Assembly: GCA_003153505.1 (NCBI GenBank)
Contig: PLZA01000052.1
Span: 1 to 64,000, forward strand
DNA from: Candidatus Dormiibacterota bacterium
GTDB lineage: Bacteria; Chloroflexota; Dormibacteria; Aeolococcales; Aeolococcaceae
DNA: 64,000 nucleotides
Reading direction: 5' to 3'
Shown here: one piece after another, positions 1 to 64,000 of the stretch
Layout of the letters: every line of letters begins with the position of its first letter
Numbering within the stretch: position 1 is the first letter of the stretch
The notes under the pieces: generated by a model
What the model was told of the DNA's origin: nothing
Seen by the model: only the letters and a program-made list of their open reading frames with translations
The model's database searches: none
Program-made: the position numbers and the translations under genes

Positions 1-625
1 GCCAGACCTTGACCGCGGCGCCGATCCCGATCAGCCAGGCGGCACGTCGCGGGTGCTTTGCCAGACCCGCTACCGCGAGGAGCAGGCAGAGCGCCGGGAT
101 GCTGTCGAACTGGCCGTGCAGGGTCGGCACCGCGATCGCGATCGGGTTCAACGCGTAGAGCCACGCGCTGCGCCACCGCCACCGCCCCCGAATCAGGAGC
201 GCGAGCGTCGGTGCGATGGCCGCGTCCACGATCCAGAAGGGCGCGCGCACCAGGGCGGCGAAGAGGTGGGGGCTGCCGCTTGGCACCGCGGTCGCGGCCA
301 GCGACCACCACCAGTAGATGACCGGCGGGTAGTTGGCGAGCGATGGGAGCCGTTGCGCAAACACGTCGCCGCCGTGACGGAGCTCGTCGCCCAGCTTGCG
401 ATAGGCAAAGAAGATGTCATACGTGCCGCCGTCGAAGAGCAGCGACACAGCGGCTCGCACGCACAGGGCGACGAGCGTGACTGCCAGCAGCCGCAGCACG
501 AGACGTCCGGCTCCGGCATCCGGCGGAGCCGGCGCGAACGCGATCGCGATGCCGGCGAGCCCTGCGCCGGCGAGCAACACCCACGCGAACAGGGTGGCCG
601 TGCCCGCCGCTAGACCGATGGTCAT
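1..625 (-). CDS. Polytopic membrane glycosyltransferase-like protein (GT-C type), 3' end cut by window edge
   Basis: Minus-strand frame open from ATG at 625 to the window edge: MTIGLAAGTATLFAWVLLAG...FDGGTYDIFFAYRKLGDELRHGGDVFAQRLPSLANYPPVIYWWSL...; hydrophobic segments and YPP motif; absent from the ORF track because its stop lies outside the window. Confidence 0.7.
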   Translation of the reverse strand, partial: MTIGLAAGTATLFAWVLLAGAGLAGIAIAFAPAPPDAGAGRLVLRLLAVTLVALCVRAAVSLLFDGGTYDIFFAYRKLGDELRHGGDVFAQRLPSLANYPPVIYWWWSLAATAVPSGSPHLFAALVRAPFWIVDAAIAPTLALLIRGRWRWRSAWLYALNPIAIAVPTLHGQFDSIPALCLLLAVAGLAKHPRRAAWLIGIGAAVKVW

Positions 626-673
626 CTTCGAGGGGTCAGCCTAGCGCCGCTACCCCCGGTGCGGACGCCGCGG

Positions 674-1594
674 TTAGGTCTGCTGCACCTGCAGCATCGC
701 CTGGAGCGCGGCGATGCGCTGCTCGATCGGAGGATGCGTGTCGAAGAGGTGGTGGGTGAATCCACCGTGATGCTGCAGCGGATCGTCGATGCACATCGCC
801 GCAGTGGCGTGGGTCATCTTCACGAAGGGCTTGTCATTTGCCTGCAGCTTCTGGAGCGCATGCAGCAACCCCGTGGGATTGCGAGTGAGCTCGACACTGC
901 TCGCGTCGGCGAGCGACTCGCGGGAGCGTGACAGCGCGAATTGCATGAGCGGGCCGACGATCACCGCGACGACCGAGAGCAGCGCCGCGGCGGCGATGAG
1001 GAGGATGATCAGATAGCCGCCGTCGCGGTTGTTGCCGCCGCGAGTGAAGAACAGCGAGCGCCACAACAGGCTCGCGACCAGTCCGATGAGTGCGACCGAC
1101 GTCGCGACGATCAGGACAAGGCGGACGTCGTAGTTGCGAATGTGGCTCATCTCATGCGCGACCACGCCTTCCAACTCCTCACGATTCATGATGGCGAGCA
1201 GCCCGGTGGTGCACGTGATCGCCGCTTTCTGCGGGCTCGTACCCGTGGCGAAGGCATTCGGCGACCGGTCGTTGATGATGTAGACCTTCGGCATCGGCAG
1301 CCCGGCGCCGATCGCCAGCGTGGAGACGACGTCGTAGAGCACCGGCGCTTGCTGCTGTGTCACCGGCTGCGCACCCGAGACTGCCAGCACCGTTGCCTGA
1401 CCGAGGGTCAGTGACCAGAGCACCACGAGGAGCGCCAGGATCGCGGCGATGACGATGCCCGAGATGCCGCCGCTGACGCCCGAAGCGATATAGCCGATCA
1501 CATAGCCGATCGCGGCCCAAATGATGAAGAAGGCCGTGACCACGACCACGCTCTTGCGCTTGTTGCGAGCAATCTGGTGATACATCGCCTTCAC
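674..1594 (-). CDS. htpX: M48 family zinc metalloprotease HtpX
   Basis: N-terminal TM helices, HEMSH zinc motif, NAFATG; start may be the internal ATG at 1585. Confidence 0.92.
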   Translation of the reverse strand: MKAMYHQIARNKRKSVVVVTAFFIIWAAIGYVIGYIASGVSGGISGIVIAAILALLVVLWSLTLGQATVLAVSGAQPVTQQQAPVLYDVVSTLAIGAGLPMPKVYIINDRSPNAFATGTSPQKAAITCTTGLLAIMNREELEGVVAHEMSHIRNYDVRLVLIVATSVALIGLVASLLWRSLFFTRGGNNRDGGYLIILLIAAAALLSVVAVIVGPLMQFALSRSRESLADASSVELTRNPTGLLHALQKLQANDKPFVKMTHATAAMCIDDPLQHHGGFTHHLFDTHPPIEQRIAALQAMLQVQQT

Positions 1595-1640
1595 TATGCC
1601 ACGGCAGAAGGCGGGGGAAACCGCGGTCCAGTGCGCGGAA

Positions 1641-2927
1641 TCAGATCAGGTCGGCGTAGCGCTCCCTCACGGCTCGCAGGGATGCGGGCACCGGTGTCAG
1701 CGCTTCAGCGCGTGCTGCAACGCAATCGGCGGTCTTGAGGCCGGCGCCGGTGATGTACGCCACGACCGTCTCGTCGCCCTCCCAGCGGCCCGCCCGCGCG
1801 AGGTTTCGGAGCACCGCGACGGTGACCCCACCCGCGGTCTCGGCGAAGATGCCCTCGCTCGCCGCCAGCAGCTCGATGCCCTCGACAAGCTCGTCCTCGG
1901 TGACACTGGCGACGACCCCGCCGGTCTCGCGAGCGATGCGCAGGACGTCGGCGCCGTCGGACGGGTTGCCGATCGCGATCGAGCGGGCAATCGTGGCCGG
2001 CCGCACCGGTACCACCGCCGTCTCGCCGCCGGCGAAGGCTGTCGCGACCGGTGAGCACCCGAGCGCCTGCGCGCCGGTGAGACGGGGCAGCCGCGATCCG
2101 CGTTCAACGAGTCCGAGATCGATCAACTCGCCCGCCGCCTTCCGATGCTTGACGAACTGGCACCCGGACGCCACCGGCACGATGATCTCATCGGGGAGGC
2201 GCCACCCGAGCTGTTCCGTGGTCTCGAAGGTGAGCGTCTTGCTGCCCTCGCTGTAGTAGGGGCGCAGGTTGAGGTTGCAGAAACCCCAGTCGACGCAATC
2301 CGCAAGTTCGGTGCACAGACGGTTGACGTCGTCGTAGCTCCCGTCGACGGCGATGATGGTGGGCCGGAAGATCGAGGTGCCGATCATCTTCGCCGGCTCG
2401 AGGTCGCTGGGGACGACGACCACAGCGCGCAGCCCGGCATGGGCCGCGTATGCAGCCACCGAGTTCGCGAGGTTGCCCGTGCTGGCGCAGGCGATGGTGG
2501 TGAGGCCGTGCTCGCGCGCCCATGTCGCGGCGACGCTCACCACGCGATCCTTGAAGGAGCCGGTCGGGTTCTGCGTGTCGTTCTTGAGATACAGGTTGCG
2601 CAGACCCAGCTCTGCGCCGAGGTTGCGCGCGTGGATCAGGGGCGTGAAACCCTCGCCGAGGGAGATCGGTTCGGTCTCCTCGAGATCGACCGGGAGGAGG
2701 TCGTGATAGCGCCAGATGCTCGGCGGTCCGGCGGCGATGCTCTCACGCGAGATGCGGCGAGCAACCTCCTCGTAGTCGTAGCGCACCTCGAGCGGCCCGA
2801 AGCACCGCTCGCAGATGTTCGTCGCCTCGACGGGGGTCTCGTGGCCGCAGGCGCGACACACGAGGCAGCTGACGTGCGCACCCGACGGAGCGCGTCCGTA
2901 GCGTTCGAGCAGACTGATGGTGGACAT
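1641..2927 (-). CDS. thrC: Threonine synthase
   Basis: N-terminal Cys4 ribbon (CLVCRACGH..CERC), NPTGSFKDR PLP lysine motif, STGNLANSVAAYAA. Confidence 0.93.
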   Translation of the reverse strand: MSTISLLERYGRAPSGAHVSCLVCRACGHETPVEATNICERCFGPLEVRYDYEEVARRISRESIAAGPPSIWRYHDLLPVDLEETEPISLGEGFTPLIHARNLGAELGLRNLYLKNDTQNPTGSFKDRVVSVAATWAREHGLTTIACASTGNLANSVAAYAAHAGLRAVVVVPSDLEPAKMIGTSIFRPTIIAVDGSYDDVNRLCTELADCVDWGFCNLNLRPYYSEGSKTLTFETTEQLGWRLPDEIIVPVASGCQFVKHRKAAGELIDLGLVERGSRLPRLTGAQALGCSPVATAFAGGETAVVPVRPATIARSIAIGNPSDGADVLRIARETGGVVASVTEDELVEGIELLAASEGIFAETAGGVTVAVLRNLARAGRWEGDETVVAYITGAGLKTADCVAARAEALTPVPASLRAVRERYADLI

Positions 2928-3035
2928 AAAAAAACCTCCCGGGCTTGTGGTCCGGGAGGCTTCCCAACGTGGGCGCGTGTGCCCCTACGTCCGGAAACCT
3001 CCGCGGGGCATGATCATGGTTGCGAGCACGACTCT
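2928..3035 (-). promoter_or_regulatory. Candidate attenuator / SD-sequestering leader of thrC
   Basis: Perfect 8-bp stem CCTCCCGG/CCGGGAGG (2935-2942/2952-2959) followed by T7 and the ATG; competing 10-bp pairing between 2993-3002 and 2955-2964. Confidence 0.6.
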
Positions 3036-3117
3036 TGGTGTCAGCACAGTGCGGGCATGCTAACACGGACACCGCGCACGGTCGCAACTCGCATCGGTGA
3101 CGGCTTGTCGCCAACGC

Positions 3118-5430
3118 TCAGATGCGGCGGATGAGATCGCGTTCGACGCGCTCGCGCGTGAGCGCGACAAGCGGGTGGAGGGTGTGGCCGCGCAGCGCCT
3201 GCTCCATCTGCCGGAGCAGGGAGTACAGGCTCTTCACCGCCTTGACGACGTCACCGGTATCAGCGCCGGGCGGAGGCTCGATGTCGGCAAGCGGCACGCC
3301 CGACGCCCACTCGTAGGCGGGGCGGATCTGCTCCAGTGACAGAGGCGGCATCGTCTCGAGCCCGTGCTCACGCTCGAGCTCGACGAAGCGCCGCATCGCA
3401 GTCCGCAGGCGGCGATGCCGTTCCTCGATGCGCGGCGTCGGGAAGTGGCGGCGGGACGGCTGGGGGCGCTCTCGGCCGCGGTCTTCGGCGACGAGGCTCA
3501 CCAGCGTCGCTGCGAGCTCCTCGGGTTTCAGGCCGTCCAGCACCCCGGACGCGATCGCGTCGGCCACCAGCAGCGAGCTCTCCCCATACAGGGAACCGGC
3601 GAGGCGTCCCAGGTCGGTGGGCTCGTCGCCGTCGAGAAAGCCCGCGGCCCGCAACACCGCACGGTGGGCGCGGAACTCGCGACGGAAGCGATGCTGCGAA
3701 CGCTCGAGCTCCTCTTCGGCCCCGGCGAGTGTGGTCTCGATATCGGCGATGCGATGGTGGTGAGCACGGTGCTCGCCGAAGTACGGGCAATGACGGCACG
3801 GCGATTCGTTGAGCCGGTCCTGAAGCGATCGCGTGGTCCGCCGCAGCGCCTCGTAGCGCTGTCCGGGATCGGAGCCTGCCTTGCCGTAGCGGCCCCTGCG
3901 GGCGTCGGTCCAGTGCCCACGGCGGACCCGGCGCAGCGCGAGCTGTGCCTCGCCGAGCTGCGTGGTGGTGGTGAGGAATGAGCTCAGGGTCCGCTCGGTG
4001 CAGGGAATCCGAGGATGCTGAAAGCGCCGTAGCCGGAGATCGTGCAACTCGGCTTCGAGATTGGCCTTGCGATGCTCCCACCGTGCGGAACGCTCCACAG
4101 CCTGGTACTGGCCGAACGAGCTGTCGAGGAGGAGCTCCGCCGCCTCCGCGGACCGGGTCCGGAGCAGGTTGAGCACCATCGTGTATGTGGGGGAGAACTT
4201 GGAGTCGACGGCGAACTCTCCCGAGATGGCGGCATCGTAGATGTCGCGCAGGTCGACGTCACTCTCCTTGAGGATCACGCCGTGCCCGACTGTGTCGATG
4301 CCGCGCCGCCCGGCGCGACCCATGAGCTGGGTCAGCTCACCGCTGGTGAGCGACGCGAAGCTCACGCCGTCGAATTTCGTGAAGCTCGAGATCACACAGG
4401 AGCGTGCCGGCATGTTGAGCCCGAGTGACAATGTCTCGGTGGCGAACACCACCTTGATCAGCCCCTGCTGAAAGAGCCGCTCGACTGTCTCCTTCGCATA
4501 GGGGAGAAGACCGGCGTGATGCATCGCGAGGCCGCGGCGCAGCAGGCGCCGGTCGAGCTCGAGCAGCACGCACTGGCGCTCGTCGGCATCGCTCAACGCC
4601 GCCATGCGTTCAGTGACCGCGACGTCGATGCGCTCCTTCTCATCGTCGGTGGTGAGGTCGATGCCGTGCACGCCACAGCGCTGGAGCGCTTCGCGGCATC
4701 CTCTGCGCGAGAAGATGAAGTAGATCGCCGGCAGCATCGAGCGCTTGCGGAGCACGTCGATCACCTGGAGCATGTCGTTGTCGGGCGCGCGCCGCGCCTC
4801 GCGAAACCTCGGTTGCTGCACAGCGTCTGCCTGGGCCAGCTCCAGGGTGCCGCGCGCGGCGTTGCCGGCCTTGTCGAAGAGGGGATGCAGCGTGTTGTCG
4901 ATGCTCAGCCACATCTCGAGCGCCACCGGGCGTTCGGTGCGCGTGACCGTCTCGATGGTCCCGCGCAGGCCGGACATCCAGGCCGCCACCTCGCCGACGT
5001 TGCTGATGGTCGCGGACAGACCGATCAGCCGGATGTGGTGTGGCGCCTCGATGATCAGCTCTTCCCACACGGTACCGCGTGGGTAGTCGTCGATGTAGTG
5101 GACCTCATCGAGCACGACGTCGCCGACGCGATCGACCCGCGCCGGCTCGTCGTAGAGCACGTTGCGCAGGATCTCTGTTGTCATCACCAGGATCGGTGCT
5201 CCGTCGTTGAGCGTGTGCTCACCGGTGATCAGTCCGATCCGGTGCTCGCCGAATCGCTCGCACAGGTCGTGGAACTTCTGGTTGCTCAGTGCTTTCAGCG
5301 GTGTCGTGTAGACGACATCGGCCGCGTCGGTCAGCGGCCGTCGCAGTGCAGCCGGGGCGTCGAGACGGCGCCAGATCACGTAGTCGGCCACGACGGTCTT
5401 GCCACTCGATGTGGGCGCACTCACCAGCAC
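3118..5430 (-). CDS. Ski2/HelY-like DEAD/DEAH-box RNA helicase (true N-terminus extends upstream)
   Basis: Walker A APTSSGKT, DEVHYIDD, QLMGRAGRRGID; conserved N-terminal LDEFQREAI lies upstream of the first GTG. Confidence 0.88.
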   Translation of the reverse strand: MLVSAPTSSGKTVVADYVIWRRLDAPAALRRPLTDAADVVYTTPLKALSNQKFHDLCERFGEHRIGLITGEHTLNDGAPILVMTTEILRNVLYDEPARVDRVGDVVLDEVHYIDDYPRGTVWEELIIEAPHHIRLIGLSATISNVGEVAAWMSGLRGTIETVTRTERPVALEMWLSIDNTLHPLFDKAGNAARGTLELAQADAVQQPRFREARRAPDNDMLQVIDVLRKRSMLPAIYFIFSRRGCREALQRCGVHGIDLTTDDEKERIDVAVTERMAALSDADERQCVLLELDRRLLRRGLAMHHAGLLPYAKETVERLFQQGLIKVVFATETLSLGLNMPARSCVISSFTKFDGVSFASLTSGELTQLMGRAGRRGIDTVGHGVILKESDVDLRDIYDAAISGEFAVDSKFSPTYTMVLNLLRTRSAEAAELLLDSSFGQYQAVERSARWEHRKANLEAELHDLRLRRFQHPRIPCTERTLSSFLTTTTQLGEAQLALRRVRRGHWTDARRGRYGKAGSDPGQRYEALRRTTRSLQDRLNESPCRHCPYFGEHRAHHHRIADIETTLAGAEEELERSQHRFRREFRAHRAVLRAAGFLDGDEPTDLGRLAGSLYGESSLLVADAIASGVLDGLKPEELAATLVSLVAEDRGRERPQPSRRHFPTPRIEERHRRLRTAMRRFVELEREHGLETMPPLSLEQIRPAYEWASGVPLADIEPPPGADTGDVVKAVKSLYSLLRQMEQALRGHTLHPLVALTRERVERDLIRRI

Positions 5431-5539
5431 GCCGCGTGAGTGCTCGAGCTTGATGATTGCCTCGCGCTGAAACTCATCCAGTACGAACGGCAGCGTCGCC
5501 TGGTATGCCTCGATGAGATCCCGCGTCGGCGGGGCCTGC

Positions 5540-5827
5540 TCAGACGTGGATCAGCTCGAAATGCGAGCCGAGGACGAGCGCCTCGCCGTGGTCGTCGACG
5601 AAGCGCAGGACCTTCTGGCACATCTCGTCGGCGTGACGGCTGTCCGAGCTCACGCACGCCACGCCGATCACCGCGGACTGCCAGAGATCCTGATCCGCGA
5701 CCTCGGCCACGGCCACGTTGAACGTGTTGCGGAGCTTGGCGGTGAGCGACCGAACCACCTGGCGCTTGTCCTTGAGGGATTCGCTGTCCGGCACCTGGAG
5801 GGTGACCATCAGCGTGCCGATGACCAA
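5540..5827 (-). CDS. DUF503 family protein
   Basis: 95 aa: MVIGTLMVTLQVPDSESLKDKRQVVRSL...; apparent TTG start. Confidence 0.8.
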   Translation of the reverse strand: MVIGTLMVTLQVPDSESLKDKRQVVRSLTAKLRNTFNVAVAEVADQDLWQSAVIGVACVSSDSRHADEMCQKVLRFVDDHGEALVLGSHFELIHV

Positions 5828-5860
5828 CGGTACCCCGCTAGCCCTGTGGCCCCGAGGTCA

Positions 5861-6154
5861 TCACAGGGCGTCGAGCAGTTTCTGGCGGAGGACCTCCAGC
5901 TTTTCGAAGTCGTCGACGGACGGTCGGGTCGGCGGCTTGCTCGGGAACTTGAGGTGCTGGACCGCTTCCGAAAGGATGCGCAGCTCGTCGTCGGTCAGCC
6001 GGACGGAGCGCATATGCGGCGCCGGCGCGGTCGGGACCGGGTGGACGGCATCGTCGTTGACGCCGGGCGACAGCGGCGCGTCGAGCTGTTCGGGCTCGGC
6101 GGACCGGAAGAGCTCGTCGCTGCCGCGCAGCTGGGCGCGGCGAAATCCGCGCAT
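5861..6154 (-). CDS. Small hypothetical protein translationally coupled to ParA
   Basis: 97 aa starting MRGFRRAQLRGSDELF; ATG overlaps the parA stop (ATGA at 6154). Confidence 0.6.
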   Translation of the reverse strand: MRGFRRAQLRGSDELFRSAEPEQLDAPLSPGVNDDAVHPVPTAPAPHMRSVRLTDDELRILSEAVQHLKFPSKPPTRPSVDDFEKLEVLRQKLLDAL

Positions 6155-7023
6155 CACCCTCGGGCCGCGCGCACCCGCTCGCGTGGACGTTCCGCGCTCC
6201 CGGAGACCTCGATGGCGTCGCCATCGCCGCGATCCTGGGCGATGACGGCTTTGGCGAGAGCCCGGTAGGAGCGTGCCCCAGGCGAGTTCGGGGCGTACTC
6301 GAGGATCGACTGGCCTGCCAGAGGCGTCTCGGCAAACCTGATCGAGGAGTCGACGGTGATCGGGAACACCAGGTCGGGATACGCGCTCTTGACGAGGTCG
6401 AGCACCTCCTGGCTGTGCAGGGTGCGCGACTTGTACAACGTCGGCAGGATGCCCGCCACGCGGAGATGGCTGTTCAGCTTCGCGCGCACACGGTCGATGG
6501 TGCGCTGCAACTGCTGCATCCCTTTCATGCCGAAGTACTCGCACTGCAGGGGGATGATCACGTCGGTCGACGCGACCAGCGCGTTGATGCAGAGCAGGCC
6601 GAGCGACGGCGGACAGTCGATGACGACGTAGTCATAGCGACCGTCGATCGGCTCGAGCTTCTCCTTGAGGATCGACTCGCGGCCGAACTCGGTGACCAGC
6701 TGGAGCTCGGCCCCGCTGAGATCGATGTTGGCCGGGATGAAATCGAGGCCCATGCCTTCCGAGGTCAGGAGCACGTCGGCGACAGTGACGCGATGGTCGG
6801 TGAGGAGGTCGTAGATCGTCCGCTCCAGCTCGTCAGGCCGCCGGCACCCCATGTTGATGGTCAGATGACCCTGGGGATCGAGATCGACCGCCAGGACCTT
6901 GGGACCGGCCTCGGCGATGGCGGCCGCCAGGTTCACAGCGGTTGTGGTCTTGCCCACACCGCCCTTCTGGTTCGCGACCGAAATGATCCGCGTCATGACT
7001 GGCGCGGTGTCAAGAGATCGCAA
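6154..7023 (-). CDS. parA: ParA/Soj family ATPase
   Basis: ANQKGGVGKTTTAVNLAAA deviant Walker A, DLDPQGHLT, VVIDCPPSLGLL. Confidence 0.92.
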   Translation of the reverse strand: MRSLDTAPVMTRIISVANQKGGVGKTTTAVNLAAAIAEAGPKVLAVDLDPQGHLTINMGCRRPDELERTIYDLLTDHRVTVADVLLTSEGMGLDFIPANIDLSGAELQLVTEFGRESILKEKLEPIDGRYDYVVIDCPPSLGLLCINALVASTDVIIPLQCEYFGMKGMQQLQRTIDRVRAKLNSHLRVAGILPTLYKSRTLHSQEVLDLVKSAYPDLVFPITVDSSIRFAETPLAGQSILEYAPNSPGARSYRALAKAVIAQDRGDGDAIEVSGSAERPRERVRAARG

Positions 7024-7123
7024 AGGGAACGGGCGCGCCTCACTGAGCAGGTATCATAGCGAACCCGATTGCCTCTCTCGGCCGTGGGTCGGGAGCAAGT
7101 GCACTTGCAGCGGTCATTGACCC

Positions 7124-8020
7124 TTGAATCCGGGGTGGTGTTTGGTGTCTGAAGAACGTGTGAAGCCTCGCAGCCTGTTCGTTGACGAGGCTATCGCGCT
7201 TGCGCTCGAGAGCCGCTGGGCGGAGGCGCTTGCTGTCAATCAGGCGCTGGTCGAGCGCCACGGCGCCGAAGAGGACACGCTCAATCGCATCGGCAAGGCG
7301 CTGACCGAGCTTGGCCAGCGCGAGGAGGCGCTCGCGTCGTATTCGGCGTCCCTCCAGCTCAATCCGTTGAACCTGATCGCCCAGAAGAACGTGCGCAAGC
7401 TCACCGCCATGCTGGAGAGCAAGAGCACGGCCGCCGGCCTGGCGGCCGCAATCGACGTCGAGCTGTTCACCGAGGAGCCCGGCAAGAGCGCCATCACGGT
7501 CCTGAGCGCACCCTCGAAGTCGGCGACGGTCGCGATCGCCCCCGGGGACGTCGTCGAGCTCTACCGGGAAGGGTCGACGCTCCGGGCGCAGACGTCGCGA
7601 GGCGTGTCGCTTGGCGAGGTGGACACCAAGATCGCCCGGCGGCTGATCCCGCTGATGGAGACGGGCAACCGGTACTCGGCAGCCGTCGCCCGGCTCGAGG
7701 ACGAGCGGGTCGAGATCATCCTCCGTGAGACCTATCAGGCCTCCGAGAACGCCCGGAAGTCGTCGTTCCCGCTCGCCAAGGGTGGCCGTCGTGAGGAATT
7801 CCGCCCCTACGCCAAGGAGTCGCTCCTGTCATCTCGTGAGATCGACTCCACCCCGCTGGACGATGACGGCGAGGAGGTGGTCGGCCGGCCTATTGCAGAC
7901 AACGCCGAGGACGACCTCGGGGAGCTGGGGATGAGCACGTTCCAGTCCGACGCCGAGGAGGCGCCACCCGGAGCCGACACCGAGGATGACGATGACTCGC
8001 GCCCCGAGGACGAGTACTAG
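7124..8020 (+). CDS. TPR-repeat protein
   Basis: TPR-like DTLNRIGKALTELGQREEALASYSASLQLNPLNLIAQKNV; acidic C-terminus; start may be GTG 7145. Confidence 0.7.
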   Translation: MNPGWCLVSEERVKPRSLFVDEAIALALESRWAEALAVNQALVERHGAEEDTLNRIGKALTELGQREEALASYSASLQLNPLNLIAQKNVRKLTAMLESKSTAAGLAAAIDVELFTEEPGKSAITVLSAPSKSATVAIAPGDVVELYREGSTLRAQTSRGVSLGEVDTKIARRLIPLMETGNRYSAAVARLEDERVEIILRETYQASENARKSSFPLAKGGRREEFRPYAKESLLSSREIDSTPLDDDGEEVVGRPIADNAEDDLGELGMSTFQSDAEEAPPGADTEDDDDSRPEDEY

Positions 8021-9917
8021 CCGCAAGGAGCCCAAGGGTCGCACCGTCTCGCGCGAGCGGATCGACGGGTATCTCCCGATCGGGGCCTATGGGCTGATCG
8101 GCGACTGCCGCTCGGCGGCACTGGTCGGTCAGGACGGCAGCATCGACTGGCTCTGCCTGCCCCGATTCGACGACGACGCGCTCTTTGGCCGGATCCTCGA
8201 CGCGAGCCGGGGTGGGAGCTGGCAACTCCATCCGGACGAGCCGCACCAGGTGCATCAGCGCTACCGGGACCGGACCAATCTGCTCGATACCGTCTTCGCC
8301 ACCGGGACCGGCGTGGTCGTGGTCACCGACTTCATGCCGGTTGACGAGCACAGCGTCGTCCAGCACGCCAAGCCCCACAACCATGCCCGTGTGATCAGGT
8401 TGGTGGAGTGCCTCGCCGGCGAGATGACCATGCACCACGTCTTCGATCCCGCCCCAGGGTTCGCTCGCCTGCCGGTGTCGCTCAGCATTGATGACGGCCA
8501 GCTCCACGCCGATTCCCAGAAGCTCCATCTCTGTCTGAGCTCGACCGTCGAGCTGGACGGACCCGACGACAGCTTTCACGTTCGCGCGACCGACGCTGTC
8601 GCGTTCGCACTGCACACGGGGGTGGCCGGGACCTGCCGGGCAAGACCGTGGAGCGTCGAGCGAGCTCGTGCTTCGCTGCGTGACAGTCAGCGCTACTGGT
8701 GGCGATGGGTCGGCCAGGTCGACTACCACGGCCCCTACCAGCAGCATGTGTGGCGATCGGCGCTCGCGCTCAAGCTCATGACCTATGCGCCCACCGGCGC
8801 GATCATCGCCGCTCCGACGACGAGCCTTCCCGAGGACATCGGCGGCGAGCGCAACTGGGACTATCGATTCACATGGTTGCGGGATGCGGCGTTCACGCTC
8901 TACGCATTCTTTCAACTCGGGCTCACCGATGAGGCGACCGCGTATTTCGACTGGCTCACCCACCGGCATCTCACTGACCGCACGTCCTTGGATATCCCCA
9001 ACCTCTTCGACCTGAGCGGGCACGCGCACCCCACCGAGCACACCCTCGACCACCTCGAGGGATATCGCGGTTCCAGGCCGGTGCGCGTCGGCAACGCCGC
9101 CGTCGATCAATTGCAGCTCGACGTGTACGGCGAGGTGCTCGACAGCGCCTATGTGTTCGCCCGCTTCGGTGGCGGCGTCATCAGCGACACGCTCTGGGAG
9201 GAGCTGAGCAACATCGTCGAGATCGCGATTCGGCGCTGGGAGGAGCCCGACTCATCGATCTGGGAAGTGCGCAGCGAGCGCCGCCAGTACGTGTACAGCA
9301 AGCTGATGTGCTGGGTCGCGGTCGATCGCGGCATCCGCATCGCGGATCGCTACGACCTGCCGTACGACAGGCCTTCGTGGCGGCGTGCGCGTCTGCGCAT
9401 CCATCGTGCCATCACGGATCGCGGCTGGTCGGAGCACCGCCATTCCTTCACACAGGAGTTCGACAGCGACGCGCTCGATGCCTCGATCCTGCGCATGCTC
9501 CAGGTGCGCTTCCTCCGCGACAAGGATCCGCGTCTGCACGCGACGGTTCGCGCCATTGCGCAACACCTCGGCGAAGGTGTGCTCGTCAACCGATACCGGA
9601 TGGACGAGAGCGAGGACGGGCTGCGTGGCGAGGAGGGCGCGTTCTTCCTCAGCTCATTCTGGCTGGTCGACGCGCTCGCGCACTGTGGCGAGCTCGAGGA
9701 GGCGGAGCGCCGCTTCGAGCGCCTGCTTCACTTCAGCTCACCGCTCGGCTTGTTCTCGGAGGAGGTGGACGTGCGCAGCGGCCAGCTGCTCGGCAACTTC
9801 CCGCAGGCGTTCACGCACCTGGCGCTCGTGGGCGCCGCTGTCAATATCGAGCGCGCCCGCCGGCGCACGCTCGGGGTCAAGGGACTGCGCAAGCCCGGAG
9901 GTCTCCCGAGGCGCTGA
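7986..9917 (+). CDS. Glycoside hydrolase family 15 (glucoamylase/trehalase-like) protein
   Basis: GAYGLIGDCRSAALVGQDGSIDWLCLPRFD; ERNWDYRFTWLRDAAFTLYA; EGAFFLSSFWLVDALA. Confidence 0.93.
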   Translation: MTMTRAPRTSTSRKEPKGRTVSRERIDGYLPIGAYGLIGDCRSAALVGQDGSIDWLCLPRFDDDALFGRILDASRGGSWQLHPDEPHQVHQRYRDRTNLLDTVFATGTGVVVVTDFMPVDEHSVVQHAKPHNHARVIRLVECLAGEMTMHHVFDPAPGFARLPVSLSIDDGQLHADSQKLHLCLSSTVELDGPDDSFHVRATDAVAFALHTGVAGTCRARPWSVERARASLRDSQRYWWRWVGQVDYHGPYQQHVWRSALALKLMTYAPTGAIIAAPTTSLPEDIGGERNWDYRFTWLRDAAFTLYAFFQLGLTDEATAYFDWLTHRHLTDRTSLDIPNLFDLSGHAHPTEHTLDHLEGYRGSRPVRVGNAAVDQLQLDVYGEVLDSAYVFARFGGGVISDTLWEELSNIVEIAIRRWEEPDSSIWEVRSERRQYVYSKLMCWVAVDRGIRIADRYDLPYDRPSWRRARLRIHRAITDRGWSEHRHSFTQEFDSDALDASILRMLQVRFLRDKDPRLHATVRAIAQHLGEGVLVNRYRMDESEDGLRGEEGAFFLSSFWLVDALAHCGELEEAERRFERLLHFSSPLGLFSEEVDVRSGQLLGNFPQAFTHLALVGAAVNIERARRRTLGVKGLRKPGGLPRR

Positions 9918-9933
9918 CTGCATAAGTATGCAG
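9918..9933. promoter_or_regulatory. Candidate ARG box (ArgR operator) upstream of argC
   Basis: Palindrome CTGCATA-AG-TATGCAG just upstream of a TATACT -10-like hexamer (9942-9947). Confidence 0.6.
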
Positions 9934-9955
9934 GTGACCCGTATACTGCTCTGTC

Positions 9956-10981
9956 GTGGCCCAGTCGAAACCGCTTCGCGCCGCCGTCGTCGGCTCCACC
10001 GGGTACATCGGCATGCAATGCACCGCTCTGCTCGCCGGTCATCCCGATGTGGAGCTGACACGCGTCCTCGGCCGCAGCAGCGCCGGGAGCCGCTACTGCG
10101 ACGTGGTTCCGGGAAGCGGGGTCGAGATGATCATCGAGGACAGCCTCGATCCCGGTGCGGCGGACGTGATCATGGCGGCGCTGCCCCACACAGTCGCGGC
10201 GTCATTGGCGCCCGGCTGGCTCGCGGCAGGCGCAACCGTCATCGACTGCTCCGCGGATTTCCGCCTGCGCGATGCAGCCGCGTATCAGCAGTGGTACGGC
10301 GTTGCGCATCCGTCACCGGACCTCCTCGGAGAGGCTGTGTACGCGATGGTCGAGCTCGAGCGCGCGCACCTCGCATCCGCCAATCTCATCGCGGTGCCGG
10401 GCTGCTATCCGACGGCCGCGCTGCTCGCCTGCGTGCCCGCGCTCCGTGCAGGGTTGATCGAACCGGACATCGTCGTCGACGCCAAGAGCGGGGTCAGCGG
10501 TGCCGGTCGCGAGGCGAAGGTCGCCAATCTCTTCGCGGAAGTCAACGAGTCGGTGCACGCCTATGGCGTCGCTGGACACCGCCACAAGTCCGAGATGCTC
10601 CAGCAGCTGCGTGTGGCCGCCGACGGTGATGTCCGGTTCACGTTCGTGCCCCATCTGATCCCGATGACCCGCGGCATCCTCGCCACCGCCTATCTGCGCC
10701 CGCGCCCTGGCGTGACCGAGACGCAGTTCCGCGACGTGTACGCGGCGTTCTGCGCCACCAGCCCGTTCCTCGACCACGTCGACAGGCCTCCGGCGACCAA
10801 GAGCGTGACCGGCACCAACCGCGCTGCGATCCACGCCGGATGGCAGGACGGCACGGCGGTTGTCACCGTGGCGATCGACAACCTCGGCAAGGGTGGCGGC
10901 GGGCAGGCTGTCCACGCCATGAACGTTCGCTTCGGGTTCGACGAGACGGCCGGGCTGGAGTCCCGCGTCCTGTGGCCGTGA
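9956..10981 (+). CDS. argC: N-acetyl-gamma-glutamyl-phosphate reductase
   Basis: VVGSTGYIGMQ, VPGCYPTAALLA, SGVSGAGR; GTG start. Confidence 0.95.
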   Translation: MAQSKPLRAAVVGSTGYIGMQCTALLAGHPDVELTRVLGRSSAGSRYCDVVPGSGVEMIIEDSLDPGAADVIMAALPHTVAASLAPGWLAAGATVIDCSADFRLRDAAAYQQWYGVAHPSPDLLGEAVYAMVELERAHLASANLIAVPGCYPTAALLACVPALRAGLIEPDIVVDAKSGVSGAGREAKVANLFAEVNESVHAYGVAGHRHKSEMLQQLRVAADGDVRFTFVPHLIPMTRGILATAYLRPRPGVTETQFRDVYAAFCATSPFLDHVDRPPATKSVTGTNRAAIHAGWQDGTAVVTVAIDNLGKGGGGQAVHAMNVRFGFDETAGLESRVLWP

Positions 10982-12204
10982 CCGCGCCGGTCGCGCAGGC
11001 TCGCGCGGGCGTGTGCGCCCCGATCGGCTTTCGCGGCGGCGTGGCCGCGGCGGGGATCAGGGGCGACGGCGATGCCGCGCGCACTGATCTTGCGGTGATC
11101 CGGTCGGACACGCCGGCTGTCGCCGCGGGCGTCTTCACGCGCAACACGGTCAAGGCAGCGCCGGTGGTGATCTCCCAGCTCACGCTCCGGCGTGGGACGC
11201 CGATCTCGGCGGTCGTGGTGAACGCCGGCAACGCCAACGCGTGCACCGGCGCGCAGGGATTCCGCGACGCGCTGGTGATGTGCGCGACCGCAGGTGATGC
11301 GCTCGACCTCGACCCCGGCGATGTGCTCGTGTGCAGCACCGGCGTGATCGGCAGGCCGATGCCGATGGACCGCGTCGTGCGCGGGATTCGCGAGGCCGCC
11401 CTGTCGATGTCACCGGCTGCCGGTGGCGAGATCGCGCGCGCGATCATGACGACGGACACAGTCGCCAAGGTGGCGGAGGCCACGTTCGTCGAGGCCGGCG
11501 TGACGTACACGGTCGGCGGCACCGCGAAAGGCGCAGGGATGCTGCACCCGGATATGGCCACGTTGCTGGCCTTCATCACCACTGACGCACCCATCGACGC
11601 GAGCGTCCTGCAGCCCGCGCTGTCGCGGGTCACCGACAGCACCTTCAACTGCGTGACCGTCGACGGTGACACCTCCACCAACGACTCCTGCATCCTGCTC
11701 GCCAACGGCGCGGCGGGTGGGGCGACGTTCGCCCCGGGATCGAGCGCCGCACGCGCCTTCGAGAGCGCGCTCCTCCAGGTCTGCGACTCGCTCGCGGAGC
11801 AGCTCGTCGCCGATGCCGAGGGCGCCACACGCCACTTTCGTGTCGCGATCGAGGGTGCCGCCGACGCTGACGAGGCGCGCATCGCCGCCCGCGTCATCGC
11901 GCAGAGCCCTCTTGTCAAGACGGCGATTCACGGCGGCGATCCCAACTGGGGGCGCATCGTCGCCGCGCTCGGGCGCAGCGGCGCGACCTTCACGCTCGAT
12001 CGCTGCCGGGTCGCAATCGGTGGCCTCGTCGTCTTCGATCGAGGGGCTCCGGAAGCGGTCGAGGCCGACCGGATTCGGGTCGCCCTCTCACACCCGCGTC
12101 TCGACATCGACATCGATCTCGGCGCGGGCGACGCCTCCGGCCACGCGTGGGGCTGCGACCTGTCCGCCGACTACGTGCGCATCAACGCCGACTACACCAC
12201 CTGA
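10978..12204 (+). CDS. argJ: Glutamate N-acetyltransferase / amino-acid N-acetyltransferase
   Basis: VNAGNANACTG, KGAGMLHPDMATLLAFITTDA autocleavage region, GDPNWGRI; GTG start overlaps argC stop. Confidence 0.95.
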   Translation: MTAPVAQARAGVCAPIGFRGGVAAAGIRGDGDAARTDLAVIRSDTPAVAAGVFTRNTVKAAPVVISQLTLRRGTPISAVVVNAGNANACTGAQGFRDALVMCATAGDALDLDPGDVLVCSTGVIGRPMPMDRVVRGIREAALSMSPAAGGEIARAIMTTDTVAKVAEATFVEAGVTYTVGGTAKGAGMLHPDMATLLAFITTDAPIDASVLQPALSRVTDSTFNCVTVDGDTSTNDSCILLANGAAGGATFAPGSSAARAFESALLQVCDSLAEQLVADAEGATRHFRVAIEGAADADEARIAARVIAQSPLVKTAIHGGDPNWGRIVAALGRSGATFTLDRCRVAIGGLVVFDRGAPEAVEADRIRVALSHPRLDIDIDLGAGDASGHAWGCDLSADYVRINADYTT

Positions 12205-12227
12205 TACGGAGCAACCACCACACCACC

Positions 12228-13103
12228 ATGCCTGAACAGACCATCGACGAACGGATTCACCGCGCCGAGGTGCTCATCGAGGCACTCCCCTACATCAAGC
12301 GTTTCGCCGGCCACATTCTGGTGATCAAGGTCGGCGGCGCGGCGAGCGCCGCCGCCGACCTCGATGCGCTGCTCGAGGACGTCGTGCTCCTGCGCTTCGT
12401 CGGCATGCGACCGGTCATCGTCCATGGTGGAGGGGCGGAGATCAGCGCGTGGCAGGAGCGGATGGGCATCGAGACGAAGTTCGTGAACGGGCTCCGCGTG
12501 ACCGACGCGCCGACGATGGAGATCGCGAAGATGGTGCTCACGGGCAAGATCGGGCCGGACATCGTCGCCCGCATTCACACCCTGGGCGCGGGAGCGATCG
12601 GGCTCTCCGGGGAGGATGGACCGACGCTCCTCGTGCGTCCGCGATCCGAGGCGGGAGGCGCGGACCTCGGCTATGTCGGCGACGTTGCGCAGGTCAATGC
12701 CGAGCCACTCATGGCGATCCTCGACCAGGGGCGCATTCCAGTGATGGCGTCGATCGGCCTCGGATACGACGGCCAGGCGTACAACGTGAACGCGGACACC
12801 GTCGCCGCCGAGGTTGCGGTGGCGCTCCACGCCAGCAAGCTCATTCTCATGACCGACGTCGAGGGAGTCCGCGACGGCGACGGCACCCTGATCAGCGCGC
12901 TCGACGCCGCCCACGCCCGTGCGTTGCTTGGCAGCGGTGTCATCCACGACGGCATGATCCCCAAGGTCGAGGCCGCGATCCGGGCGACAGACGGTGGCTG
13001 TGCGACGCATATCATCGACGCCCGCGTACCCCACGCTCTGCTCCTCGAGCTGCTCACCGAACGTGGGGTCGGCACGATGCTCACGGGTGGTGAGACGGAG
13101 TGA
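12228..13103 (+). CDS. argB: Acetylglutamate kinase
   Basis: VIKVGGAA, VIVHGGGAEISAW, NVNADTVAAEVAVALHASKLILMTDVEGV. Confidence 0.95.
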   Translation: MPEQTIDERIHRAEVLIEALPYIKRFAGHILVIKVGGAASAAADLDALLEDVVLLRFVGMRPVIVHGGGAEISAWQERMGIETKFVNGLRVTDAPTMEIAKMVLTGKIGPDIVARIHTLGAGAIGLSGEDGPTLLVRPRSEAGGADLGYVGDVAQVNAEPLMAILDQGRIPVMASIGLGYDGQAYNVNADTVAAEVAVALHASKLILMTDVEGVRDGDGTLISALDAAHARALLGSGVIHDGMIPKVEAAIRATDGGCATHIIDARVPHALLLELLTERGVGTMLTGGETE

Positions 13104-14326
13104 CTTCGGACGCGATGACACCGGTCGATGCGCTTGCCGCTCGCGCCAGGAGCGTGCTCATGGACACGTACCAGCGCCAGCCGATCGCCCTGCGCAGCGG
13201 CCACGGCGTCTGGGTCACCACCGACGACGGTCGTGAAATGCTCGACCTCGTCGCCGGGATCGCGGTGAACGTCCTCGGGCACAATCATCCGGCGCTGCGG
13301 CGGGCGATCGCAGACCAGGCCGCGACGCTGATGCACACCAGCAACCTGTATTACACCGAGCCGCAGCTGGAGCTTGCGGAGTTGCTGGTCGCGTCGGCGT
13401 TCCCGTCTCGTGTGTTCTTCTGCAACAGTGGCGCCGAAGCGAACGAAGGAGCCATCAAGCTGGCGCGCAAGTGGGGCAAGCTGCATCGTGACGGTGCGCA
13501 CGTCATCATCTGCGCGCAGGGAGCTTTCCACGGACGCACCATGGGTGCCCTTGCGGCAACCGCGAACCCGCGGTATCGCAAGCCGTTTGAGCCGCTGCCC
13601 AAGGGTTTCGTGCACGTGCCGTACGACGATCTCGTCGCCCTCGAGCAATCGATCGACAGTGCGACCTGCGCGGTGATGCTCGAACCCATCGAGGGAGAGA
13701 GCGGCGTGATCCCACTCCAGCCTGGCCGGCTGGCGGCGGTTCGGCGGCTCTGCGACGAGCGCAACGTGCTGCTCATCCTCGACGAGGTCCAGACCGGCAT
13801 GGGCCGCACCGGCCGCTGGTGGGCGTATCAGCACGAGGAGGCGGCGCCCGACGTGATGACCGTCGCGAAAGCACTGGGTGGTGGCGTTCCGATCGGCGCC
13901 ATCCTCGCCGCGCCTCGCGCGGACGTCTTCGAGCCTGGCGACCATGGGTCCACGTTCGGCGGTGGGGCACTGGCATGTGCGGCAGCAGTCGCGGTGATGC
14001 GCACGGTCGAGAGCGAAGGACTCGTCGAGCACGCGGCTGCAGTCGGTGACTATCTGGCCGAATCGTTGAGCGCACTCGCCGGCAGCGGTGCGCCGGTAGC
14101 GGGCGTTCGCGGCCGCGGCCTGATGCTCGGAGTCGCGTTGACCCGTGATGTCGCCCGTGACGTCGCCGCAGCCGCGCTGGACGAAGGCTTGATCGTCAAT
14201 GCCATCGGCGAGCGGACGCTCCGTCTCGTGCCGCCGCTGATCATCACTCGCGACGAGGTCGATGAGGCGGTTCGGCGCCTGGGCAAAGCCTTCGAGTCGG
14301 TTGCCGCACGGAGCTCTGACTCGTGA
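13100..14326 (+). CDS. argD: Acetylornithine aminotransferase
   Basis: FFCNSGAEANEGAIKLARKW, GAFHGRTMGALAAT, LDEVQTGMGRTG. Confidence 0.94.
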   Translation: MTSDAMTPVDALAARARSVLMDTYQRQPIALRSGHGVWVTTDDGREMLDLVAGIAVNVLGHNHPALRRAIADQAATLMHTSNLYYTEPQLELAELLVASAFPSRVFFCNSGAEANEGAIKLARKWGKLHRDGAHVIICAQGAFHGRTMGALAATANPRYRKPFEPLPKGFVHVPYDDLVALEQSIDSATCAVMLEPIEGESGVIPLQPGRLAAVRRLCDERNVLLILDEVQTGMGRTGRWWAYQHEEAAPDVMTVAKALGGGVPIGAILAAPRADVFEPGDHGSTFGGGALACAAAVAVMRTVESEGLVEHAAAVGDYLAESLSALAGSGAPVAGVRGRGLMLGVALTRDVARDVAAAALDEGLIVNAIGERTLRLVPPLIITRDEVDEAVRRLGKAFESVAARSSDS

Positions 14327-14820
14327 GTGCCAGCGCACCACGGCTGGTGGGGCCGGCGGCGAAACCCGCGCGCCACCGCGCCATCCTCGCACTCGTCCGC
14401 GGCGGGGTCATCCGCACTCAGGACGATCTCGTGTCCGAGCTGCATCGCAGGCGCTTTCCGGTCACCCAGGCAACGGTGAGCCGTGACATCCGCGAGCTCG
14501 GTCTTCTCCGCGTCCACGATGATGCCGGACCCCGCTACATGGCACCGGTTGCCGAGCTCGACGTCGAGCAGACGATGCAGCGGCTCCGCAATGCCATCCG
14601 CGAGCACGTGCAGGCGATCGAATTCGTCGACCTCTTCGGCATCGTGCACACTGCACCGGGCTGCGCGCCCCTGGTGGGCGGTGCACTCGACGGCTCGCGG
14701 TTCGAGGAGGTCGCCGGGACCATCGCCGGCGATGACACGGTGCTGGTGATCGCACGCTCGAGACCCGCGGCACAGCGTCTTCTGCTCCGCCTCAACACGA
14801 TGTCCGAGGAGGACGCGTGA
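14323..14820 (+). CDS. argR: Arginine repressor ArgR
   Basis: Winged-helix QATVSRDIRELGLL; C-terminal GTIAGDDTVLVIAR. Confidence 0.93.
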   Translation: MSASAPRLVGPAAKPARHRAILALVRGGVIRTQDDLVSELHRRRFPVTQATVSRDIRELGLLRVHDDAGPRYMAPVAELDVEQTMQRLRNAIREHVQAIEFVDLFGIVHTAPGCAPLVGGALDGSRFEEVAGTIAGDDTVLVIARSRPAAQRLLLRLNTMSEEDA

Positions 14821-16067
14821 GCGCGCGCGAACGCTGCGTGCTCGCCTACAGCGGCGGCCTCGACACGTCGGTCGCGATCCGCTGGCTGCAGGAGGAGCTC
14901 GGCTACGACGTCATCACGCTGACCGCCGATCTGGGTGAGTCCAAGGACGTCGACGCGGTCGCGACCAAGGCACTGCGCACCGGAGCGCTCAGCGCGCACG
15001 TCGCCGACGCGCGCCGGGTGTTCGTCGACTCCTTCTGTTTTCCAACCCTCGCCGCCGGCGCGCTGTACGAGGGCGTCTACCCGCTGGCCACCGCGCTCGC
15101 GCGTCCCCTGATCGCCAAGCTGCTGGTCGACGTCGCGCGCGAGGAGGGAGCGATCGCGGTGGCGCACGGTTGCACCGGGAAGGGCAACGACCAGGTCCGG
15201 TTCGACGTCGCCGTTGGTGCGCTCGCGCCCGAGCTTCGTGTGGTCGCGCCGGTGCGCGACTGGGACATGGGTCGCCCTCAGGAGCTGGACTACGCAGCCA
15301 GGCATGGCATCGAGGTCCCCGTGACCAAGAGCTCCCCGTACTCCGTGGATGCGAACCTCTGGGGTCGCAGCATCGAGGCAGGGGTGCTCGAGGACCCGTG
15401 GATCGAGCCCCCACCCGACGTCTACGAGTGGACCGCGAGCGAGCACACCGCGGGTGTCGTCGTCGAGATCGGGTTCGAGCGCGGTGTCCCGGTGGCGCTC
15501 GACGGGCGCGTCCTCGAGGGCGACCGGCTCGTCGCCGAGCTCAACACGATCGCCGGGGCGCGCGGCATCGGACGCATCGACCATGTCGAGAACCGTCTGG
15601 TCGGCATCAAGTCGCGCGAGATCTACGAGGCTCCCGCGGCGGTCACGCTGCACGTCGCGCATCACGCGCTCGAGAGCCTCACGATCACTCGTGACGTGGC
15701 GCGATTCCAGCGCATCGTCGGTGATGAGTGGGCGCGGCTGGTGTACGACGGGCTGTGGTTCTCGGCGCTGCGTACCGCGCTCGATGCGTTCGTCCAGGAG
15801 ACCCAGGTCCACGTCACCGGCGTGGTGCGTGTGCGCCTCGAGGGCGGTGCCGCCCGGGTCATCGGCCGGCGCGCCGACCGATCGCTCTACAGCAACAACC
15901 TCGCGACCTACGATCGCGTCAGCGACACGTTCGACCACGCATCGGCGCGCGGTTTCATCGAGTTGTTCGGCCTGCCGCTGCGCACGCAGACGAGGGTGCA
16001 GGGAGCGCTCGAGGACTCCGCCCCGCTGCATGTCGAGCGGCGCACGCAACGGCGTGGCGACTCCTGA
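14817..16067 (+). CDS. argG: Argininosuccinate synthase
   Basis: LAYSGGLDTSVAIRWL, HGCTGKGNDQVRFD. Confidence 0.95.
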   Translation: MSARERCVLAYSGGLDTSVAIRWLQEELGYDVITLTADLGESKDVDAVATKALRTGALSAHVADARRVFVDSFCFPTLAAGALYEGVYPLATALARPLIAKLLVDVAREEGAIAVAHGCTGKGNDQVRFDVAVGALAPELRVVAPVRDWDMGRPQELDYAARHGIEVPVTKSSPYSVDANLWGRSIEAGVLEDPWIEPPPDVYEWTASEHTAGVVVEIGFERGVPVALDGRVLEGDRLVAELNTIAGARGIGRIDHVENRLVGIKSREIYEAPAAVTLHVAHHALESLTITRDVARFQRIVGDEWARLVYDGLWFSALRTALDAFVQETQVHVTGVVRVRLEGGAARVIGRRADRSLYSNNLATYDRVSDTFDHASARGFIELFGLPLRTQTRVQGALEDSAPLHVERRTQRRGDS

Positions 16068-17493
16068 GCGGCGGGCGCGCGGCGCGGCGCGCCCCACCAA
16101 GGTGTGGGCCGGCCGCCTGAGCGCGCGGACCTCCGAGCAGCTCGAACGATACACATCGAGCCTCGCGGTCGACCGGCGTCTCGGCGCCGACGATGTTGCC
16201 GGCTCGCGTGCTCACGCGCGCATGCTGCGCAGCATCGGCGTGCTGACGGCGGCGCAACACCGCGCAATCGATGCGGGGCTGCGCGCCATCGCCGCCGAAC
16301 TGTCGAGTGGCGTCTTCACGGTGTCTCCAGGCGACGAGGACATCCATACAGCCGTCGAGCGCCGGCTGTTCGAGCTCGCGGGCCCCGTCGCGGGCATGCT
16401 GCACACGGGGCGCAGCCGCAACGACCAGGTCGCGACCGACCTGCGCATGTGGGCTCGGCGCGCGTGCACCGACCTGCTGGTGGCGCTCGCCGGGTTGCAG
16501 GAGGCCCTGATGACACGGGCCGGGGAGCATCGCACCGATCCGATGCCGGGATATACCCACCTGCAGCGCGCGCAGGTCGTGTCGCTTGGGCATCACCTGC
16601 TCGCCTATGTCGAGATGTTCGGCCGTGATGGCCTTCGCCTCGGCGCGGCGCGGCTCGCCTGCGACGAGTTGCCGCTCGGCAGCGGCGCGCTCGCTGGTTC
16701 CACGCTGCCGCTCGACCGTGAGCGGGTCGCCCACGAGCTCGGGTTCGGAAGGATCGCCGCCAACAGCATGGACGCCGTTGCCGACCGGGACTTCGCCGTG
16801 GAGCTCACCGCCGCGTGCGCGCTGACGATGGTGCACTGCTCGCGGCTCGGTGAGGAGCTGGTGCTGTGGTCGAGTGCCGAGTTCGGCTTCGCGAGCCTCC
16901 CCGACAGCCTCGCCACCGGCTCGTCGCTGATGCCTCAGAAAAAGAACGCCGACGTCGCGGAGCTGGCCCGGGGCAGAAGCGGGCGAGTGATCGGCGATGT
17001 GGTCGCGCTGCTCAGTGTCCTCAAGGGTCTGCCCCTCACGTACAACCGCGACCTGCAGGAGGACAAGGAGCCGCTCTTCGACGCGGTCGACACGACGGCG
17101 GCGACCATGCGGATGCTCACCGAGGTCATGTCAGCGGTGCGCTTCGACGTCGCGGCGATGCGCCGGGCTGCTGCCGATCCGGCGCTCCAGGCAACCGACA
17201 TCGCGGAGTACCTGGTCGCCAACGGAGTCCCGTTCCGCGAGGCTCACACGATTGTCGGCGCGGTCGTGGCGCGAACACTCGCCGAGGGCCGGACCCTCGC
17301 CGATCTGAGCGTTGAGGAGTGGCGGGCAGCGTCCGATCGCTTCGGCCCGGGCGTCGTGCGGCTCTTCGATCCCGATGCTGCGCTCCGCCGCCGCGACGTC
17401 CCGGGAGGGCCGGGACCGAGGTCGGTGACGCGCCAGCTCGCCCGGGCGCGAACGATCGTGGCGCGTACGCGACGAGCCGCAGCGGGCGGCTGA
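16030..17493 (+). CDS. argH: Argininosuccinate lyase
   Basis: TGRSRNDQVATDLR, GYTHLQRAQ, GSSLMPQKKNADVAEL; start could be GTG 16054. Confidence 0.94.
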   Translation: MSSGARNGVATPERRARGAARPTKVWAGRLSARTSEQLERYTSSLAVDRRLGADDVAGSRAHARMLRSIGVLTAAQHRAIDAGLRAIAAELSSGVFTVSPGDEDIHTAVERRLFELAGPVAGMLHTGRSRNDQVATDLRMWARRACTDLLVALAGLQEALMTRAGEHRTDPMPGYTHLQRAQVVSLGHHLLAYVEMFGRDGLRLGAARLACDELPLGSGALAGSTLPLDRERVAHELGFGRIAANSMDAVADRDFAVELTAACALTMVHCSRLGEELVLWSSAEFGFASLPDSLATGSSLMPQKKNADVAELARGRSGRVIGDVVALLSVLKGLPLTYNRDLQEDKEPLFDAVDTTAATMRMLTEVMSAVRFDVAAMRRAAADPALQATDIAEYLVANGVPFREAHTIVGAVVARTLAEGRTLADLSVEEWRAASDRFGPGVVRLFDPDAALRRRDVPGGPGPRSVTRQLARARTIVARTRRAAAGG

Positions 17494-17516
17494 CCCCGCG
17501 AACGTATCCTGACGGC

Positions 17517-18326
17517 GTGACCCGGCCCACCCTGATCGTCGGCGATGTCCAGGGCGACGTCGACAGGCTTATCGAAGCGCTCGAGCCCTATCCCGAGGAC
17601 GAGGTCGATACCGTCTTTCTCGGCGACTTCTTCCAGGGAGGAGAGCCGGGCGCCGGGGGCGGGGCGGCGGCCGCGGCTGTCGCCATGCGGCGCCGCAACG
17701 CGCGCTCGGTGCTCGGCAACCACGACCTGTTTCTGCTCGTCATGCTCGAACGCTCGCGGGGCGGCGACCAGCTCGGCGCCTGGAAGACGCGCGACGGTCT
17801 CAGCATCGAGGATCTCTGGCTGAGCCGGCGTGGCGACTGGGCAGACCTCACCGCCGTCGCGTCGAGTCCGGACCTCGAGGCATGGTTGCGAGCGCTGCCC
17901 TTCCTCGTCGAGCTCGAGGACGGCACCCTCGCGCAGCACACCGACGACGACCGCTACGCGGAGATCGGCGACAGCGTCGCCGGGGTCAACGCCGTGGTGC
18001 GGGCGTGGCTGGCGACCCGGGGCGGCGCCTTCCAGGCGCTGCGGTACACGATTGGACGCCACGGGTTCGTTGACCATGATCGGTTGCGCCGCTACCTCGA
18101 GCACTTCGGCGTCAGCCGGGTCGTCCACGGACACACACCCCACTGGGGTCAGGTGCCGATCTCGTTTCACGATGGCCTCGCCGTCGGGTACGACGGGAGG
18201 TTCTCGCGCTTCTGGGGCCGCGCCGAGGGTGAAGAGCCCGGCCCGATCGGTGCGACCGTGGCCATCCTGCCGCCGCTCCCTCTGAGCTCTGAGGTGGGCG
18301 GCCGCCGGGTCAGGGGTGCCGGCTGA
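17517..18326 (+). CDS. Metallophosphoesterase (calcineurin-like)
   Basis: VGDVQGDVDRL, FLGDFFQGG, LGNHD, VHGHTPH; GTG start. Confidence 0.85.
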   Translation: MTRPTLIVGDVQGDVDRLIEALEPYPEDEVDTVFLGDFFQGGEPGAGGGAAAAAVAMRRRNARSVLGNHDLFLLVMLERSRGGDQLGAWKTRDGLSIEDLWLSRRGDWADLTAVASSPDLEAWLRALPFLVELEDGTLAQHTDDDRYAEIGDSVAGVNAVVRAWLATRGGAFQALRYTIGRHGFVDHDRLRRYLEHFGVSRVVHGHTPHWGQVPISFHDGLAVGYDGRFSRFWGRAEGEEPGPIGATVAILPPLPLSSEVGGRRVRGAG

Positions 18327-19014
18327 GCATCTCTCCCAGGCGCGCCACTGGCGGCTCCTGTCCGGCCGTGACATAGGCGGTGACCACGAGCGAGAGCAGG
18401 AGCACCTTGAGGGCATGGAAGGGCGCGGCCGCCGGCTGCTGCACCACCAGCCCGGAGAGGGCGATCCCATCGATGGCGCTCAGGATCGCGCCGGCGAGCT
18501 CGCGTGGAGCGACCAGCGAGTAGGCGGGCAATCGCCCCAGCACCTGGCGAACCTCGACCTCGATCTCATCGACCAGGTGGGTGCGAAGCCGGGCGCAGCG
18601 AACCCGCAGCGCCGGACTGCTCAGGCTGACGGTGTAGAGATCGAGGAGTAGGCGGAAGAACTCCGGCTGATCCGCGCAGCGGGCTTCCGCCTGGTCGAGC
18701 CCGGTGACGATCCGCTCGAGCGGATCGTCGACCTCGTCGACCACCGCCTTCCAGTCGGCGACCATCTGGCGCTCGGTGACGAGGACCACCTCGAGGAGCA
18801 GCTCCTCTTTGGATTCGAAGTAGTAGTGGAGGAGGCCCGGCGCCACCTTGGCCTCACGCGCGACGTCCTTGAGCGACGTCTCGGCATACCCCTGACGGCC
18901 GAGCACGGCGGCCGCGGCGCGGACGATCTGGCTTCTCCTGCCGGCCTCGTCGATGTCGGCACCCTGGACGGTGGTCCCCTCGTCGGTGGCGCCGATCGTG
19001 GCGATGTGTCTCAC
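18310..19014 (-). CDS. TetR family transcriptional regulator
   Basis: N-terminal HTH: QIVRAAAAVLGRQGYAETSLKDVAREAKVAPGLLHYYFESKEELL. Confidence 0.9.
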   Translation of the reverse strand: MRHIATIGATDEGTTVQGADIDEAGRRSQIVRAAAAVLGRQGYAETSLKDVAREAKVAPGLLHYYFESKEELLLEVVLVTERQMVADWKAVVDEVDDPLERIVTGLDQAEARCADQPEFFRLLLDLYTVSLSSPALRVRCARLRTHLVDEIEVEVRQVLGRLPAYSLVAPRELAGAILSAIDGIALSGLVVQQPAAAPFHALKVLLLSLVVTAYVTAGQEPPVARLGEMLSRHP

Positions 19015-19071
19015 GCGTTCAACCTGAGCGGCAATTCTAACCCGGCTGACGCGTTATGAACCAAGCCGATT

Positions 19072-19920
19072 TCAGTCGATCGGCTTGTGGAAACCGACAC
19101 CGATCGCGCCCGGCCCGCTGTGGCAGCCGACGACGGGGCCGACCACGGTCAGTGACGGTTCGCTCGAGACCAGGGGTCGCATCCGCTCGACGAGCTCGGC
19201 GGCGATCTGCGGGCGGTCGGCGTGGGCGATCACGACCTCGGCGCCGCCCCACGTCGCCGCCGCCTGCTTGCACTCCTCAACGAGCCGGTCGATCGCCCTT
19301 GGATAGGTCCTGACGCGACCGACCGGCTCGATGACGCCGTCGCGGATCTCGAGGATTGGCTTGATGTCGAGCATCGAGCCGAGCAGCGCCCGTGCCCCAC
19401 CGATGCGGCCGCCGCGGCGGAGATACTCGAGCGTTTCGACTGTGAAGAGCACCTTTTCGGTGCCGCGCACCGCAACTGCGGCCGCCTCCACCTGGTCGGC
19501 GTCACCTCCCGCCTCGACCGCCCGGACGGCCGCCTTGACGGCCGCGTAGTGTCCGACCGCCACGCTGCGCGTGTCGATGACACGGATGTCGAGCTCCGGA
19601 AGCGCGGCCTGCGCCTGGGTCGCCGACGTGTAGGTGCCGCTCAGGTCCGCGGAGATGGTCGTGCAGACGATCGATCCGCCGTCGGCGCCCAGCTCACGGA
19701 ACACCTCCTCGAATTCGGCCGGCGTCGGCTGGGAGGTGCGCGGGAACGGCCCGGGAGTGGCGAGGCGCGCGTAGAACTGCTCGGCGGTCATGTCCACGCC
19801 ATCCAAGTAGGTCTGATCGCCGAAGATGACCTTGAGGGGGACGACTCGCACCGTGTGGGCGGCCCGGAACGCGGGATCGAGGTCGGCGGTGCTGTCGCAC
19901 ACCAGATGGACTGACGGCAT
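19072..19920 (-). CDS. DegV family fatty-acid-binding protein
   Basis: VCDSTADLDPAF, TSQPTPAEFEEVF, VIDTRSVAVGHYAAVKAAV. Confidence 0.9.
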   Translation of the reverse strand: MPSVHLVCDSTADLDPAFRAAHTVRVVPLKVIFGDQTYLDGVDMTAEQFYARLATPGPFPRTSQPTPAEFEEVFRELGADGGSIVCTTISADLSGTYTSATQAQAALPELDIRVIDTRSVAVGHYAAVKAAVRAVEAGGDADQVEAAAVAVRGTEKVLFTVETLEYLRRGGRIGGARALLGSMLDIKPILEIRDGVIEPVGRVRTYPRAIDRLVEECKQAAATWGGAEVVIAHADRPQIAAELVERMRPLVSSEPSLTVVGPVVGCHSGPGAIGVGFHKPID

Positions 19921-19931
19921 GGCGCCGTAGC

Positions 19932-20795
19932 CTACCTCTCCGTCAGCAGTCTCGCCGGATCCTCGCCGTTGTCCTCGGCGATCAGCAGCGCTCCGAGCAG
20001 TGATCGCTCCTCTCCCAGGGTTCCGCGCGCGATCTCCGGCGGGGGCTGGAGGTGGAGGTAGCGCTGGACGGTCTCGAGCAGCGACGGCGAGAACCGGCTC
20101 CAACTGGCACAGACGCCGCCCCCGAAGATCACCACGTCCGGGTCGTACACCGCGGTGACGTTCACGGTGGCGAGCCCGATCCAGCGGCCGACGTCCACCC
20201 AGGCCTCGGGATCACTCAGCTGGTCGGCAGCGACCCCGTAGCGCCGGGCGATCGCCCGTCCGCTGGCGAGCGCCTCGAGACAGCCCGCGCCGCCGCAGTG
20301 GCAGGGCGGCCCACCGAGCCATGCCGGCCACAGCACCATGTGGCCCCCTTCGGTGTCGTGCCTGCCGACCACGATCCGCCCGTCGCGCACGATCCCGCAG
20401 CCGATGCCGGTCGACACGGTCCAGTACACGACCGTCCGGTGACCCGCGCCGGCGCCGAGTCGCGCTTCCGCGAGCGCCGCGCAGTTGGCGTCGTTCTCGA
20501 CCACCACAGGGCAGTCGAAGCGCTGGCCGAGCAGGTATGCCAGCTCCAGCCCGTGCCATGACGCAGGCATGCCCGGAGGATTGCGCAGCGCGCCCGCAGC
20601 CCGGTCGAAGGGTCCGGGTGCGGAGATCGCAATGGCTTCGGGAAGGACGCCGCCCATGACTCCCTCGATCAGCCCACGGAGCGTCGCCAGCGGCGAGTCG
20701 ACCGGTGTCGGGATCCGCCGGACGGTCCCGACCGCTGCGCCACGCCCCGCCGCGGCTGCGATCTTGGTGCCGCCGATGTCCAGGAGCGCGATCAC
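19932..20795 (-). CDS. ROK family sugar kinase/regulator
   Basis: IALLDIGGTKIAAA, VENDANCAALAEARLGAGAGHRTVVYWTVSTGIGCGI, zinc-type CHCGGAGCLEALASG; GTG start. Confidence 0.9.
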   Translation of the reverse strand: MIALLDIGGTKIAAAAGRGAAVGTVRRIPTPVDSPLATLRGLIEGVMGGVLPEAIAISAPGPFDRAAGALRNPPGMPASWHGLELAYLLGQRFDCPVVVENDANCAALAEARLGAGAGHRTVVYWTVSTGIGCGIVRDGRIVVGRHDTEGGHMVLWPAWLGGPPCHCGGAGCLEALASGRAIARRYGVAADQLSDPEAWVDVGRWIGLATVNVTAVYDPDVVIFGGGVCASWSRFSPSLLETVQRYLHLQPPPEIARGTLGEERSLLGALLIAEDNGEDPARLLTER

Positions 20796-20822
20796 GTGGC
20801 GATGATGCCTACACTCGCCGCC

Positions 20823-21587
20823 ATGCTGCTCGCGATCGATGTCGGAAACACCAACATCGTGGTCGGCGTCTTCGAGGGCGACCGGCTGACCGCGGACTTC
20901 CGGATCCACACCGATGACCGGTTCACGGGGGACGAGCTGGGTCTCGTGCTCATCGATCTCCTGGCCCGCCGCGACCTGGCGCCGGCACAGGTCACCGCCG
21001 TGGTGGTGAGCAGCGTGGTTCCCACACTCGCACGGAGCATCGACGAACTGTCCCACACCTACTTCGACACAGCGCCGATGATGGTCGGTCCTGGCACCCG
21101 GACAGGGATCCGCATCCAGTACGACGACCCCCGCCGGGTGGGTGCCGACCGGATCGCGAACGCGATCGCTGCGCACCATCTCTACAAGGGGCCCGCCATC
21201 CTGGTTGACTTCGGCACGGCCACGACGTTCGACGCCATCGACGCCCGGGGGGACTACCTGGGAGGTGCGATCGCGCCGGGGATCCAGCTCAGCCACGATG
21301 CGCTGGTGAGCCACGCGGCGATGCTGATCCGGGTGGAGCTCACGGCGCCGGCGGAGGCGATCGGCCACTCGACCACGGGGAGCATGCAGTCGGGGATCGT
21401 CTTCGGCTACGTCGGACTCGTCGAGGGCCTGGTTGCCCGTTTCCGGAAGGAGATGGAGGGCGAGCCCAAGGTGATCGCCACCGGCGGGCTTGCGCCGTCG
21501 CTGGCTCCGCTGATCCCGGCGATCGACATCGTGGACGAGCTGCTCACCCTCCACGGGCTGCGGCTCATCCACGAGCAGAATCGCTAG
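20823..21587 (+). CDS. coaX: Type III pantothenate kinase
   Basis: MLLAIDVGNTNIVVGVF, GADRIANAIAAHHLYKGPAILVDFGTATTFD. Confidence 0.94.
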   Translation: MLLAIDVGNTNIVVGVFEGDRLTADFRIHTDDRFTGDELGLVLIDLLARRDLAPAQVTAVVVSSVVPTLARSIDELSHTYFDTAPMMVGPGTRTGIRIQYDDPRRVGADRIANAIAAHHLYKGPAILVDFGTATTFDAIDARGDYLGGAIAPGIQLSHDALVSHAAMLIRVELTAPAEAIGHSTTGSMQSGIVFGYVGLVEGLVARFRKEMEGEPKVIATGGLAPSLAPLIPAIDIVDELLTLHGLRLIHEQNR

Positions 21588-21618
21588 ACGGGGCAGACCC
21601 GCCCCGTACCATGAGGCG

Positions 21619-22659
21619 ATGGCAGTCGCGGCGACCGCACTCCGCTCGCTTCGGATCGGCCGGCTCGAGCTCTCCTCGCCGGTGCTCGTGGCCCCGATGG
21701 TCGGCATCACCGACGCGCCGTGCCGAGCGCTCTGCAGGGAGTTCGGCGCCGGCCTCGTCTCGACCGAGATGGTCGCCGCTGAGGCGATCGTCCGCAGCAC
21801 CGACGCGGCGCTCCACCTCCTCGATTTCCCGGGTGGCGTGTCGCCGGTGGCAGCCCAGCTCGTCGGCTGCGATCCCGCGGTCATGGCCGACGCTGCGCAG
21901 GTCTGTGTCGAGCGCGGAGCGGTCCTCGTCGACGTCAATCTGGGCTGCCCGGTGTCAAAGGTCGTGAGCCGCGGGAGCGGGGCGGCCCTCGCTCGAGATG
22001 TGCGCGCGACCGCTCGGGTGGTGTCGGCGATGGTCGATGCGGTCCGGGTGCCGGTGACCGTGAAGATGCGCCTCGGCTGGGATGCATCCACCATCAATGC
22101 ACCTGAGCTCGCCCACGCGCTCGAGGAGGCGGGCGTGGCGGCGGTGACCGTGCACGGCCGGACCCGCGGCCAGAAGTACGAAGGGACCGCCGACTGGGCC
22201 GAGATCGCCCGGGTCAAGGAGGCGGTCGGCGTTCCGGTCTTCGGGAGCGGCGACGTCGAGGACGTCGAGACGCTGGCCGATCGCATCGAGTCTGGGACGG
22301 TCGACGGGGTGGTGATCGCCCGCGGGATGCTCGGCAACTTCTGGTTCGTGCGCCAGGCGGTTCACCGCCTGGCGACCGGGAGCCGGCTTCCCGATCTCGA
22401 TTTCGCCGATCGCATCGCACTCGCCCGACGCCATCTCGACATGCTCTGCTCGTACCACGGCGAGACCCGGGCGCTGCGAATCGGCCGCAAGTACGTGGCG
22501 TGGACGATTCGCGGATGCGCCGGTGCAGCGCGTCTTCGGGCGGAGGTCCAGACCATGGACACGCGCGAGCGACTCGACGCGCTGCTCGACCGCGCACTGG
22601 CGGCGGGGCCGCGACCCGAGGGATGGTTCCGCCCGGTGTTCGTCAGCGGCGAAGGCTAG
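21619..22659 (+). CDS. dusB: tRNA-dihydrouridine synthase
   Basis: LVAPMVGITDAPCRALCREFGAGLVSTEM, VDVNLGCPVSKV, VHGRTRGQKYEGTADW. Confidence 0.93.
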   Translation: MAVAATALRSLRIGRLELSSPVLVAPMVGITDAPCRALCREFGAGLVSTEMVAAEAIVRSTDAALHLLDFPGGVSPVAAQLVGCDPAVMADAAQVCVERGAVLVDVNLGCPVSKVVSRGSGAALARDVRATARVVSAMVDAVRVPVTVKMRLGWDASTINAPELAHALEEAGVAAVTVHGRTRGQKYEGTADWAEIARVKEAVGVPVFGSGDVEDVETLADRIESGTVDGVVIARGMLGNFWFVRQAVHRLATGSRLPDLDFADRIALARRHLDMLCSYHGETRALRIGRKYVAWTIRGCAGAARLRAEVQTMDTRERLDALLDRALAAGPRPEGWFRPVFVSGEG

Positions 22660-22675
22660 GCCGGCAAAGAAGAAG

Positions 22676-22702
22676 GGCGCCTCTGGAAACCAGAGACGCC
22701 CC
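22676..22702 (+). terminator. Stem-loop terminator downstream of dusB
   Basis: GGGCGCCTCTGG-AAA-CCAGAGACGCCC near-perfect hairpin just after the dusB stop; no strong T-run. Confidence 0.55.
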
Positions 22703-22889
22703 GAGAGGGGGGGCAGTAATAGAGATCCCCGCAGTGACCTCGCGACGGATCATATGAACCGGAGCCATTTCCGTCAAGGAATAACGACAAGTTGTTACGC
22801 CGCGTTCTACATTGCTCGCCTATACTCCGGGCTCCGCAGAGCGGAGGTCGCTGGATACCCCGCCCAAATCTCCTCGTACAGGGAATTGA

Positions 22890-23351
22890 ATGGACAAACC
22901 TGTGTTGCTCACGCGAGACGGTCTCGTCAAGCTTGAGAACGAATTGGAAGAATTGCGCACGGTGCGTCGCTCCGAGGTGGCCGAGCGCATCAAGTACGCC
23001 AAGGACTTCGGCGACCTCTCGGAGAATGCCGAATACGATGAGGCGAAGAACGAGCAGGGAATGCTCGAGGGTCGCATCCTCGTCATCGAGAACATGCTCC
23101 GCAATGCCGTCATCATCGAAGAGGGCAGCGAAAGCGGCATCGTGAGCGTCGGCACCACGGTCGACGTCAAGGACGACTTCGGGAAGCAGACCCTCACGAT
23201 TGTCGGACCTGCTGAGGTCGACGTTGCCGAAGGCCGGATCTCGATGGAGTCGCCCGTCGGCAAGGCGTTGCTCGGTCACAGCGTCGGTGACACGGTCGAC
23301 GTGGTCAGTCCGGGGGGCTCCCGCCAGATCAAGATCGTCAAGATCAACTAG
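22890..23351 (+). CDS. greA: Transcription elongation factor GreA
   Basis: KLENELEELRTVRRSEVAERIKYAKDFGDLSENAEYDEAKNEQG. Confidence 0.95.
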   Translation: MDKPVLLTRDGLVKLENELEELRTVRRSEVAERIKYAKDFGDLSENAEYDEAKNEQGMLEGRILVIENMLRNAVIIEEGSESGIVSVGTTVDVKDDFGKQTLTIVGPAEVDVAEGRISMESPVGKALLGHSVGDTVDVVSPGGSRQIKIVKIN

Positions 23352-23408
23352 GGCGCGCTCCGGCGCGTCTCGCGCACGCGGCGAGCCCTGCCGGGGAAGA
23401 TAGGCCGC

Positions 23409-24953
23409 ATGCCATCTGACGACCTCTTCGCTGAACGCAGGCGAAAGATCGACGAGCTCGCCGCGCGCGGGATCCCGTCCTACGGTGTCGACTTCGTGCC
23501 GAGCGCGACCATGGACGAGGCGCGCCTGCGGCTCAACACCTACGAGGCGGAGCATCCCGGCGCGGACGTCGACGCCGCGGATCGTCCGGTGGTTGCGGTT
23601 GCCGGTCGCATCATGCAGCTCCGCGACCTCGGTGGCGCGGCATTCGCGCATGTCGAGGACGAGTCCGGGCGTCTGCAGGCGTGGTTCCGAGCGGACCGCG
23701 ATGGCGGCGCGCACGCGATCGTCGGTCTGCTCGACCTCGGCGACATCGTGGGGATCACCGGCCCGATGACGCGCACGCGACGCGGCGAACCGAGCGTGCT
23801 CGTGGACACCGTGACGCTGCTCGTCAAGGCGCTGCATGCACCGCCCGAGAAGTTCCACGGACTCCAGGACCAGGAGACGCGATACCGCAAGCGCTACCTC
23901 GACCTGCTGAGCAACGCCGCGCAGCGACGCCATTTCGCCACACGCACTCGGCTGCTTCGCGCGTTGCGAGCGACGCTCGATCAGCGCGGCTTCCTCGAGG
24001 TCGAGACACCGATCCTGCAGCCGATTCCCGGCGGCGGGCACGCGCTTCCTTTCGAGACCCACTGGAACGCACTCCACACCGATGTGTACCTGCGCATCGC
24101 GATCGAGCTGCACCTGAAGCGTCTGATCGTCGGCGGGTTCGCGCGCGTGTATGAGATCGGCCGCGTGTTTCGCAATGAGGGTCTTTCGCCGCGCCACAAC
24201 CCCGAGTTCACGATGCTCGAGGCATATCAGGCGTATGCGACATATGACGATATGCGCGAGCTCACCGAGGCGCTGATCACCGCGGCCGCCAACGCGGCCG
24301 GACCGCAGGTCGCGGAGGACGAGGAGGGGGGAAGCGCACCCTGTGAAGATCCACTCCTGCGCACCGCATTCGGACGGTCGCTCGACCTCCGACCGCCGTA
24401 TCGCGCCGCAACCATGGTCGATCTCGTCCTCGAGCACACGGGCATCGACGCGCGTGCGTCATGGGGCGGCATGCATGCCGCCGCTGCGGCGATCGGCGTC
24501 GAGGTGGGCGGCGCGCTTGGACCGGGAGCAGTGCTGCTCGAGGTCTACGAGCAGCGTGTGGAGAGCGATTTGTGGGATCCGACATTCGTGCTCGACTATC
24601 CGGCCGAGGTGAGCCCGCTGGCGCGACGGCGTCGCGACGATCCTCGTTTCGTGGAGCGTTTCGAGCTGATCGTCGCCGGTCGCGAGCTCGCCAATGCGTT
24701 CAGCGAGCTGAATGATCCGCTCGACCAGCGGGCGCGCTTCGAGGAGCAGGCGCGACTGCGCGCCGCCGGCGACGCGGAGATCCCGCCGATCGATGAGGAC
24801 TTCCTCGAAGCCATCGAGGTGGGCATGCCGCCCGCAGGCGGCCTTGGTGTCGGCGTCGACCGGCTGGTGATGCTGCTCACCGACTCTGCGACCATCCGCG
24901 ATGTGTTGCTGTTCCCGACCATGCGTCCCCAGCAGCGGGGCGGCGCCTCCTGA
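23409..24953 (+). CDS. lysS: Lysyl-tRNA synthetase, class II
   Basis: YRKRYLDLL, FLEVETPILQPIPGGGHALPFETHWNAL, RVFRNEGLSPRHNPEFTMLEAYQAYATY, GVDRLVMLLT. Confidence 0.94.
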   Translation: MPSDDLFAERRRKIDELAARGIPSYGVDFVPSATMDEARLRLNTYEAEHPGADVDAADRPVVAVAGRIMQLRDLGGAAFAHVEDESGRLQAWFRADRDGGAHAIVGLLDLGDIVGITGPMTRTRRGEPSVLVDTVTLLVKALHAPPEKFHGLQDQETRYRKRYLDLLSNAAQRRHFATRTRLLRALRATLDQRGFLEVETPILQPIPGGGHALPFETHWNALHTDVYLRIAIELHLKRLIVGGFARVYEIGRVFRNEGLSPRHNPEFTMLEAYQAYATYDDMRELTEALITAAANAAGPQVAEDEEGGSAPCEDPLLRTAFGRSLDLRPPYRAATMVDLVLEHTGIDARASWGGMHAAAAAIGVEVGGALGPGAVLLEVYEQRVESDLWDPTFVLDYPAEVSPLARRRRDDPRFVERFELIVAGRELANAFSELNDPLDQRARFEEQARLRAAGDAEIPPIDEDFLEAIEVGMPPAGGLGVGVDRLVMLLTDSATIRDVLLFPTMRPQQRGGAS

Positions 24954-26209
24954 TGCTGCCGATACAGCGCATCCGCGACGACCCGGATTCGGTTCGCGAC
25001 GGTGCGCGCCGGAAAGGCGAGACTGCGCCGATCGACGAGCTGCTCGCCGTCGACGCCGAGGCGCGCAGCCTCAGAACGACGGTCGAGCAGGCGCGCGCCG
25101 AGCAGCGAGCCGCATCGGCGGCGATGCGCGGCAAGCCGTCCGATGATGAGCGCGCAGCGCTGACCGCGCGCAAGCAGCGCATCCAGGAGGATGAGGCGCG
25201 ACTGGCCGAGCTCGATCAGCGCGTCGACGCGCTCCTCCTCGAGGTGCCGAATCCCCCCCACGAGAGTGTGCCCGACGGCGGCGGTCCCGAGGACAATGTG
25301 GTTGCGCGCACGTGGGGCGACGCACCGGGCTTCGGCTTCGAGCCGCTGCCGCACTACGAGATTGGCGAACGCCTCGGGGTCTTCGATTTCGAGCGCGCCG
25401 TGAAGATCAGTGGCTCGCGCTTCGTGGTGCTGCGCGGCGACGGCGCGCGGCTGCAGCGCGCGTTGACGTCCTTCATGCTCGACGTCGCCCGCGAGCACGG
25501 CTACAGCGAGGTGGCGCCCCCATTCCTGGTGCGACGCGAGGCGATGGTGGGCACCGCGCAGCTGCCGAAGTTCGAGGACGAGGCGTACCACGCCGACGAC
25601 GGACTCTTTCTCATCCCCACCGCCGAGGTTCCGTTGACCAACCTCTACGCCGGTGAGATTCTCGACGCGGCGCAGCTGCCGATGGCGCACGTCGCGCTCA
25701 CACCGTGCTGGCGTCGCGAGGCCGGGGCTGCGGGGAAGGACACACGCGGGTACATCCGCCTGCACCAGTTCGAGAAGGTCGAGATGGTTCGCTTCACCAC
25801 CCCTGAAGCATCACTGGACGAGCTCGAGCTGCTCACCTCGCATGCTGAGCACGTGCTCCAGCGGCTGGGTTTGCATTACCGCGTGCTGCTCATGTGCACT
25901 GGTGACCTCGGCTTCGCCCAGTGGAAGAAGTACGACGTCGAGGTGTGGGCACCTGGGCTGCGCCAGTGGCTCGAGGTTTCCTCGTGCTCGGTCTTCGCCG
26001 ACTTCCAGGCGCGACGCGCCAACATCCGGTACCGCTCGGCCCCTGGAGAGAAGCCCCGCCACGTGCACACGCTCAACGGAAGCGCGCTCGGTGTGCCGCG
26101 CACGTTCGATGCGCTCCTCGAGACCTACCAGCAGGAGGACGGCACCGTCGTCATCCCGGAACCGCTGCGTGGATATCTCGGTGGGCTGGATCGTCTGATC
26201 GCCCCGTGA
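24953..26209 (+). CDS. serS: Seryl-tRNA synthetase
   Basis: LPKFEDEAYH, LIPTAEVPLTNLYAGEIL, TPCWRREAGAAGKDTRGYIRLHQFEKVE. Confidence 0.95.
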   Translation: MLPIQRIRDDPDSVRDGARRKGETAPIDELLAVDAEARSLRTTVEQARAEQRAASAAMRGKPSDDERAALTARKQRIQEDEARLAELDQRVDALLLEVPNPPHESVPDGGGPEDNVVARTWGDAPGFGFEPLPHYEIGERLGVFDFERAVKISGSRFVVLRGDGARLQRALTSFMLDVAREHGYSEVAPPFLVRREAMVGTAQLPKFEDEAYHADDGLFLIPTAEVPLTNLYAGEILDAAQLPMAHVALTPCWRREAGAAGKDTRGYIRLHQFEKVEMVRFTTPEASLDELELLTSHAEHVLQRLGLHYRVLLMCTGDLGFAQWKKYDVEVWAPGLRQWLEVSSCSVFADFQARRANIRYRSAPGEKPRHVHTLNGSALGVPRTFDALLETYQQEDGTVVIPEPLRGYLGGLDRLIAP

Positions 26210-26685
26210 TCAACAGCGACATCGACCCGGCCTGGCTCAACGATCGCAGCGAATTCCAGCAGAACTGGGTGCACGGGCTGCGCAATCCGTCGGGCCTCCA
26301 TTTGCAGTACGAGCTCGACGGCGCCCTTGTGTTCACGCACTGGACGCCCGGCGACGACCATGCGGGCTTTCCCGGCTTTGCCCATGGCGGCATCATCAGT
26401 GCGGTACTCGACGACGTGATGGGTCGCTGTTCGGCGCTGCACCGCCACTGGGTGGTCACCGGGCGTCTCGAGGTCCGCTATCGCCACGCGGCGCCGCTCG
26501 GAACTCGCCTCCGTGTCGAAGGCCGCATCACCCGGCTCCTCCGGCGCGCGCTCCACACCGAAGGCCGCGTCCTGCTCCCCGATGGCGGCGTGGTCGCCGA
26601 GGCGACGGGCACCTACCTCCCGCTGTCGGATGAGTTGCGCCGCCAGATGGTCGCCGCATGGCCCGGGTTCGAGGAGTTCCTCTGA
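26206..26685 (+). CDS. PaaI-like hotdog-fold thioesterase
   Basis: FPGFAHGGIISAVLDDVMG hotdog helix; GTG start overlaps serS stop. Confidence 0.82.
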   Translation: MINSDIDPAWLNDRSEFQQNWVHGLRNPSGLHLQYELDGALVFTHWTPGDDHAGFPGFAHGGIISAVLDDVMGRCSALHRHWVVTGRLEVRYRHAAPLGTRLRVEGRITRLLRRALHTEGRVLLPDGGVVAEATGTYLPLSDELRRQMVAAWPGFEEFL

Positions 26686-26921
26686 CGCCGGGCAGTCGGC
26701 GCCCTAGCTGGGGAGCGTCGCCCGATTGGCGCGCCGGCGCGCGCGGAATCTCGCCTCCGCCGTCGCTCGCGCGACCTCCTCGATGACAGTGGCCTCGGCG
26801 GAGTGCCCCCAGAAGCCGTGCGACCCGCAGGGACTCAGTCATGCACCATGGCAGTCAGCACCTCGATCGACACGCCCAAGAGCGTGCCAGATTCCCATGC
26901 ACTCCCCGTAGAGTGGTGGCG

Positions 26922-27545
26922 ATGCCCGAGGAGCGCGAGATCAAGATCCCGGTCGATATGGCATTTGTGCTCCCCGACCTCGATGGCGTCGTTGACGGCA
27001 CGCATGCGCTGGACCGCGGCACTGTTGAACTGTCCGCGACGTACTGGGACACTGATGACCTGACGCTCCTCCAGGCCAAGCTGGGGCTGCGCCATCGGAG
27101 CGCGCCGGGCGAACCCGGCAAGTGGACGCTCAAGGCGGGCGCCCGCATGGTCGGGCACGCCGTGTCGCGCGAGGAGACGGACTTCGCCGGCCCCCCCGAC
27201 GAACCGCCTCAGGCGGCTCTCGACGTTGTCCGCCAGGAGGTTGGCGACGTCTCGCTGCATCCGGTCGCGCAACTGGTGACCGACCGGCATACGGTCGATC
27301 TCGTGGTGGGGGGCACGCGCCGTGCCGAGGTCGCCGACGACCGGGTGTCTATCCGATTCGGCGACACCACGGTCCAGACCTTCCGTGAGGTCGAGGTGGA
27401 GCTGTTCGACGCCGACCAGTCGCTGATCGATGCGGTCATGTCCCGGCTGCGGAGCGCGGGGGTGGGTGAGCCGGACAGCACACCGAAGTATGTGCGCGCA
27501 CTCCTGGCGCTCGGACACCACGTGCCCGGCCACGCGGACGGCTGA
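26922..27545 (+). CDS. CYTH domain-containing protein
   Basis: MPEEREIKIPVD (ExExK-type start), YWDTDDLTLLQAKLGLRHR. Confidence 0.82.
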   Translation: MPEEREIKIPVDMAFVLPDLDGVVDGTHALDRGTVELSATYWDTDDLTLLQAKLGLRHRSAPGEPGKWTLKAGARMVGHAVSREETDFAGPPDEPPQAALDVVRQEVGDVSLHPVAQLVTDRHTVDLVVGGTRRAEVADDRVSIRFGDTTVQTFREVEVELFDADQSLIDAVMSRLRSAGVGEPDSTPKYVRALLALGHHVPGHADG

Positions 27546-27822
27546 CCGTGAGCCAGCCTGCTCGCCGGGAGCGGAGAGAGACGTAGCCCGCTCGACGCGG
27601 GCTGCGCTCCCGTCCGGTGGGCCCGCCCACTAGCCACCATCCCCCTGGCTGGCAACCCCCCTCAGTTGTGGCCCCTGGGCGAGCATCCTGACGGCGCCCG
27701 CTCGAGAAGGTGGATCGGCCATGCGTGGACTTCACCGTTATTTACCCTCAGCAAACAAACATTTGCCGCGGGGCGCCTCTGAGCCCTTTGGATCCCTCTC
27801 CGTCGCGAGTAAAGTCGGCAGC

Positions 27823-28329
27823 GTGACGTTAGCTGCGAAAGTAAAGCCGGAAGCCCCGAACAGCGACTTCTTTCAGGACGCCACGATCCACGATCTGCGC
27901 CTCGCGGCGATGTTCCGTCGTGGGTTCCGCCAGGCGATGATCCAGATCAACCGATCGCTGGCGCAGCACGATCTGAGCCCGCTCCAGTACCACCTCCTGC
28001 TCGAGGCAGGCGCCGCCGGAACCGAGGGCTGCGTGCAGGGCGACCTCGCCGAGCTCATCCAGGCACCCGAGGCCCGTGTGTCCGTGATGGTGCACGAGCT
28101 GAATGCGCGTGGCCTGGTGCGGACGCTCCGGTCAGCTCCCGACCGGCGGATGGTTCGTGTCGGACTCACCGAGGCCGGCTGCAGAGTCGTCGAAGCTGCG
28201 CTCCACGCGCAGCGCGCCGCGCTCCACGAGCTTGCCCAGGACTTCGACGTACCGGGTGTGGCGCAGATGCTCCGCGGAGCGGTGCAGCTATACCTCGGGG
28301 TCGATATTGCCGAGGAAGGCCGCCTCTAG
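27823..28329 (+). CDS. MarR family transcriptional regulator
   Basis: LSPLQYHLLLEAGAAG...GDLAELIQAPEARVSVMVHELNARGLVRTLRSAPDRRMVRVGLTEAG; GTG start. Confidence 0.85.
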   Translation: MTLAAKVKPEAPNSDFFQDATIHDLRLAAMFRRGFRQAMIQINRSLAQHDLSPLQYHLLLEAGAAGTEGCVQGDLAELIQAPEARVSVMVHELNARGLVRTLRSAPDRRMVRVGLTEAGCRVVEAALHAQRAALHELAQDFDVPGVAQMLRGAVQLYLGVDIAEEGRL

Positions 28330-28905
28330 CACGGCGCCGACCCGGAGCGCGTACCGCGGCACGTTGACTCCGAGCCAGATCGCCTCGCCCCAGTTCGACG
28401 GGTTCCGGATCGCCCGCCCCGGCTCGGCCCACGCCGGGGAGAGCTCGCGAGACGGGGTATCGAGGATCACCCGGAGGACGGCGAAGCGCAGCGCGGACTC
28501 GGCGGCCCCCGCCGACTCCATATCCACCGCAACGTGACCACGTCCCGCCCACGTCTGCCTCGCTGAGCCGGTCACCATCCCCGCGGTCGAGATCAATGAT
28601 CCGCCGACCACCGGGAGGCGCAGGTACCGAGCGGCGCGCTCGAGCGCGGCGACGATCCCCGGATCGCAGGAATGGGTGACACCCTGCTCGTCGATGACCT
28701 GGGTCGGGATGACCACCGTCCCCGGTGTGTGCTCGGGCAGCAGGCCGCCGCAGAGACCGGCGCTGATGACGATTCCCGCCATCCCCGCCGGCGGCCTGCC
28801 GCCGATCCCGACCTGGATCACGCGCAGGTGCCGGGCACGGCGGCGCACACCCCAGGCCTCAACACCCATCGCGCAGACGGCGTGAACGGTCGGATCAGGC
28901 GGCAT
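28288..28905 (-). CDS. hpnG: Hopanoid-associated phosphorylase/nucleosidase (HpnG-like)
   Basis: Nucleoside phosphorylase fold: VISAGLCGGLLPEHTPGTVVIPTQV, VAVDMESAGAAESAL; sits in the hopanoid operon. Confidence 0.75.
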   Translation of the reverse strand: MPPDPTVHAVCAMGVEAWGVRRRARHLRVIQVGIGGRPPAGMAGIVISAGLCGGLLPEHTPGTVVIPTQVIDEQGVTHSCDPGIVAALERAARYLRLPVVGGSLISTAGMVTGSARQTWAGRGHVAVDMESAGAAESALRFAVLRVILDTPSRELSPAWAEPGRAIRNPSNWGEAIWLGVNVPRYALRVGAVLEAAFLGNIDPEV

Positions 28906-29890
28906 AGCCGTTGTCGCGATACCAGCGCACGGCACGCTCGATTGCCCCGCGCGCGCTCGAGGCACGGAAACCCAGCTCGGCGGCAGCCTTGGCGCTCGAC
29001 GCGTACATGTCGAGCCGGCCCATGTGCACCCCTTCGAGCGGCACCGCGGGCTCGGCGCCGGTGATCCGTACGCGAACGGCATCGACGCGCGCTGCCATGA
29101 CTGCGATCGGATAGGGGAGTCGAACCGTGCGCCGCGGCAGGCCTGCCGCCCTGGCGATGAGCCGCCACAGCTCGGCGAGCGTGAGATTGACCCCGCCGGT
29201 GATGTAGCGCTCGCCCGGGCGCCCACGCTCGAGGGCAAGCACGTGCGCGGCGGCGACATCCTCGACAGGGACGATGTTCATGCCGCCGCCGAGCGTTGCC
29301 GGCAGGCGTCCGCGAAGCAGGTCGACGACGATCTTGCCGGTCGGGGTCGGCCGGCGGTCGCCGGGACCGATCGGTGCCGTCGGCAGCACCGTGATCACCG
29401 GGAGCCGTGCGCTCAGCGCCGCTCGCTCGCCGGCGAGCTTCGAGGCGTGATACGACCAGCCACTGCGCGCGGCGCTCGCCCAGTCGGACTCCGTGGCGGG
29501 CTGCGTGGCAGGCGCCGGAGGCAGGGCGGCCGAGCTGGAGGTGACGACACAGCGTTCGACACCGGCCATCCGGGCGGCCTCGAGGATGCCCGAGGTGCCA
29601 CGGACATTGACCACAGCAATCGCTGCGCGGTCTCGTGGCGCGAAGGAGTAGAGCGCCGCGGTGTGGATGACGTAGCGGCATCCCCGGAGTGCGGGGATCA
29701 GCGCCCCCGGTTCGCGGAGGTCGCCGGACACGCTGACGACGCCGGGTGGCGCGTCCCACGGCCCGCGCACGAGCGCGCGCACCTGGTAGCCGCGCGCGAG
29801 CAGCGCAGCCAGCACGTGGGAGCCGAGGAATCCCGACGCGCCGGTGAGCAACACGTCGCCCTCGCCGGGCCCTGCCTGCGCCGGGTTCAC
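28895..29890 (-). CDS. hpnA: NAD(P)-dependent epimerase, hopanoid-associated (HpnA-like)
   Basis: LLTGASGFLGSHVLAALLARGYQVRALVR, SYHASKLAGE; hopanoid operon context. Confidence 0.82.
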   Translation of the reverse strand: MNPAQAGPGEGDVLLTGASGFLGSHVLAALLARGYQVRALVRGPWDAPPGVVSVSGDLREPGALIPALRGCRYVIHTAALYSFAPRDRAAIAVVNVRGTSGILEAARMAGVERCVVTSSSAALPPAPATQPATESDWASAARSGWSYHASKLAGERAALSARLPVITVLPTAPIGPGDRRPTPTGKIVVDLLRGRLPATLGGGMNIVPVEDVAAAHVLALERGRPGERYITGGVNLTLAELWRLIARAAGLPRRTVRLPYPIAVMAARVDAVRVRITGAEPAVPLEGVHMGRLDMYASSAKAAAELGFRASSARGAIERAVRWYRDNGYAA

Positions 29891-29891
29891 G

Positions 29892-30929
29892 TCAGTTCAG
29901 GTGCGCCTTGGTTCCACGAGGGCGGAGGCTGTCACGCGCCGCGCGCAGCGACTCGCGCAGCGACGCGGAGGTGGCGACGACGGCGGTGGGCTCGTAGCCG
30001 CAGTGGGCCATGCAGTTGCCGCAGCGCTCGTCGCGGCCCCGCCCGTACTTCTCCCACTCGGTGGTCTCGATCAGCTCGCGGTACGACGACGCATAGCCAT
30101 CCGACATGAGATAGCAGGGGCGCTGCCAGCCGAGTACCGAGTAGCTCGGGATGCCCCACGCGGTGCAGCTGAAGTCGATCTTGCCCTCGAGGAAGTCGAG
30201 GAAGAGCGGGGAATGGTTGAGGCGCCACTTCTTCCTGCGCCCGTCCGCAAACGCGTCGCGGAAGATCGCATGGGTGCGCTCGACGTTGAGCCAATGGTCC
30301 TGGTCGGGCGCCTTCTCGTACGCGTAGCCCGGCGATATCTGCATGCTGTCGACCTGCACCTCGTCGTTGAGGAAGTCGAGCACGCCGCGGATGGACCGCG
30401 CATCGTCCTGGTCGAAGAACGTGGTGTTGGTGGTGACCCGAAACCCCCGAGCCTTCGCGGCTGCGATGGCGGCGATGGCTTTGTCGAACACTCCCGTGCG
30501 GCAGACCGACTCATCGTGGCGCTCGCGGAGGCCGTCGATGTGAATCGAGAACGAGAAGTACGGTGATGGCGTGAAGAGGTGCAGCTTCTTCTCGAGCAGG
30601 AGCGCATTGGTGCAGAGGTACACGTAGCGCTTGCGAGCGACGAGCGCCGCGACGATCTGGTCGATCTCCTTGTGCACCAGTGGTTCTCCACCGGCGATCG
30701 ACACCATCGGCGCCTCGCATTCCTCGACCGCGTCGATGCACTGCTGCACGGTGAGCCGGCGCTGGAGGATGGCGTCCTCATGCTGGATCTTGCCGCATCC
30801 TGCGCATGCCAGGTTGCACTGATACAGCGGTTCGAGCTGCAGCACCAGCGCGAACTTCTCATTGCGGCGCAGGCGTTGCCGCGCCACATAGCTTCCAACC
30901 CGCATCGCCTGTCGAAGTGGCACCGCCAT
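29892..30929 (-). CDS. hpnH: Adenosyl-hopene transferase HpnH (radical SAM)
   Basis: CNLACAGCGK radical-SAM CxxxCxxC, VSIAGGEPLVH, CTNALLLEKKL, FSIHIDG. Confidence 0.93.
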   Translation of the reverse strand: MAVPLRQAMRVGSYVARQRLRRNEKFALVLQLEPLYQCNLACAGCGKIQHEDAILQRRLTVQQCIDAVEECEAPMVSIAGGEPLVHKEIDQIVAALVARKRYVYLCTNALLLEKKLHLFTPSPYFSFSIHIDGLRERHDESVCRTGVFDKAIAAIAAAKARGFRVTTNTTFFDQDDARSIRGVLDFLNDEVQVDSMQISPGYAYEKAPDQDHWLNVERTHAIFRDAFADGRRKKWRLNHSPLFLDFLEGKIDFSCTAWGIPSYSVLGWQRPCYLMSDGYASSYRELIETTEWEKYGRGRDERCGNCMAHCGYEPTAVVATSASLRESLRAARDSLRPRGTKAHLN

Positions 30930-30954
30930 AGATCTCTCCTTGTTGCTCTTGAAA

Positions 30955-32850
30955 TTATCGCTGGACGACGAGCTCGCGCTCGGCGGCTCGCGGCCCGGTT
31001 TCGGTAGCTTCGCCACCGGCGAGTGCGAGGGTCGGAAATACATGCCGGTAGAGGTGGTAATTGATGTAGAAGTCACCGGGAAACCCGGTGCCGGTGTGCT
31101 CCGGCTCGTCCCAGGTGCCGTCGCGCTGACGCTCGAGAAGAAACGCCCGCCCACGTGCGCACGCCAGGTCGTCGCCCAACCCGGCAAGTTGCAGGGTGAG
31201 CATGGCCCACGCGGTCTGCGACGGTGTGCTCGTGCCCACGCCGGCGAACGACTCGTCGACGTAGGAGTGACAGCTCTCGCCCCAGCCGCCGTCGGGACTC
31301 TGCACCTTGAGCATCCACGCCGCAGCAGCACGGACCATGTCGTCCCCGGTGCGCAGCGCGACCAACGCGCTCACAACGCACCAGGTGCCGTAGATGTGGT
31401 TCACACCCCACCTGCCGTACCACGATCCCCATGACCGCTGGGTTGCGCGCAGATATGCGAGCGCCGGCGGGATGTCGCCATCGTCCAGACCGCATCCCAC
31501 CGCGGCAAGCATCTCGATGACGTGCGCGGTGACGTCCTCGGAGGGCGGGTCGAGCATCGCACCGAAGTCCGCGAAGGGCAGCTTGTACACGAGCGCGCGC
31601 GTGTTGTCCTTGTCGAACGCAGCCCAGGCGCCGTTGCGCGAGCGCATCGCTCTGCACCACCGCACCGCGTCGGCAACCGGTTGCGCCACGCGCTCCGGAT
31701 CGGCGGATTCAAGCAGCGCAAGCACCACGACCGCTGTGTCGTCGACGTCCGGGTAGATGTCGTTGTCGAACTCGAATGCCCAGCCCCCGCAGCTCTCGAG
31801 CGGGACCTTGACCTGCCAGTCGCCACCGCCCGCGATCTGCTCGGCGAGCAACCAGTCCACAGCGCGGCGCAGCGCCACGTGCTCGCGCGGGACCCCGGCC
31901 TTGCGCAGCGCGAGCATCGCCCACGCCGTGTCCCACACCGGCGACATGCATGCCTGGAGCCGCCACCCGTGGCCGTCATCAAGTGCGAATCGATTGAACC
32001 CCTCGAGCCCTCGCCGCATCACCGGATGATCGATCGACATGCCCTCGAGGTGCAACGCGATCAGCGAGTACACCCACGGCGGCTGAATTCCGCCCCAGCC
32101 GCCGTCGGCCTCCTGCCGCGCCGTGATCCACTCGACGAGCTTGCCGCGCGACGCGGCGCGGCCCGGCTGCCGGGGCAGACGGTCGTACAGCTTCAGCGCG
32201 TGGTCGAGCCACAGGAACACTCCGGACCCCGGGACGCGATGCATCATGCGCTCGCTTCCGGGAGCGATCACATCGTTAACGTTGACGCCGAGGTCGCGCA
32301 CCGGGCGATGCGAGATGACGATCAGCAGCGGCGCGATTGTCCCGCGAGCCCAACACGCGAAGTCGTAGAGGTTGAGCGGCGCCCATGACGGGAGTCGTAC
32401 CAGCTCCGGTGGCATGCTCGGCACGCCGTCCCACGGGTAAACGCCGAACAGCGCGAGCCAGGTCTTGGTGAAGACGCGCGCCTCGACGAGTCCTCCCTGA
32501 TCGAGGATCGTGCGCAGTGCTTGACGCATTGCAGGTTGCGTCGCGTCGACGCCGAGGACACGAAGCGCGACGTAGGCCTCGATGGTCGTGCTGAGGTCGC
32601 CGGGGCCATCATGGTACAGAGCCCATGTGCCGTCCTCACGCTGGGCGCCGAGCATGTGCCGTATCGCACCGTCACGGATGTCGTCGTGCGAGACACCGAG
32701 GAATCGCAGCAGCATCACGTGCTCCGCGGTCATGGTTACGTTGGTCTCGAGCTCGCCGCTCCACCAGCCGGACTCGTCCTGATGGTCGAGGAGCCACTGC
32801 ACGGCGGAGCGCAGACCTTCAGACTGCACGAGCCACCTCCAGCGCCGCAC
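30955..32850 (-). CDS. shc: Squalene-hopene cyclase
   Basis: 631 aa; DVDDTAVV catalytic DxDD, multiple QW repeats (GTWALYHDGPGDLSTTIEAYVAL, QSPDGGWGESCHSY). Confidence 0.95.
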   Translation of the reverse strand: MRRWRWLVQSEGLRSAVQWLLDHQDESGWWSGELETNVTMTAEHVMLLRFLGVSHDDIRDGAIRHMLGAQREDGTWALYHDGPGDLSTTIEAYVALRVLGVDATQPAMRQALRTILDQGGLVEARVFTKTWLALFGVYPWDGVPSMPPELVRLPSWAPLNLYDFACWARGTIAPLLIVISHRPVRDLGVNVNDVIAPGSERMMHRVPGSGVFLWLDHALKLYDRLPRQPGRAASRGKLVEWITARQEADGGWGGIQPPWVYSLIALHLEGMSIDHPVMRRGLEGFNRFALDDGHGWRLQACMSPVWDTAWAMLALRKAGVPREHVALRRAVDWLLAEQIAGGGDWQVKVPLESCGGWAFEFDNDIYPDVDDTAVVVLALLESADPERVAQPVADAVRWCRAMRSRNGAWAAFDKDNTRALVYKLPFADFGAMLDPPSEDVTAHVIEMLAAVGCGLDDGDIPPALAYLRATQRSWGSWYGRWGVNHIYGTWCVVSALVALRTGDDMVRAAAAWMLKVQSPDGGWGESCHSYVDESFAGVGTSTPSQTAWAMLTLQLAGLGDDLACARGRAFLLERQRDGTWDEPEHTGTGFPGDFYINYHLYRHVFPTLALAGGEATETGPRAAERELVVQR

Positions 32851-34159
32851 CGGCGCTGCCGGTACCCGTTGTTGCGGTCGTCCATCCGGCGGCGTTGCTG
32901 AAGAGGGTCAGCGCCGCCGTGCGTCCGCTGCGCACAGCCGACTCGATCGTCGCCGGCCAGCCCGTGTCGGTCCACGCGCCGGCGATCACGAGGTTGGGCA
33001 GCGCAGTGGTCGCGCCGGGACGGCGCACGCCGGGGGCTGGGATGAACGTGGCGTCCGGGTCACGTGTCGCCGCGCCGCGCAGCAGCTGTGCGCGCGCCGC
33101 CTGCGGGAGCACGGCGGCGAGCGCAGTGCGACCGAGCTCGACAAGCTCTCGCTCGGGACGCTGGACCAGGTCATCGGCTGCGCTCAGGCTGCAGCACACA
33201 TATCCGGGCGTTTTCTCGAAGACCCATTGCACCGGTGAGTCGAGCAGGGCTGCGAAGTCGCACCCGAGGACTGGCCGGTCGTACCAGAGATGCACATCGA
33301 CAATCGGCATGGCCGCGAAAGCGTCCAGCCCGTCGACGCCGCATGCGGGGGCGTCCCCGAGGATGGCACTCAAGCGCGACGGTGGCACCGCGATGACGCA
33401 GGCGTCACAGGCCGCCCCTGTCCCGCCGCTCAATTTCACGCCGGTCACGCGATCGCCGTCGCGATGGAGCCCCACGACCGCCTGACGGAGATGCACACCG
33501 TCGAGTCGCGCTGCGGCCGCCTCAGCGAGCCTCGCGAGCGGGACCGTGAGATACGCGATGCGCGCCGCATCGCGATCGCCGAGAAACGCCGTGCGGATGA
33601 CGAAAAGCCCCATCGCCGCCGAGACCCGGTCGAGGGGCGCGTTCAGGGCGGGCACCAGGAACGGCTCCCAGAACGCGCGCAGCGCCCGAGGGCTCTGGTG
33701 ATGGCGGCGCAACCAGGCGGCCATCTCGCCCTGGGGTGTGACGTCGCCGCGCGCGGCGACCAGCGCCCGACCCACCTGGATGCGGTCGAGCGCGCTCAGG
33801 TGCGGATAGCGGGCAAACCCGGCCATCAGGTGGAGGGGTGCCGGCCACGATGAGGCGCGCAGACGGGCGGGCGGCCGCGTGCTCGACAGGACGGTGACCT
33901 CGAATCGCGGCTGTATGTACAGCGAGTCGCTGAGGCCCAGTTCCTCGATCAGGTCGAGCGTCGCCGTGCAGCAGGCGAGGACAACGTGCTGCCCGCAGTC
34001 GACCTCGTGACCCTCGACCTCGAACGACGTGGCCTTGCCGCCGAGCAGGCGGGAGCGCTCGTAGAGATCGACACGCCAACCGCGCTTGGCAAGCGCCAGC
34101 CCGGCCGTGAGGCCCGCGAGCCCGGCACCGACGACTGCGACGCGCGGCTGCCGCGTCAT
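32819..34159 (-). CDS. hpnE: Hydroxysqualene dehydroxylase HpnE (FAD-dependent)
   Basis: VAVVGAGLAGLTAGLALAKRGWRVDLYERSRLLGGKATSFEVEGHEVDCGQHVVLACC; ATG overlaps hpnD stop. Confidence 0.92.
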   Translation of the reverse strand: MTRQPRVAVVGAGLAGLTAGLALAKRGWRVDLYERSRLLGGKATSFEVEGHEVDCGQHVVLACCTATLDLIEELGLSDSLYIQPRFEVTVLSSTRPPARLRASSWPAPLHLMAGFARYPHLSALDRIQVGRALVAARGDVTPQGEMAAWLRRHHQSPRALRAFWEPFLVPALNAPLDRVSAAMGLFVIRTAFLGDRDAARIAYLTVPLARLAEAAAARLDGVHLRQAVVGLHRDGDRVTGVKLSGGTGAACDACVIAVPPSRLSAILGDAPACGVDGLDAFAAMPIVDVHLWYDRPVLGCDFAALLDSPVQWVFEKTPGYVCCSLSAADDLVQRPERELVELGRTALAAVLPQAARAQLLRGAATRDPDATFIPAPGVRRPGATTALPNLVIAGAWTDTGWPATIESAVRSGRTAALTLFSNAAGWTTATTGTGSAGAALEVARAV

Positions 34160-35019
34160 ACCACTGCAAGCCATGAGCGAGCCATCACGCCGAGCTTTGC
34201 CACCTTGGAAAGGCGCGCCCGGCCGCGCAGGGGCAGTTCGGGTGCCGCTTCGATGCGATCGAGGATGCCGAGGTAGATCCCCGCCATGGTGCGGACGCAC
34301 ACCGCAGGCTGCTTCGGGATGGACTCGGTCACGCGAATTCCGGACGCGTGCAGCTCCCGCGCTCGAGCGATCTGCATCGCCATGAAGTCGTTCCAGCCGG
34401 GCGCGACGCGGCCCTCGAGGATGTGACCCTCGGTGATGCCGAACGCGCCGAGCTCATCCAGAGGCAGGTAGATGCGCCCGCGCGCTGCGTCCTCCTGGAC
34501 GTCACGCAGGATATTGATGAGCTGGAGCGCGACACCGAGCTCGTCGGCGCGCTCCAGCGCAATCGGATCGCGAAAGCCGAAGATGCGGACGCACATGCGC
34601 CCGACGACCGACGCGACCAGGTTGGCGTATGCGCGCAGCTCGTCCCAGGTCTGATAGCGCGTCGTCGACAGATCCATCGCGACGCCGTCGATGAGCATGT
34701 CCAACTCGGCCATGGGAATCGCATGTCGTCGCATGGCGATCGCGAGCAACCCCATGATCGGGTCGGTGCTGTCGCCGGGGCGGGTGTCGCGAAGACGGCG
34801 GCGGTGGTGTTCGAGCCGTTCGTCGCGCGACGCACGACCGTCGAGGTCGGCGTCGTCGTCGACCTGGCGCGCGAAGTCGTAGAGCGCGTAGATCGAGGTG
34901 CGTTGCCGTCGGGGTAGCGCGATGAATCCCCAGTAGAAGTTGGCGGCTTCGCGGCGCGCCATGTCCTCGCAGTAGCGCTCGAGCGCGCGCACGTGGGGGT
35001 TCGCGCGCGTGTCAAGCAC
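34156..35019 (-). CDS. hpnD: Presqualene diphosphate synthase HpnD
   Basis: NFYWGFIALPRRQRTSIYALYDFARQVDDDAD, QLINILRDVQEDAARGRIYLP; GTG start overlaps hpnC end. Confidence 0.92.
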   Translation of the reverse strand: MLDTRANPHVRALERYCEDMARREAANFYWGFIALPRRQRTSIYALYDFARQVDDDADLDGRASRDERLEHHRRRLRDTRPGDSTDPIMGLLAIAMRRHAIPMAELDMLIDGVAMDLSTTRYQTWDELRAYANLVASVVGRMCVRIFGFRDPIALERADELGVALQLINILRDVQEDAARGRIYLPLDELGAFGITEGHILEGRVAPGWNDFMAMQIARARELHASGIRVTESIPKQPAVCVRTMAGIYLGILDRIEAAPELPLRGRARLSKVAKLGVMARSWLAVV

Positions 35020-35893
35020 GCGGTTCACCAGCGGGTCGCGCAGGGAGGGGAACCGCTCCGGCTTCCCCGTGGCGCACTCCCGCCAACAGTGCCGCCGCGA
35101 CGATCCGCACCCGCGCCGCTCGATCCACGGCGGGACGGTACGCGGCGGTGCGGTAGCCTGCCCGCTCGATCGCGTCGAGAATGGCAGTGCCTCCGAGGCG
35201 GTAGAGCGCGAGCTGCACGCGCAATCGCGGCGGCGCCAGCGCCTCCAACGCGACGCCCGACGTGAGCAGCGTGCGCGCCCGGTCGCACATCGAGCGCGTG
35301 GCTCCCTCGACACCGGCATCACGGATGTCGCGTTGGAGCAGGTAGCTGCGCCCGAGCCGTCTGTCGACCGACACGTCCTGAGCGAAGTTGGCGAGCTGGA
35401 GGCCGATGCAGACGTCGTCGCTGAGCGCCACGGCGGCGGGATCGCGAATATCGAACAGGCGGAGCACGATGCGGCCGACCGGGGCGGCCGAGAGCATGCA
35501 GTAACCGCGCAGCGCGGGCCAATCCTCGTAGGTATCGATGCGCTGATCCTGCAGATTGGCGTCGATCAAGTCGACGAACGGCTGCGCGTCCAGCCGGAAC
35601 CTTCGTACGGTGTCATTGAGCGCAACCAGGACCGGGTGGGTGCGCTCATCGTGGTCGAAGCTCTCGCGCGTTTCGTCGCGCCAGCGGCGCAACCGTCGCA
35701 TTGCAACAGCGCGGTCACCACTCTCATCGCCGAGGTCGTCCGTGAATCTGCAGAACGCGTACACCGTGGTGAGGTCGCGACGCAGCGATCGCGGTGAGAG
35801 CCGCGACGCGACGGTGAAGTTCTCGTAATGCCTGACGAGACGGCGGCAGTACGCGTCGGCCGCCTGGATCGAGACGCTCGGCTGGGTCATCAC
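35012..35893 (-). CDS. hpnC: Hydroxysqualene synthase HpnC
   Basis: HYENFTVASRLSPRSLRRDLTTVYAFCRFTDDLGDE, QLANFAQDVSVDRRLGRSYL. Confidence 0.92.
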   Translation of the reverse strand: MMTQPSVSIQAADAYCRRLVRHYENFTVASRLSPRSLRRDLTTVYAFCRFTDDLGDESGDRAVAMRRLRRWRDETRESFDHDERTHPVLVALNDTVRRFRLDAQPFVDLIDANLQDQRIDTYEDWPALRGYCMLSAAPVGRIVLRLFDIRDPAAVALSDDVCIGLQLANFAQDVSVDRRLGRSYLLQRDIRDAGVEGATRSMCDRARTLLTSGVALEALAPPRLRVQLALYRLGGTAILDAIERAGYRTAAYRPAVDRAARVRIVAAALLAGVRHGEAGAVPLPARPAGEPRA

Positions 35894-36975
35894 CGTGCCC
35901 GTCCATCACAGCGGACGAGGCGCGCGCCGCTGCGTAGCTCGGCGACCCTCGCCGCGCCGACGCAGAACATCACGAGGCGCAACTCCTCGAGGATGACGGT
36001 GACGGTGTCGTCGAGGGTATCGTCGCCCGCCGCTGCGGCGCGGACCAGCGGTCCGGCGACCCCCACCGAATCGGCTCCGAGTGCAAGCGCTTTGGCAACG
36101 TCGATGCCGTTGCGCACGCCGCCGCTCGCGATCAGCACGCCGCGGGGCGCGGCGCTGCGCGCGTCGATGAGCGCGTCAGCGGTCGGGATGCCCCAGCCGG
36201 CAAATGACGCCGCGATGCGCGCGCGCACCGAGTCGCTCATGCGATGACGCTCGACCTCGCTCCACGAGGTGCCGCCGGCGCCGGCAACGTCGACTGCAGC
36301 AACGCCGGCGTCGAAGAGTCGGGTCACGAGATCGTCGGCGATCCCCCAGCCGACTTCCTTGACGATCACCGGTGCGCCCAGCCCTGCGCACACCGCCGCG
36401 ATCCGCGCCAGCAGGCCGGCGAAGGCTGTATTCCCCGACGCCTGGAGCGCCTCCTGGAGCGGATTCAAGTGCAGCACAAGGGCGTCGGCACGGAGCACTC
36501 GAAGCAGGCGGCGGCACTCGTCGATTCCGACACCGAGGTTCAGCTGCACCGCGCCGAGGTTGGCGAGCAGCGGTACGTCCGGCGCCAGCGCTCGCACGTC
36601 GAATGTCGGCAGCACGTCGGGTTGCTCGAGGAGGACGCGACAGGAGCCAAGACCCATCGCGAGTCCATGTGCCTGGGCGACGCGTGCGAGCCGCTCGTTG
36701 ATGACGCCGGCCTGCTCGGTCCCGCCGGTCATGCACGAGACGAGCAGCGGTGCGCCGACCTGGTGGCCGAGAAGGTCCGTGCTCAACTCCACGCTGTTGA
36801 GATCGATCTCCGGGAGTGCGCGATGCACGAAACGCCAGTCGTCGAAGCCGGTTTCGATGCCCTTGGCGGCGACGTCCTCGTCGATGTTGATGCGCAGGTG
36901 CTCGTCCTTGCGCGAGGCCGTGCGCGAGCCGGGTTTCGCGTCGGTCCTCGAGTCAGCGGTTGCGTTCAGCAACAT
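35890..36975 (-). CDS. fni: Isopentenyl-diphosphate delta-isomerase type 2 (FMN)
   Basis: RKDEHLRI, FVHRALPEID, SCMTGGT, ASGGVRNGIDVAKALALGADSVGVAGP. Confidence 0.93.
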   Translation of the reverse strand: MLLNATADSRTDAKPGSRTASRKDEHLRINIDEDVAAKGIETGFDDWRFVHRALPEIDLNSVELSTDLLGHQVGAPLLVSCMTGGTEQAGVINERLARVAQAHGLAMGLGSCRVLLEQPDVLPTFDVRALAPDVPLLANLGAVQLNLGVGIDECRRLLRVLRADALVLHLNPLQEALQASGNTAFAGLLARIAAVCAGLGAPVIVKEVGWGIADDLVTRLFDAGVAAVDVAGAGGTSWSEVERHRMSDSVRARIAASFAGWGIPTADALIDARSAAPRGVLIASGGVRNGIDVAKALALGADSVGVAGPLVRAAAAGDDTLDDTVTVILEELRLVMFCVGAARVAELRSGARLVRCDGRAR

Positions 36976-37999
36976 GGATCGCCAGATCCGCGAAATCGGT
37001 GATCGCCTCGTCTGCGAGGCCGGAGAGCGCGGCGATGGCGTCACGCGCGAGCACCATCGGCACCCCGGCGGTGAGCGCCGGACCGCCCAGCTCGTCGAGC
37101 AGCGCGCGCAACCGGAACTCACCGCCCGGCTCGCGTTCGCGGAAGAGCCGGCGCAACTCGCGCCGGCGCGCGGGCGTCGCCACTTCGTACGCGGCGACCA
37201 CGGGGTAGGTCAGCTTGCGCCGGCGCAGGTCACCGCTCCGTCCCTTGCCGGTGAGCTGCGGGTCACCCCATGTCCCGAGCCAGTCGTCCCGGACCTGGAA
37301 GGCGAGGCCGAGCAACCTGCCGGCGGCGTCGAAGCGGCGCACGACGTCGCGCGGCGCTCCCGCCAGCACCGCTCCGGAAGCCATCGCAGCGCCGAGCAGT
37401 GCACCGGTCTTCATCGTGACCAGGCGCAGGTAGGTCGCCTGCGGCGCACCGGCCCGCCCTTCCAGCGAGAGGTCGAGGCACTGGCCCTCCACCACCTGGA
37501 CGACCGCGGCGCTGAGCAGATGCGCGGCCCGCATCCGCCGCCCGGGGCGGGGCCCTGGGGCGAGCAGGCCACTCAGAGCATTGGCGAACATGCCGTCGCC
37601 GGCGTTGATGCCCTGCTCGGTACCCCAGATCGTCCAGACCGTTGGGCGGTGACGGCGGAGCTGATCGCCGTCCTGGATGTCGTCGTGAATCAGGGTGAAG
37701 TTGTGGATCAGCTCGACGGCCACAGCCGCCGGCAGTGCCCATGCCGGGTCGCCGCCGAGCGACTCGCACGCCCACAGCGCGAGGGCCGGCCGGATTCGCT
37801 TCCCGGCGGGCTCGTTCGCCGGACGCCCCTCGGCGTCGGTCCAGCCGAGATGGTATGCGGCCATCTGCCGCAGCAGCCCACGGGTACGCGGCGCCGTCTT
37901 TCGGAGCCCGGAGTCCAGCAGTGCTGTGTGCCGGTCGAGAAGCGTCGGCTGCCCCTCGATCGGCGGCGACGGATCGATGTCGAGAACGCGTTCCGCCAT
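36953..37999 (-). CDS. Polyprenyl synthetase (GGPP/FPP synthase-like)
   Basis: AGKRIRPAL, ELIHNFTLIHDDIQDGD first Asp-rich motif, FQVRDDWLGTWGD second Asp-rich motif. Confidence 0.92.
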   Translation of the reverse strand: MAERVLDIDPSPPIEGQPTLLDRHTALLDSGLRKTAPRTRGLLRQMAAYHLGWTDAEGRPANEPAGKRIRPALALWACESLGGDPAWALPAAVAVELIHNFTLIHDDIQDGDQLRRHRPTVWTIWGTEQGINAGDGMFANALSGLLAPGPRPGRRMRAAHLLSAAVVQVVEGQCLDLSLEGRAGAPQATYLRLVTMKTGALLGAAMASGAVLAGAPRDVVRRFDAAGRLLGLAFQVRDDWLGTWGDPQLTGKGRSGDLRRRKLTYPVVAAYEVATPARRRELRRLFREREPGGEFRLRALLDELGGPALTAGVPMVLARDAIAALSGLADEAITDFADLAIHVAERNR

Positions 38000-38080
38000 G
38001 GGCCTCCCCCTGCAAGGAAGCTTTCTACGTCGTAACTATCGTCGAATGGTAACCAACGGGCTTCGGCGGCGGCAAGCCGG

Positions 38081-39169
38081 TCAAACGTTGACGGCAGCCG
38101 GCAGCACGACCTGGAACTCGGTGCCGCGGCGGGGCTCGGACGTCACCGACACCGTCCCCCCGTGGGCCTCGACGACGTGGCGGACGATGGCCAGACCCAG
38201 CCCCGAGCCCTCGCCGTCGCGCTGCCGGGAGCTGTCGGCCTTCCAGAAACGCTCGTAGATGCGCGGCAGGTCTGCCGGCGTGATCCCGACCCCCGTATCG
38301 CGGCAGCGCAGGACCACATGACCCGCCGATGCCGGAGCGGCGCTGATGCTGATGAGCCCGCCCGACGGTGTGAACTTGATCGCGTTGTGGGCGAGGTTGC
38401 GGAGTACCTGGCCGAGGTGCGATGCATCGCCGGTGAGATCCGGCGTCCCGGGTGCGACGCTGACGTCGAGCGAGACGCCCTTGCTCTCAGCGAGGGGGCG
38501 GAGGCGATCGAGGCTGCCCATCAGCCCGGCGATGGGGACGCGTTCGCTGGCCATCGGTCGAAGGCCGGACTCGATGGTGCTCAGCTCGAGCAGCTCCTCG
38601 ACCATCTGCGCCATGTGCGACGCCTCCTGGCCGATCCGGCGGACGAAGTCCGCAGCCGCAGCCGGGTCTTCGAGACCGCCGTTGGCGAGCGTCTCGGCGA
38701 TGAGCTGCACCGCGGTGATCGGCGTGCGCAGCTCGTGCGAGACGTTACTGACAAAGTCGCGCCGAACTCGCTCGAGGTGATGCACGCGCGTCTCGTCGCG
38801 GACCATCAGCACGGTCGCGACCTCGCCGTTGAGCGCGATCGCTCGAGCGTTGAAGTCGCGGTCGTGTAAGGTGATCGCTCGCTCCTCGACCTGTCCGCTC
38901 TGGCGTGCCGCGTCAAGCAGACGGATCAGGCGGTAGTCCACCTCTCCGGCGACGAAGTCCGAACCCTCGACCAGTGGAAGGCCGAGCAATCGCCGCGCGG
39001 GCTCATTGGCGAGCAGCACCCGGCCGCCGGCATCAAGGCCGACGATGCCCGGGTCGAGGAGCAGACCCACCGCCCGCAGCACGTCGATGCTCCCCGCGCC
39101 GGAGAGAAGGTCGACGCCGCTCAACACCTCCACCGTGGCGAGTATAGGCTCGTCTCCGACGGCAACCAT
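38081..39169 (-). CDS. PhoR-like sensor histidine kinase (PAS-HisKA-HATPase)
   Basis: FVSNVSHELRTPITAVQLIAETL H-box, NLAHNAIKFTPSGG N-box, DTGVGI, GSGLGLAIV; likely start GTG 39133. Confidence 0.9.
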   Translation of the reverse strand: MVAVGDEPILATVEVLSGVDLLSGAGSIDVLRAVGLLLDPGIVGLDAGGRVLLANEPARRLLGLPLVEGSDFVAGEVDYRLIRLLDAARQSGQVEERAITLHDRDFNARAIALNGEVATVLMVRDETRVHHLERVRRDFVSNVSHELRTPITAVQLIAETLANGGLEDPAAAADFVRRIGQEASHMAQMVEELLELSTIESGLRPMASERVPIAGLMGSLDRLRPLAESKGVSLDVSVAPGTPDLTGDASHLGQVLRNLAHNAIKFTPSGGLISISAAPASAGHVVLRCRDTGVGITPADLPRIYERFWKADSSRQRDGEGSGLGLAIVRHVVEAHGGTVSVTSEPRRGTEFQVVLPAAVNV

Positions 39170-39194
39170 CGAGGCGAACCGCTAAGCTCGATTC

Positions 39195-39920
39195 ATGGCG
39201 CCCACCGTCGCCAAACGGATTCTCGTGGTCGAAGACGAGGACGCCATCCGCGAGACGCTGCGCTACAACCTTGCGCGCGAGGGGTACCACGTCCTCGAGG
39301 CCGCAACCGGTCCCGACGCGCTCAGTGTCGCGCGAGCCGAGCGACCCGACCTGATCCTCCTCGACGTGATGCTGCCGGGCCTGAGCGGGCTCGAGGTCTG
39401 CCGGGTGCTGCGTCAGGAGTCGTCGACGCCGATCCTCATGCTCACCGCCAAGGGAACCGAGGTCGACAAGGTCGTCGGGTTGCAGCTCGGCGCAGACGAC
39501 TATGTGACCAAACCCTTCTCCTTCAATGAGCTGCTCGCCCGCATCACGGCGCTGATTCGCCGTTCGGAGATGAGCACCCGCCCGACCGGAGCGCCGGAGA
39601 TCGAGGAGTTCGCGGGCTTCAAGATCGATCGCGCCGCGAGGACGATCCATGTCGAGAGCGTGGAGCTGCGCCTCGCGCCGAAGGAATTCGACCTGCTCTC
39701 GTTGCTCCTCCGCAACAGCGGTCGGGTGCTCTCACGTCAGGCGATCATCGCGGCCGTGTGGGGAAATCGCTTCTACGGCGACCCCAAGACGGTGGACGTC
39801 CACGTGCGCTGGCTCCGCGAGAAGTTCGAGCCATTCGCCCAGATCCCCTTCCGGATCACCACGGTCTTCGGCGTCGGCTACCGCCTGGACCGAATCGGCG
39901 CGATCGAGCCGTCCCCGTAA
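39195..39920 (+). CDS. OmpR/PhoB-family response regulator
   Basis: ILVVEDEDAIRE, LILLDVMLPGLSG, C-terminal winged helix LAPKEFDLLSLLLRNSGRVLSRQ..DVHVRWLREKFE. Confidence 0.92.
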   Translation: MAPTVAKRILVVEDEDAIRETLRYNLAREGYHVLEAATGPDALSVARAERPDLILLDVMLPGLSGLEVCRVLRQESSTPILMLTAKGTEVDKVVGLQLGADDYVTKPFSFNELLARITALIRRSEMSTRPTGAPEIEEFAGFKIDRAARTIHVESVELRLAPKEFDLLSLLLRNSGRVLSRQAIIAAVWGNRFYGDPKTVDVHVRWLREKFEPFAQIPFRITTVFGVGYRLDRIGAIEPSP

Positions 39921-39947
39921 ACTCGACGCAAGTAGCGGAGGAAACAC

Positions 39948-41062
39948 GTGGACGCAGTGGTCATCGGCGGAGGTGTCATCGGTCTCGCCGTGGCGTGGCG
40001 GGCCGCTCGCGCCGGCCTCAACGTGGCCGTCGTCGATCCCGAACCGGGATCGGGCGCCTCCAACTTTGCTGCGGGGATGATCGCGCCGGTTGGAGAGGCC
40101 GAGTTCGGCGAGGAGGCGGTGATCTCCCTCAACCGTGATTCCGCGGCGCGATATCCATCGTTTGTCGCCGAGCTCGAGCTCGACGCGGGCCGCTCGGCAG
40201 GCTACCGCCAGACCGGAACGCTGCACGTCGCCGTCGATGCCGACGAGCAGAGCGCTCTGGAGCGCCACTACCGTTTCCGCCAGGAGCTCGAGCTTCCTGT
40301 GGAACGGCTCAGCTCGCGCCAGACACGTGACCTCGAGCCGGGTCTCTCGCCATCGATCCGGGGCGGGATGCTCGTCGATTCCGACCACCAGGTCGATCCC
40401 CGGGCCATGATCCCCACGCTGCTCCAGGCCTGCAGCCGCCTCGGCGTCCAGATCCACAGGTCGAGGGCTTCGCTGCTCGTTGAGGCGGGTCGCGCGACCG
40501 GCGTCGCGCTCGACGGCGGGCAGCGGATCGAGGCGGCGTCGGTGGTGCTGGCGGCCGGCCCCTGGTCCGGCGCTGTGCCCGGAGTTCCCAGCGATGACAC
40601 CCCGCCCGTCCGACCCGTGAAAGGACAGATCCTCCGCCTGCGCGGATCACCGGAGATGATCGCTCGCACCATCCGCGGCGGTTCCGTGTACATCCTTCCC
40701 CGAGGGGACGGCCGCGTGGTGATCGGCGGCACGGTCGAGGAGCGTGGCTTCGACACGTCGGTCACCGCCGGTGCGGTGTACGAACTGCTCCGCGAGGCTC
40801 GCGCGCTCGTCCCCGACGTTGCGGAGCTGGAGCTGGTCGAAGCGTCTGCCGGGCTTCGCCCGGGGTCACCCGACAACATGCCGATGGTCGGCGATTCGAC
40901 GACGCCGGGACTCATCATCGCGACCGGTCACCATCGGAACGGGTATCTCCTGGCCCCGGCCACCGCCGACGCCGTCGCGGCCGTGCTTGCCGGCGGGACG
41001 TGGCCCGAGGCGACGAGACCATGGTCGCCCTCGCGATTCCGCCGCCCCGCTGGAGTCGGGGC

Positions 41063-41066
<4 letters not shown>
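39948..41066 (+). CDS. thiO: Glycine oxidase ThiO
   Basis: VIGGGVIGLAVAWRAARAGLNVAVVDPEPGSGAS; C-terminal ATGHHRNGYLLAP; adjacent thiS-thiG-thiE. Confidence 0.92.
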
Positions 41067-42741
<1,675 letters not shown>

Positions 42742-42785
42742 CGACCACGGGCGCGCAGCCCGGAGCAGGGGGATCGGGAGCAACC

Positions 42786-42826
42786 GTTAAGTGCTTCTTA
42801 ACCATGCTCATGTGTCGCCCTTAACC
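42786..42826. promoter_or_regulatory. Candidate Pho box upstream of pstS
   Basis: TTAA cores at 42787, 42798 and 42821 (11 and 23 bp apart); includes inverted repeat GTTAAG-TGCTT-CTTAAC. Confidence 0.55.
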
Positions 42827-42848
42827 AACTGGTCGGCAGGATAGGGCC

Positions 42849-44105
42849 GTGCAGTCGCCTGGACGGCGAACAAGCGGGGTTATGAGGGCTGACATGATCG
42901 TCAAGATAGAAGCACGGCTGAATCGTGATCGGCCCGTCTGGCGTCGAGCCGCGGGCGTTCGTGCTGCACTGACATTGATGATCGGGGGCACGGTGCTCGC
43001 CGCGTGTGGATCAACCTCGCCTGCAACGTCGGCTCCGAGCGCCACCCCGACCCCTGTCTGCACGGGGACCACGGCGAACCCTGGCTATAGCAATGGCCTC
43101 GCTACGGTTTCTGGCCAGGCGACGACGCTGAGTGGGGCGGGCTCGACGTTCGTCGCACCGATGATGTCCGTCTGGACGAAGGCATACGCGACTGCGAACA
43201 GCGTCCAGGTCGCCTACCAGTCGGTGGGTTCTGGCGCCGGTATCGCTCAGCTTCAGGCGAATACCGTCGACTTCGGTGACTCCGATGCGTTCATGAAGGA
43301 TTCCGACATCGCAAAGGCCAAGGGTCCCGTGGTGCAGATCCCACTGGTGCAGGCGCCGGTCGTGGTTGCGTACAACCTCCCCGGCGTCGCAAGTGGTCTC
43401 AAGCTCGACGGCGACACGATCGGCAAGATCTTCTCCGGGGGCATCACGGTCTGGAATGACCCGGCGATCAAGGCCCTGAACCCGGCGATCACCTTGCCGA
43501 GTACCCCCGTCGCCGTCGCCCATCGTTCGGACGGGTCGGGAACGACAGCCATTTTCACCGACTTCATGACTCAGACGAGCCCTGCCTGGGTGACCGCCCT
43601 CGGCGGATCGACCACCAGCGTTGGTAAGACGGTGGCGTGGCCGGTTGGGATCGGCGGCAAGGGCAACGAGGGTGTCTCGGCGGTCATCAGCCAAACCCCA
43701 GGCGGCATTGGGTATATCGAGCTCGACTACGCCATCGCGCAGCACCAGACCTATGCGGACGTCAAGAACAAGGCAGGCAACTTCGTCGAGCCGTGCGAGC
43801 AGACCGCAGCCAATGCAACGGTGGGGATCACCAGTTACCCATCCGACCTACGGGTCGATATTGTCAACCAGTCGTCGAATGCTCAGGCATATCCCATCAC
43901 AGGCTTGACGTGGGCGCTGGTCTATCAGAACCAGACCAAAGCAGCCACGGCGGCTGCGCTCGTCAACTTCTTCTCATGGGTTCTGACCAAGGGTCAGGAT
44001 CTCACGGGCTCGGTGAACTACACGCCACTCGGGCCGACCCTGCAGGCCCTGTGCATCGCCCAACTCAAGAAGATCACGGTCAACGGTACCCCCGTCTCGC
44101 CGTGA
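42849..44105 (+). CDS. pstS: Phosphate ABC transporter substrate-binding protein
   Basis: Lipobox VLAACGS; LSGAGSTFVAPMM, DFGDSDAF, SDGSGTTAIFTDF; start may be 42882 or 42894. Confidence 0.94.
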   Translation: MQSPGRRTSGVMRADMIVKIEARLNRDRPVWRRAAGVRAALTLMIGGTVLAACGSTSPATSAPSATPTPVCTGTTANPGYSNGLATVSGQATTLSGAGSTFVAPMMSVWTKAYATANSVQVAYQSVGSGAGIAQLQANTVDFGDSDAFMKDSDIAKAKGPVVQIPLVQAPVVVAYNLPGVASGLKLDGDTIGKIFSGGITVWNDPAIKALNPAITLPSTPVAVAHRSDGSGTTAIFTDFMTQTSPAWVTALGGSTTSVGKTVAWPVGIGGKGNEGVSAVISQTPGGIGYIELDYAIAQHQTYADVKNKAGNFVEPCEQTAANATVGITSYPSDLRVDIVNQSSNAQAYPITGLTWALVYQNQTKAATAAALVNFFSWVLTKGQDLTGSVNYTPLGPTLQALCIAQLKKITVNGTPVSP

Positions 44106-44138
44106 GCCGAAAACAACATTGACCGTGGTGGGTTTCTG

Positions 44139-45158
44139 ATGCCGTCGCCAGCTGGTGTGGGCGGCGGCATCGCCGCCTCTACCGTTCGGGTAGCGCCGAC
44201 CCTTTTGAAGCGCGGCCGGCCGCGCTTCGCCGACCGGATTTTCGGAACCAGCGTTTCGGTCATGGGCGGGATCGTGCTCGTTGTCATCGTCGGCATGGTC
44301 GTCTTCCTGGTGCTGGAAGGCCTTCCAGCCATGCAGCACTATGGCTTCTTCTCTTTCATCACAGCCTCGCGATGGACACCGTCAACCGCCTTCCCGAACG
44401 TTTCGCATCCGAATCCGTACGGGATTCTGCAATTCATCTACGGCACCATGCTCACGTCGATCATCGGAATGATCATCGCGGTCCCGCTCGCTGTCGGGGC
44501 GGCGCTGGTCATCACGGAGGTGGCACCGCAGCGCGTCAAGGGTCCGCTCTCCGGGCTCGTGGATCTGCTGGCGGCTGTACCCAGCGTTGTCTATGGCTTT
44601 TGGGGGATCTTCGCGCTCATACCGGCGATCAAGCCGGTGGTGGATTTCTTGACCACGACGCTGGGCACGGTGCCGGTGATCGGCGTTGCGTTCCAGGGTC
44701 CATTTTTCGGAGTGTCGTATTTCAGCGCAGGGCTGGTGCTCGCGATCATGGTCCTGCCGATCATCGCGGCGGTCTGCCGCGAAGTCTTCCGGAGCACGCC
44801 GCGGAACGAGAAGGAGGCCGCGCTGGCTCTGGGGGCGACGCGATGGGAGATGATCCGTATTGCGGTGCTCCCGCGGGCACGTTCGGGCATCGTCGGGGCG
44901 TCGCTGCTCGGTCTCGGCCGCGCTCTGGGCGAGACCATCGCGGTGACCATGGTGATCGGCAATGCCGTGCTGCACATCAACGGGAGCATCTTTTCGCAAG
45001 GGGCGACGATGTCCAGCGTCATCGCCAACGAGTTCACCGAGGCCACGGAGCCCTTTCATCTGTCGGCACTGTTTGTCGTGGGATTCTGGCTCTTGATCGT
45101 CGCGTTGGTAGTGAACATCGTCGCGCGCCTAGTGGTGCACCGTGGGGTGGCGCTGTGA
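44139..45158 (+). CDS. pstC: Phosphate ABC transporter permease PstC
   Basis: PstC-type permease: AAVPSVVYGFWGIF, EAALALGATRWEMIRIAVLPRARSGI. Confidence 0.94.
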   Translation: MPSPAGVGGGIAASTVRVAPTLLKRGRPRFADRIFGTSVSVMGGIVLVVIVGMVVFLVLEGLPAMQHYGFFSFITASRWTPSTAFPNVSHPNPYGILQFIYGTMLTSIIGMIIAVPLAVGAALVITEVAPQRVKGPLSGLVDLLAAVPSVVYGFWGIFALIPAIKPVVDFLTTTLGTVPVIGVAFQGPFFGVSYFSAGLVLAIMVLPIIAAVCREVFRSTPRNEKEAALALGATRWEMIRIAVLPRARSGIVGASLLGLGRALGETIAVTMVIGNAVLHINGSIFSQGATMSSVIANEFTEATEPFHLSALFVVGFWLLIVALVVNIVARLVVHRGVAL

Positions 45159-46042
45159 CCCAGCTCGCGGTCGGCACGCCCGGCTTCCGCAACCGTCCGG
45201 CGTTGCGGCGGCGACGCGCAAAGAGTGCGGTCCTTGTCGGCTTGCTTATCGCGGCAGTGGTGGTCGCAGTCGGCGTGCTCGCCTGGGTACTCGTCTACGT
45301 CGCCATCCAGGGCGTGGGTGCATTGAACCTTGGTTTCCTCACACAAACCCCTCCCGGCAACCCGGCCGCCGCCGGTGGTGGGTTCTATAACGGCATCGTC
45401 GGCAGTCTCATCATTGTCGGTATCGCAGCGTTGATCGGGATCCCACTGGGAATCGGCGCCGCGATCTACCTGGTCGAGTATGGGCGAGGTCGACTGGCCG
45501 ACACGATCCGCTTCTTCAACGACGTACTGATCGGGGTGCCGACGATTGTCACCGGCGCATTCATCTATGCGATCTGGGTGACGCGGTTCGGCTTTTCCGG
45601 TTTCGCTGGATCACTGGCGCTCGCCATCGTCATGCTACCGCTGGTGACTCGAACCACTGAGGAGATGCTGCGGCTGGTCCCAAACGAGCTCCGGGAAGGC
45701 AGTCTGGCGCTGGGGGCCACTCGCAGTCAGACGGTGATGCGGGTCTGTATCCCCACCGCACTGCCTGGAATCATCACCGGAGCGATGCTGGCCGTCGCCC
45801 GTGCGATGGGGGAGACCGCGCCGCTGCTCCTGACCGCGCTGGGCAATGACCTGTTCACCGAGTACAACCCGGCAAAGCGCATGTCAACCCTCTCGCTGCA
45901 GATCTTCGACAACGCGGTGACGGGGTTCCAGGAGGGTCAAGGACGGGCATGGGCAGGCGCGCTCACACTCATCGCCATCGTGCTGATCTTCACCTTCGTT
46001 GCTCGCTTCTTCGGCCGCCGAGTGCGTACGTCGAATGCCTGA
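45155..46042 (+). CDS. pstA: Phosphate ABC transporter permease PstA
   Basis: [45 protein letters not shown] start overlaps pstC stop. Confidence 0.94.
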
Positions 46043-46883
46043 CGTGGCAACTGAACCCGCGCCTGCCACACCCAAGGTGGATGGCACGACCCCGATCGCC
46101 GAGGCATCGGTAGAAGGGTTGTCGATTGAAAGGCTCAACGCCTGGTTCGGTAAGCATCACGTCGTGGCTGACGTGGACTTGACGGCTCCGGCGCATCGGG
46201 TCACTGCCCTCATCGGCCCTTCCGGCTGCGGGAAGAGCACCCTCCTGCGGTGTGTGAATCGCATGCATGAGGTCGTGCCCGGTGCACGCGTCGAGGGCCG
46301 GGTGATGTTCGGCGGACAGAATGTCTACGATCCGGACATCGACCCGGGCTCGGTGCGCAGCGAGATCGGGATGGTGTTCCAGCGGCCGAACCCCTTTCCC
46401 ACCAAATCGATTTATGAGAACGCGATCATCGGCGTGCGGCTCGCCAAATCCTCGGGGAACCGGAAGCTAGATGAGATCGCAGAAAGTGCGCTGCGCCGCG
46501 CACAGCTGTGGGACGAAGTCAAGGATCGTCTCAACAAGCCGGCGGTGAGCCTCTCTGGCGGGCAGCAGCAGCGGCTGTGCATCGCCCGTGCTGTCGCGGT
46601 GGATCCGTCGCTCCTCCTGATGGATGAGCCGTGTTCCGCGCTGGACCCGATCGCGACCTTCAAGATCGAAGAGCTCATTCGCGAGATCGCCGATCAGTAC
46701 ACCGTGATCATCGTGACCCACAACATGCAGCAGGCGACGCGGGTATCGCACTTCACAGGCTTCATGACCATTGAGCGTGCAGGCGAACCCGGCCGGCTGG
46801 TTGAATTTGGTGCGACCGATCAGATTTTCGGAGCGCCGGCACAGGCGGCGACCGAGGCGTATGTGAGTGGTAGGGTGGGTTGA
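46035..46883 (+). CDS. pstB: Phosphate ABC transporter ATP-binding protein PstB (copy 1)
   Basis: [45 protein letters not shown]. Confidence 0.94.
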
Positions 46884-46886
46884 GAG

Positions 46887-47744
46887 ATGGCGAGTGAAGT
46901 GAGCATCCTGGGGCGGTTGCAGGAGTCCGACCCCGGCCGCGAGCGTCCCAAGCGCCCCAGCATCGTGCAGGTGGAGAGTCCTGCACTGAGTACCCGAAAC
47001 GTCAACGCGCGCTATGGCTCATTCCTGGCGCTTCGCAACGTTTCCATGTCGGCACCGCTCGGAGAGATCACGGCGATCATCGGTCCCTCCGGATGCGGCA
47101 AGTCCACGCTGCTCCGCAGCCTCAACCGGATCAACGACCTGATCCCCTCGTTCACCCTCGAGGGCGAAGTCATGGTGGGCGATCAGAATGTGTATGACTC
47201 GGGAGTCGACGTCGCGAGTCTGCGCCGGCGAGTTGGCATGCTCTTCCAGCGCCCCGCGCCATTCCCGATGAGCATCTACGACAACGTTGTCTACAGCCTC
47301 CGTCTCGATGGACGCCAGAGCAAGGCGGTGCTGGACGAGACCGTCGAGCGTTGCCTGCAACAGACAGCACTATGGGATGAGGTGAAGGATCGTCTCAAGG
47401 CGGCAGCCACCGGGCTCTCCGGAGGGCAACAGCAGCGCTTATGCCTGGCGCGGACCTTGGCCGCCGGGAGCGACATCATCCTCATGGATGAGCCGTGCGC
47501 TGCGCTCGATCCCATCTCGACGCTGCGGATCGAGGAGTTGATGCGAGAGCTGTGCGGGACGGTGACGATCATCATCGTCACGCACAACCTGCAGCAGGCG
47601 GCGCGAGTCAGCGACTACACGGCGTTCATGTTGATGGGCGAGGGCCGGGCAGGCGAATTGGTCGAGCTCGGCAGGACCGACGAAATGTTCGCGGACCCGG
47701 TGGACAAACGAACCGAGGACTACATCACGGGGAGATTCGGATGA
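46887..47744 (+). CDS. pstB: Phosphate ABC transporter ATP-binding protein PstB (copy 2)
   Basis: [52 protein letters not shown]. Confidence 0.93.
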
Positions 47745-48427
47745 GCCAGCCGACGCCGGCGGGGACGCCGGTCACCCACAGGCCGGTTCTCCAGGCGGAA
47801 CTTGACGCCATCCGCACATCGATTGTCGAGTTGACAAAGCATGTTGAGGTCGCGATCGAGCGGGCCGTCTGGGGGCTCCGTGAGCGTAACCCGGACATCT
47901 GCACGTCGGTCATCGAGGGCGACGTCGCGATCAACGAGCAGCATCGGAAGATTCGCGATGCCTGTTTTCACGTGATTCTCACGCAGGCGCCTGTGGCACG
48001 CGACCTTCGCGACATCCACGGCTTCGATCACATGGCCTCAGAGTTGGAGCGCATGGCAGACCATTGCGTCTCGATCGCCCGGATCGGCAGGTCGATGACG
48101 GAGTTGCCCGACGTACCTTCTTCGGAGCCGCTGGGAGCACTCGCCGAGCAGGCTGAGACACAGGTGCGCGACATTCTCGCTGCCTTCGAGGCGCGTGACA
48201 CTCTTGCTGCCCGGGACATCGCTCGGCGCGACAGCATGGTCGATATGAAGTACCGCCAGATATTCTCGACCTACGTCAACGAAATGACCGCCGACGGGAG
48301 TCTTGCCCCGCGTGCGACCGGCCTGGTGTTCGTAGCGCACTACCTTGAGCGGATCGGCGACCGAGTGACGAATATCGCCGAGGAACTGATCTTCGCCGAG
48401 ACCGGCGGGCTCGAGGACCTGGGGTAG
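47741..48427 (+). CDS. phoU: Phosphate transport system regulator PhoU
   Basis: Two PhoU helical repeats: [47 protein letters not shown]. Confidence 0.92.
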
Positions 48428-48845
48428 CCGCGTCCGTTCTGGGGAACTCGGATGCCGATCACAAGCGACGCCCGTCACGCGACTCGCACCTTCGAACCGG
48501 TCACACTTGCGCGCCTGGAAAGCGCTGCATGGATCGGCTACTACCGCCGTGAGTGGTTTCGTGTCCTGGCCGCGTCAGTCGGACTGGTGCGGTGCGGTTT
48601 CGCAATGTCGTGGCCGAAGACGCTCCGGGGCGCGCGACCCACGCCTCCCGGAGATGCGGCGATTCCTGCTGCGCACGTACCGCAGCCTCAAATCAGCCGT
48701 TGCCTGACGAGCATGACGCTTGGGCCGTCGAGCCCGACCCAGATCACCGACGCCTAGGGCGACGCGCAAATGCCGTGCTTGAGGCGTCATCCACAATCCT
48801 TCGCGGGATTGCGGGGTAGGATGGGTCCTTCGTGGAGTTCCGTCG

Positions 48846-49541
48846 ATGACCAGCCTCTTTCGGCGCCGGCGCAGGGAACCCCTGGCCGTGCCTCTGGAAC
48901 CCGAGCCCACCGGCATCGATTGCACCGTGCCCGGATGCCCGAACACCGATGCTCTGCGGTGCGAGTACCGCGATCGTCGGGGGCACCTCTGCCCGGTGTC
49001 CTTCTGTCCGGACCACGGCACGGTCATCGAGGGGGCCCCGTACTGCCGCCGTCACGCGAGTACCGTGCGGGCGATCGGGGCGCTCGCCTCCGATCCGAAC
49101 GGCCGGCCGGATCTCGACGACCGCACCCCGTCGCTGGTCAACTGGATCTCGCGCGAGCTCGACGGACACATCCGAGCGCAGTTGGAAGCCGCGGCAGGCG
49201 AAGGCGAGTCGGTGGTGTCCGATGATGCCGTCCATCTCTCGCGAGATCAGAACCGGAACCTTCGCTGGGAGCGGAGCTGGCGGCTCGTGGAGAACACGGG
49301 CCTGGTGCTCAAGATCAGCATCCACGTGTCCGCGGAGAACGACGAGCTGGTGCGCATCAACGTCGGCAGCGAGATGGTCGCCGATGGCATCCCACCCTGG
49401 ATCGCTCGGCGGAAGATGGGCGAGGACGTCGACGTCTCGATCGACGTCGCGCAGCGACAGCTCTTTTATCTGTACCTGCAGGAGAGCATCGCCAAAGCCG
49501 TGGCGGAGTTCCGAGGCGGCGATCGCCGCTCCGCGCGGTAG
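48846..49541 (+). CDS. Hypothetical protein with N-terminal Cys/His zinc-finger-like cluster
   Basis: CTVPGCPNTDALRCEYRDRRGHLCPVSFCPDHGTVIEGAPYCRRH. Confidence 0.6.
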   Translation: MTSLFRRRRREPLAVPLEPEPTGIDCTVPGCPNTDALRCEYRDRRGHLCPVSFCPDHGTVIEGAPYCRRHASTVRAIGALASDPNGRPDLDDRTPSLVNWISRELDGHIRAQLEAAAGEGESVVSDDAVHLSRDQNRNLRWERSWRLVENTGLVLKISIHVSAENDELVRINVGSEMVADGIPPWIARRKMGEDVDVSIDVAQRQLFYLYLQESIAKAVAEFRGGDRRSAR

Positions 49542-49605
49542 CCCTGGCCCCAGTCGATACCCTGTCGGCCGAGGACAAGCTGAGGCCACATTTCGAGGAG
49601 AGTCG

Positions 49606-50607
49606 ATGAACGCCGAGGAATACCTTGACAACACCGGTCGGGATGACATCCTCGGTGGCGGCGCACGGCGGATTCCGATCACCACGTCCAGAGGTGACTT
49701 CCACGTCTGGACCAAGCGTGTCGGCAATAACCCGACCGCGAAGTTGCTGCTCCTGCACGGCGGACCAGCGGCAACCCACGAGTATTTCGAGGCCTGTGAC
49801 AGCTTCCTTCCGGCCGCCAACATCGAGTACTACTACTACGACCAGCTCGGGTCTGCATTCAGCGATCAGCCGGACGAACCGGATCTCTGGCAGGTTGACC
49901 GGTTTGTCGACGAGGTCGAACAGGTACGCGTCGCGCTCGGCCTGGACGCCGGGAACTTCTTCCTGCTCGGGCACTCGTGGGGCGGGATCCTCGCAACCGA
50001 GTACGCGTTGCGCCATGAGGAACACCTCAAGGGGCTCGTGATCTCCAACATGATGATGAGCATCCCTGCGTACAACGAGTACGCCCGCAACGCGCTGATG
50101 CCCGCGATGGACCAGGACGTGCTCGCGGAGATCAAGCGGCTCGAGGCCGCCGGCGACACCGAGACGCCGCGATACATGGAACTGCTCAACGACCACTATC
50201 TGCAACACGTGCTCCGGTTGCCCGCCGACCAGTGGCCGGACCCGGTCAACCGCGCGTTCGCGCACATCAATCGGTCCATCTACGTCCCCATGCAGGGACC
50301 GAGCGAGCTCGGTGCCAGCGGGATCCTCGCCAACTGGGACCGGACCGATGCACTGGAGAGCATCAACGTGCCCACGCTCGTGATCGGCGCAACCCACGAC
50401 ACCATGGACCCGGCCCATATGGAGATGGTGGCCGGCAGGATCCCCCACGGCCGTTTCCTGCTCTGCCGGAACGGCAGCCACATGGCCATGTACGACGACC
50501 AGGTCACGTACTTCCGCGGGCTGATCGACTTCATCGTGGACGTCGACCACTGGAGCGCGTCGCGGCGGGGAGCCGACCAGTCGCTCCCCGGACGCCGGGG
50601 GCTCTGA
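49606..50607 (+). CDS. Proline iminopeptidase-like alpha/beta hydrolase
   Basis: LLLLHGGPAATHEYFE, YYYDQLGSAFSD, LLGHSWGGILATEYA. Confidence 0.88.
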   Translation: MNAEEYLDNTGRDDILGGGARRIPITTSRGDFHVWTKRVGNNPTAKLLLLHGGPAATHEYFEACDSFLPAANIEYYYYDQLGSAFSDQPDEPDLWQVDRFVDEVEQVRVALGLDAGNFFLLGHSWGGILATEYALRHEEHLKGLVISNMMMSIPAYNEYARNALMPAMDQDVLAEIKRLEAAGDTETPRYMELLNDHYLQHVLRLPADQWPDPVNRAFAHINRSIYVPMQGPSELGASGILANWDRTDALESINVPTLVIGATHDTMDPAHMEMVAGRIPHGRFLLCRNGSHMAMYDDQVTYFRGLIDFIVDVDHWSASRRGADQSLPGRRGL

Positions 50608-50644
50608 CGGCCTGGCCCCCACTCCGGAGCCCTATCCTGTGCCC

Positions 50645-52519
50645 GTGCGGGCTCCCCAGGATCGGCGCGGTGACGCTGCGCCTGAGGAGCAGCGCTCGCT
50701 CAGGAGGACGTGCGCGGAGGCGTTGCTCCTCGTCCTCGCGCCTGCGGCGGCCTTCTTCGGCCTGAGACTGACGCTGATGGCGCCGCCGGATCTGAATGAC
50801 CCGGCGATGCACACCACGTTCATGATCGATCCGCACGACATCTTCGTCCGGTATGCGGCCGTCTTCCAACCGACCGAGCGCCTGCGCGAGGGGGCGCGAG
50901 TTGGGCTCCTGGTCCCCGGTCGAATCTCCTACCTCCTGTTCGGCGGCGTCCCCGGGTTCGTGGTCTTCCGCTATGTGCTCGCGCTCATCGCAGTGGTGCC
51001 GACGTACCTGCTGCTGCGACGTCTCTACAGCCGGGTGGCCGGGGTCATCGGGGTCATCGTCATCCTCAGTTGCCCGGTCATCATCCTGGCCTGGGGCACC
51101 GACTTTCCCGACTCCGCCGGCGTCTCGTACCTGATCGGCGGGCTGGCATGCCTCGTGATGCCATCAGCTCGCCACCGCCCCGCCTGGCTGATCGGCTCGG
51201 CGGTGCTGTTCACGCTTGCGGTCTGGGCGGTGGCCGCTTCGGCGCCGCTGATCCTCGCAACACTCCTGGCGTACTGGCTTGTCCGGCGCAAACGCGACCG
51301 CCCGCGCCTCTGGCGAGACCTCGGCGTGATGGTGGGCACCGCCGCAGGCGTCACCGGGCTGCTCTCGGTCGCTTCCGCCGTGCTGATCGGTCCGTGGGAC
51401 TACATCCTGACCACGATCCAATCGCTCATCTACCTCGCGGAGCCGGCGCAGACGGTCGCCAACCATTCCCGCAGCCCGCTGTGGGCGCCCTACATCACGT
51501 ACCTGCTGGTTCCGCCGGCGGTCGGTCTCGCCTGCTACGCGGCGTTCGGCGGGCGCCTCACGGATGTGATTGCCAGGGGCCGCCTGGGGCGGATCGGGCG
51601 CCGTCTCGGGGCAATTCCCACGGCTCAACTGTGCGTGAGCGTGGCGTGCGCCTTCCAGATCGTGATCGACGTGATCCTGCAGTTCATCGGCGACACGCAG
51701 GTCCTGGAGGTGCACTACTTCTCGTCGCTGCTCTGGGCCTCGGTGCTGCTCACGCTCGCGATCACGATCGCCGAACTTGGCCGGCCGATCCTCGAGCATG
51801 CGCGCTATCGCTGGCTCATCCCTGTGGGGTTGGTCGCCGTGCCGCTCGTGTTCGAAATCTCCCCGCGGGTGCCGCAGTTCGGCTGGATGCCGGTTGGACT
51901 GCTGATCGTCGTTGCCATCGTGCTGCTCGCGTGGGTGGCGCATCGCGAAGCCGCCTCGCACGACCTTGTGCGCTCGCGGCTCATGGTCGGTGGAGCCCTG
52001 ACCGCGATCGTTGCCGGGCTGCTCGTGCTGACCGTCACGCCGACACAGCACAAGCACGAGCGCGGTACCGTCGATGACACGTTCCCCGACTACGCCTATA
52101 CGTTGGGGGGCAACGACCCTGCGTGGGGTGACGACTCGACGTGGGTGAACCTCTATTCGGTCACCACGCAGATGCCGGCGTTCGTCGGTCCCGCCGCCTA
52201 CACCGGCGAACAGCTGCTCATGTGGTGGAACGGCAACCAGCTCAAGGAGCTGCGCGAGCCAATCGGCATCTTCCACGCATTCTTCGACTCGATTCCGAGC
52301 AACCTCGGCGACCTGACGCCGCTCGACAAATACTTCTTCGGACAGCGTCATCCGGCGCAGATCCTGCTGATGAGCCTCACCGGCCAGGGATTCCAGGCCT
52401 CACTCGACTCGCTGAAGCCCTACGGGGCTCAACTGGTGCGCGCAGGAGTCCTGCGATCGGGCTCGGTTGCGCTGCATCTCTGGCTGATCGATTTGCACGA
52501 GTACCTCCGGACTCCGTAA
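50645..52519 (+). CDS. Polytopic membrane protein, GT-C glycosyltransferase-like
   Basis: Many TM helices ([45 protein letters not shown]); GTG 50645 preferred over 50639 because of a TATCCT box. Confidence 0.65.
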   Translation: [624 protein letters not shown]

Positions 52520-52611
52520 GGGGCGGGAGCCGGGAAGGGAGGACATCCCCATCCCGTGACGATCTCGTTGTGGGGCGGCAGCGCCCGCTCCAGCATGGGA
52601 TCGTCGTCTGC

Positions 52612-55188
52612 ATGACGCGGAATCTGCGCCGGGTGTCAGTCGCCCTCGTGGCACCGAGCGTGCTGCTCACCGCGATGCTCGGCAGCGGCGCGCCGGTCGC
52701 CGATGCCGGAGCGGTGACGCCGGCCTGGACTGCGTATGTCGCCAACTCGGGTTCGGACACGGTCACTCCCATCGATACAGCCACCGGGGCGACCGGGCCG
52801 CCGGTGGCAGTGGGCACCTATCCCGACGCAATCGCCTTCACGCCGAACGGGAAGACCGCGTATGTCGTGAATGTGGATTCAGACACGGTCACACCGATCA
52901 ACACATCCACCAATACCCCGGGAGCACCGATACCGGTCGGGTCCCTTCCGGAAGGGATCGCCATCGCGCCCGATGGCAAAACGGCTTACGTGACCGACAC
53001 GTTTTCGAACACCGTCACGCCGATCAATATCGCGACCAACACCGCTCTGCCACTGCTAGCCGCCGGCAACGAGCCTGTGGGTATCGCGATCACGCCGAAC
53101 GGAGGAACCGCGTACGTGGTGGATCTCGCCTCGAACAGTGTGAGCCCCATCGATCTCACCACCCGCGTCGCGGGCGCTTCGATCCCCGTCGGCACCGCCC
53201 CCAGCAATCTTGCGATCACGCCTGATGGAGCCACGGTGTATGTGGTGAACAGCCGGTCGAGCAATGTGACGCCGATCGATACCACAACCAACGTCGCCGG
53301 GACACCGATCACGGTCAGCTTGAACCCCGACGACATCGCCATCTCGGCGGATGGGACCACCGCGTACGTCACGGCGGTGGGTGGTCCAACCGACAACGTC
53401 ATGCCGATCGATCTCGCCACCGCGACGCCGGGCAGCCCGATTCCGATCGCCGGGGGAGCAACCGGGATGGCGATCACACCGGATGACAAGACCGTCTATG
53501 TCACCGACTACAACGTGGTCACGCCGGTCGATACCGCTACGGACACCACAGGGACGCCGATCAGTGTGGGGGCGGACGCTTTCGCCATCGCGATCACGCC
53601 CGACCAGGCGCCTGTGGCGCGACTCACCGTCACGGGCTCGGCCCTCGGCATCGCGACCGAGTTCGACGCATTGGCATCGACGGTCGCGTATGGCGGCATC
53701 GCTTCCTATGCGTGGAATTTCGGCGATGGCAATACCGCCACCACCACAACGCCGACCACTTCGCACACGTACGCGGCGGTCGGGACCTTTACCGCCACGG
53801 TCACCGAGACGAGCACCGGCGGGACGTCGACGACCCAGGTCTTCACGGGAATCACCATGAGCCGGAACGGCGGCCCCTCGGCGCGGGTGGCGCAAGCGGT
53901 CACCATCGTGGCGCCCGGCGTCTACAGCGCACTGACTCCGTTCCGCGTCTGCGATACGCGCGTCGTGACGCCGGCAAATCAGTGCACGGGGCACACCCTT
54001 GGCGCGGCGGGTTCTCTGGTGGTGCAGGTCACCGGCAGGACCGGACCGCAGGGTCAGTCCGTGCCCGGGAATGCGCAGGCAGTCGCGTTGAGCGTGACCG
54101 CCGTTTCCGACAGCAGCGCGAACAGTTACCTCAACGTCTTTCCGTCTGGTGAAGGCCTTCCCAAGGTCTCCAATATCAGCCTCGACGCCGGCGCCGCGCA
54201 GGCAAACCTCGTGGTCGTGCGGCTTGCAGGCGGTGGCGACGTCACCGTGTTCAACGCAGCCGGCAGAGCCGATGTCGTCGTCGACGTCGAGGGATACTTC
54301 GCGCCGCCAGGCGCAACGCCGGTCGCCGGCGAGTTTCACGCAATGCCGCCACTCCGGATCTGCGACACCCGGGCCGGCGCGGGCACCGAGTGTGCAGGCA
54401 CGGTCGATCACGCTGTACCAGGCAACACCTGGCGTGACGTGGTCCTCTCCGGTCTTCCCTCGGGCGCCGCGCCGGGCACGCCGTCAATCCCGACACACGG
54501 CGCTGCGGCGGCGGTGTTCAACCTCACCGCCGTTGGCGGAACGCAGTCGACGTACGTGACCGTGAGGCCGCCGGACTCGATCTCCGACGCATGTCCGACC
54601 GGTGCTCCCGCGACGTCAAATCTGAATCCTCGCGCCGGAACGGCATTGCCCAACCGGGTCATCTCCGCGCTCGGACCGCACCAGGACGTGTGCGTCTACA
54701 ACGCCGTGGGCAGCATCGGTGTCATCGTCGATGTGAACGGCTGGTTCGGCGACGGGACCGAAGCTCCGACCGTCCCGCCCGGCGCGTTTTTCTACTCACT
54801 GCCGCCAGCTCGCATCTGCGACACCCGCACCGCAGCGACGGGGTCCGGGACGGCGTGTGAGAACCATGAGCTCGGGCCGAAGACCATGCTCGTCGTCCAG
54901 GTGGCCGGCCAGGGTCTCGTTCCCAACGCGGGAGGCGCGAACCCGCCGGTTGCCCTGGTGGCCAACCTCACCGGCGTGGCGGGCACCGCTGCAACGATCT
55001 TCACGCTCGTGCCCGACGGTGGCCATCGTCCGGTTGCCTCTGACCTCAACCCCCGCGCCGGCGACGTGGTCGCGAATCTCGCTTTCGTCGAGCTCGCCAC
55101 CTCCGGCCCCCATCCCGGCGCCGTGGACCTCTACAACGACGTCGGCTGGATCAACGCGATCCTCGACGTGGCCGGCTGGTTCCAGTAG
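52612..55188 (+). CDS. Secreted YVTN beta-propeller + PKD protein with three C-terminal CDTR repeats
   Basis: Signal-like N-terminus; repeated TAYVVN..S.TVTPI(D/N)..T.. units; PKD GIASYAWNFGDGNTATTTTPTTSHTYAAVGTFTATVT; three F/Y..P.R(V/I)CDTR...(Y/W)F repeats. Confidence 0.85.
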   Translation: MTRNLRRVSVALVAPSVLLTAMLGSGAPVADAGAVTPAWTAYVANSGSDTVTPIDTATGATGPPVAVGTYPDAIAFTPNGKTAYVVNVDSDTVTPINTSTNTPGAPIPVGSLPEGIAIAPDGKTAYVTDTFSNTVTPINIATNTALPLLAAGNEPVGIAITPNGGTAYVVDLASNSVSPIDLTTRVAGASIPVGTAPSNLAITPDGATVYVVNSRSSNVTPIDTTTNVAGTPITVSLNPDDIAISADGTTAYVTAVGGPTDNVMPIDLATATPGSPIPIAGGATGMAITPDDKTVYVTDYNVVTPVDTATDTTGTPISVGADAFAIAITPDQAPVARLTVTGSALGIATEFDALASTVAYGGIASYAWNFGDGNTATTTTPTTSHTYAAVGTFTATVTETSTGGTSTTQVFTGITMSRNGGPSARVAQAVTIVAPGVYSALTPFRVCDTRVVTPANQCTGHTLGAAGSLVVQVTGRTGPQGQSVPGNAQAVALSVTAVSDSSANSYLNVFPSGEGLPKVSNISLDAGAAQANLVVVRLAGGGDVTVFNAAGRADVVVDVEGYFAPPGATPVAGEFHAMPPLRICDTRAGAGTECAGTVDHAVPGNTWRDVVLSGLPSGAAPGTPSIPTHGAAAAVFNLTAVGGTQSTYVTVRPPDSISDACPTGAPATSNLNPRAGTALPNRVISALGPHQDVCVYNAVGSIGVIVDVNGWFGDGTEAPTVPPGAFFYSLPPARICDTRTAATGSGTACENHELGPKTMLVVQVAGQGLVPNAGGANPPVALVANLTGVAGTAATIFTLVPDGGHRPVASDLNPRAGDVVANLAFVELATSGPHPGAVDLYNDVGWINAILDVAGWFQ
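52720..53600 (+). repeat. Coding YVTN-type repeats (about 42 aa per unit)
   Basis: Diverged units TAYVANSGSDTVTPIDTATGATGPPVAVGTYPDAIAFTPNGK / TAYVVNVDSDTVTPINTSTNTPGAPIPVGSLPEGIAIAPDGK / ... Confidence 0.8.
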
Positions 55189-55301
55189 CCAGGCACGAGC
55201 TCCGGCCCGAGTCGGGCGCGGTCCCGATGCGTATCATCGGTCGTGAGCCGGGTCGCCAGGGGACTCGGCGATGGTAGAAGACGAGAAGAGGTGGTGGAGC
55301 A

Positions 55302-56945
55302 ATGAACGTCAGCAAAGTGCGTCGAGTTCTCTTTGGAACGGTCATCGGTGCGACCGGCATCGCGTTGGCGGCGCCGTTCTCGCACACCGGCCTCGCCGCC
55401 GCTGCGCCGGCGGCCACCGTGTACGCGAGCGGAACCACCGGTGTCGTCTCGCCATCGCACGCGGTTCCGGCAGCGGCCGGACAGGTCGCCACCCACGCCC
55501 CGCGAGGCGTGCGCGCAGCGCCGAGATCGGCTGCCGCGCAATCACATGCCGCCGCGCCGGCGGCCACTGCCGCAACCGCATCGGTGCCGAGCTCGCTGCT
55601 CGCGAACTTCAACGGAACGAGCAGCAACGACAGCCGCAAGACCAACTTCAATCAGGAGTTCGAGCCGCCGGACCAGGGACTCTGCGTCGGCAACGGCTAC
55701 GTGCTCGAGCCGGTGAACTCGGCATTCAGGATCTTCAAGACCAACGGTCACAGCCTGATTGGTCCCAGTAACGTCAACGACCTCTTCGATCAGGGATCGA
55801 CGCAGTTCACGAGCGATCCGCGCTGCTACTACGACCCGACCACGAACACGTGGTTCGCCACGATCCTGTTCCTGAGCGGCGGTGAGAGTCCCGACGGCAA
55901 GTCGTCTCAGCTGGACATCGCGGTCAATGCCTCGGGCAACCCGGAGAACATCTGGACGCAGTACCAGATCAACACAACCGACGCAACCGGCAACGGCTGC
56001 CCGTGCTTCGGTGACCAGCCCACACTCGGTATCGACCAGGACAACCTCTACGTCAGCACCAACGAATTCTCGATTCTCGGCCCCGAGTTCAACGGCGCCC
56101 AGGTCTTCGCGTTCTCCAAGAAGGACCTGGTGGCCGGCAGTTCCGTCCACTTCGCGCACTTCAGCAACCTCAGCATCGGTGGCACGGTCGTGGCGTCGGT
56201 GCAGCCGGCGATCAGCACCGGTGCGCCGAATGCGGAGTACTTCCTCAACTCGCTCGATCCCACCGGCACCACGGACCACCGCCTCGGTGTCTGGGCGATG
56301 ACCGATCGCACCGCGCTCCAGCACGGCAAGCTGCCCAAGCTGTCCAGCACGGTGATCGCGTCGGAGACCTACGGCCTGCCGCCGGGGTCCGCGCAGAAGG
56401 GCGCGACCAGCACGATCGATTCCGGGGACGATCGCATGCAGCAGACCCAGTACATCAACGGTCTGCTCTGGGGTGAGCTGACGAGCGTCGTCACGATCGC
56501 CCATGACTCGACCAATCGCGCTGGGGCCGCCTGGTTCAGCGTTCGCCCCTCGCTGAGCGGCGGGCACATCGGCGCATCGGTGGTCGAGCACCAGGGCTAC
56601 GTGGTCGACTCGGGTAACAACGTCATCTACCCCGCACTCCAGTCCACGTCGTCGGGGAATGTGGCGATGGTCTTCACCGTGACCGGTGCCGCTCATTACC
56701 CGAGCGCCGCATATGCGGTGCTCGGAGCAGGACGGTCCTCCTTCGGCGCCATCACCATCGCTGCTGCGGGCACCGGTCCGTACGCGCCCACATCCTCACG
56801 CTGGGGTGACTACTCGTGGGCGGTCATGGATCCCACCGCACCGGCCGTGTGGCTCGCCACCGAGTACATGCCGCCGCTCTCGAGCCAGACACCTGACCGC
56901 GTCAGCAACTGGGGGACGCGTGTCCTCGAGGTGGCCGTCGGCTAG
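55302..56945 (+). CDS. Secreted hypothetical protein (sialidase/beta-propeller-like)
   Basis: Signal-peptide-like N-terminus; DPRCYYDPTTNTWFATILFL, DQPTLGIDQDNLYVSTNEF, SSRWGDYSWAVMDP. Confidence 0.7.
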   Translation: MNVSKVRRVLFGTVIGATGIALAAPFSHTGLAAAAPAATVYASGTTGVVSPSHAVPAAAGQVATHAPRGVRAAPRSAAAQSHAAAPAATAATASVPSSLLANFNGTSSNDSRKTNFNQEFEPPDQGLCVGNGYVLEPVNSAFRIFKTNGHSLIGPSNVNDLFDQGSTQFTSDPRCYYDPTTNTWFATILFLSGGESPDGKSSQLDIAVNASGNPENIWTQYQINTTDATGNGCPCFGDQPTLGIDQDNLYVSTNEFSILGPEFNGAQVFAFSKKDLVAGSSVHFAHFSNLSIGGTVVASVQPAISTGAPNAEYFLNSLDPTGTTDHRLGVWAMTDRTALQHGKLPKLSSTVIASETYGLPPGSAQKGATSTIDSGDDRMQQTQYINGLLWGELTSVVTIAHDSTNRAGAAWFSVRPSLSGGHIGASVVEHQGYVVDSGNNVIYPALQSTSSGNVAMVFTVTGAAHYPSAAYAVLGAGRSSFGAITIAAAGTGPYAPTSSRWGDYSWAVMDPTAPAVWLATEYMPPLSSQTPDRVSNWGTRVLEVAVG

Positions 56946-57028
56946 GAATTCCCCTGTCGTCAGGCCGGCCATGCGCCGGGCGCCGCACCGCGGATGCCCG
57001 GCTCGTGGCGCCCGACCCTGAGCCCGGA

Positions 57029-57724
57029 CTAAAGCTCAGGCGGGCTCCATGGCGATGGCGCGGGAGGTGGCGGCGCGAGTGGCAGCGCAGCAACGGGCAC
57101 TGGCGCACGAGCGGCGACTGGGGCGGGCCGGCGGGGCGCAAGGAAGGTCATCGTCAGCACGTATGCGAATCCCGCATCGATGATCAGGCCGGTGATCGTC
57201 CCCGCGACCAGTGCGAGTGGCTCCGTCCCGATCCGTGAGGCGGCGGCGAACGCTCCGATCAGCACCAGTATCAACAGGATGACGCGCACGACCGCCCATC
57301 CGATGGCCTTGACGAAGCCGGCGTAGAAGATCATCACCAGAACGGCGACGATCGCCAGCCCCGGTCGAATGTTCACCGTTTGCTCGACGATCCCTCCCGT
57401 GCTCGGGTCCTGCACAGGCACGGTGATAGTCGGAACGATCAAGCCGATTGCAAAGATGAGAAGAACCACGAGCGCGCCGTGGGCCACGGTGATCCATCGA
57501 GCGATTGCGACCCAGTCGGTCCCGACCATGGGCGATGCCAGCGAGACCGTCGGGGCATTGATGCTCACCGGCGCCGGAGCCGTGCCACTTCGCGCCTCGT
57601 CGACGCGACGACCGTCGGGCAGGACCAGCGGCGCGCCGCAGCGCTTGCACGTGCTCGCATTCTTGAGCTCCGACCACCTCCAGCAGTTGGGGCAGCAGAC
57701 CGCGACGGGTGCGCTGGCAGCCAT
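57029..57724 (-). CDS. Zinc-ribbon membrane protein
   Basis: CCPNCWRWSELKNASTCKRCGAPLVLPDGRRVDEA followed by three to four hydrophobic segments. Confidence 0.65.
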   Translation of the reverse strand: MAASAPVAVCCPNCWRWSELKNASTCKRCGAPLVLPDGRRVDEARSGTAPAPVSINAPTVSLASPMVGTDWVAIARWITVAHGALVVLLIFAIGLIVPTITVPVQDPSTGGIVEQTVNIRPGLAIVAVLVMIFYAGFVKAIGWAVVRVILLILVLIGAFAAASRIGTEPLALVAGTITGLIIDAGFAYVLTMTFLAPRRPAPVAARAPVPVAALPLAPPPPAPSPWSPPEL

Positions 57725-57840
57725 CGCTCATTCTCTGCAGACGCCGAGCGAGGATTGAGCGCCGTTCACAGACGGTGCCACGCCCGTCACGGGTTCGCGT
57801 CAGGCGGTTGGCACGCCCATCGGCGAGTGCTGGGAACCGA

Positions 57841-58053
57841 TCAGCGAGCGCGGATCGACCAGCCCACAGGTGCAACCTCGACGGGCGGCGGCTCAGGCAG
57901 TGCGGCGACTGTGACTTCGGGCGGTGCCGCAGCGACCTCGTCGGCGCGCCGGCCGTCCGGAAGGATGAGCGGAGTCCCGCAGCGCTTGCAGGTCAGCACC
58001 GTTCCCAATTCGGTCCATTTCCAGCATGTCGGGCAGCAGACTTTTATGATCAC
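57841..58053 (-). CDS. Short zinc-ribbon paralog of the 57029-57724 protein, membrane domain lacking
   Basis: CCPTCWKWTELGTVLTCKRCGTPLILPDGRRADEV then stop after 70 aa; upstream DNA also resembles that of the neighbour. Confidence 0.55.
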   Translation of the reverse strand: MIIKVCCPTCWKWTELGTVLTCKRCGTPLILPDGRRADEVAAAPPEVTVAALPEPPPVEVAPVGWSIRAR

Positions 58054-58335
58054 CGCTCATTCTCAGCAGCGAAGAACCGGGAGTCGGGCGCCGTGCGTGG
58101 ACGGTGCCGAGACCGTGACCGGTTCAGCGCAGGCCGAGATATCGGATCGGATCCGGTCAGCGAAGTCACGACGCGCCTCGCCCAATCGGTGCATCGTAAG
58201 GGCGACGATCGAAGGCCTCGAGATGCTCAGGCGGGAGGAGTGCACATCGTGGATACTGGCGCGCCGGTGCCGCAAGCGTAGATCCCTGTGTCCCATGTGG
58301 CGACGTACTGCGTCGCACCGACACTGTAGGTCACA

Positions 58336-58575
58336 GTGAATCCGGTCCAGCCACCGCCGGCGGACGGTGAACGCCGCACCATCGCTGAGATGATGGCCAA
58401 GGGCAGCTACGCCCACATCCTCATGGCCAAAGCCGACCTCGACCGTGCCTTCGCGCGGTTGGAGGCCAGTGGCGCCGAGGTTGTCCAGGAGCCGGCCGAG
58501 CAGCCGTACGGGGTGCGCGACTGCGCGTTCCGCGATCCCGCCGGCAACCTCATCCGCATCCAGGAGCAGCGCTGA
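58336..58575 (+). pseudogene. C-terminal fragment of a VOC/glyoxalase family protein
   Basis: ERRTIAEMMAKGSYAHILMAKADLDRAFARLEASGAEVVQEPAEQPYGVRDCAFRDPAGNLIRIQEQR; no N-terminal half upstream. Confidence 0.6.
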
Positions 58576-58606
58576 GCCATCCGGCGGTCGCAGCCAAGGA
58601 GAAGTT

Positions 58607-59371
58607 GTGGCCGAGACAGCACGATCAGCGGACGGAACCAGGATCGCGTACGAACGCACCGGCGACGGCCCGGTCCTGATCCTTGCCGGCGGCGCGTTGA
58701 ACAACCGGCATTCAGCTGATGCGTTGGTCCCTCACCTCGTGGAGCGGTTTTCCGTCGTTGCATTCGACCGTCGCGGTCGTGGGGACAGCTCGGACACCCC
58801 ACCGTACGCCCCGGCTCGCGAAGTGGAGGACCTCAAGGCACTCATCGATGCTGTCGGTGGTTCGGCGATGGTCTTCGGCCACTCCTCTGGCGCCGTCCTC
58901 TCGCTGGAGGCCGCCGCTGACGGCGCCGCAATCACCCGGCTGGCTGTCAACGAGCCGCCGTACCTCACGGGCAACGCGGAGACAGCGGGTGCCACCCTGC
59001 GGAGGATCGAGGCCGCACTCGACGCAGGCGACCGGGGCACGGCGGTGGAGATCTTCATCCGCGCGACCGGCGCCCCATTCGACCCGGCGATCAAGACGCA
59101 GCCCTGGTTCGGAGGCCTGGAGGCGGTTGCTCACACCCTTCCGTACGACCTCGCCCTGGTCGGGGACAGCAGCGTCCCGGTCGAACGGCTCGCGAAGATC
59201 ACGGCGCCCACGCTCGGCCTCTACGGCGGTGCCAGCCCCGAGTGGGCTGCAGCGTCAATCAGCGCGGTCGTCGGCGCCATCCCGGGTGCGACCCAGAAGG
59301 TGCTCAAGGGCCAGACGCACGCGGCCGACCCTGCGGTCCTCGCGCCGGTGCTCATCGACTTCTTCGGCTGA
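58607..59371 (+). CDS. Alpha/beta hydrolase
   Basis: ILAGGALNNR, FDRRGRGDSSDTPPYAPAREVEDL, GHSSGAVLSLEAA; GTG start. Confidence 0.85.
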   Translation: MAETARSADGTRIAYERTGDGPVLILAGGALNNRHSADALVPHLVERFSVVAFDRRGRGDSSDTPPYAPAREVEDLKALIDAVGGSAMVFGHSSGAVLSLEAAADGAAITRLAVNEPPYLTGNAETAGATLRRIEAALDAGDRGTAVEIFIRATGAPFDPAIKTQPWFGGLEAVAHTLPYDLALVGDSSVPVERLAKITAPTLGLYGGASPEWAAASISAVVGAIPGATQKVLKGQTHAADPAVLAPVLIDFFG

Positions 59372-59438
59372 GCTTGCGCATTCCCACGGATTAGCGCAGG
59401 AGTGCGTCGGTAGCGCGAGATCAACCGCGTGATCGGCC

Positions 59439-59894
59439 CTACATGCACATGTTCGGAATGTCGACGTGCTTTGTCGTCCCGGACTCCACGGTGATGCTGA
59501 CGAACGGAGTCACGTTCGCCGGGGGCGGGAAGTGCGCCTGGAGTACGTACTCACCTGGAGCGAGAGCGAACTGATACGACGAGTTCGTCGAAACCTGCTC
59601 CTGCGCCCTGACGGTCGTGGGGAACACTGCGACTGATGAGCCAGCCCCGATGGACCTCCAGGTCATCTCACCTTCAAGCACAGTGACGGTCCCCGCTGCG
59701 TACTGCACACCAGGGGGCGGTCCGAGTGCAGCGCACGGGATGATCCCACCCACCACGAGACCTTCACCCGGTGGCGGGTTTGTTGACCCGCACGCGCTCG
59801 CGCTCACGACCAGAAAGAGCGACAAGAGCACCAGCCGAGATCGCATCGGGCGGGAGCTAACCACAGTTCCCTGTTGAGGATGTCTCGCCAACAC
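59439..59894 (-). CDS. Putative lipoprotein
   Basis: MRSRLVLLSLFLVVSASACGS lipobox; ALAPGEYVLQAHFPPPANVTPFVSITVESGTTKHVDIPNMCM; likely start near 59846. Confidence 0.6.
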   Translation of the reverse strand: MLARHPQQGTVVSSRPMRSRLVLLSLFLVVSASACGSTNPPPGEGLVVGGIIPCAALGPPPGVQYAAGTVTVLEGEMTWRSIGAGSSVAVFPTTVRAQEQVSTNSSYQFALAPGEYVLQAHFPPPANVTPFVSITVESGTTKHVDIPNMCM

Positions 59895-61095
59895 TCATCT
59901 GCTCGACCCCGCTCGCAACGGCCATCGCAGACCGAACGGCGACCTGCGTCACCGCCCCGTGGCCGCCGACAACGAATACCGATTCGCTGAGGGGTTCATG
60001 TCCGGGCGACACAGGCGGCACACCGAGCAGGAACGCTGAACCTGCCGGCTCCAGGTTCACGTCAGTTGGAGGCAGCGCAGCGGACCAGACGGTCGCCCCG
60101 CTACTGAGTGTTCGGACGGACACAGCGGTAGGTGCGAACGAAGGATTGCCCATTGGTCCGTTGGTGAGCGCCGAAGTTCCATCCCATGAGAATGCCTTGA
60201 CGTACGTGCCCTGAAGACGCGCGGCGACACGACCCGCGTGAGCGAGATCGTGGATCACCGTTCCGCCACATGCGGAGTCGTCCTCTGCGATCAAGGTTCC
60301 GTCGTGTGTCGCAACCACGCCAAAGACCGATGACCCAACCTCTGCTGAGTACAGCAGCTTGCCCGTGGACAATCGATATTCGCTGATCTGCGTGATGGAG
60401 ACGAAGGAGGAGGTGGTTACGATCGCCTCGTCTGACGTGAGACTGCACGAGACAACGGAAATGTTTCCGTGGTCGCTGAAATCTCCCACTTGCGTGATCG
60501 GCCGGCGATTGTGTCCGGGGAGCGATACGTACAGCCACGCCGGCGACGTCACTCCGACGATTGTGTTCGCCGAGACCTGCACCGACTGTTGGCCAGCGGG
60601 CGCGGCGTTGGGTCCAAGAACCTCGCAGAGGTGACGACTGTCGTCGGCCCAGGTTCCGCCGCTGAGGTTACTCGCAATCAGCCGGCCGTCAGACGAGTAC
60701 AAGGCGTTGCCGATCTCGACGCCTGAACCGTCCGGCGATTGCTCTCCGAGTCCCCGAATCGAGGCTGCGAACTCCATCCAACCAACCGCGTGACCCTGCC
60801 AATCGCTCGCGATGAGCCGCCTGGGATCGGCTGCGTCGACGGTCCAGAAGACGGCGACGCCGGCCGGCAGAGCTTTCTGGGTGATCGGCAGCGGCGCGGA
60901 TTGTCCGCTGTCGGTCGCCCAATTCAGAAGCGCCCCGGGAGCCGGCGACCATTGCGGGGGAGTTCCCGATCCGCCGTTGCACCCGGCCAGGGTTGCAACT
61001 GCCGCGCACCCAACGAGGCCCTGGCGCACGGCGCAAAACGGTCGCCGCCTGGGTACTCCCACGCCCCTTGAGCCTCTCACCATCACTGACTCCAC
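59857..61095 (-). CDS. Putative lipoprotein, beta-propeller-like
   Basis: Lipobox VATLAGCNGG; repetitive beta-rich sequence. Confidence 0.6.
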   Translation of the reverse strand: MESVMVRGSRGVGVPRRRPFCAVRQGLVGCAAVATLAGCNGGSGTPPQWSPAPGALLNWATDSGQSAPLPITQKALPAGVAVFWTVDAADPRRLIASDWQGHAVGWMEFAASIRGLGEQSPDGSGVEIGNALYSSDGRLIASNLSGGTWADDSRHLCEVLGPNAAPAGQQSVQVSANTIVGVTSPAWLYVSLPGHNRRPITQVGDFSDHGNISVVSCSLTSDEAIVTTSSFVSITQISEYRLSTGKLLYSAEVGSSVFGVVATHDGTLIAEDDSACGGTVIHDLAHAGRVAARLQGTYVKAFSWDGTSALTNGPMGNPSFAPTAVSVRTLSSGATVWSAALPPTDVNLEPAGSAFLLGVPPVSPGHEPLSESVFVVGGHGAVTQVAVRSAMAVASGVEQMSVGETSSTGNCG

Positions 61096-61214
61096 TCCTT
61101 GTCCCAGTACGTCCTACGCCCATCCGAACCGCAGGGTTCCCGCGAGACCCACGACCAGCAGAGATATCCTCGACGGCCTCGTGCGCAAAATCCCCTGATT
61201 CGCTAAGGGGTTTG

Positions 61215-61276
<62 letters not shown>

Positions 61277-61933
61277 GCAGGGGCGTGTCGCAATGTGCCG
61301 TTCGGGGTCGTTGTGAACTCGGGCGCAACGGCGGTGGTGCCGCCGGGTACCGCTGGGTGCTGGCTGGTAGCGTCGCCAACTGGGGTATGAATTGGGGTAC
61401 GGCGTAGGCCGCAGCTGCCCTACTGTGAGCTGAGTCGCGGGGGCCCGCCTCAGGTCTGCGTGTGCCACCGGGCCGTTTCGTATTCGGCGGACACGTTGAA
61501 CGTGTCTCCGCGGGGTCATCACAGGTGTGGGCTGACAGCGCCCTAGGGTACGCGCGGGGGTTCTAGCCATAGCTCGTCGCGGGTTGAGTGATTGCCTCCG
61601 CCTTGCATCGCGTGGCCGGGACGCCGACGGTCCTCGGAGTCAGTCGCGCGTTGCGCGTTTCCTCGATCGCGATCCGCGGTCAGCCCGCCCGTGAGGGGTC
61701 AACTGAGGGGCCATGATTTGTGGACTCGGCGATCAGCGAACCCACGTGCTGCGTCGCGTGTCCAACGACGGTACGTCGTCGGACGGCGCGACCTTAGCCA
61801 ATGGGACAGGACCATCCGAGCCTGAACCCGGTGACGCCTTACCAAGATGTCTCCAAGGCTCTTGTCCGTTAACCCAGGGCAGCGCAGTTGCGACGCTATA
61901 CGTGTACTGCCGCTAGCGATTTGTGTCAGCGCA

Positions 61934-63685
61934 CTAGCAGGCGAAGACGGATGCGTCGTAGCCAGCACTGATGGTCACGTTCCAAATGAACGACGGCAAT
62001 CTGACCGTCGGTGCCTTCAGAACCCATATCCCGGTGGATACGGAGAATGAGCGCGCCGGTTGGGGTGACCTCAGCCAACCCAACGCGACGCCCAACAATC
62101 CCGATCCTTCAACTTGTAGCTCCAAGCGCGCTCCGGGAGGCAGGAGCAGTTCTGAGGGGAGGGGCTCACGGTCAACGCAATTCGAGATGACAGTCGCCTT
62201 CGACAGAACGACTGACGAGGCAAAGACGGTGCGTAAAACGGTGTCGACCACCTCTGGCTGCTGAGCCGCCGCGACACCAAAGGGAGGGAGATCTCCGATG
62301 GAGCCGAACCGACGCTCAGCTGCATAGAACGCGGCAACTTGGACTGAGGGAGCGTCGTTCGCATCCGCCAGGACTGTTTGATCGGGGGTCGGCGAATTCT
62401 GGATGGCATTCAAGGTCGCCAGGACAATGTCCTCGGTGGCGCTCTTGTCCCGCCAGTACGCTACGGCGCCCGCGAGCGAGGCCATGTTTCCGATAAGAGC
62501 AACCGCGAGCGCCCCCGAAAGGACTATTCGCCAGGGGAGTCGGCAACGCAGAGAGGACACCGACGCGCTGACGAGAAGCGTCAGCAAGACGACCGATACG
62601 TACATATACCGATTGGTACCTGCTTCGGCTACTCCAAAGCCTTGCACCCGCACCAACCCGATGGATCCGAACTCAGCGACGATGCCCGCGAGGGGACTGA
62701 GCACCCAGGCGATGGGCGATCTGGTGACACCCACACCGGTAATGGCCGCCAGACCGAGGACGGAAACTACGAGCGGCAGAGCACCGAAACGCGTTCCAGC
62801 TCCCGCGGCAGACGCTCCGGTTGCAGCGATACCGTACCCAATGAACTGCACGACTGCCCAGATTCCTCCAGGTGTCAGCGGAACCGCAGTATCCGCCCCG
62901 GACTGGTCGAGCAACCTGAACCACGCCACGAAGATAAGCAACGGCAGCGAGGCCGCAGCGATGCCCAGAGGATCCCGCCGCAGCCCGGCTTGAACAAGTG
63001 CCGCGACTACAAAGGCAACGCCCATCCCGGAGGCCGCCAACGAAAGTACCAGAGCGCCAGAAGTAAGCAAAGTGCGCCAAGCGACGGGGCTTTGATCGAG
63101 TAGGTCAAGCGCGAGAAGGCCGAACATCACTGATGCCGCGAACTGCCCGCTGCAGCAGTAGACAAAATCATCCGAACCGAAACCCATGACCAACACGAGT
63201 AGAGCGGCGGCCGCAGCAAGAAGGTCGCCGGAGCGTCTACGCGCGATCCGAAACACGAGTGCGACCACCGCCAAATGTTCAACCAGCATGAGGACCTGTT
63301 CGGGCACGTGCGTTGCGAGGCCGAAGACCCCCAACAGCAGGCGGTACACGATAATGGGAACTGTCGACCAGTGCCCATTCGACGGCGCGAAGTACGCCGA
63401 CAGATCTTGCGGGCTGACGGTCACGAAATACCAGTCGTCGTGGAAGAACTGCAAATGCTCAGTTTGCGAAAGCAGCACGGAGAAGGTAGTCAAGCTGATC
63501 AGGGCAAGCGCAGACCGTAAGTACGGCACGCACACGCCGCCGATCGTCTCAGCAACCGTCGGTGGGCCAAAGCTGCCGATGCGCTTCACACCGGATCCGA
63601 TTCTACTCACTCGTCTTCGAGGGAGTGCTGCGCAAGTCGAGAAGTGTGGACGCTCCGCGGGGAGACGGCTCGTGGGTTCCCGCAC
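61934..63685 (-). CDS. Polytopic membrane protein, GT-C glycosyltransferase-like
   Basis: FFHDDWYFVTVSPQDLSAYFAPSNGHWSTVPIIVYRLLLGVFG plus many TM helices; start may be further in. Confidence 0.65.
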   Translation of the reverse strand: MREPTSRLPAERPHFSTCAALPRRRVSRIGSGVKRIGSFGPPTVAETIGGVCVPYLRSALALISLTTFSVLLSQTEHLQFFHDDWYFVTVSPQDLSAYFAPSNGHWSTVPIIVYRLLLGVFGLATHVPEQVLMLVEHLAVVALVFRIARRRSGDLLAAAAALLVLVMGFGSDDFVYCCSGQFAASVMFGLLALDLLDQSPVAWRTLLTSGALVLSLAASGMGVAFVVAALVQAGLRRDPLGIAAASLPLLIFVAWFRLLDQSGADTAVPLTPGGIWAVVQFIGYGIAATGASAAGAGTRFGALPLVVSVLGLAAITGVGVTRSPIAWVLSPLAGIVAEFGSIGLVRVQGFGVAEAGTNRYMYVSVVLLTLLVSASVSSLRCRLPWRIVLSGALAVALIGNMASLAGAVAYWRDKSATEDIVLATLNAIQNSPTPDQTVLADANDAPSVQVAAFYAAERRFGSIGDLPPFGVAAAQQPEVVDTVLRTVFASSVVLSKATVISNCVDREPLPSELLLPPGARLELQVEGSGLLGVALGWLRSPQPARSFSVSTGIWVLKAPTVRLPSFIWNVTISAGYDASVFAC

Positions 63686-64000
63686 GGCCGAGACGCCTTG
63701 TGCACAGTGCCCACCATTGGATTCGGACCCTCATTTGCGGTATTACCGCTACTCGGTAGCCCTGCCTTACTCCACGGGCCTGGATTCGGTCCGGACTTCG
63801 GACTGCAACCGCCAGAAGGCTTCGATCTTGTCGTCTGTCCAGAGCGAGTTGAACCGGTGTGCAAATAGTTGATATGCAACTTTGCAGTCGCTTGCCAAAG
63901 CGAGTGAGCGCGTAGACAGCCGCATCTATATCCGCGCCGATCGTTCTCGCTACCAGAAACTCAGACTCCGCAATGTAGGGTTAATCCGGCGCCAAGAATT

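Follow-up and report, generated by a model that had tools for sequence, protein, structure and literature searches.

A predicted leader-peptide attenuator with methionine control codons ahead of a second threonine synthase-type gene in Dormibacterota

In an uncultured soil bacterium of the Dormibacterota, a threonine synthase-type gene is preceded by a leader that can form two mutually exclusive hairpins. The question raised by this locus is how such a leader might act and which amino acid it might sense. The window, meaning the whole stretch of 64,000 nucleotides that was analyzed, carries the gene, here called thrC2, on the minus strand (1641 to 2927), where it encodes 428 amino acids with an N-terminal Cys-rich ribbon. 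Along the minus strand from 3065 to 2925, the order of parts is a -10 element, 9 nt, an open reading frame (ORF) starting with GTG, Met-Ile-Met codons, the antiterminator 5' arm, TAG, a spacer, the antiterminator 3' arm with the terminator, seven T's, and ATG. The terminator consists, by direct reading, of the 5' arm CCTCCCGG (2952 to 2959), the 9-nt loop ACCACAAGC, and the 3' arm CCGGGAGG (segment 4; 2935 to 2942). The U-tract TTTTTTT (2928 to 2934) follows, with the thrC2 ATG directly after it at 2927. The Shine-Dalgarno sequence GGGAGG (2940 to 2935) lies inside the 3' arm, 7 nt ahead of the start codon. The competing antiterminator pairs the 5' arm GGAGGTTTCC (segment 2; 2993 to 3002), which lies within the leader ORF, with the 3' arm GGAAGCCTCC (segment 3; 2955 to 2964) across 10 bp with one G-U. 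It is extended by an inner helix of GACGT (2987 to 2991), which reaches into the stop codon, and ACGTT (2966 to 2970). The sequence-only reading had described both helices, the U-tract, and a short ORF, ATGATCATG...TAG (3017 to 2985), and all of these lie exactly where it had placed them. A scan for sigma-70 promoters and terminators gave no match here, owing to its loop limit of 8 nt against the actual 9 nt and to the promoter type, and folding of the single leader against shuffled sequences was weak (z of -1.75).

The short ORF of the earlier reading does exist and is conserved, but it is unlikely to start at 3017. The more likely start is the in-frame GTG at 3047, which stands 9 nt downstream of the -10 box TAGCAT (3062 to 3057) within a predicted extended -10 promoter element, TGTTAGCAT (3057 to 3065; TGnTA(G/C)(G/C)AT). 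The resulting ORF of 20 codons, MLTPRVVLATMIMPRGGFRT (2985 to 3047, with the TAG stop at 2987 to 2985), is predicted to be leaderless. It was also correctly noted that runs of Thr or Ile codons are absent; what was missed is that the Met codons at 3017 and 3011, in ATG-ATC-ATG (Met-Ile-Met; 3009 to 3017), can themselves be a control run.

Leaders of this kind were collected ahead of 14 thrC2 genes from six Dormibacterota genera, all of them in metagenome-assembled genomes (MAGs); sequences within genera are related, so the counts overstate independence. Named matches of the leader pattern belong to Candidatus Dormibacterota MAGs (Dormiibacterota in the records), to names placed therein, and to one MAG labelled Chloroflexi. 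A match in Tidjanibacter was rejected as chance, the other parts being absent. The parts, namely promoter, in-frame start, Met run, arms, stop codon, U-tract, and gene start codon, are present and arranged alike in all 14 leaders. The -10 element occupies the same site in each, with an in-frame ATG or GTG 7 to 9 nt past it, and the leader ORF is therefore probably leaderless, with polymerase predicted to start at or about 2 nt from the start codon. The leader peptides are 18 to 22 amino acids long, vary in length by whole codons, and have a single stop position, which a conserved Thr codon adjoins. Each leader has two to four Met codons just ahead of the antiterminator arm, and this run is constant, while the upstream residues vary. 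The first internal Met stands 15 to 18 nt ahead of GGAGG in all eight lineages tested (binomial P of 2e-14). The third bases of GGA GGT TTC are unchanged in 14/14 leaders, and the codons beside them vary freely, from Arg to Ser or Cys before the stretch and among Arg, Pro, and Ser after its Phe. This stretch is therefore constrained as RNA.

Both helices are conserved in the same set. Terminator pairs are kept at 100%, with the 5' arm unchanged and the loop differing in length and sequence, and 6 to 8 T's follow in 14/14 leaders. Antiterminator pairs are kept at 94.8%, and two genera show two-sided changes in the inner helix. The CCTCC of the 3' arm is common with the terminator, and the variable half of that arm still pairs in nearly all sequences. 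RNAalifold recovers the antiterminator helix unaided. Covariation is slight in the thrC2 leaders alone because their arms hardly vary.

A broader comparison came from a covariance model, R1, which was built from the thrC2 leaders and run against 110 genomes of the class. On the proper strand it matched about once per genome. Besides recovering the 14 thrC2 leaders, it identified a single locus in each of 29 family f4 genomes and another in genome G013. Fifteen of the f4 loci were read, and all 15 lie directly upstream of the citramalate synthase gene cimA, two of which were checked by profile (TIGR00977; 634 and 652 bits). The cimA leaders share with the thrC2 leaders the promoter spacing, the ORF ending (RGGPPT before the stop, and variants), the arms, the U-tract, and the ATG. 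However, they have Ile where the thrC2 leaders have Met, as in MRNRRAIAIEIIRGGPPT and MRSWIAIAIEIIRGGPPT. Met makes up 23/116 codons in thrC2 leaders versus 1/185 in cimA leaders (Fisher P of 1e-9), and Ile 6/116 versus 57/185 (Fisher P of 2e-8). The G013 locus (G013:C16:37095-37179) lies ahead of a small ACT-type ORF and an ilvB-type gene, both named by eye from sequence, and its leader, MCSTRIRGIVGPGGSRT, has Ile and Val codons. A joint model run over 40 genomes found no additional genes above noise. For the cimA copy, the control amino acid is clearly Ile, the pathway product. On this comparative evidence, the leaders represent one predicted ribosome-mediated attenuator chassis whose control codons can be swapped: Met at thrC2, Ile at cimA, and Ile-Val at ilv. 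The control codons track the gene, and by that logic the window switch would answer to methionine.

With all three gene types aligned together, covariation of the antiterminator became evident: 21 two-sided changes versus 9.5 +/- 2.2 in shuffled alignments, 0/500 of which reach 21. The signal exceeds that of every slid version. Every thrC2 and cimA leader read has 6 to 8 consecutive T's straight after the G+C stem. The proposal of two mutually exclusive hairpins, one of them terminating transcription and hiding the Shine-Dalgarno sequence, is thus borne out by conserved arms, U-tract, and Shine-Dalgarno sequence, by the covarying antiterminator, and by the homologous switch at cimA. The comparison across related thrC leaders, set beforehand as the test that could refute it, left it standing. 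A further suggestion, that translation of the short ORF over the antiterminator arm would work the switch, finds support in the conserved reading frame and in the matching Ile codons of the cimA homologue.

The earlier reading had taken the target to be thrC. The family assignment holds, as the window gene scores 262 bits on TIGR00260 (threonine synthase; cut-off, 167), which places its product in the threonine synthase family. However, it is a second thrC and not the copy in the hom-thrC-thrB operon, which is present in the same genome. In a tree, the window gene falls in a class-wide clade, thrC2, separate from the hom-linked clade (support, 100/99). In the sister family f3, the thrC2 ortholog stands behind a SAM-I riboswitch (RF00162) in 11/11 genomes with a full match, in an operon that appears by eye to run thrC2-asd-lysC-thrB. 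The window leader lacks this element. Indeed, Rfam searches of the window and relatives matched no leader except through SAM-I in f3: the window gave no family match, in agreement with the earlier statement that it has no T-box core, and no SAM aptamer reached the threshold used, either in it or in the seven genomes of its genus. With SAM-I in f3 and a Met-codon leader here, two unrelated devices tie thrC2 to methionine or SAM. In one genome, two SAM-I copies with equal scores lie about 450 bases apart before a single thrC2 (G067:C297:9397-9500 and 9957-10060).

From these observations we infer that the leader is translated, that it senses Met, that Met scarcity turns thrC2 on, and that the action is mainly at transcription. 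Transcription would begin at the leader start codon or no more than about 2 nt from it. When charged Met-tRNA is scarce, a ribosome would pause on the run's first Met codon, leaving GGAGGTTTCC downstream unmasked to pair with GGAAGCCTCC as the latter emerges; thrC2 would then be transcribed with its Shine-Dalgarno sequence accessible. When Met is plentiful, the ribosome would reach the UAG in the antiterminator helix and mask GGAGGTTTCC, CCTCCCGG would pair with CCGGGAGG, and transcription would end at the U-tract; in any read-through message, the Shine-Dalgarno sequence would be locked in the terminator stem. We consider it probable, with some room for doubt, that the leader is a ribosome-mediated transcription attenuator of this kind, with a probably leaderless ORF and with thrC2 on when Met is scarce. 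Charging of Met-tRNA is most likely what the window copy senses.

Folding with a masking ribosome agrees in part. In genus g1, the antiterminator forms with the A site at or before codon 10 in most leaders, L004 being mixed at early codons; the outcome is mixed at the first Met, and the terminator forms from the second Met, or codon 13, on. With the A site at the stop, which sits in the inner antiterminator helix, the terminator probability is 1.00 in 14/14 leaders. In several other genera, equilibrium folding favors the terminator at whatever ribosome position, and the attenuator model therefore needs co-transcriptional folding, which is assumed.

Stalling on the second or third Met of the run would mask the arm, and the geometry thus leaves the direction of the response not certain. 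The same attenuator could then work in the opposite sense, with Met-starved ribosomes covering the arm, thrC2 turned off, and phosphohomoserine spared for Met synthesis. This would fit an ordinary threonine synthase, and masked folding in genus g1 does give terminator probabilities of 0.84 to 1.0 with the A site at codons 12 to 13. We think it unlikely, since a starved ribosome would meet a hungry codon already at the start of the run, a position at which the arm remains at least partly exposed in g1, and since replete ribosomes also mask the arm at the stop, so that starvation would add little repression. The cimA copies moreover imply the usual direction, and the SAM-I class on the f3 ortholog normally switches genes on at low SAM. 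Induction by Met scarcity thus stays the probable direction. A threonine-starvation model was rejected: the conserved Thr codon lies beside the stop, and a stall there would mask the arm and switch the gene off.

Two further readings give the parts other roles. If MxMxRGG itself stalled the ribosome on a metabolite, the codons would merely resemble a control run; in most leaders of both genes, RGG does come after the control codons, and genera g12 and g13 have a different leader that ends MRMRRGGLTAPHA. Such an arrest peptide is quite improbable: three leaders have Cys or Ser in place of the Arg, and some cimA leaders have Trp or Leu there; the residues ahead of RGG are Met or Ile according to the gene; those past GG are variable; and the third bases of GGA GGT TTC are fixed in the 14 thrC2 leaders, an RNA constraint. 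No peptide conservation was found beyond what the RNA demands; only the Met or Ile run and the RNA-constrained codons are kept, and their neighbors vary. The placement of GGGAGG within the stem also suits a switch at translation only, in which the hairpin just hides the Shine-Dalgarno sequence and the U-run is a spacer. That reading appears highly improbable, for a spacer need not consist of T, yet the T run is there after the G+C stem in every leader read.

Met sensing before a threonine synthase-type gene is odd, unless the product serves Met supply. In 21 genomes, models for MetX, MetA, and HcyBio found no match while control models did, and PF01053 enzymes are present, which leaves an apparent gap where homoserine would be activated for methionine synthesis. 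Our hypothesis is that thrC2 may serve methionine synthesis, the link to that pathway resting on the f3 SAM-I riboswitch. The fuller proposal, a true Met-tRNA-sensing attenuator in a codon-exchanging chassis with thrC2 as an O-phosphohomoserine-using enzyme of methionine synthesis rather than a threonine synthase, is tentative, and we regard it as rather doubtful. A second thrC that may answer to methionine, in a phylum with no recognizable MetX or MetA, makes this metabolic gap testable, and the codon swap between genes on one RNA chassis is a natural experiment that reveals the amino acid signal of each gene.

Known control of methionine genes otherwise relies mainly on SAM riboswitches, T-boxes, or repressors, and the leader offers a clear comparative case of Met-codon attenuation with a proper antiterminator and terminator. 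Like the trp, his, thr, leu, and ilv attenuators, it has a short ORF with a control-codon run, a stop in the antiterminator arm, and an antiterminator exclusive with an intrinsic terminator. It differs from them in its predicted leaderless ORF, in Met as the control amino acid, in a terminator stem that also holds the Shine-Dalgarno sequence of the structural gene, and in a U-run that abuts the start codon. Leaderless leader peptides, including LeuL and TrpL, occur in Actinobacteria (PMC8079986), for which one study reports that it found neither a conserved RNA element ahead of Met or Thr operons nor a Met or Thr attenuator (PMC1262725). An earlier predicted Met-containing leader, metL before metNIQ in Streptomyces lividans, differs in its gene, its scattered Met codons, and its lack of a clear terminator (PMC8079986). 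The Mycobacterium tuberculosis ilvB1 upstream ORF offers a model of the same logic (PMC13236596). The Cys-responsive leaderless short ORFs of mycobacteria (Canestrari et al. 2020, as cited in PMC9031893) are, as far as that citation describes them, alike in that the downstream gene is controlled by a leaderless ORF carrying a run of codons for a single amino acid; they differ in the use of cysteine, in being described as translation attenuation, and in their RNA. Nothing closer was found in the literature on Dormibacterota attenuators and Met-codon leader peptides, in which subscription journals were thinly covered. We regard the leader-peptide attenuator, on comparative grounds, as real.

Other leaders precede thrC2 elsewhere in the class. 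R1 reported neither the different leaderless ORF of genera g12 and g13, which ends MRMRRGG..., nor the leaders of family f2 genera g15, g16, and g19. In the latter, a different predicted leaderless ORF of 44 to 60 codons lies upstream of thrC2 in 10/10 genomes, starting 6 to 8 nt after a -10-like hexamer and with the tail MRxRAAGDTxTxx before the stop, or close to it. These leaders have a conserved hairpin, CTAGCGC/GCGCTAG, along with a CGGGGGA/TCCCCCG helix, with no terminator seen and no Rfam match, and their thrC2 proteins are more distant than other thrC2. A third leader type (L017-L020, L022, L046) has a leaderless ORF ending AGMRMRRGGLTAPHA before the stop, or nearly so, and an internal G+C hairpin. 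In family f4, thrC2 itself (L027-L031, L052-L067) looks leaderless, starting a few nucleotides after a -10 box of the TCTAAACTGA type, without a leader switch.
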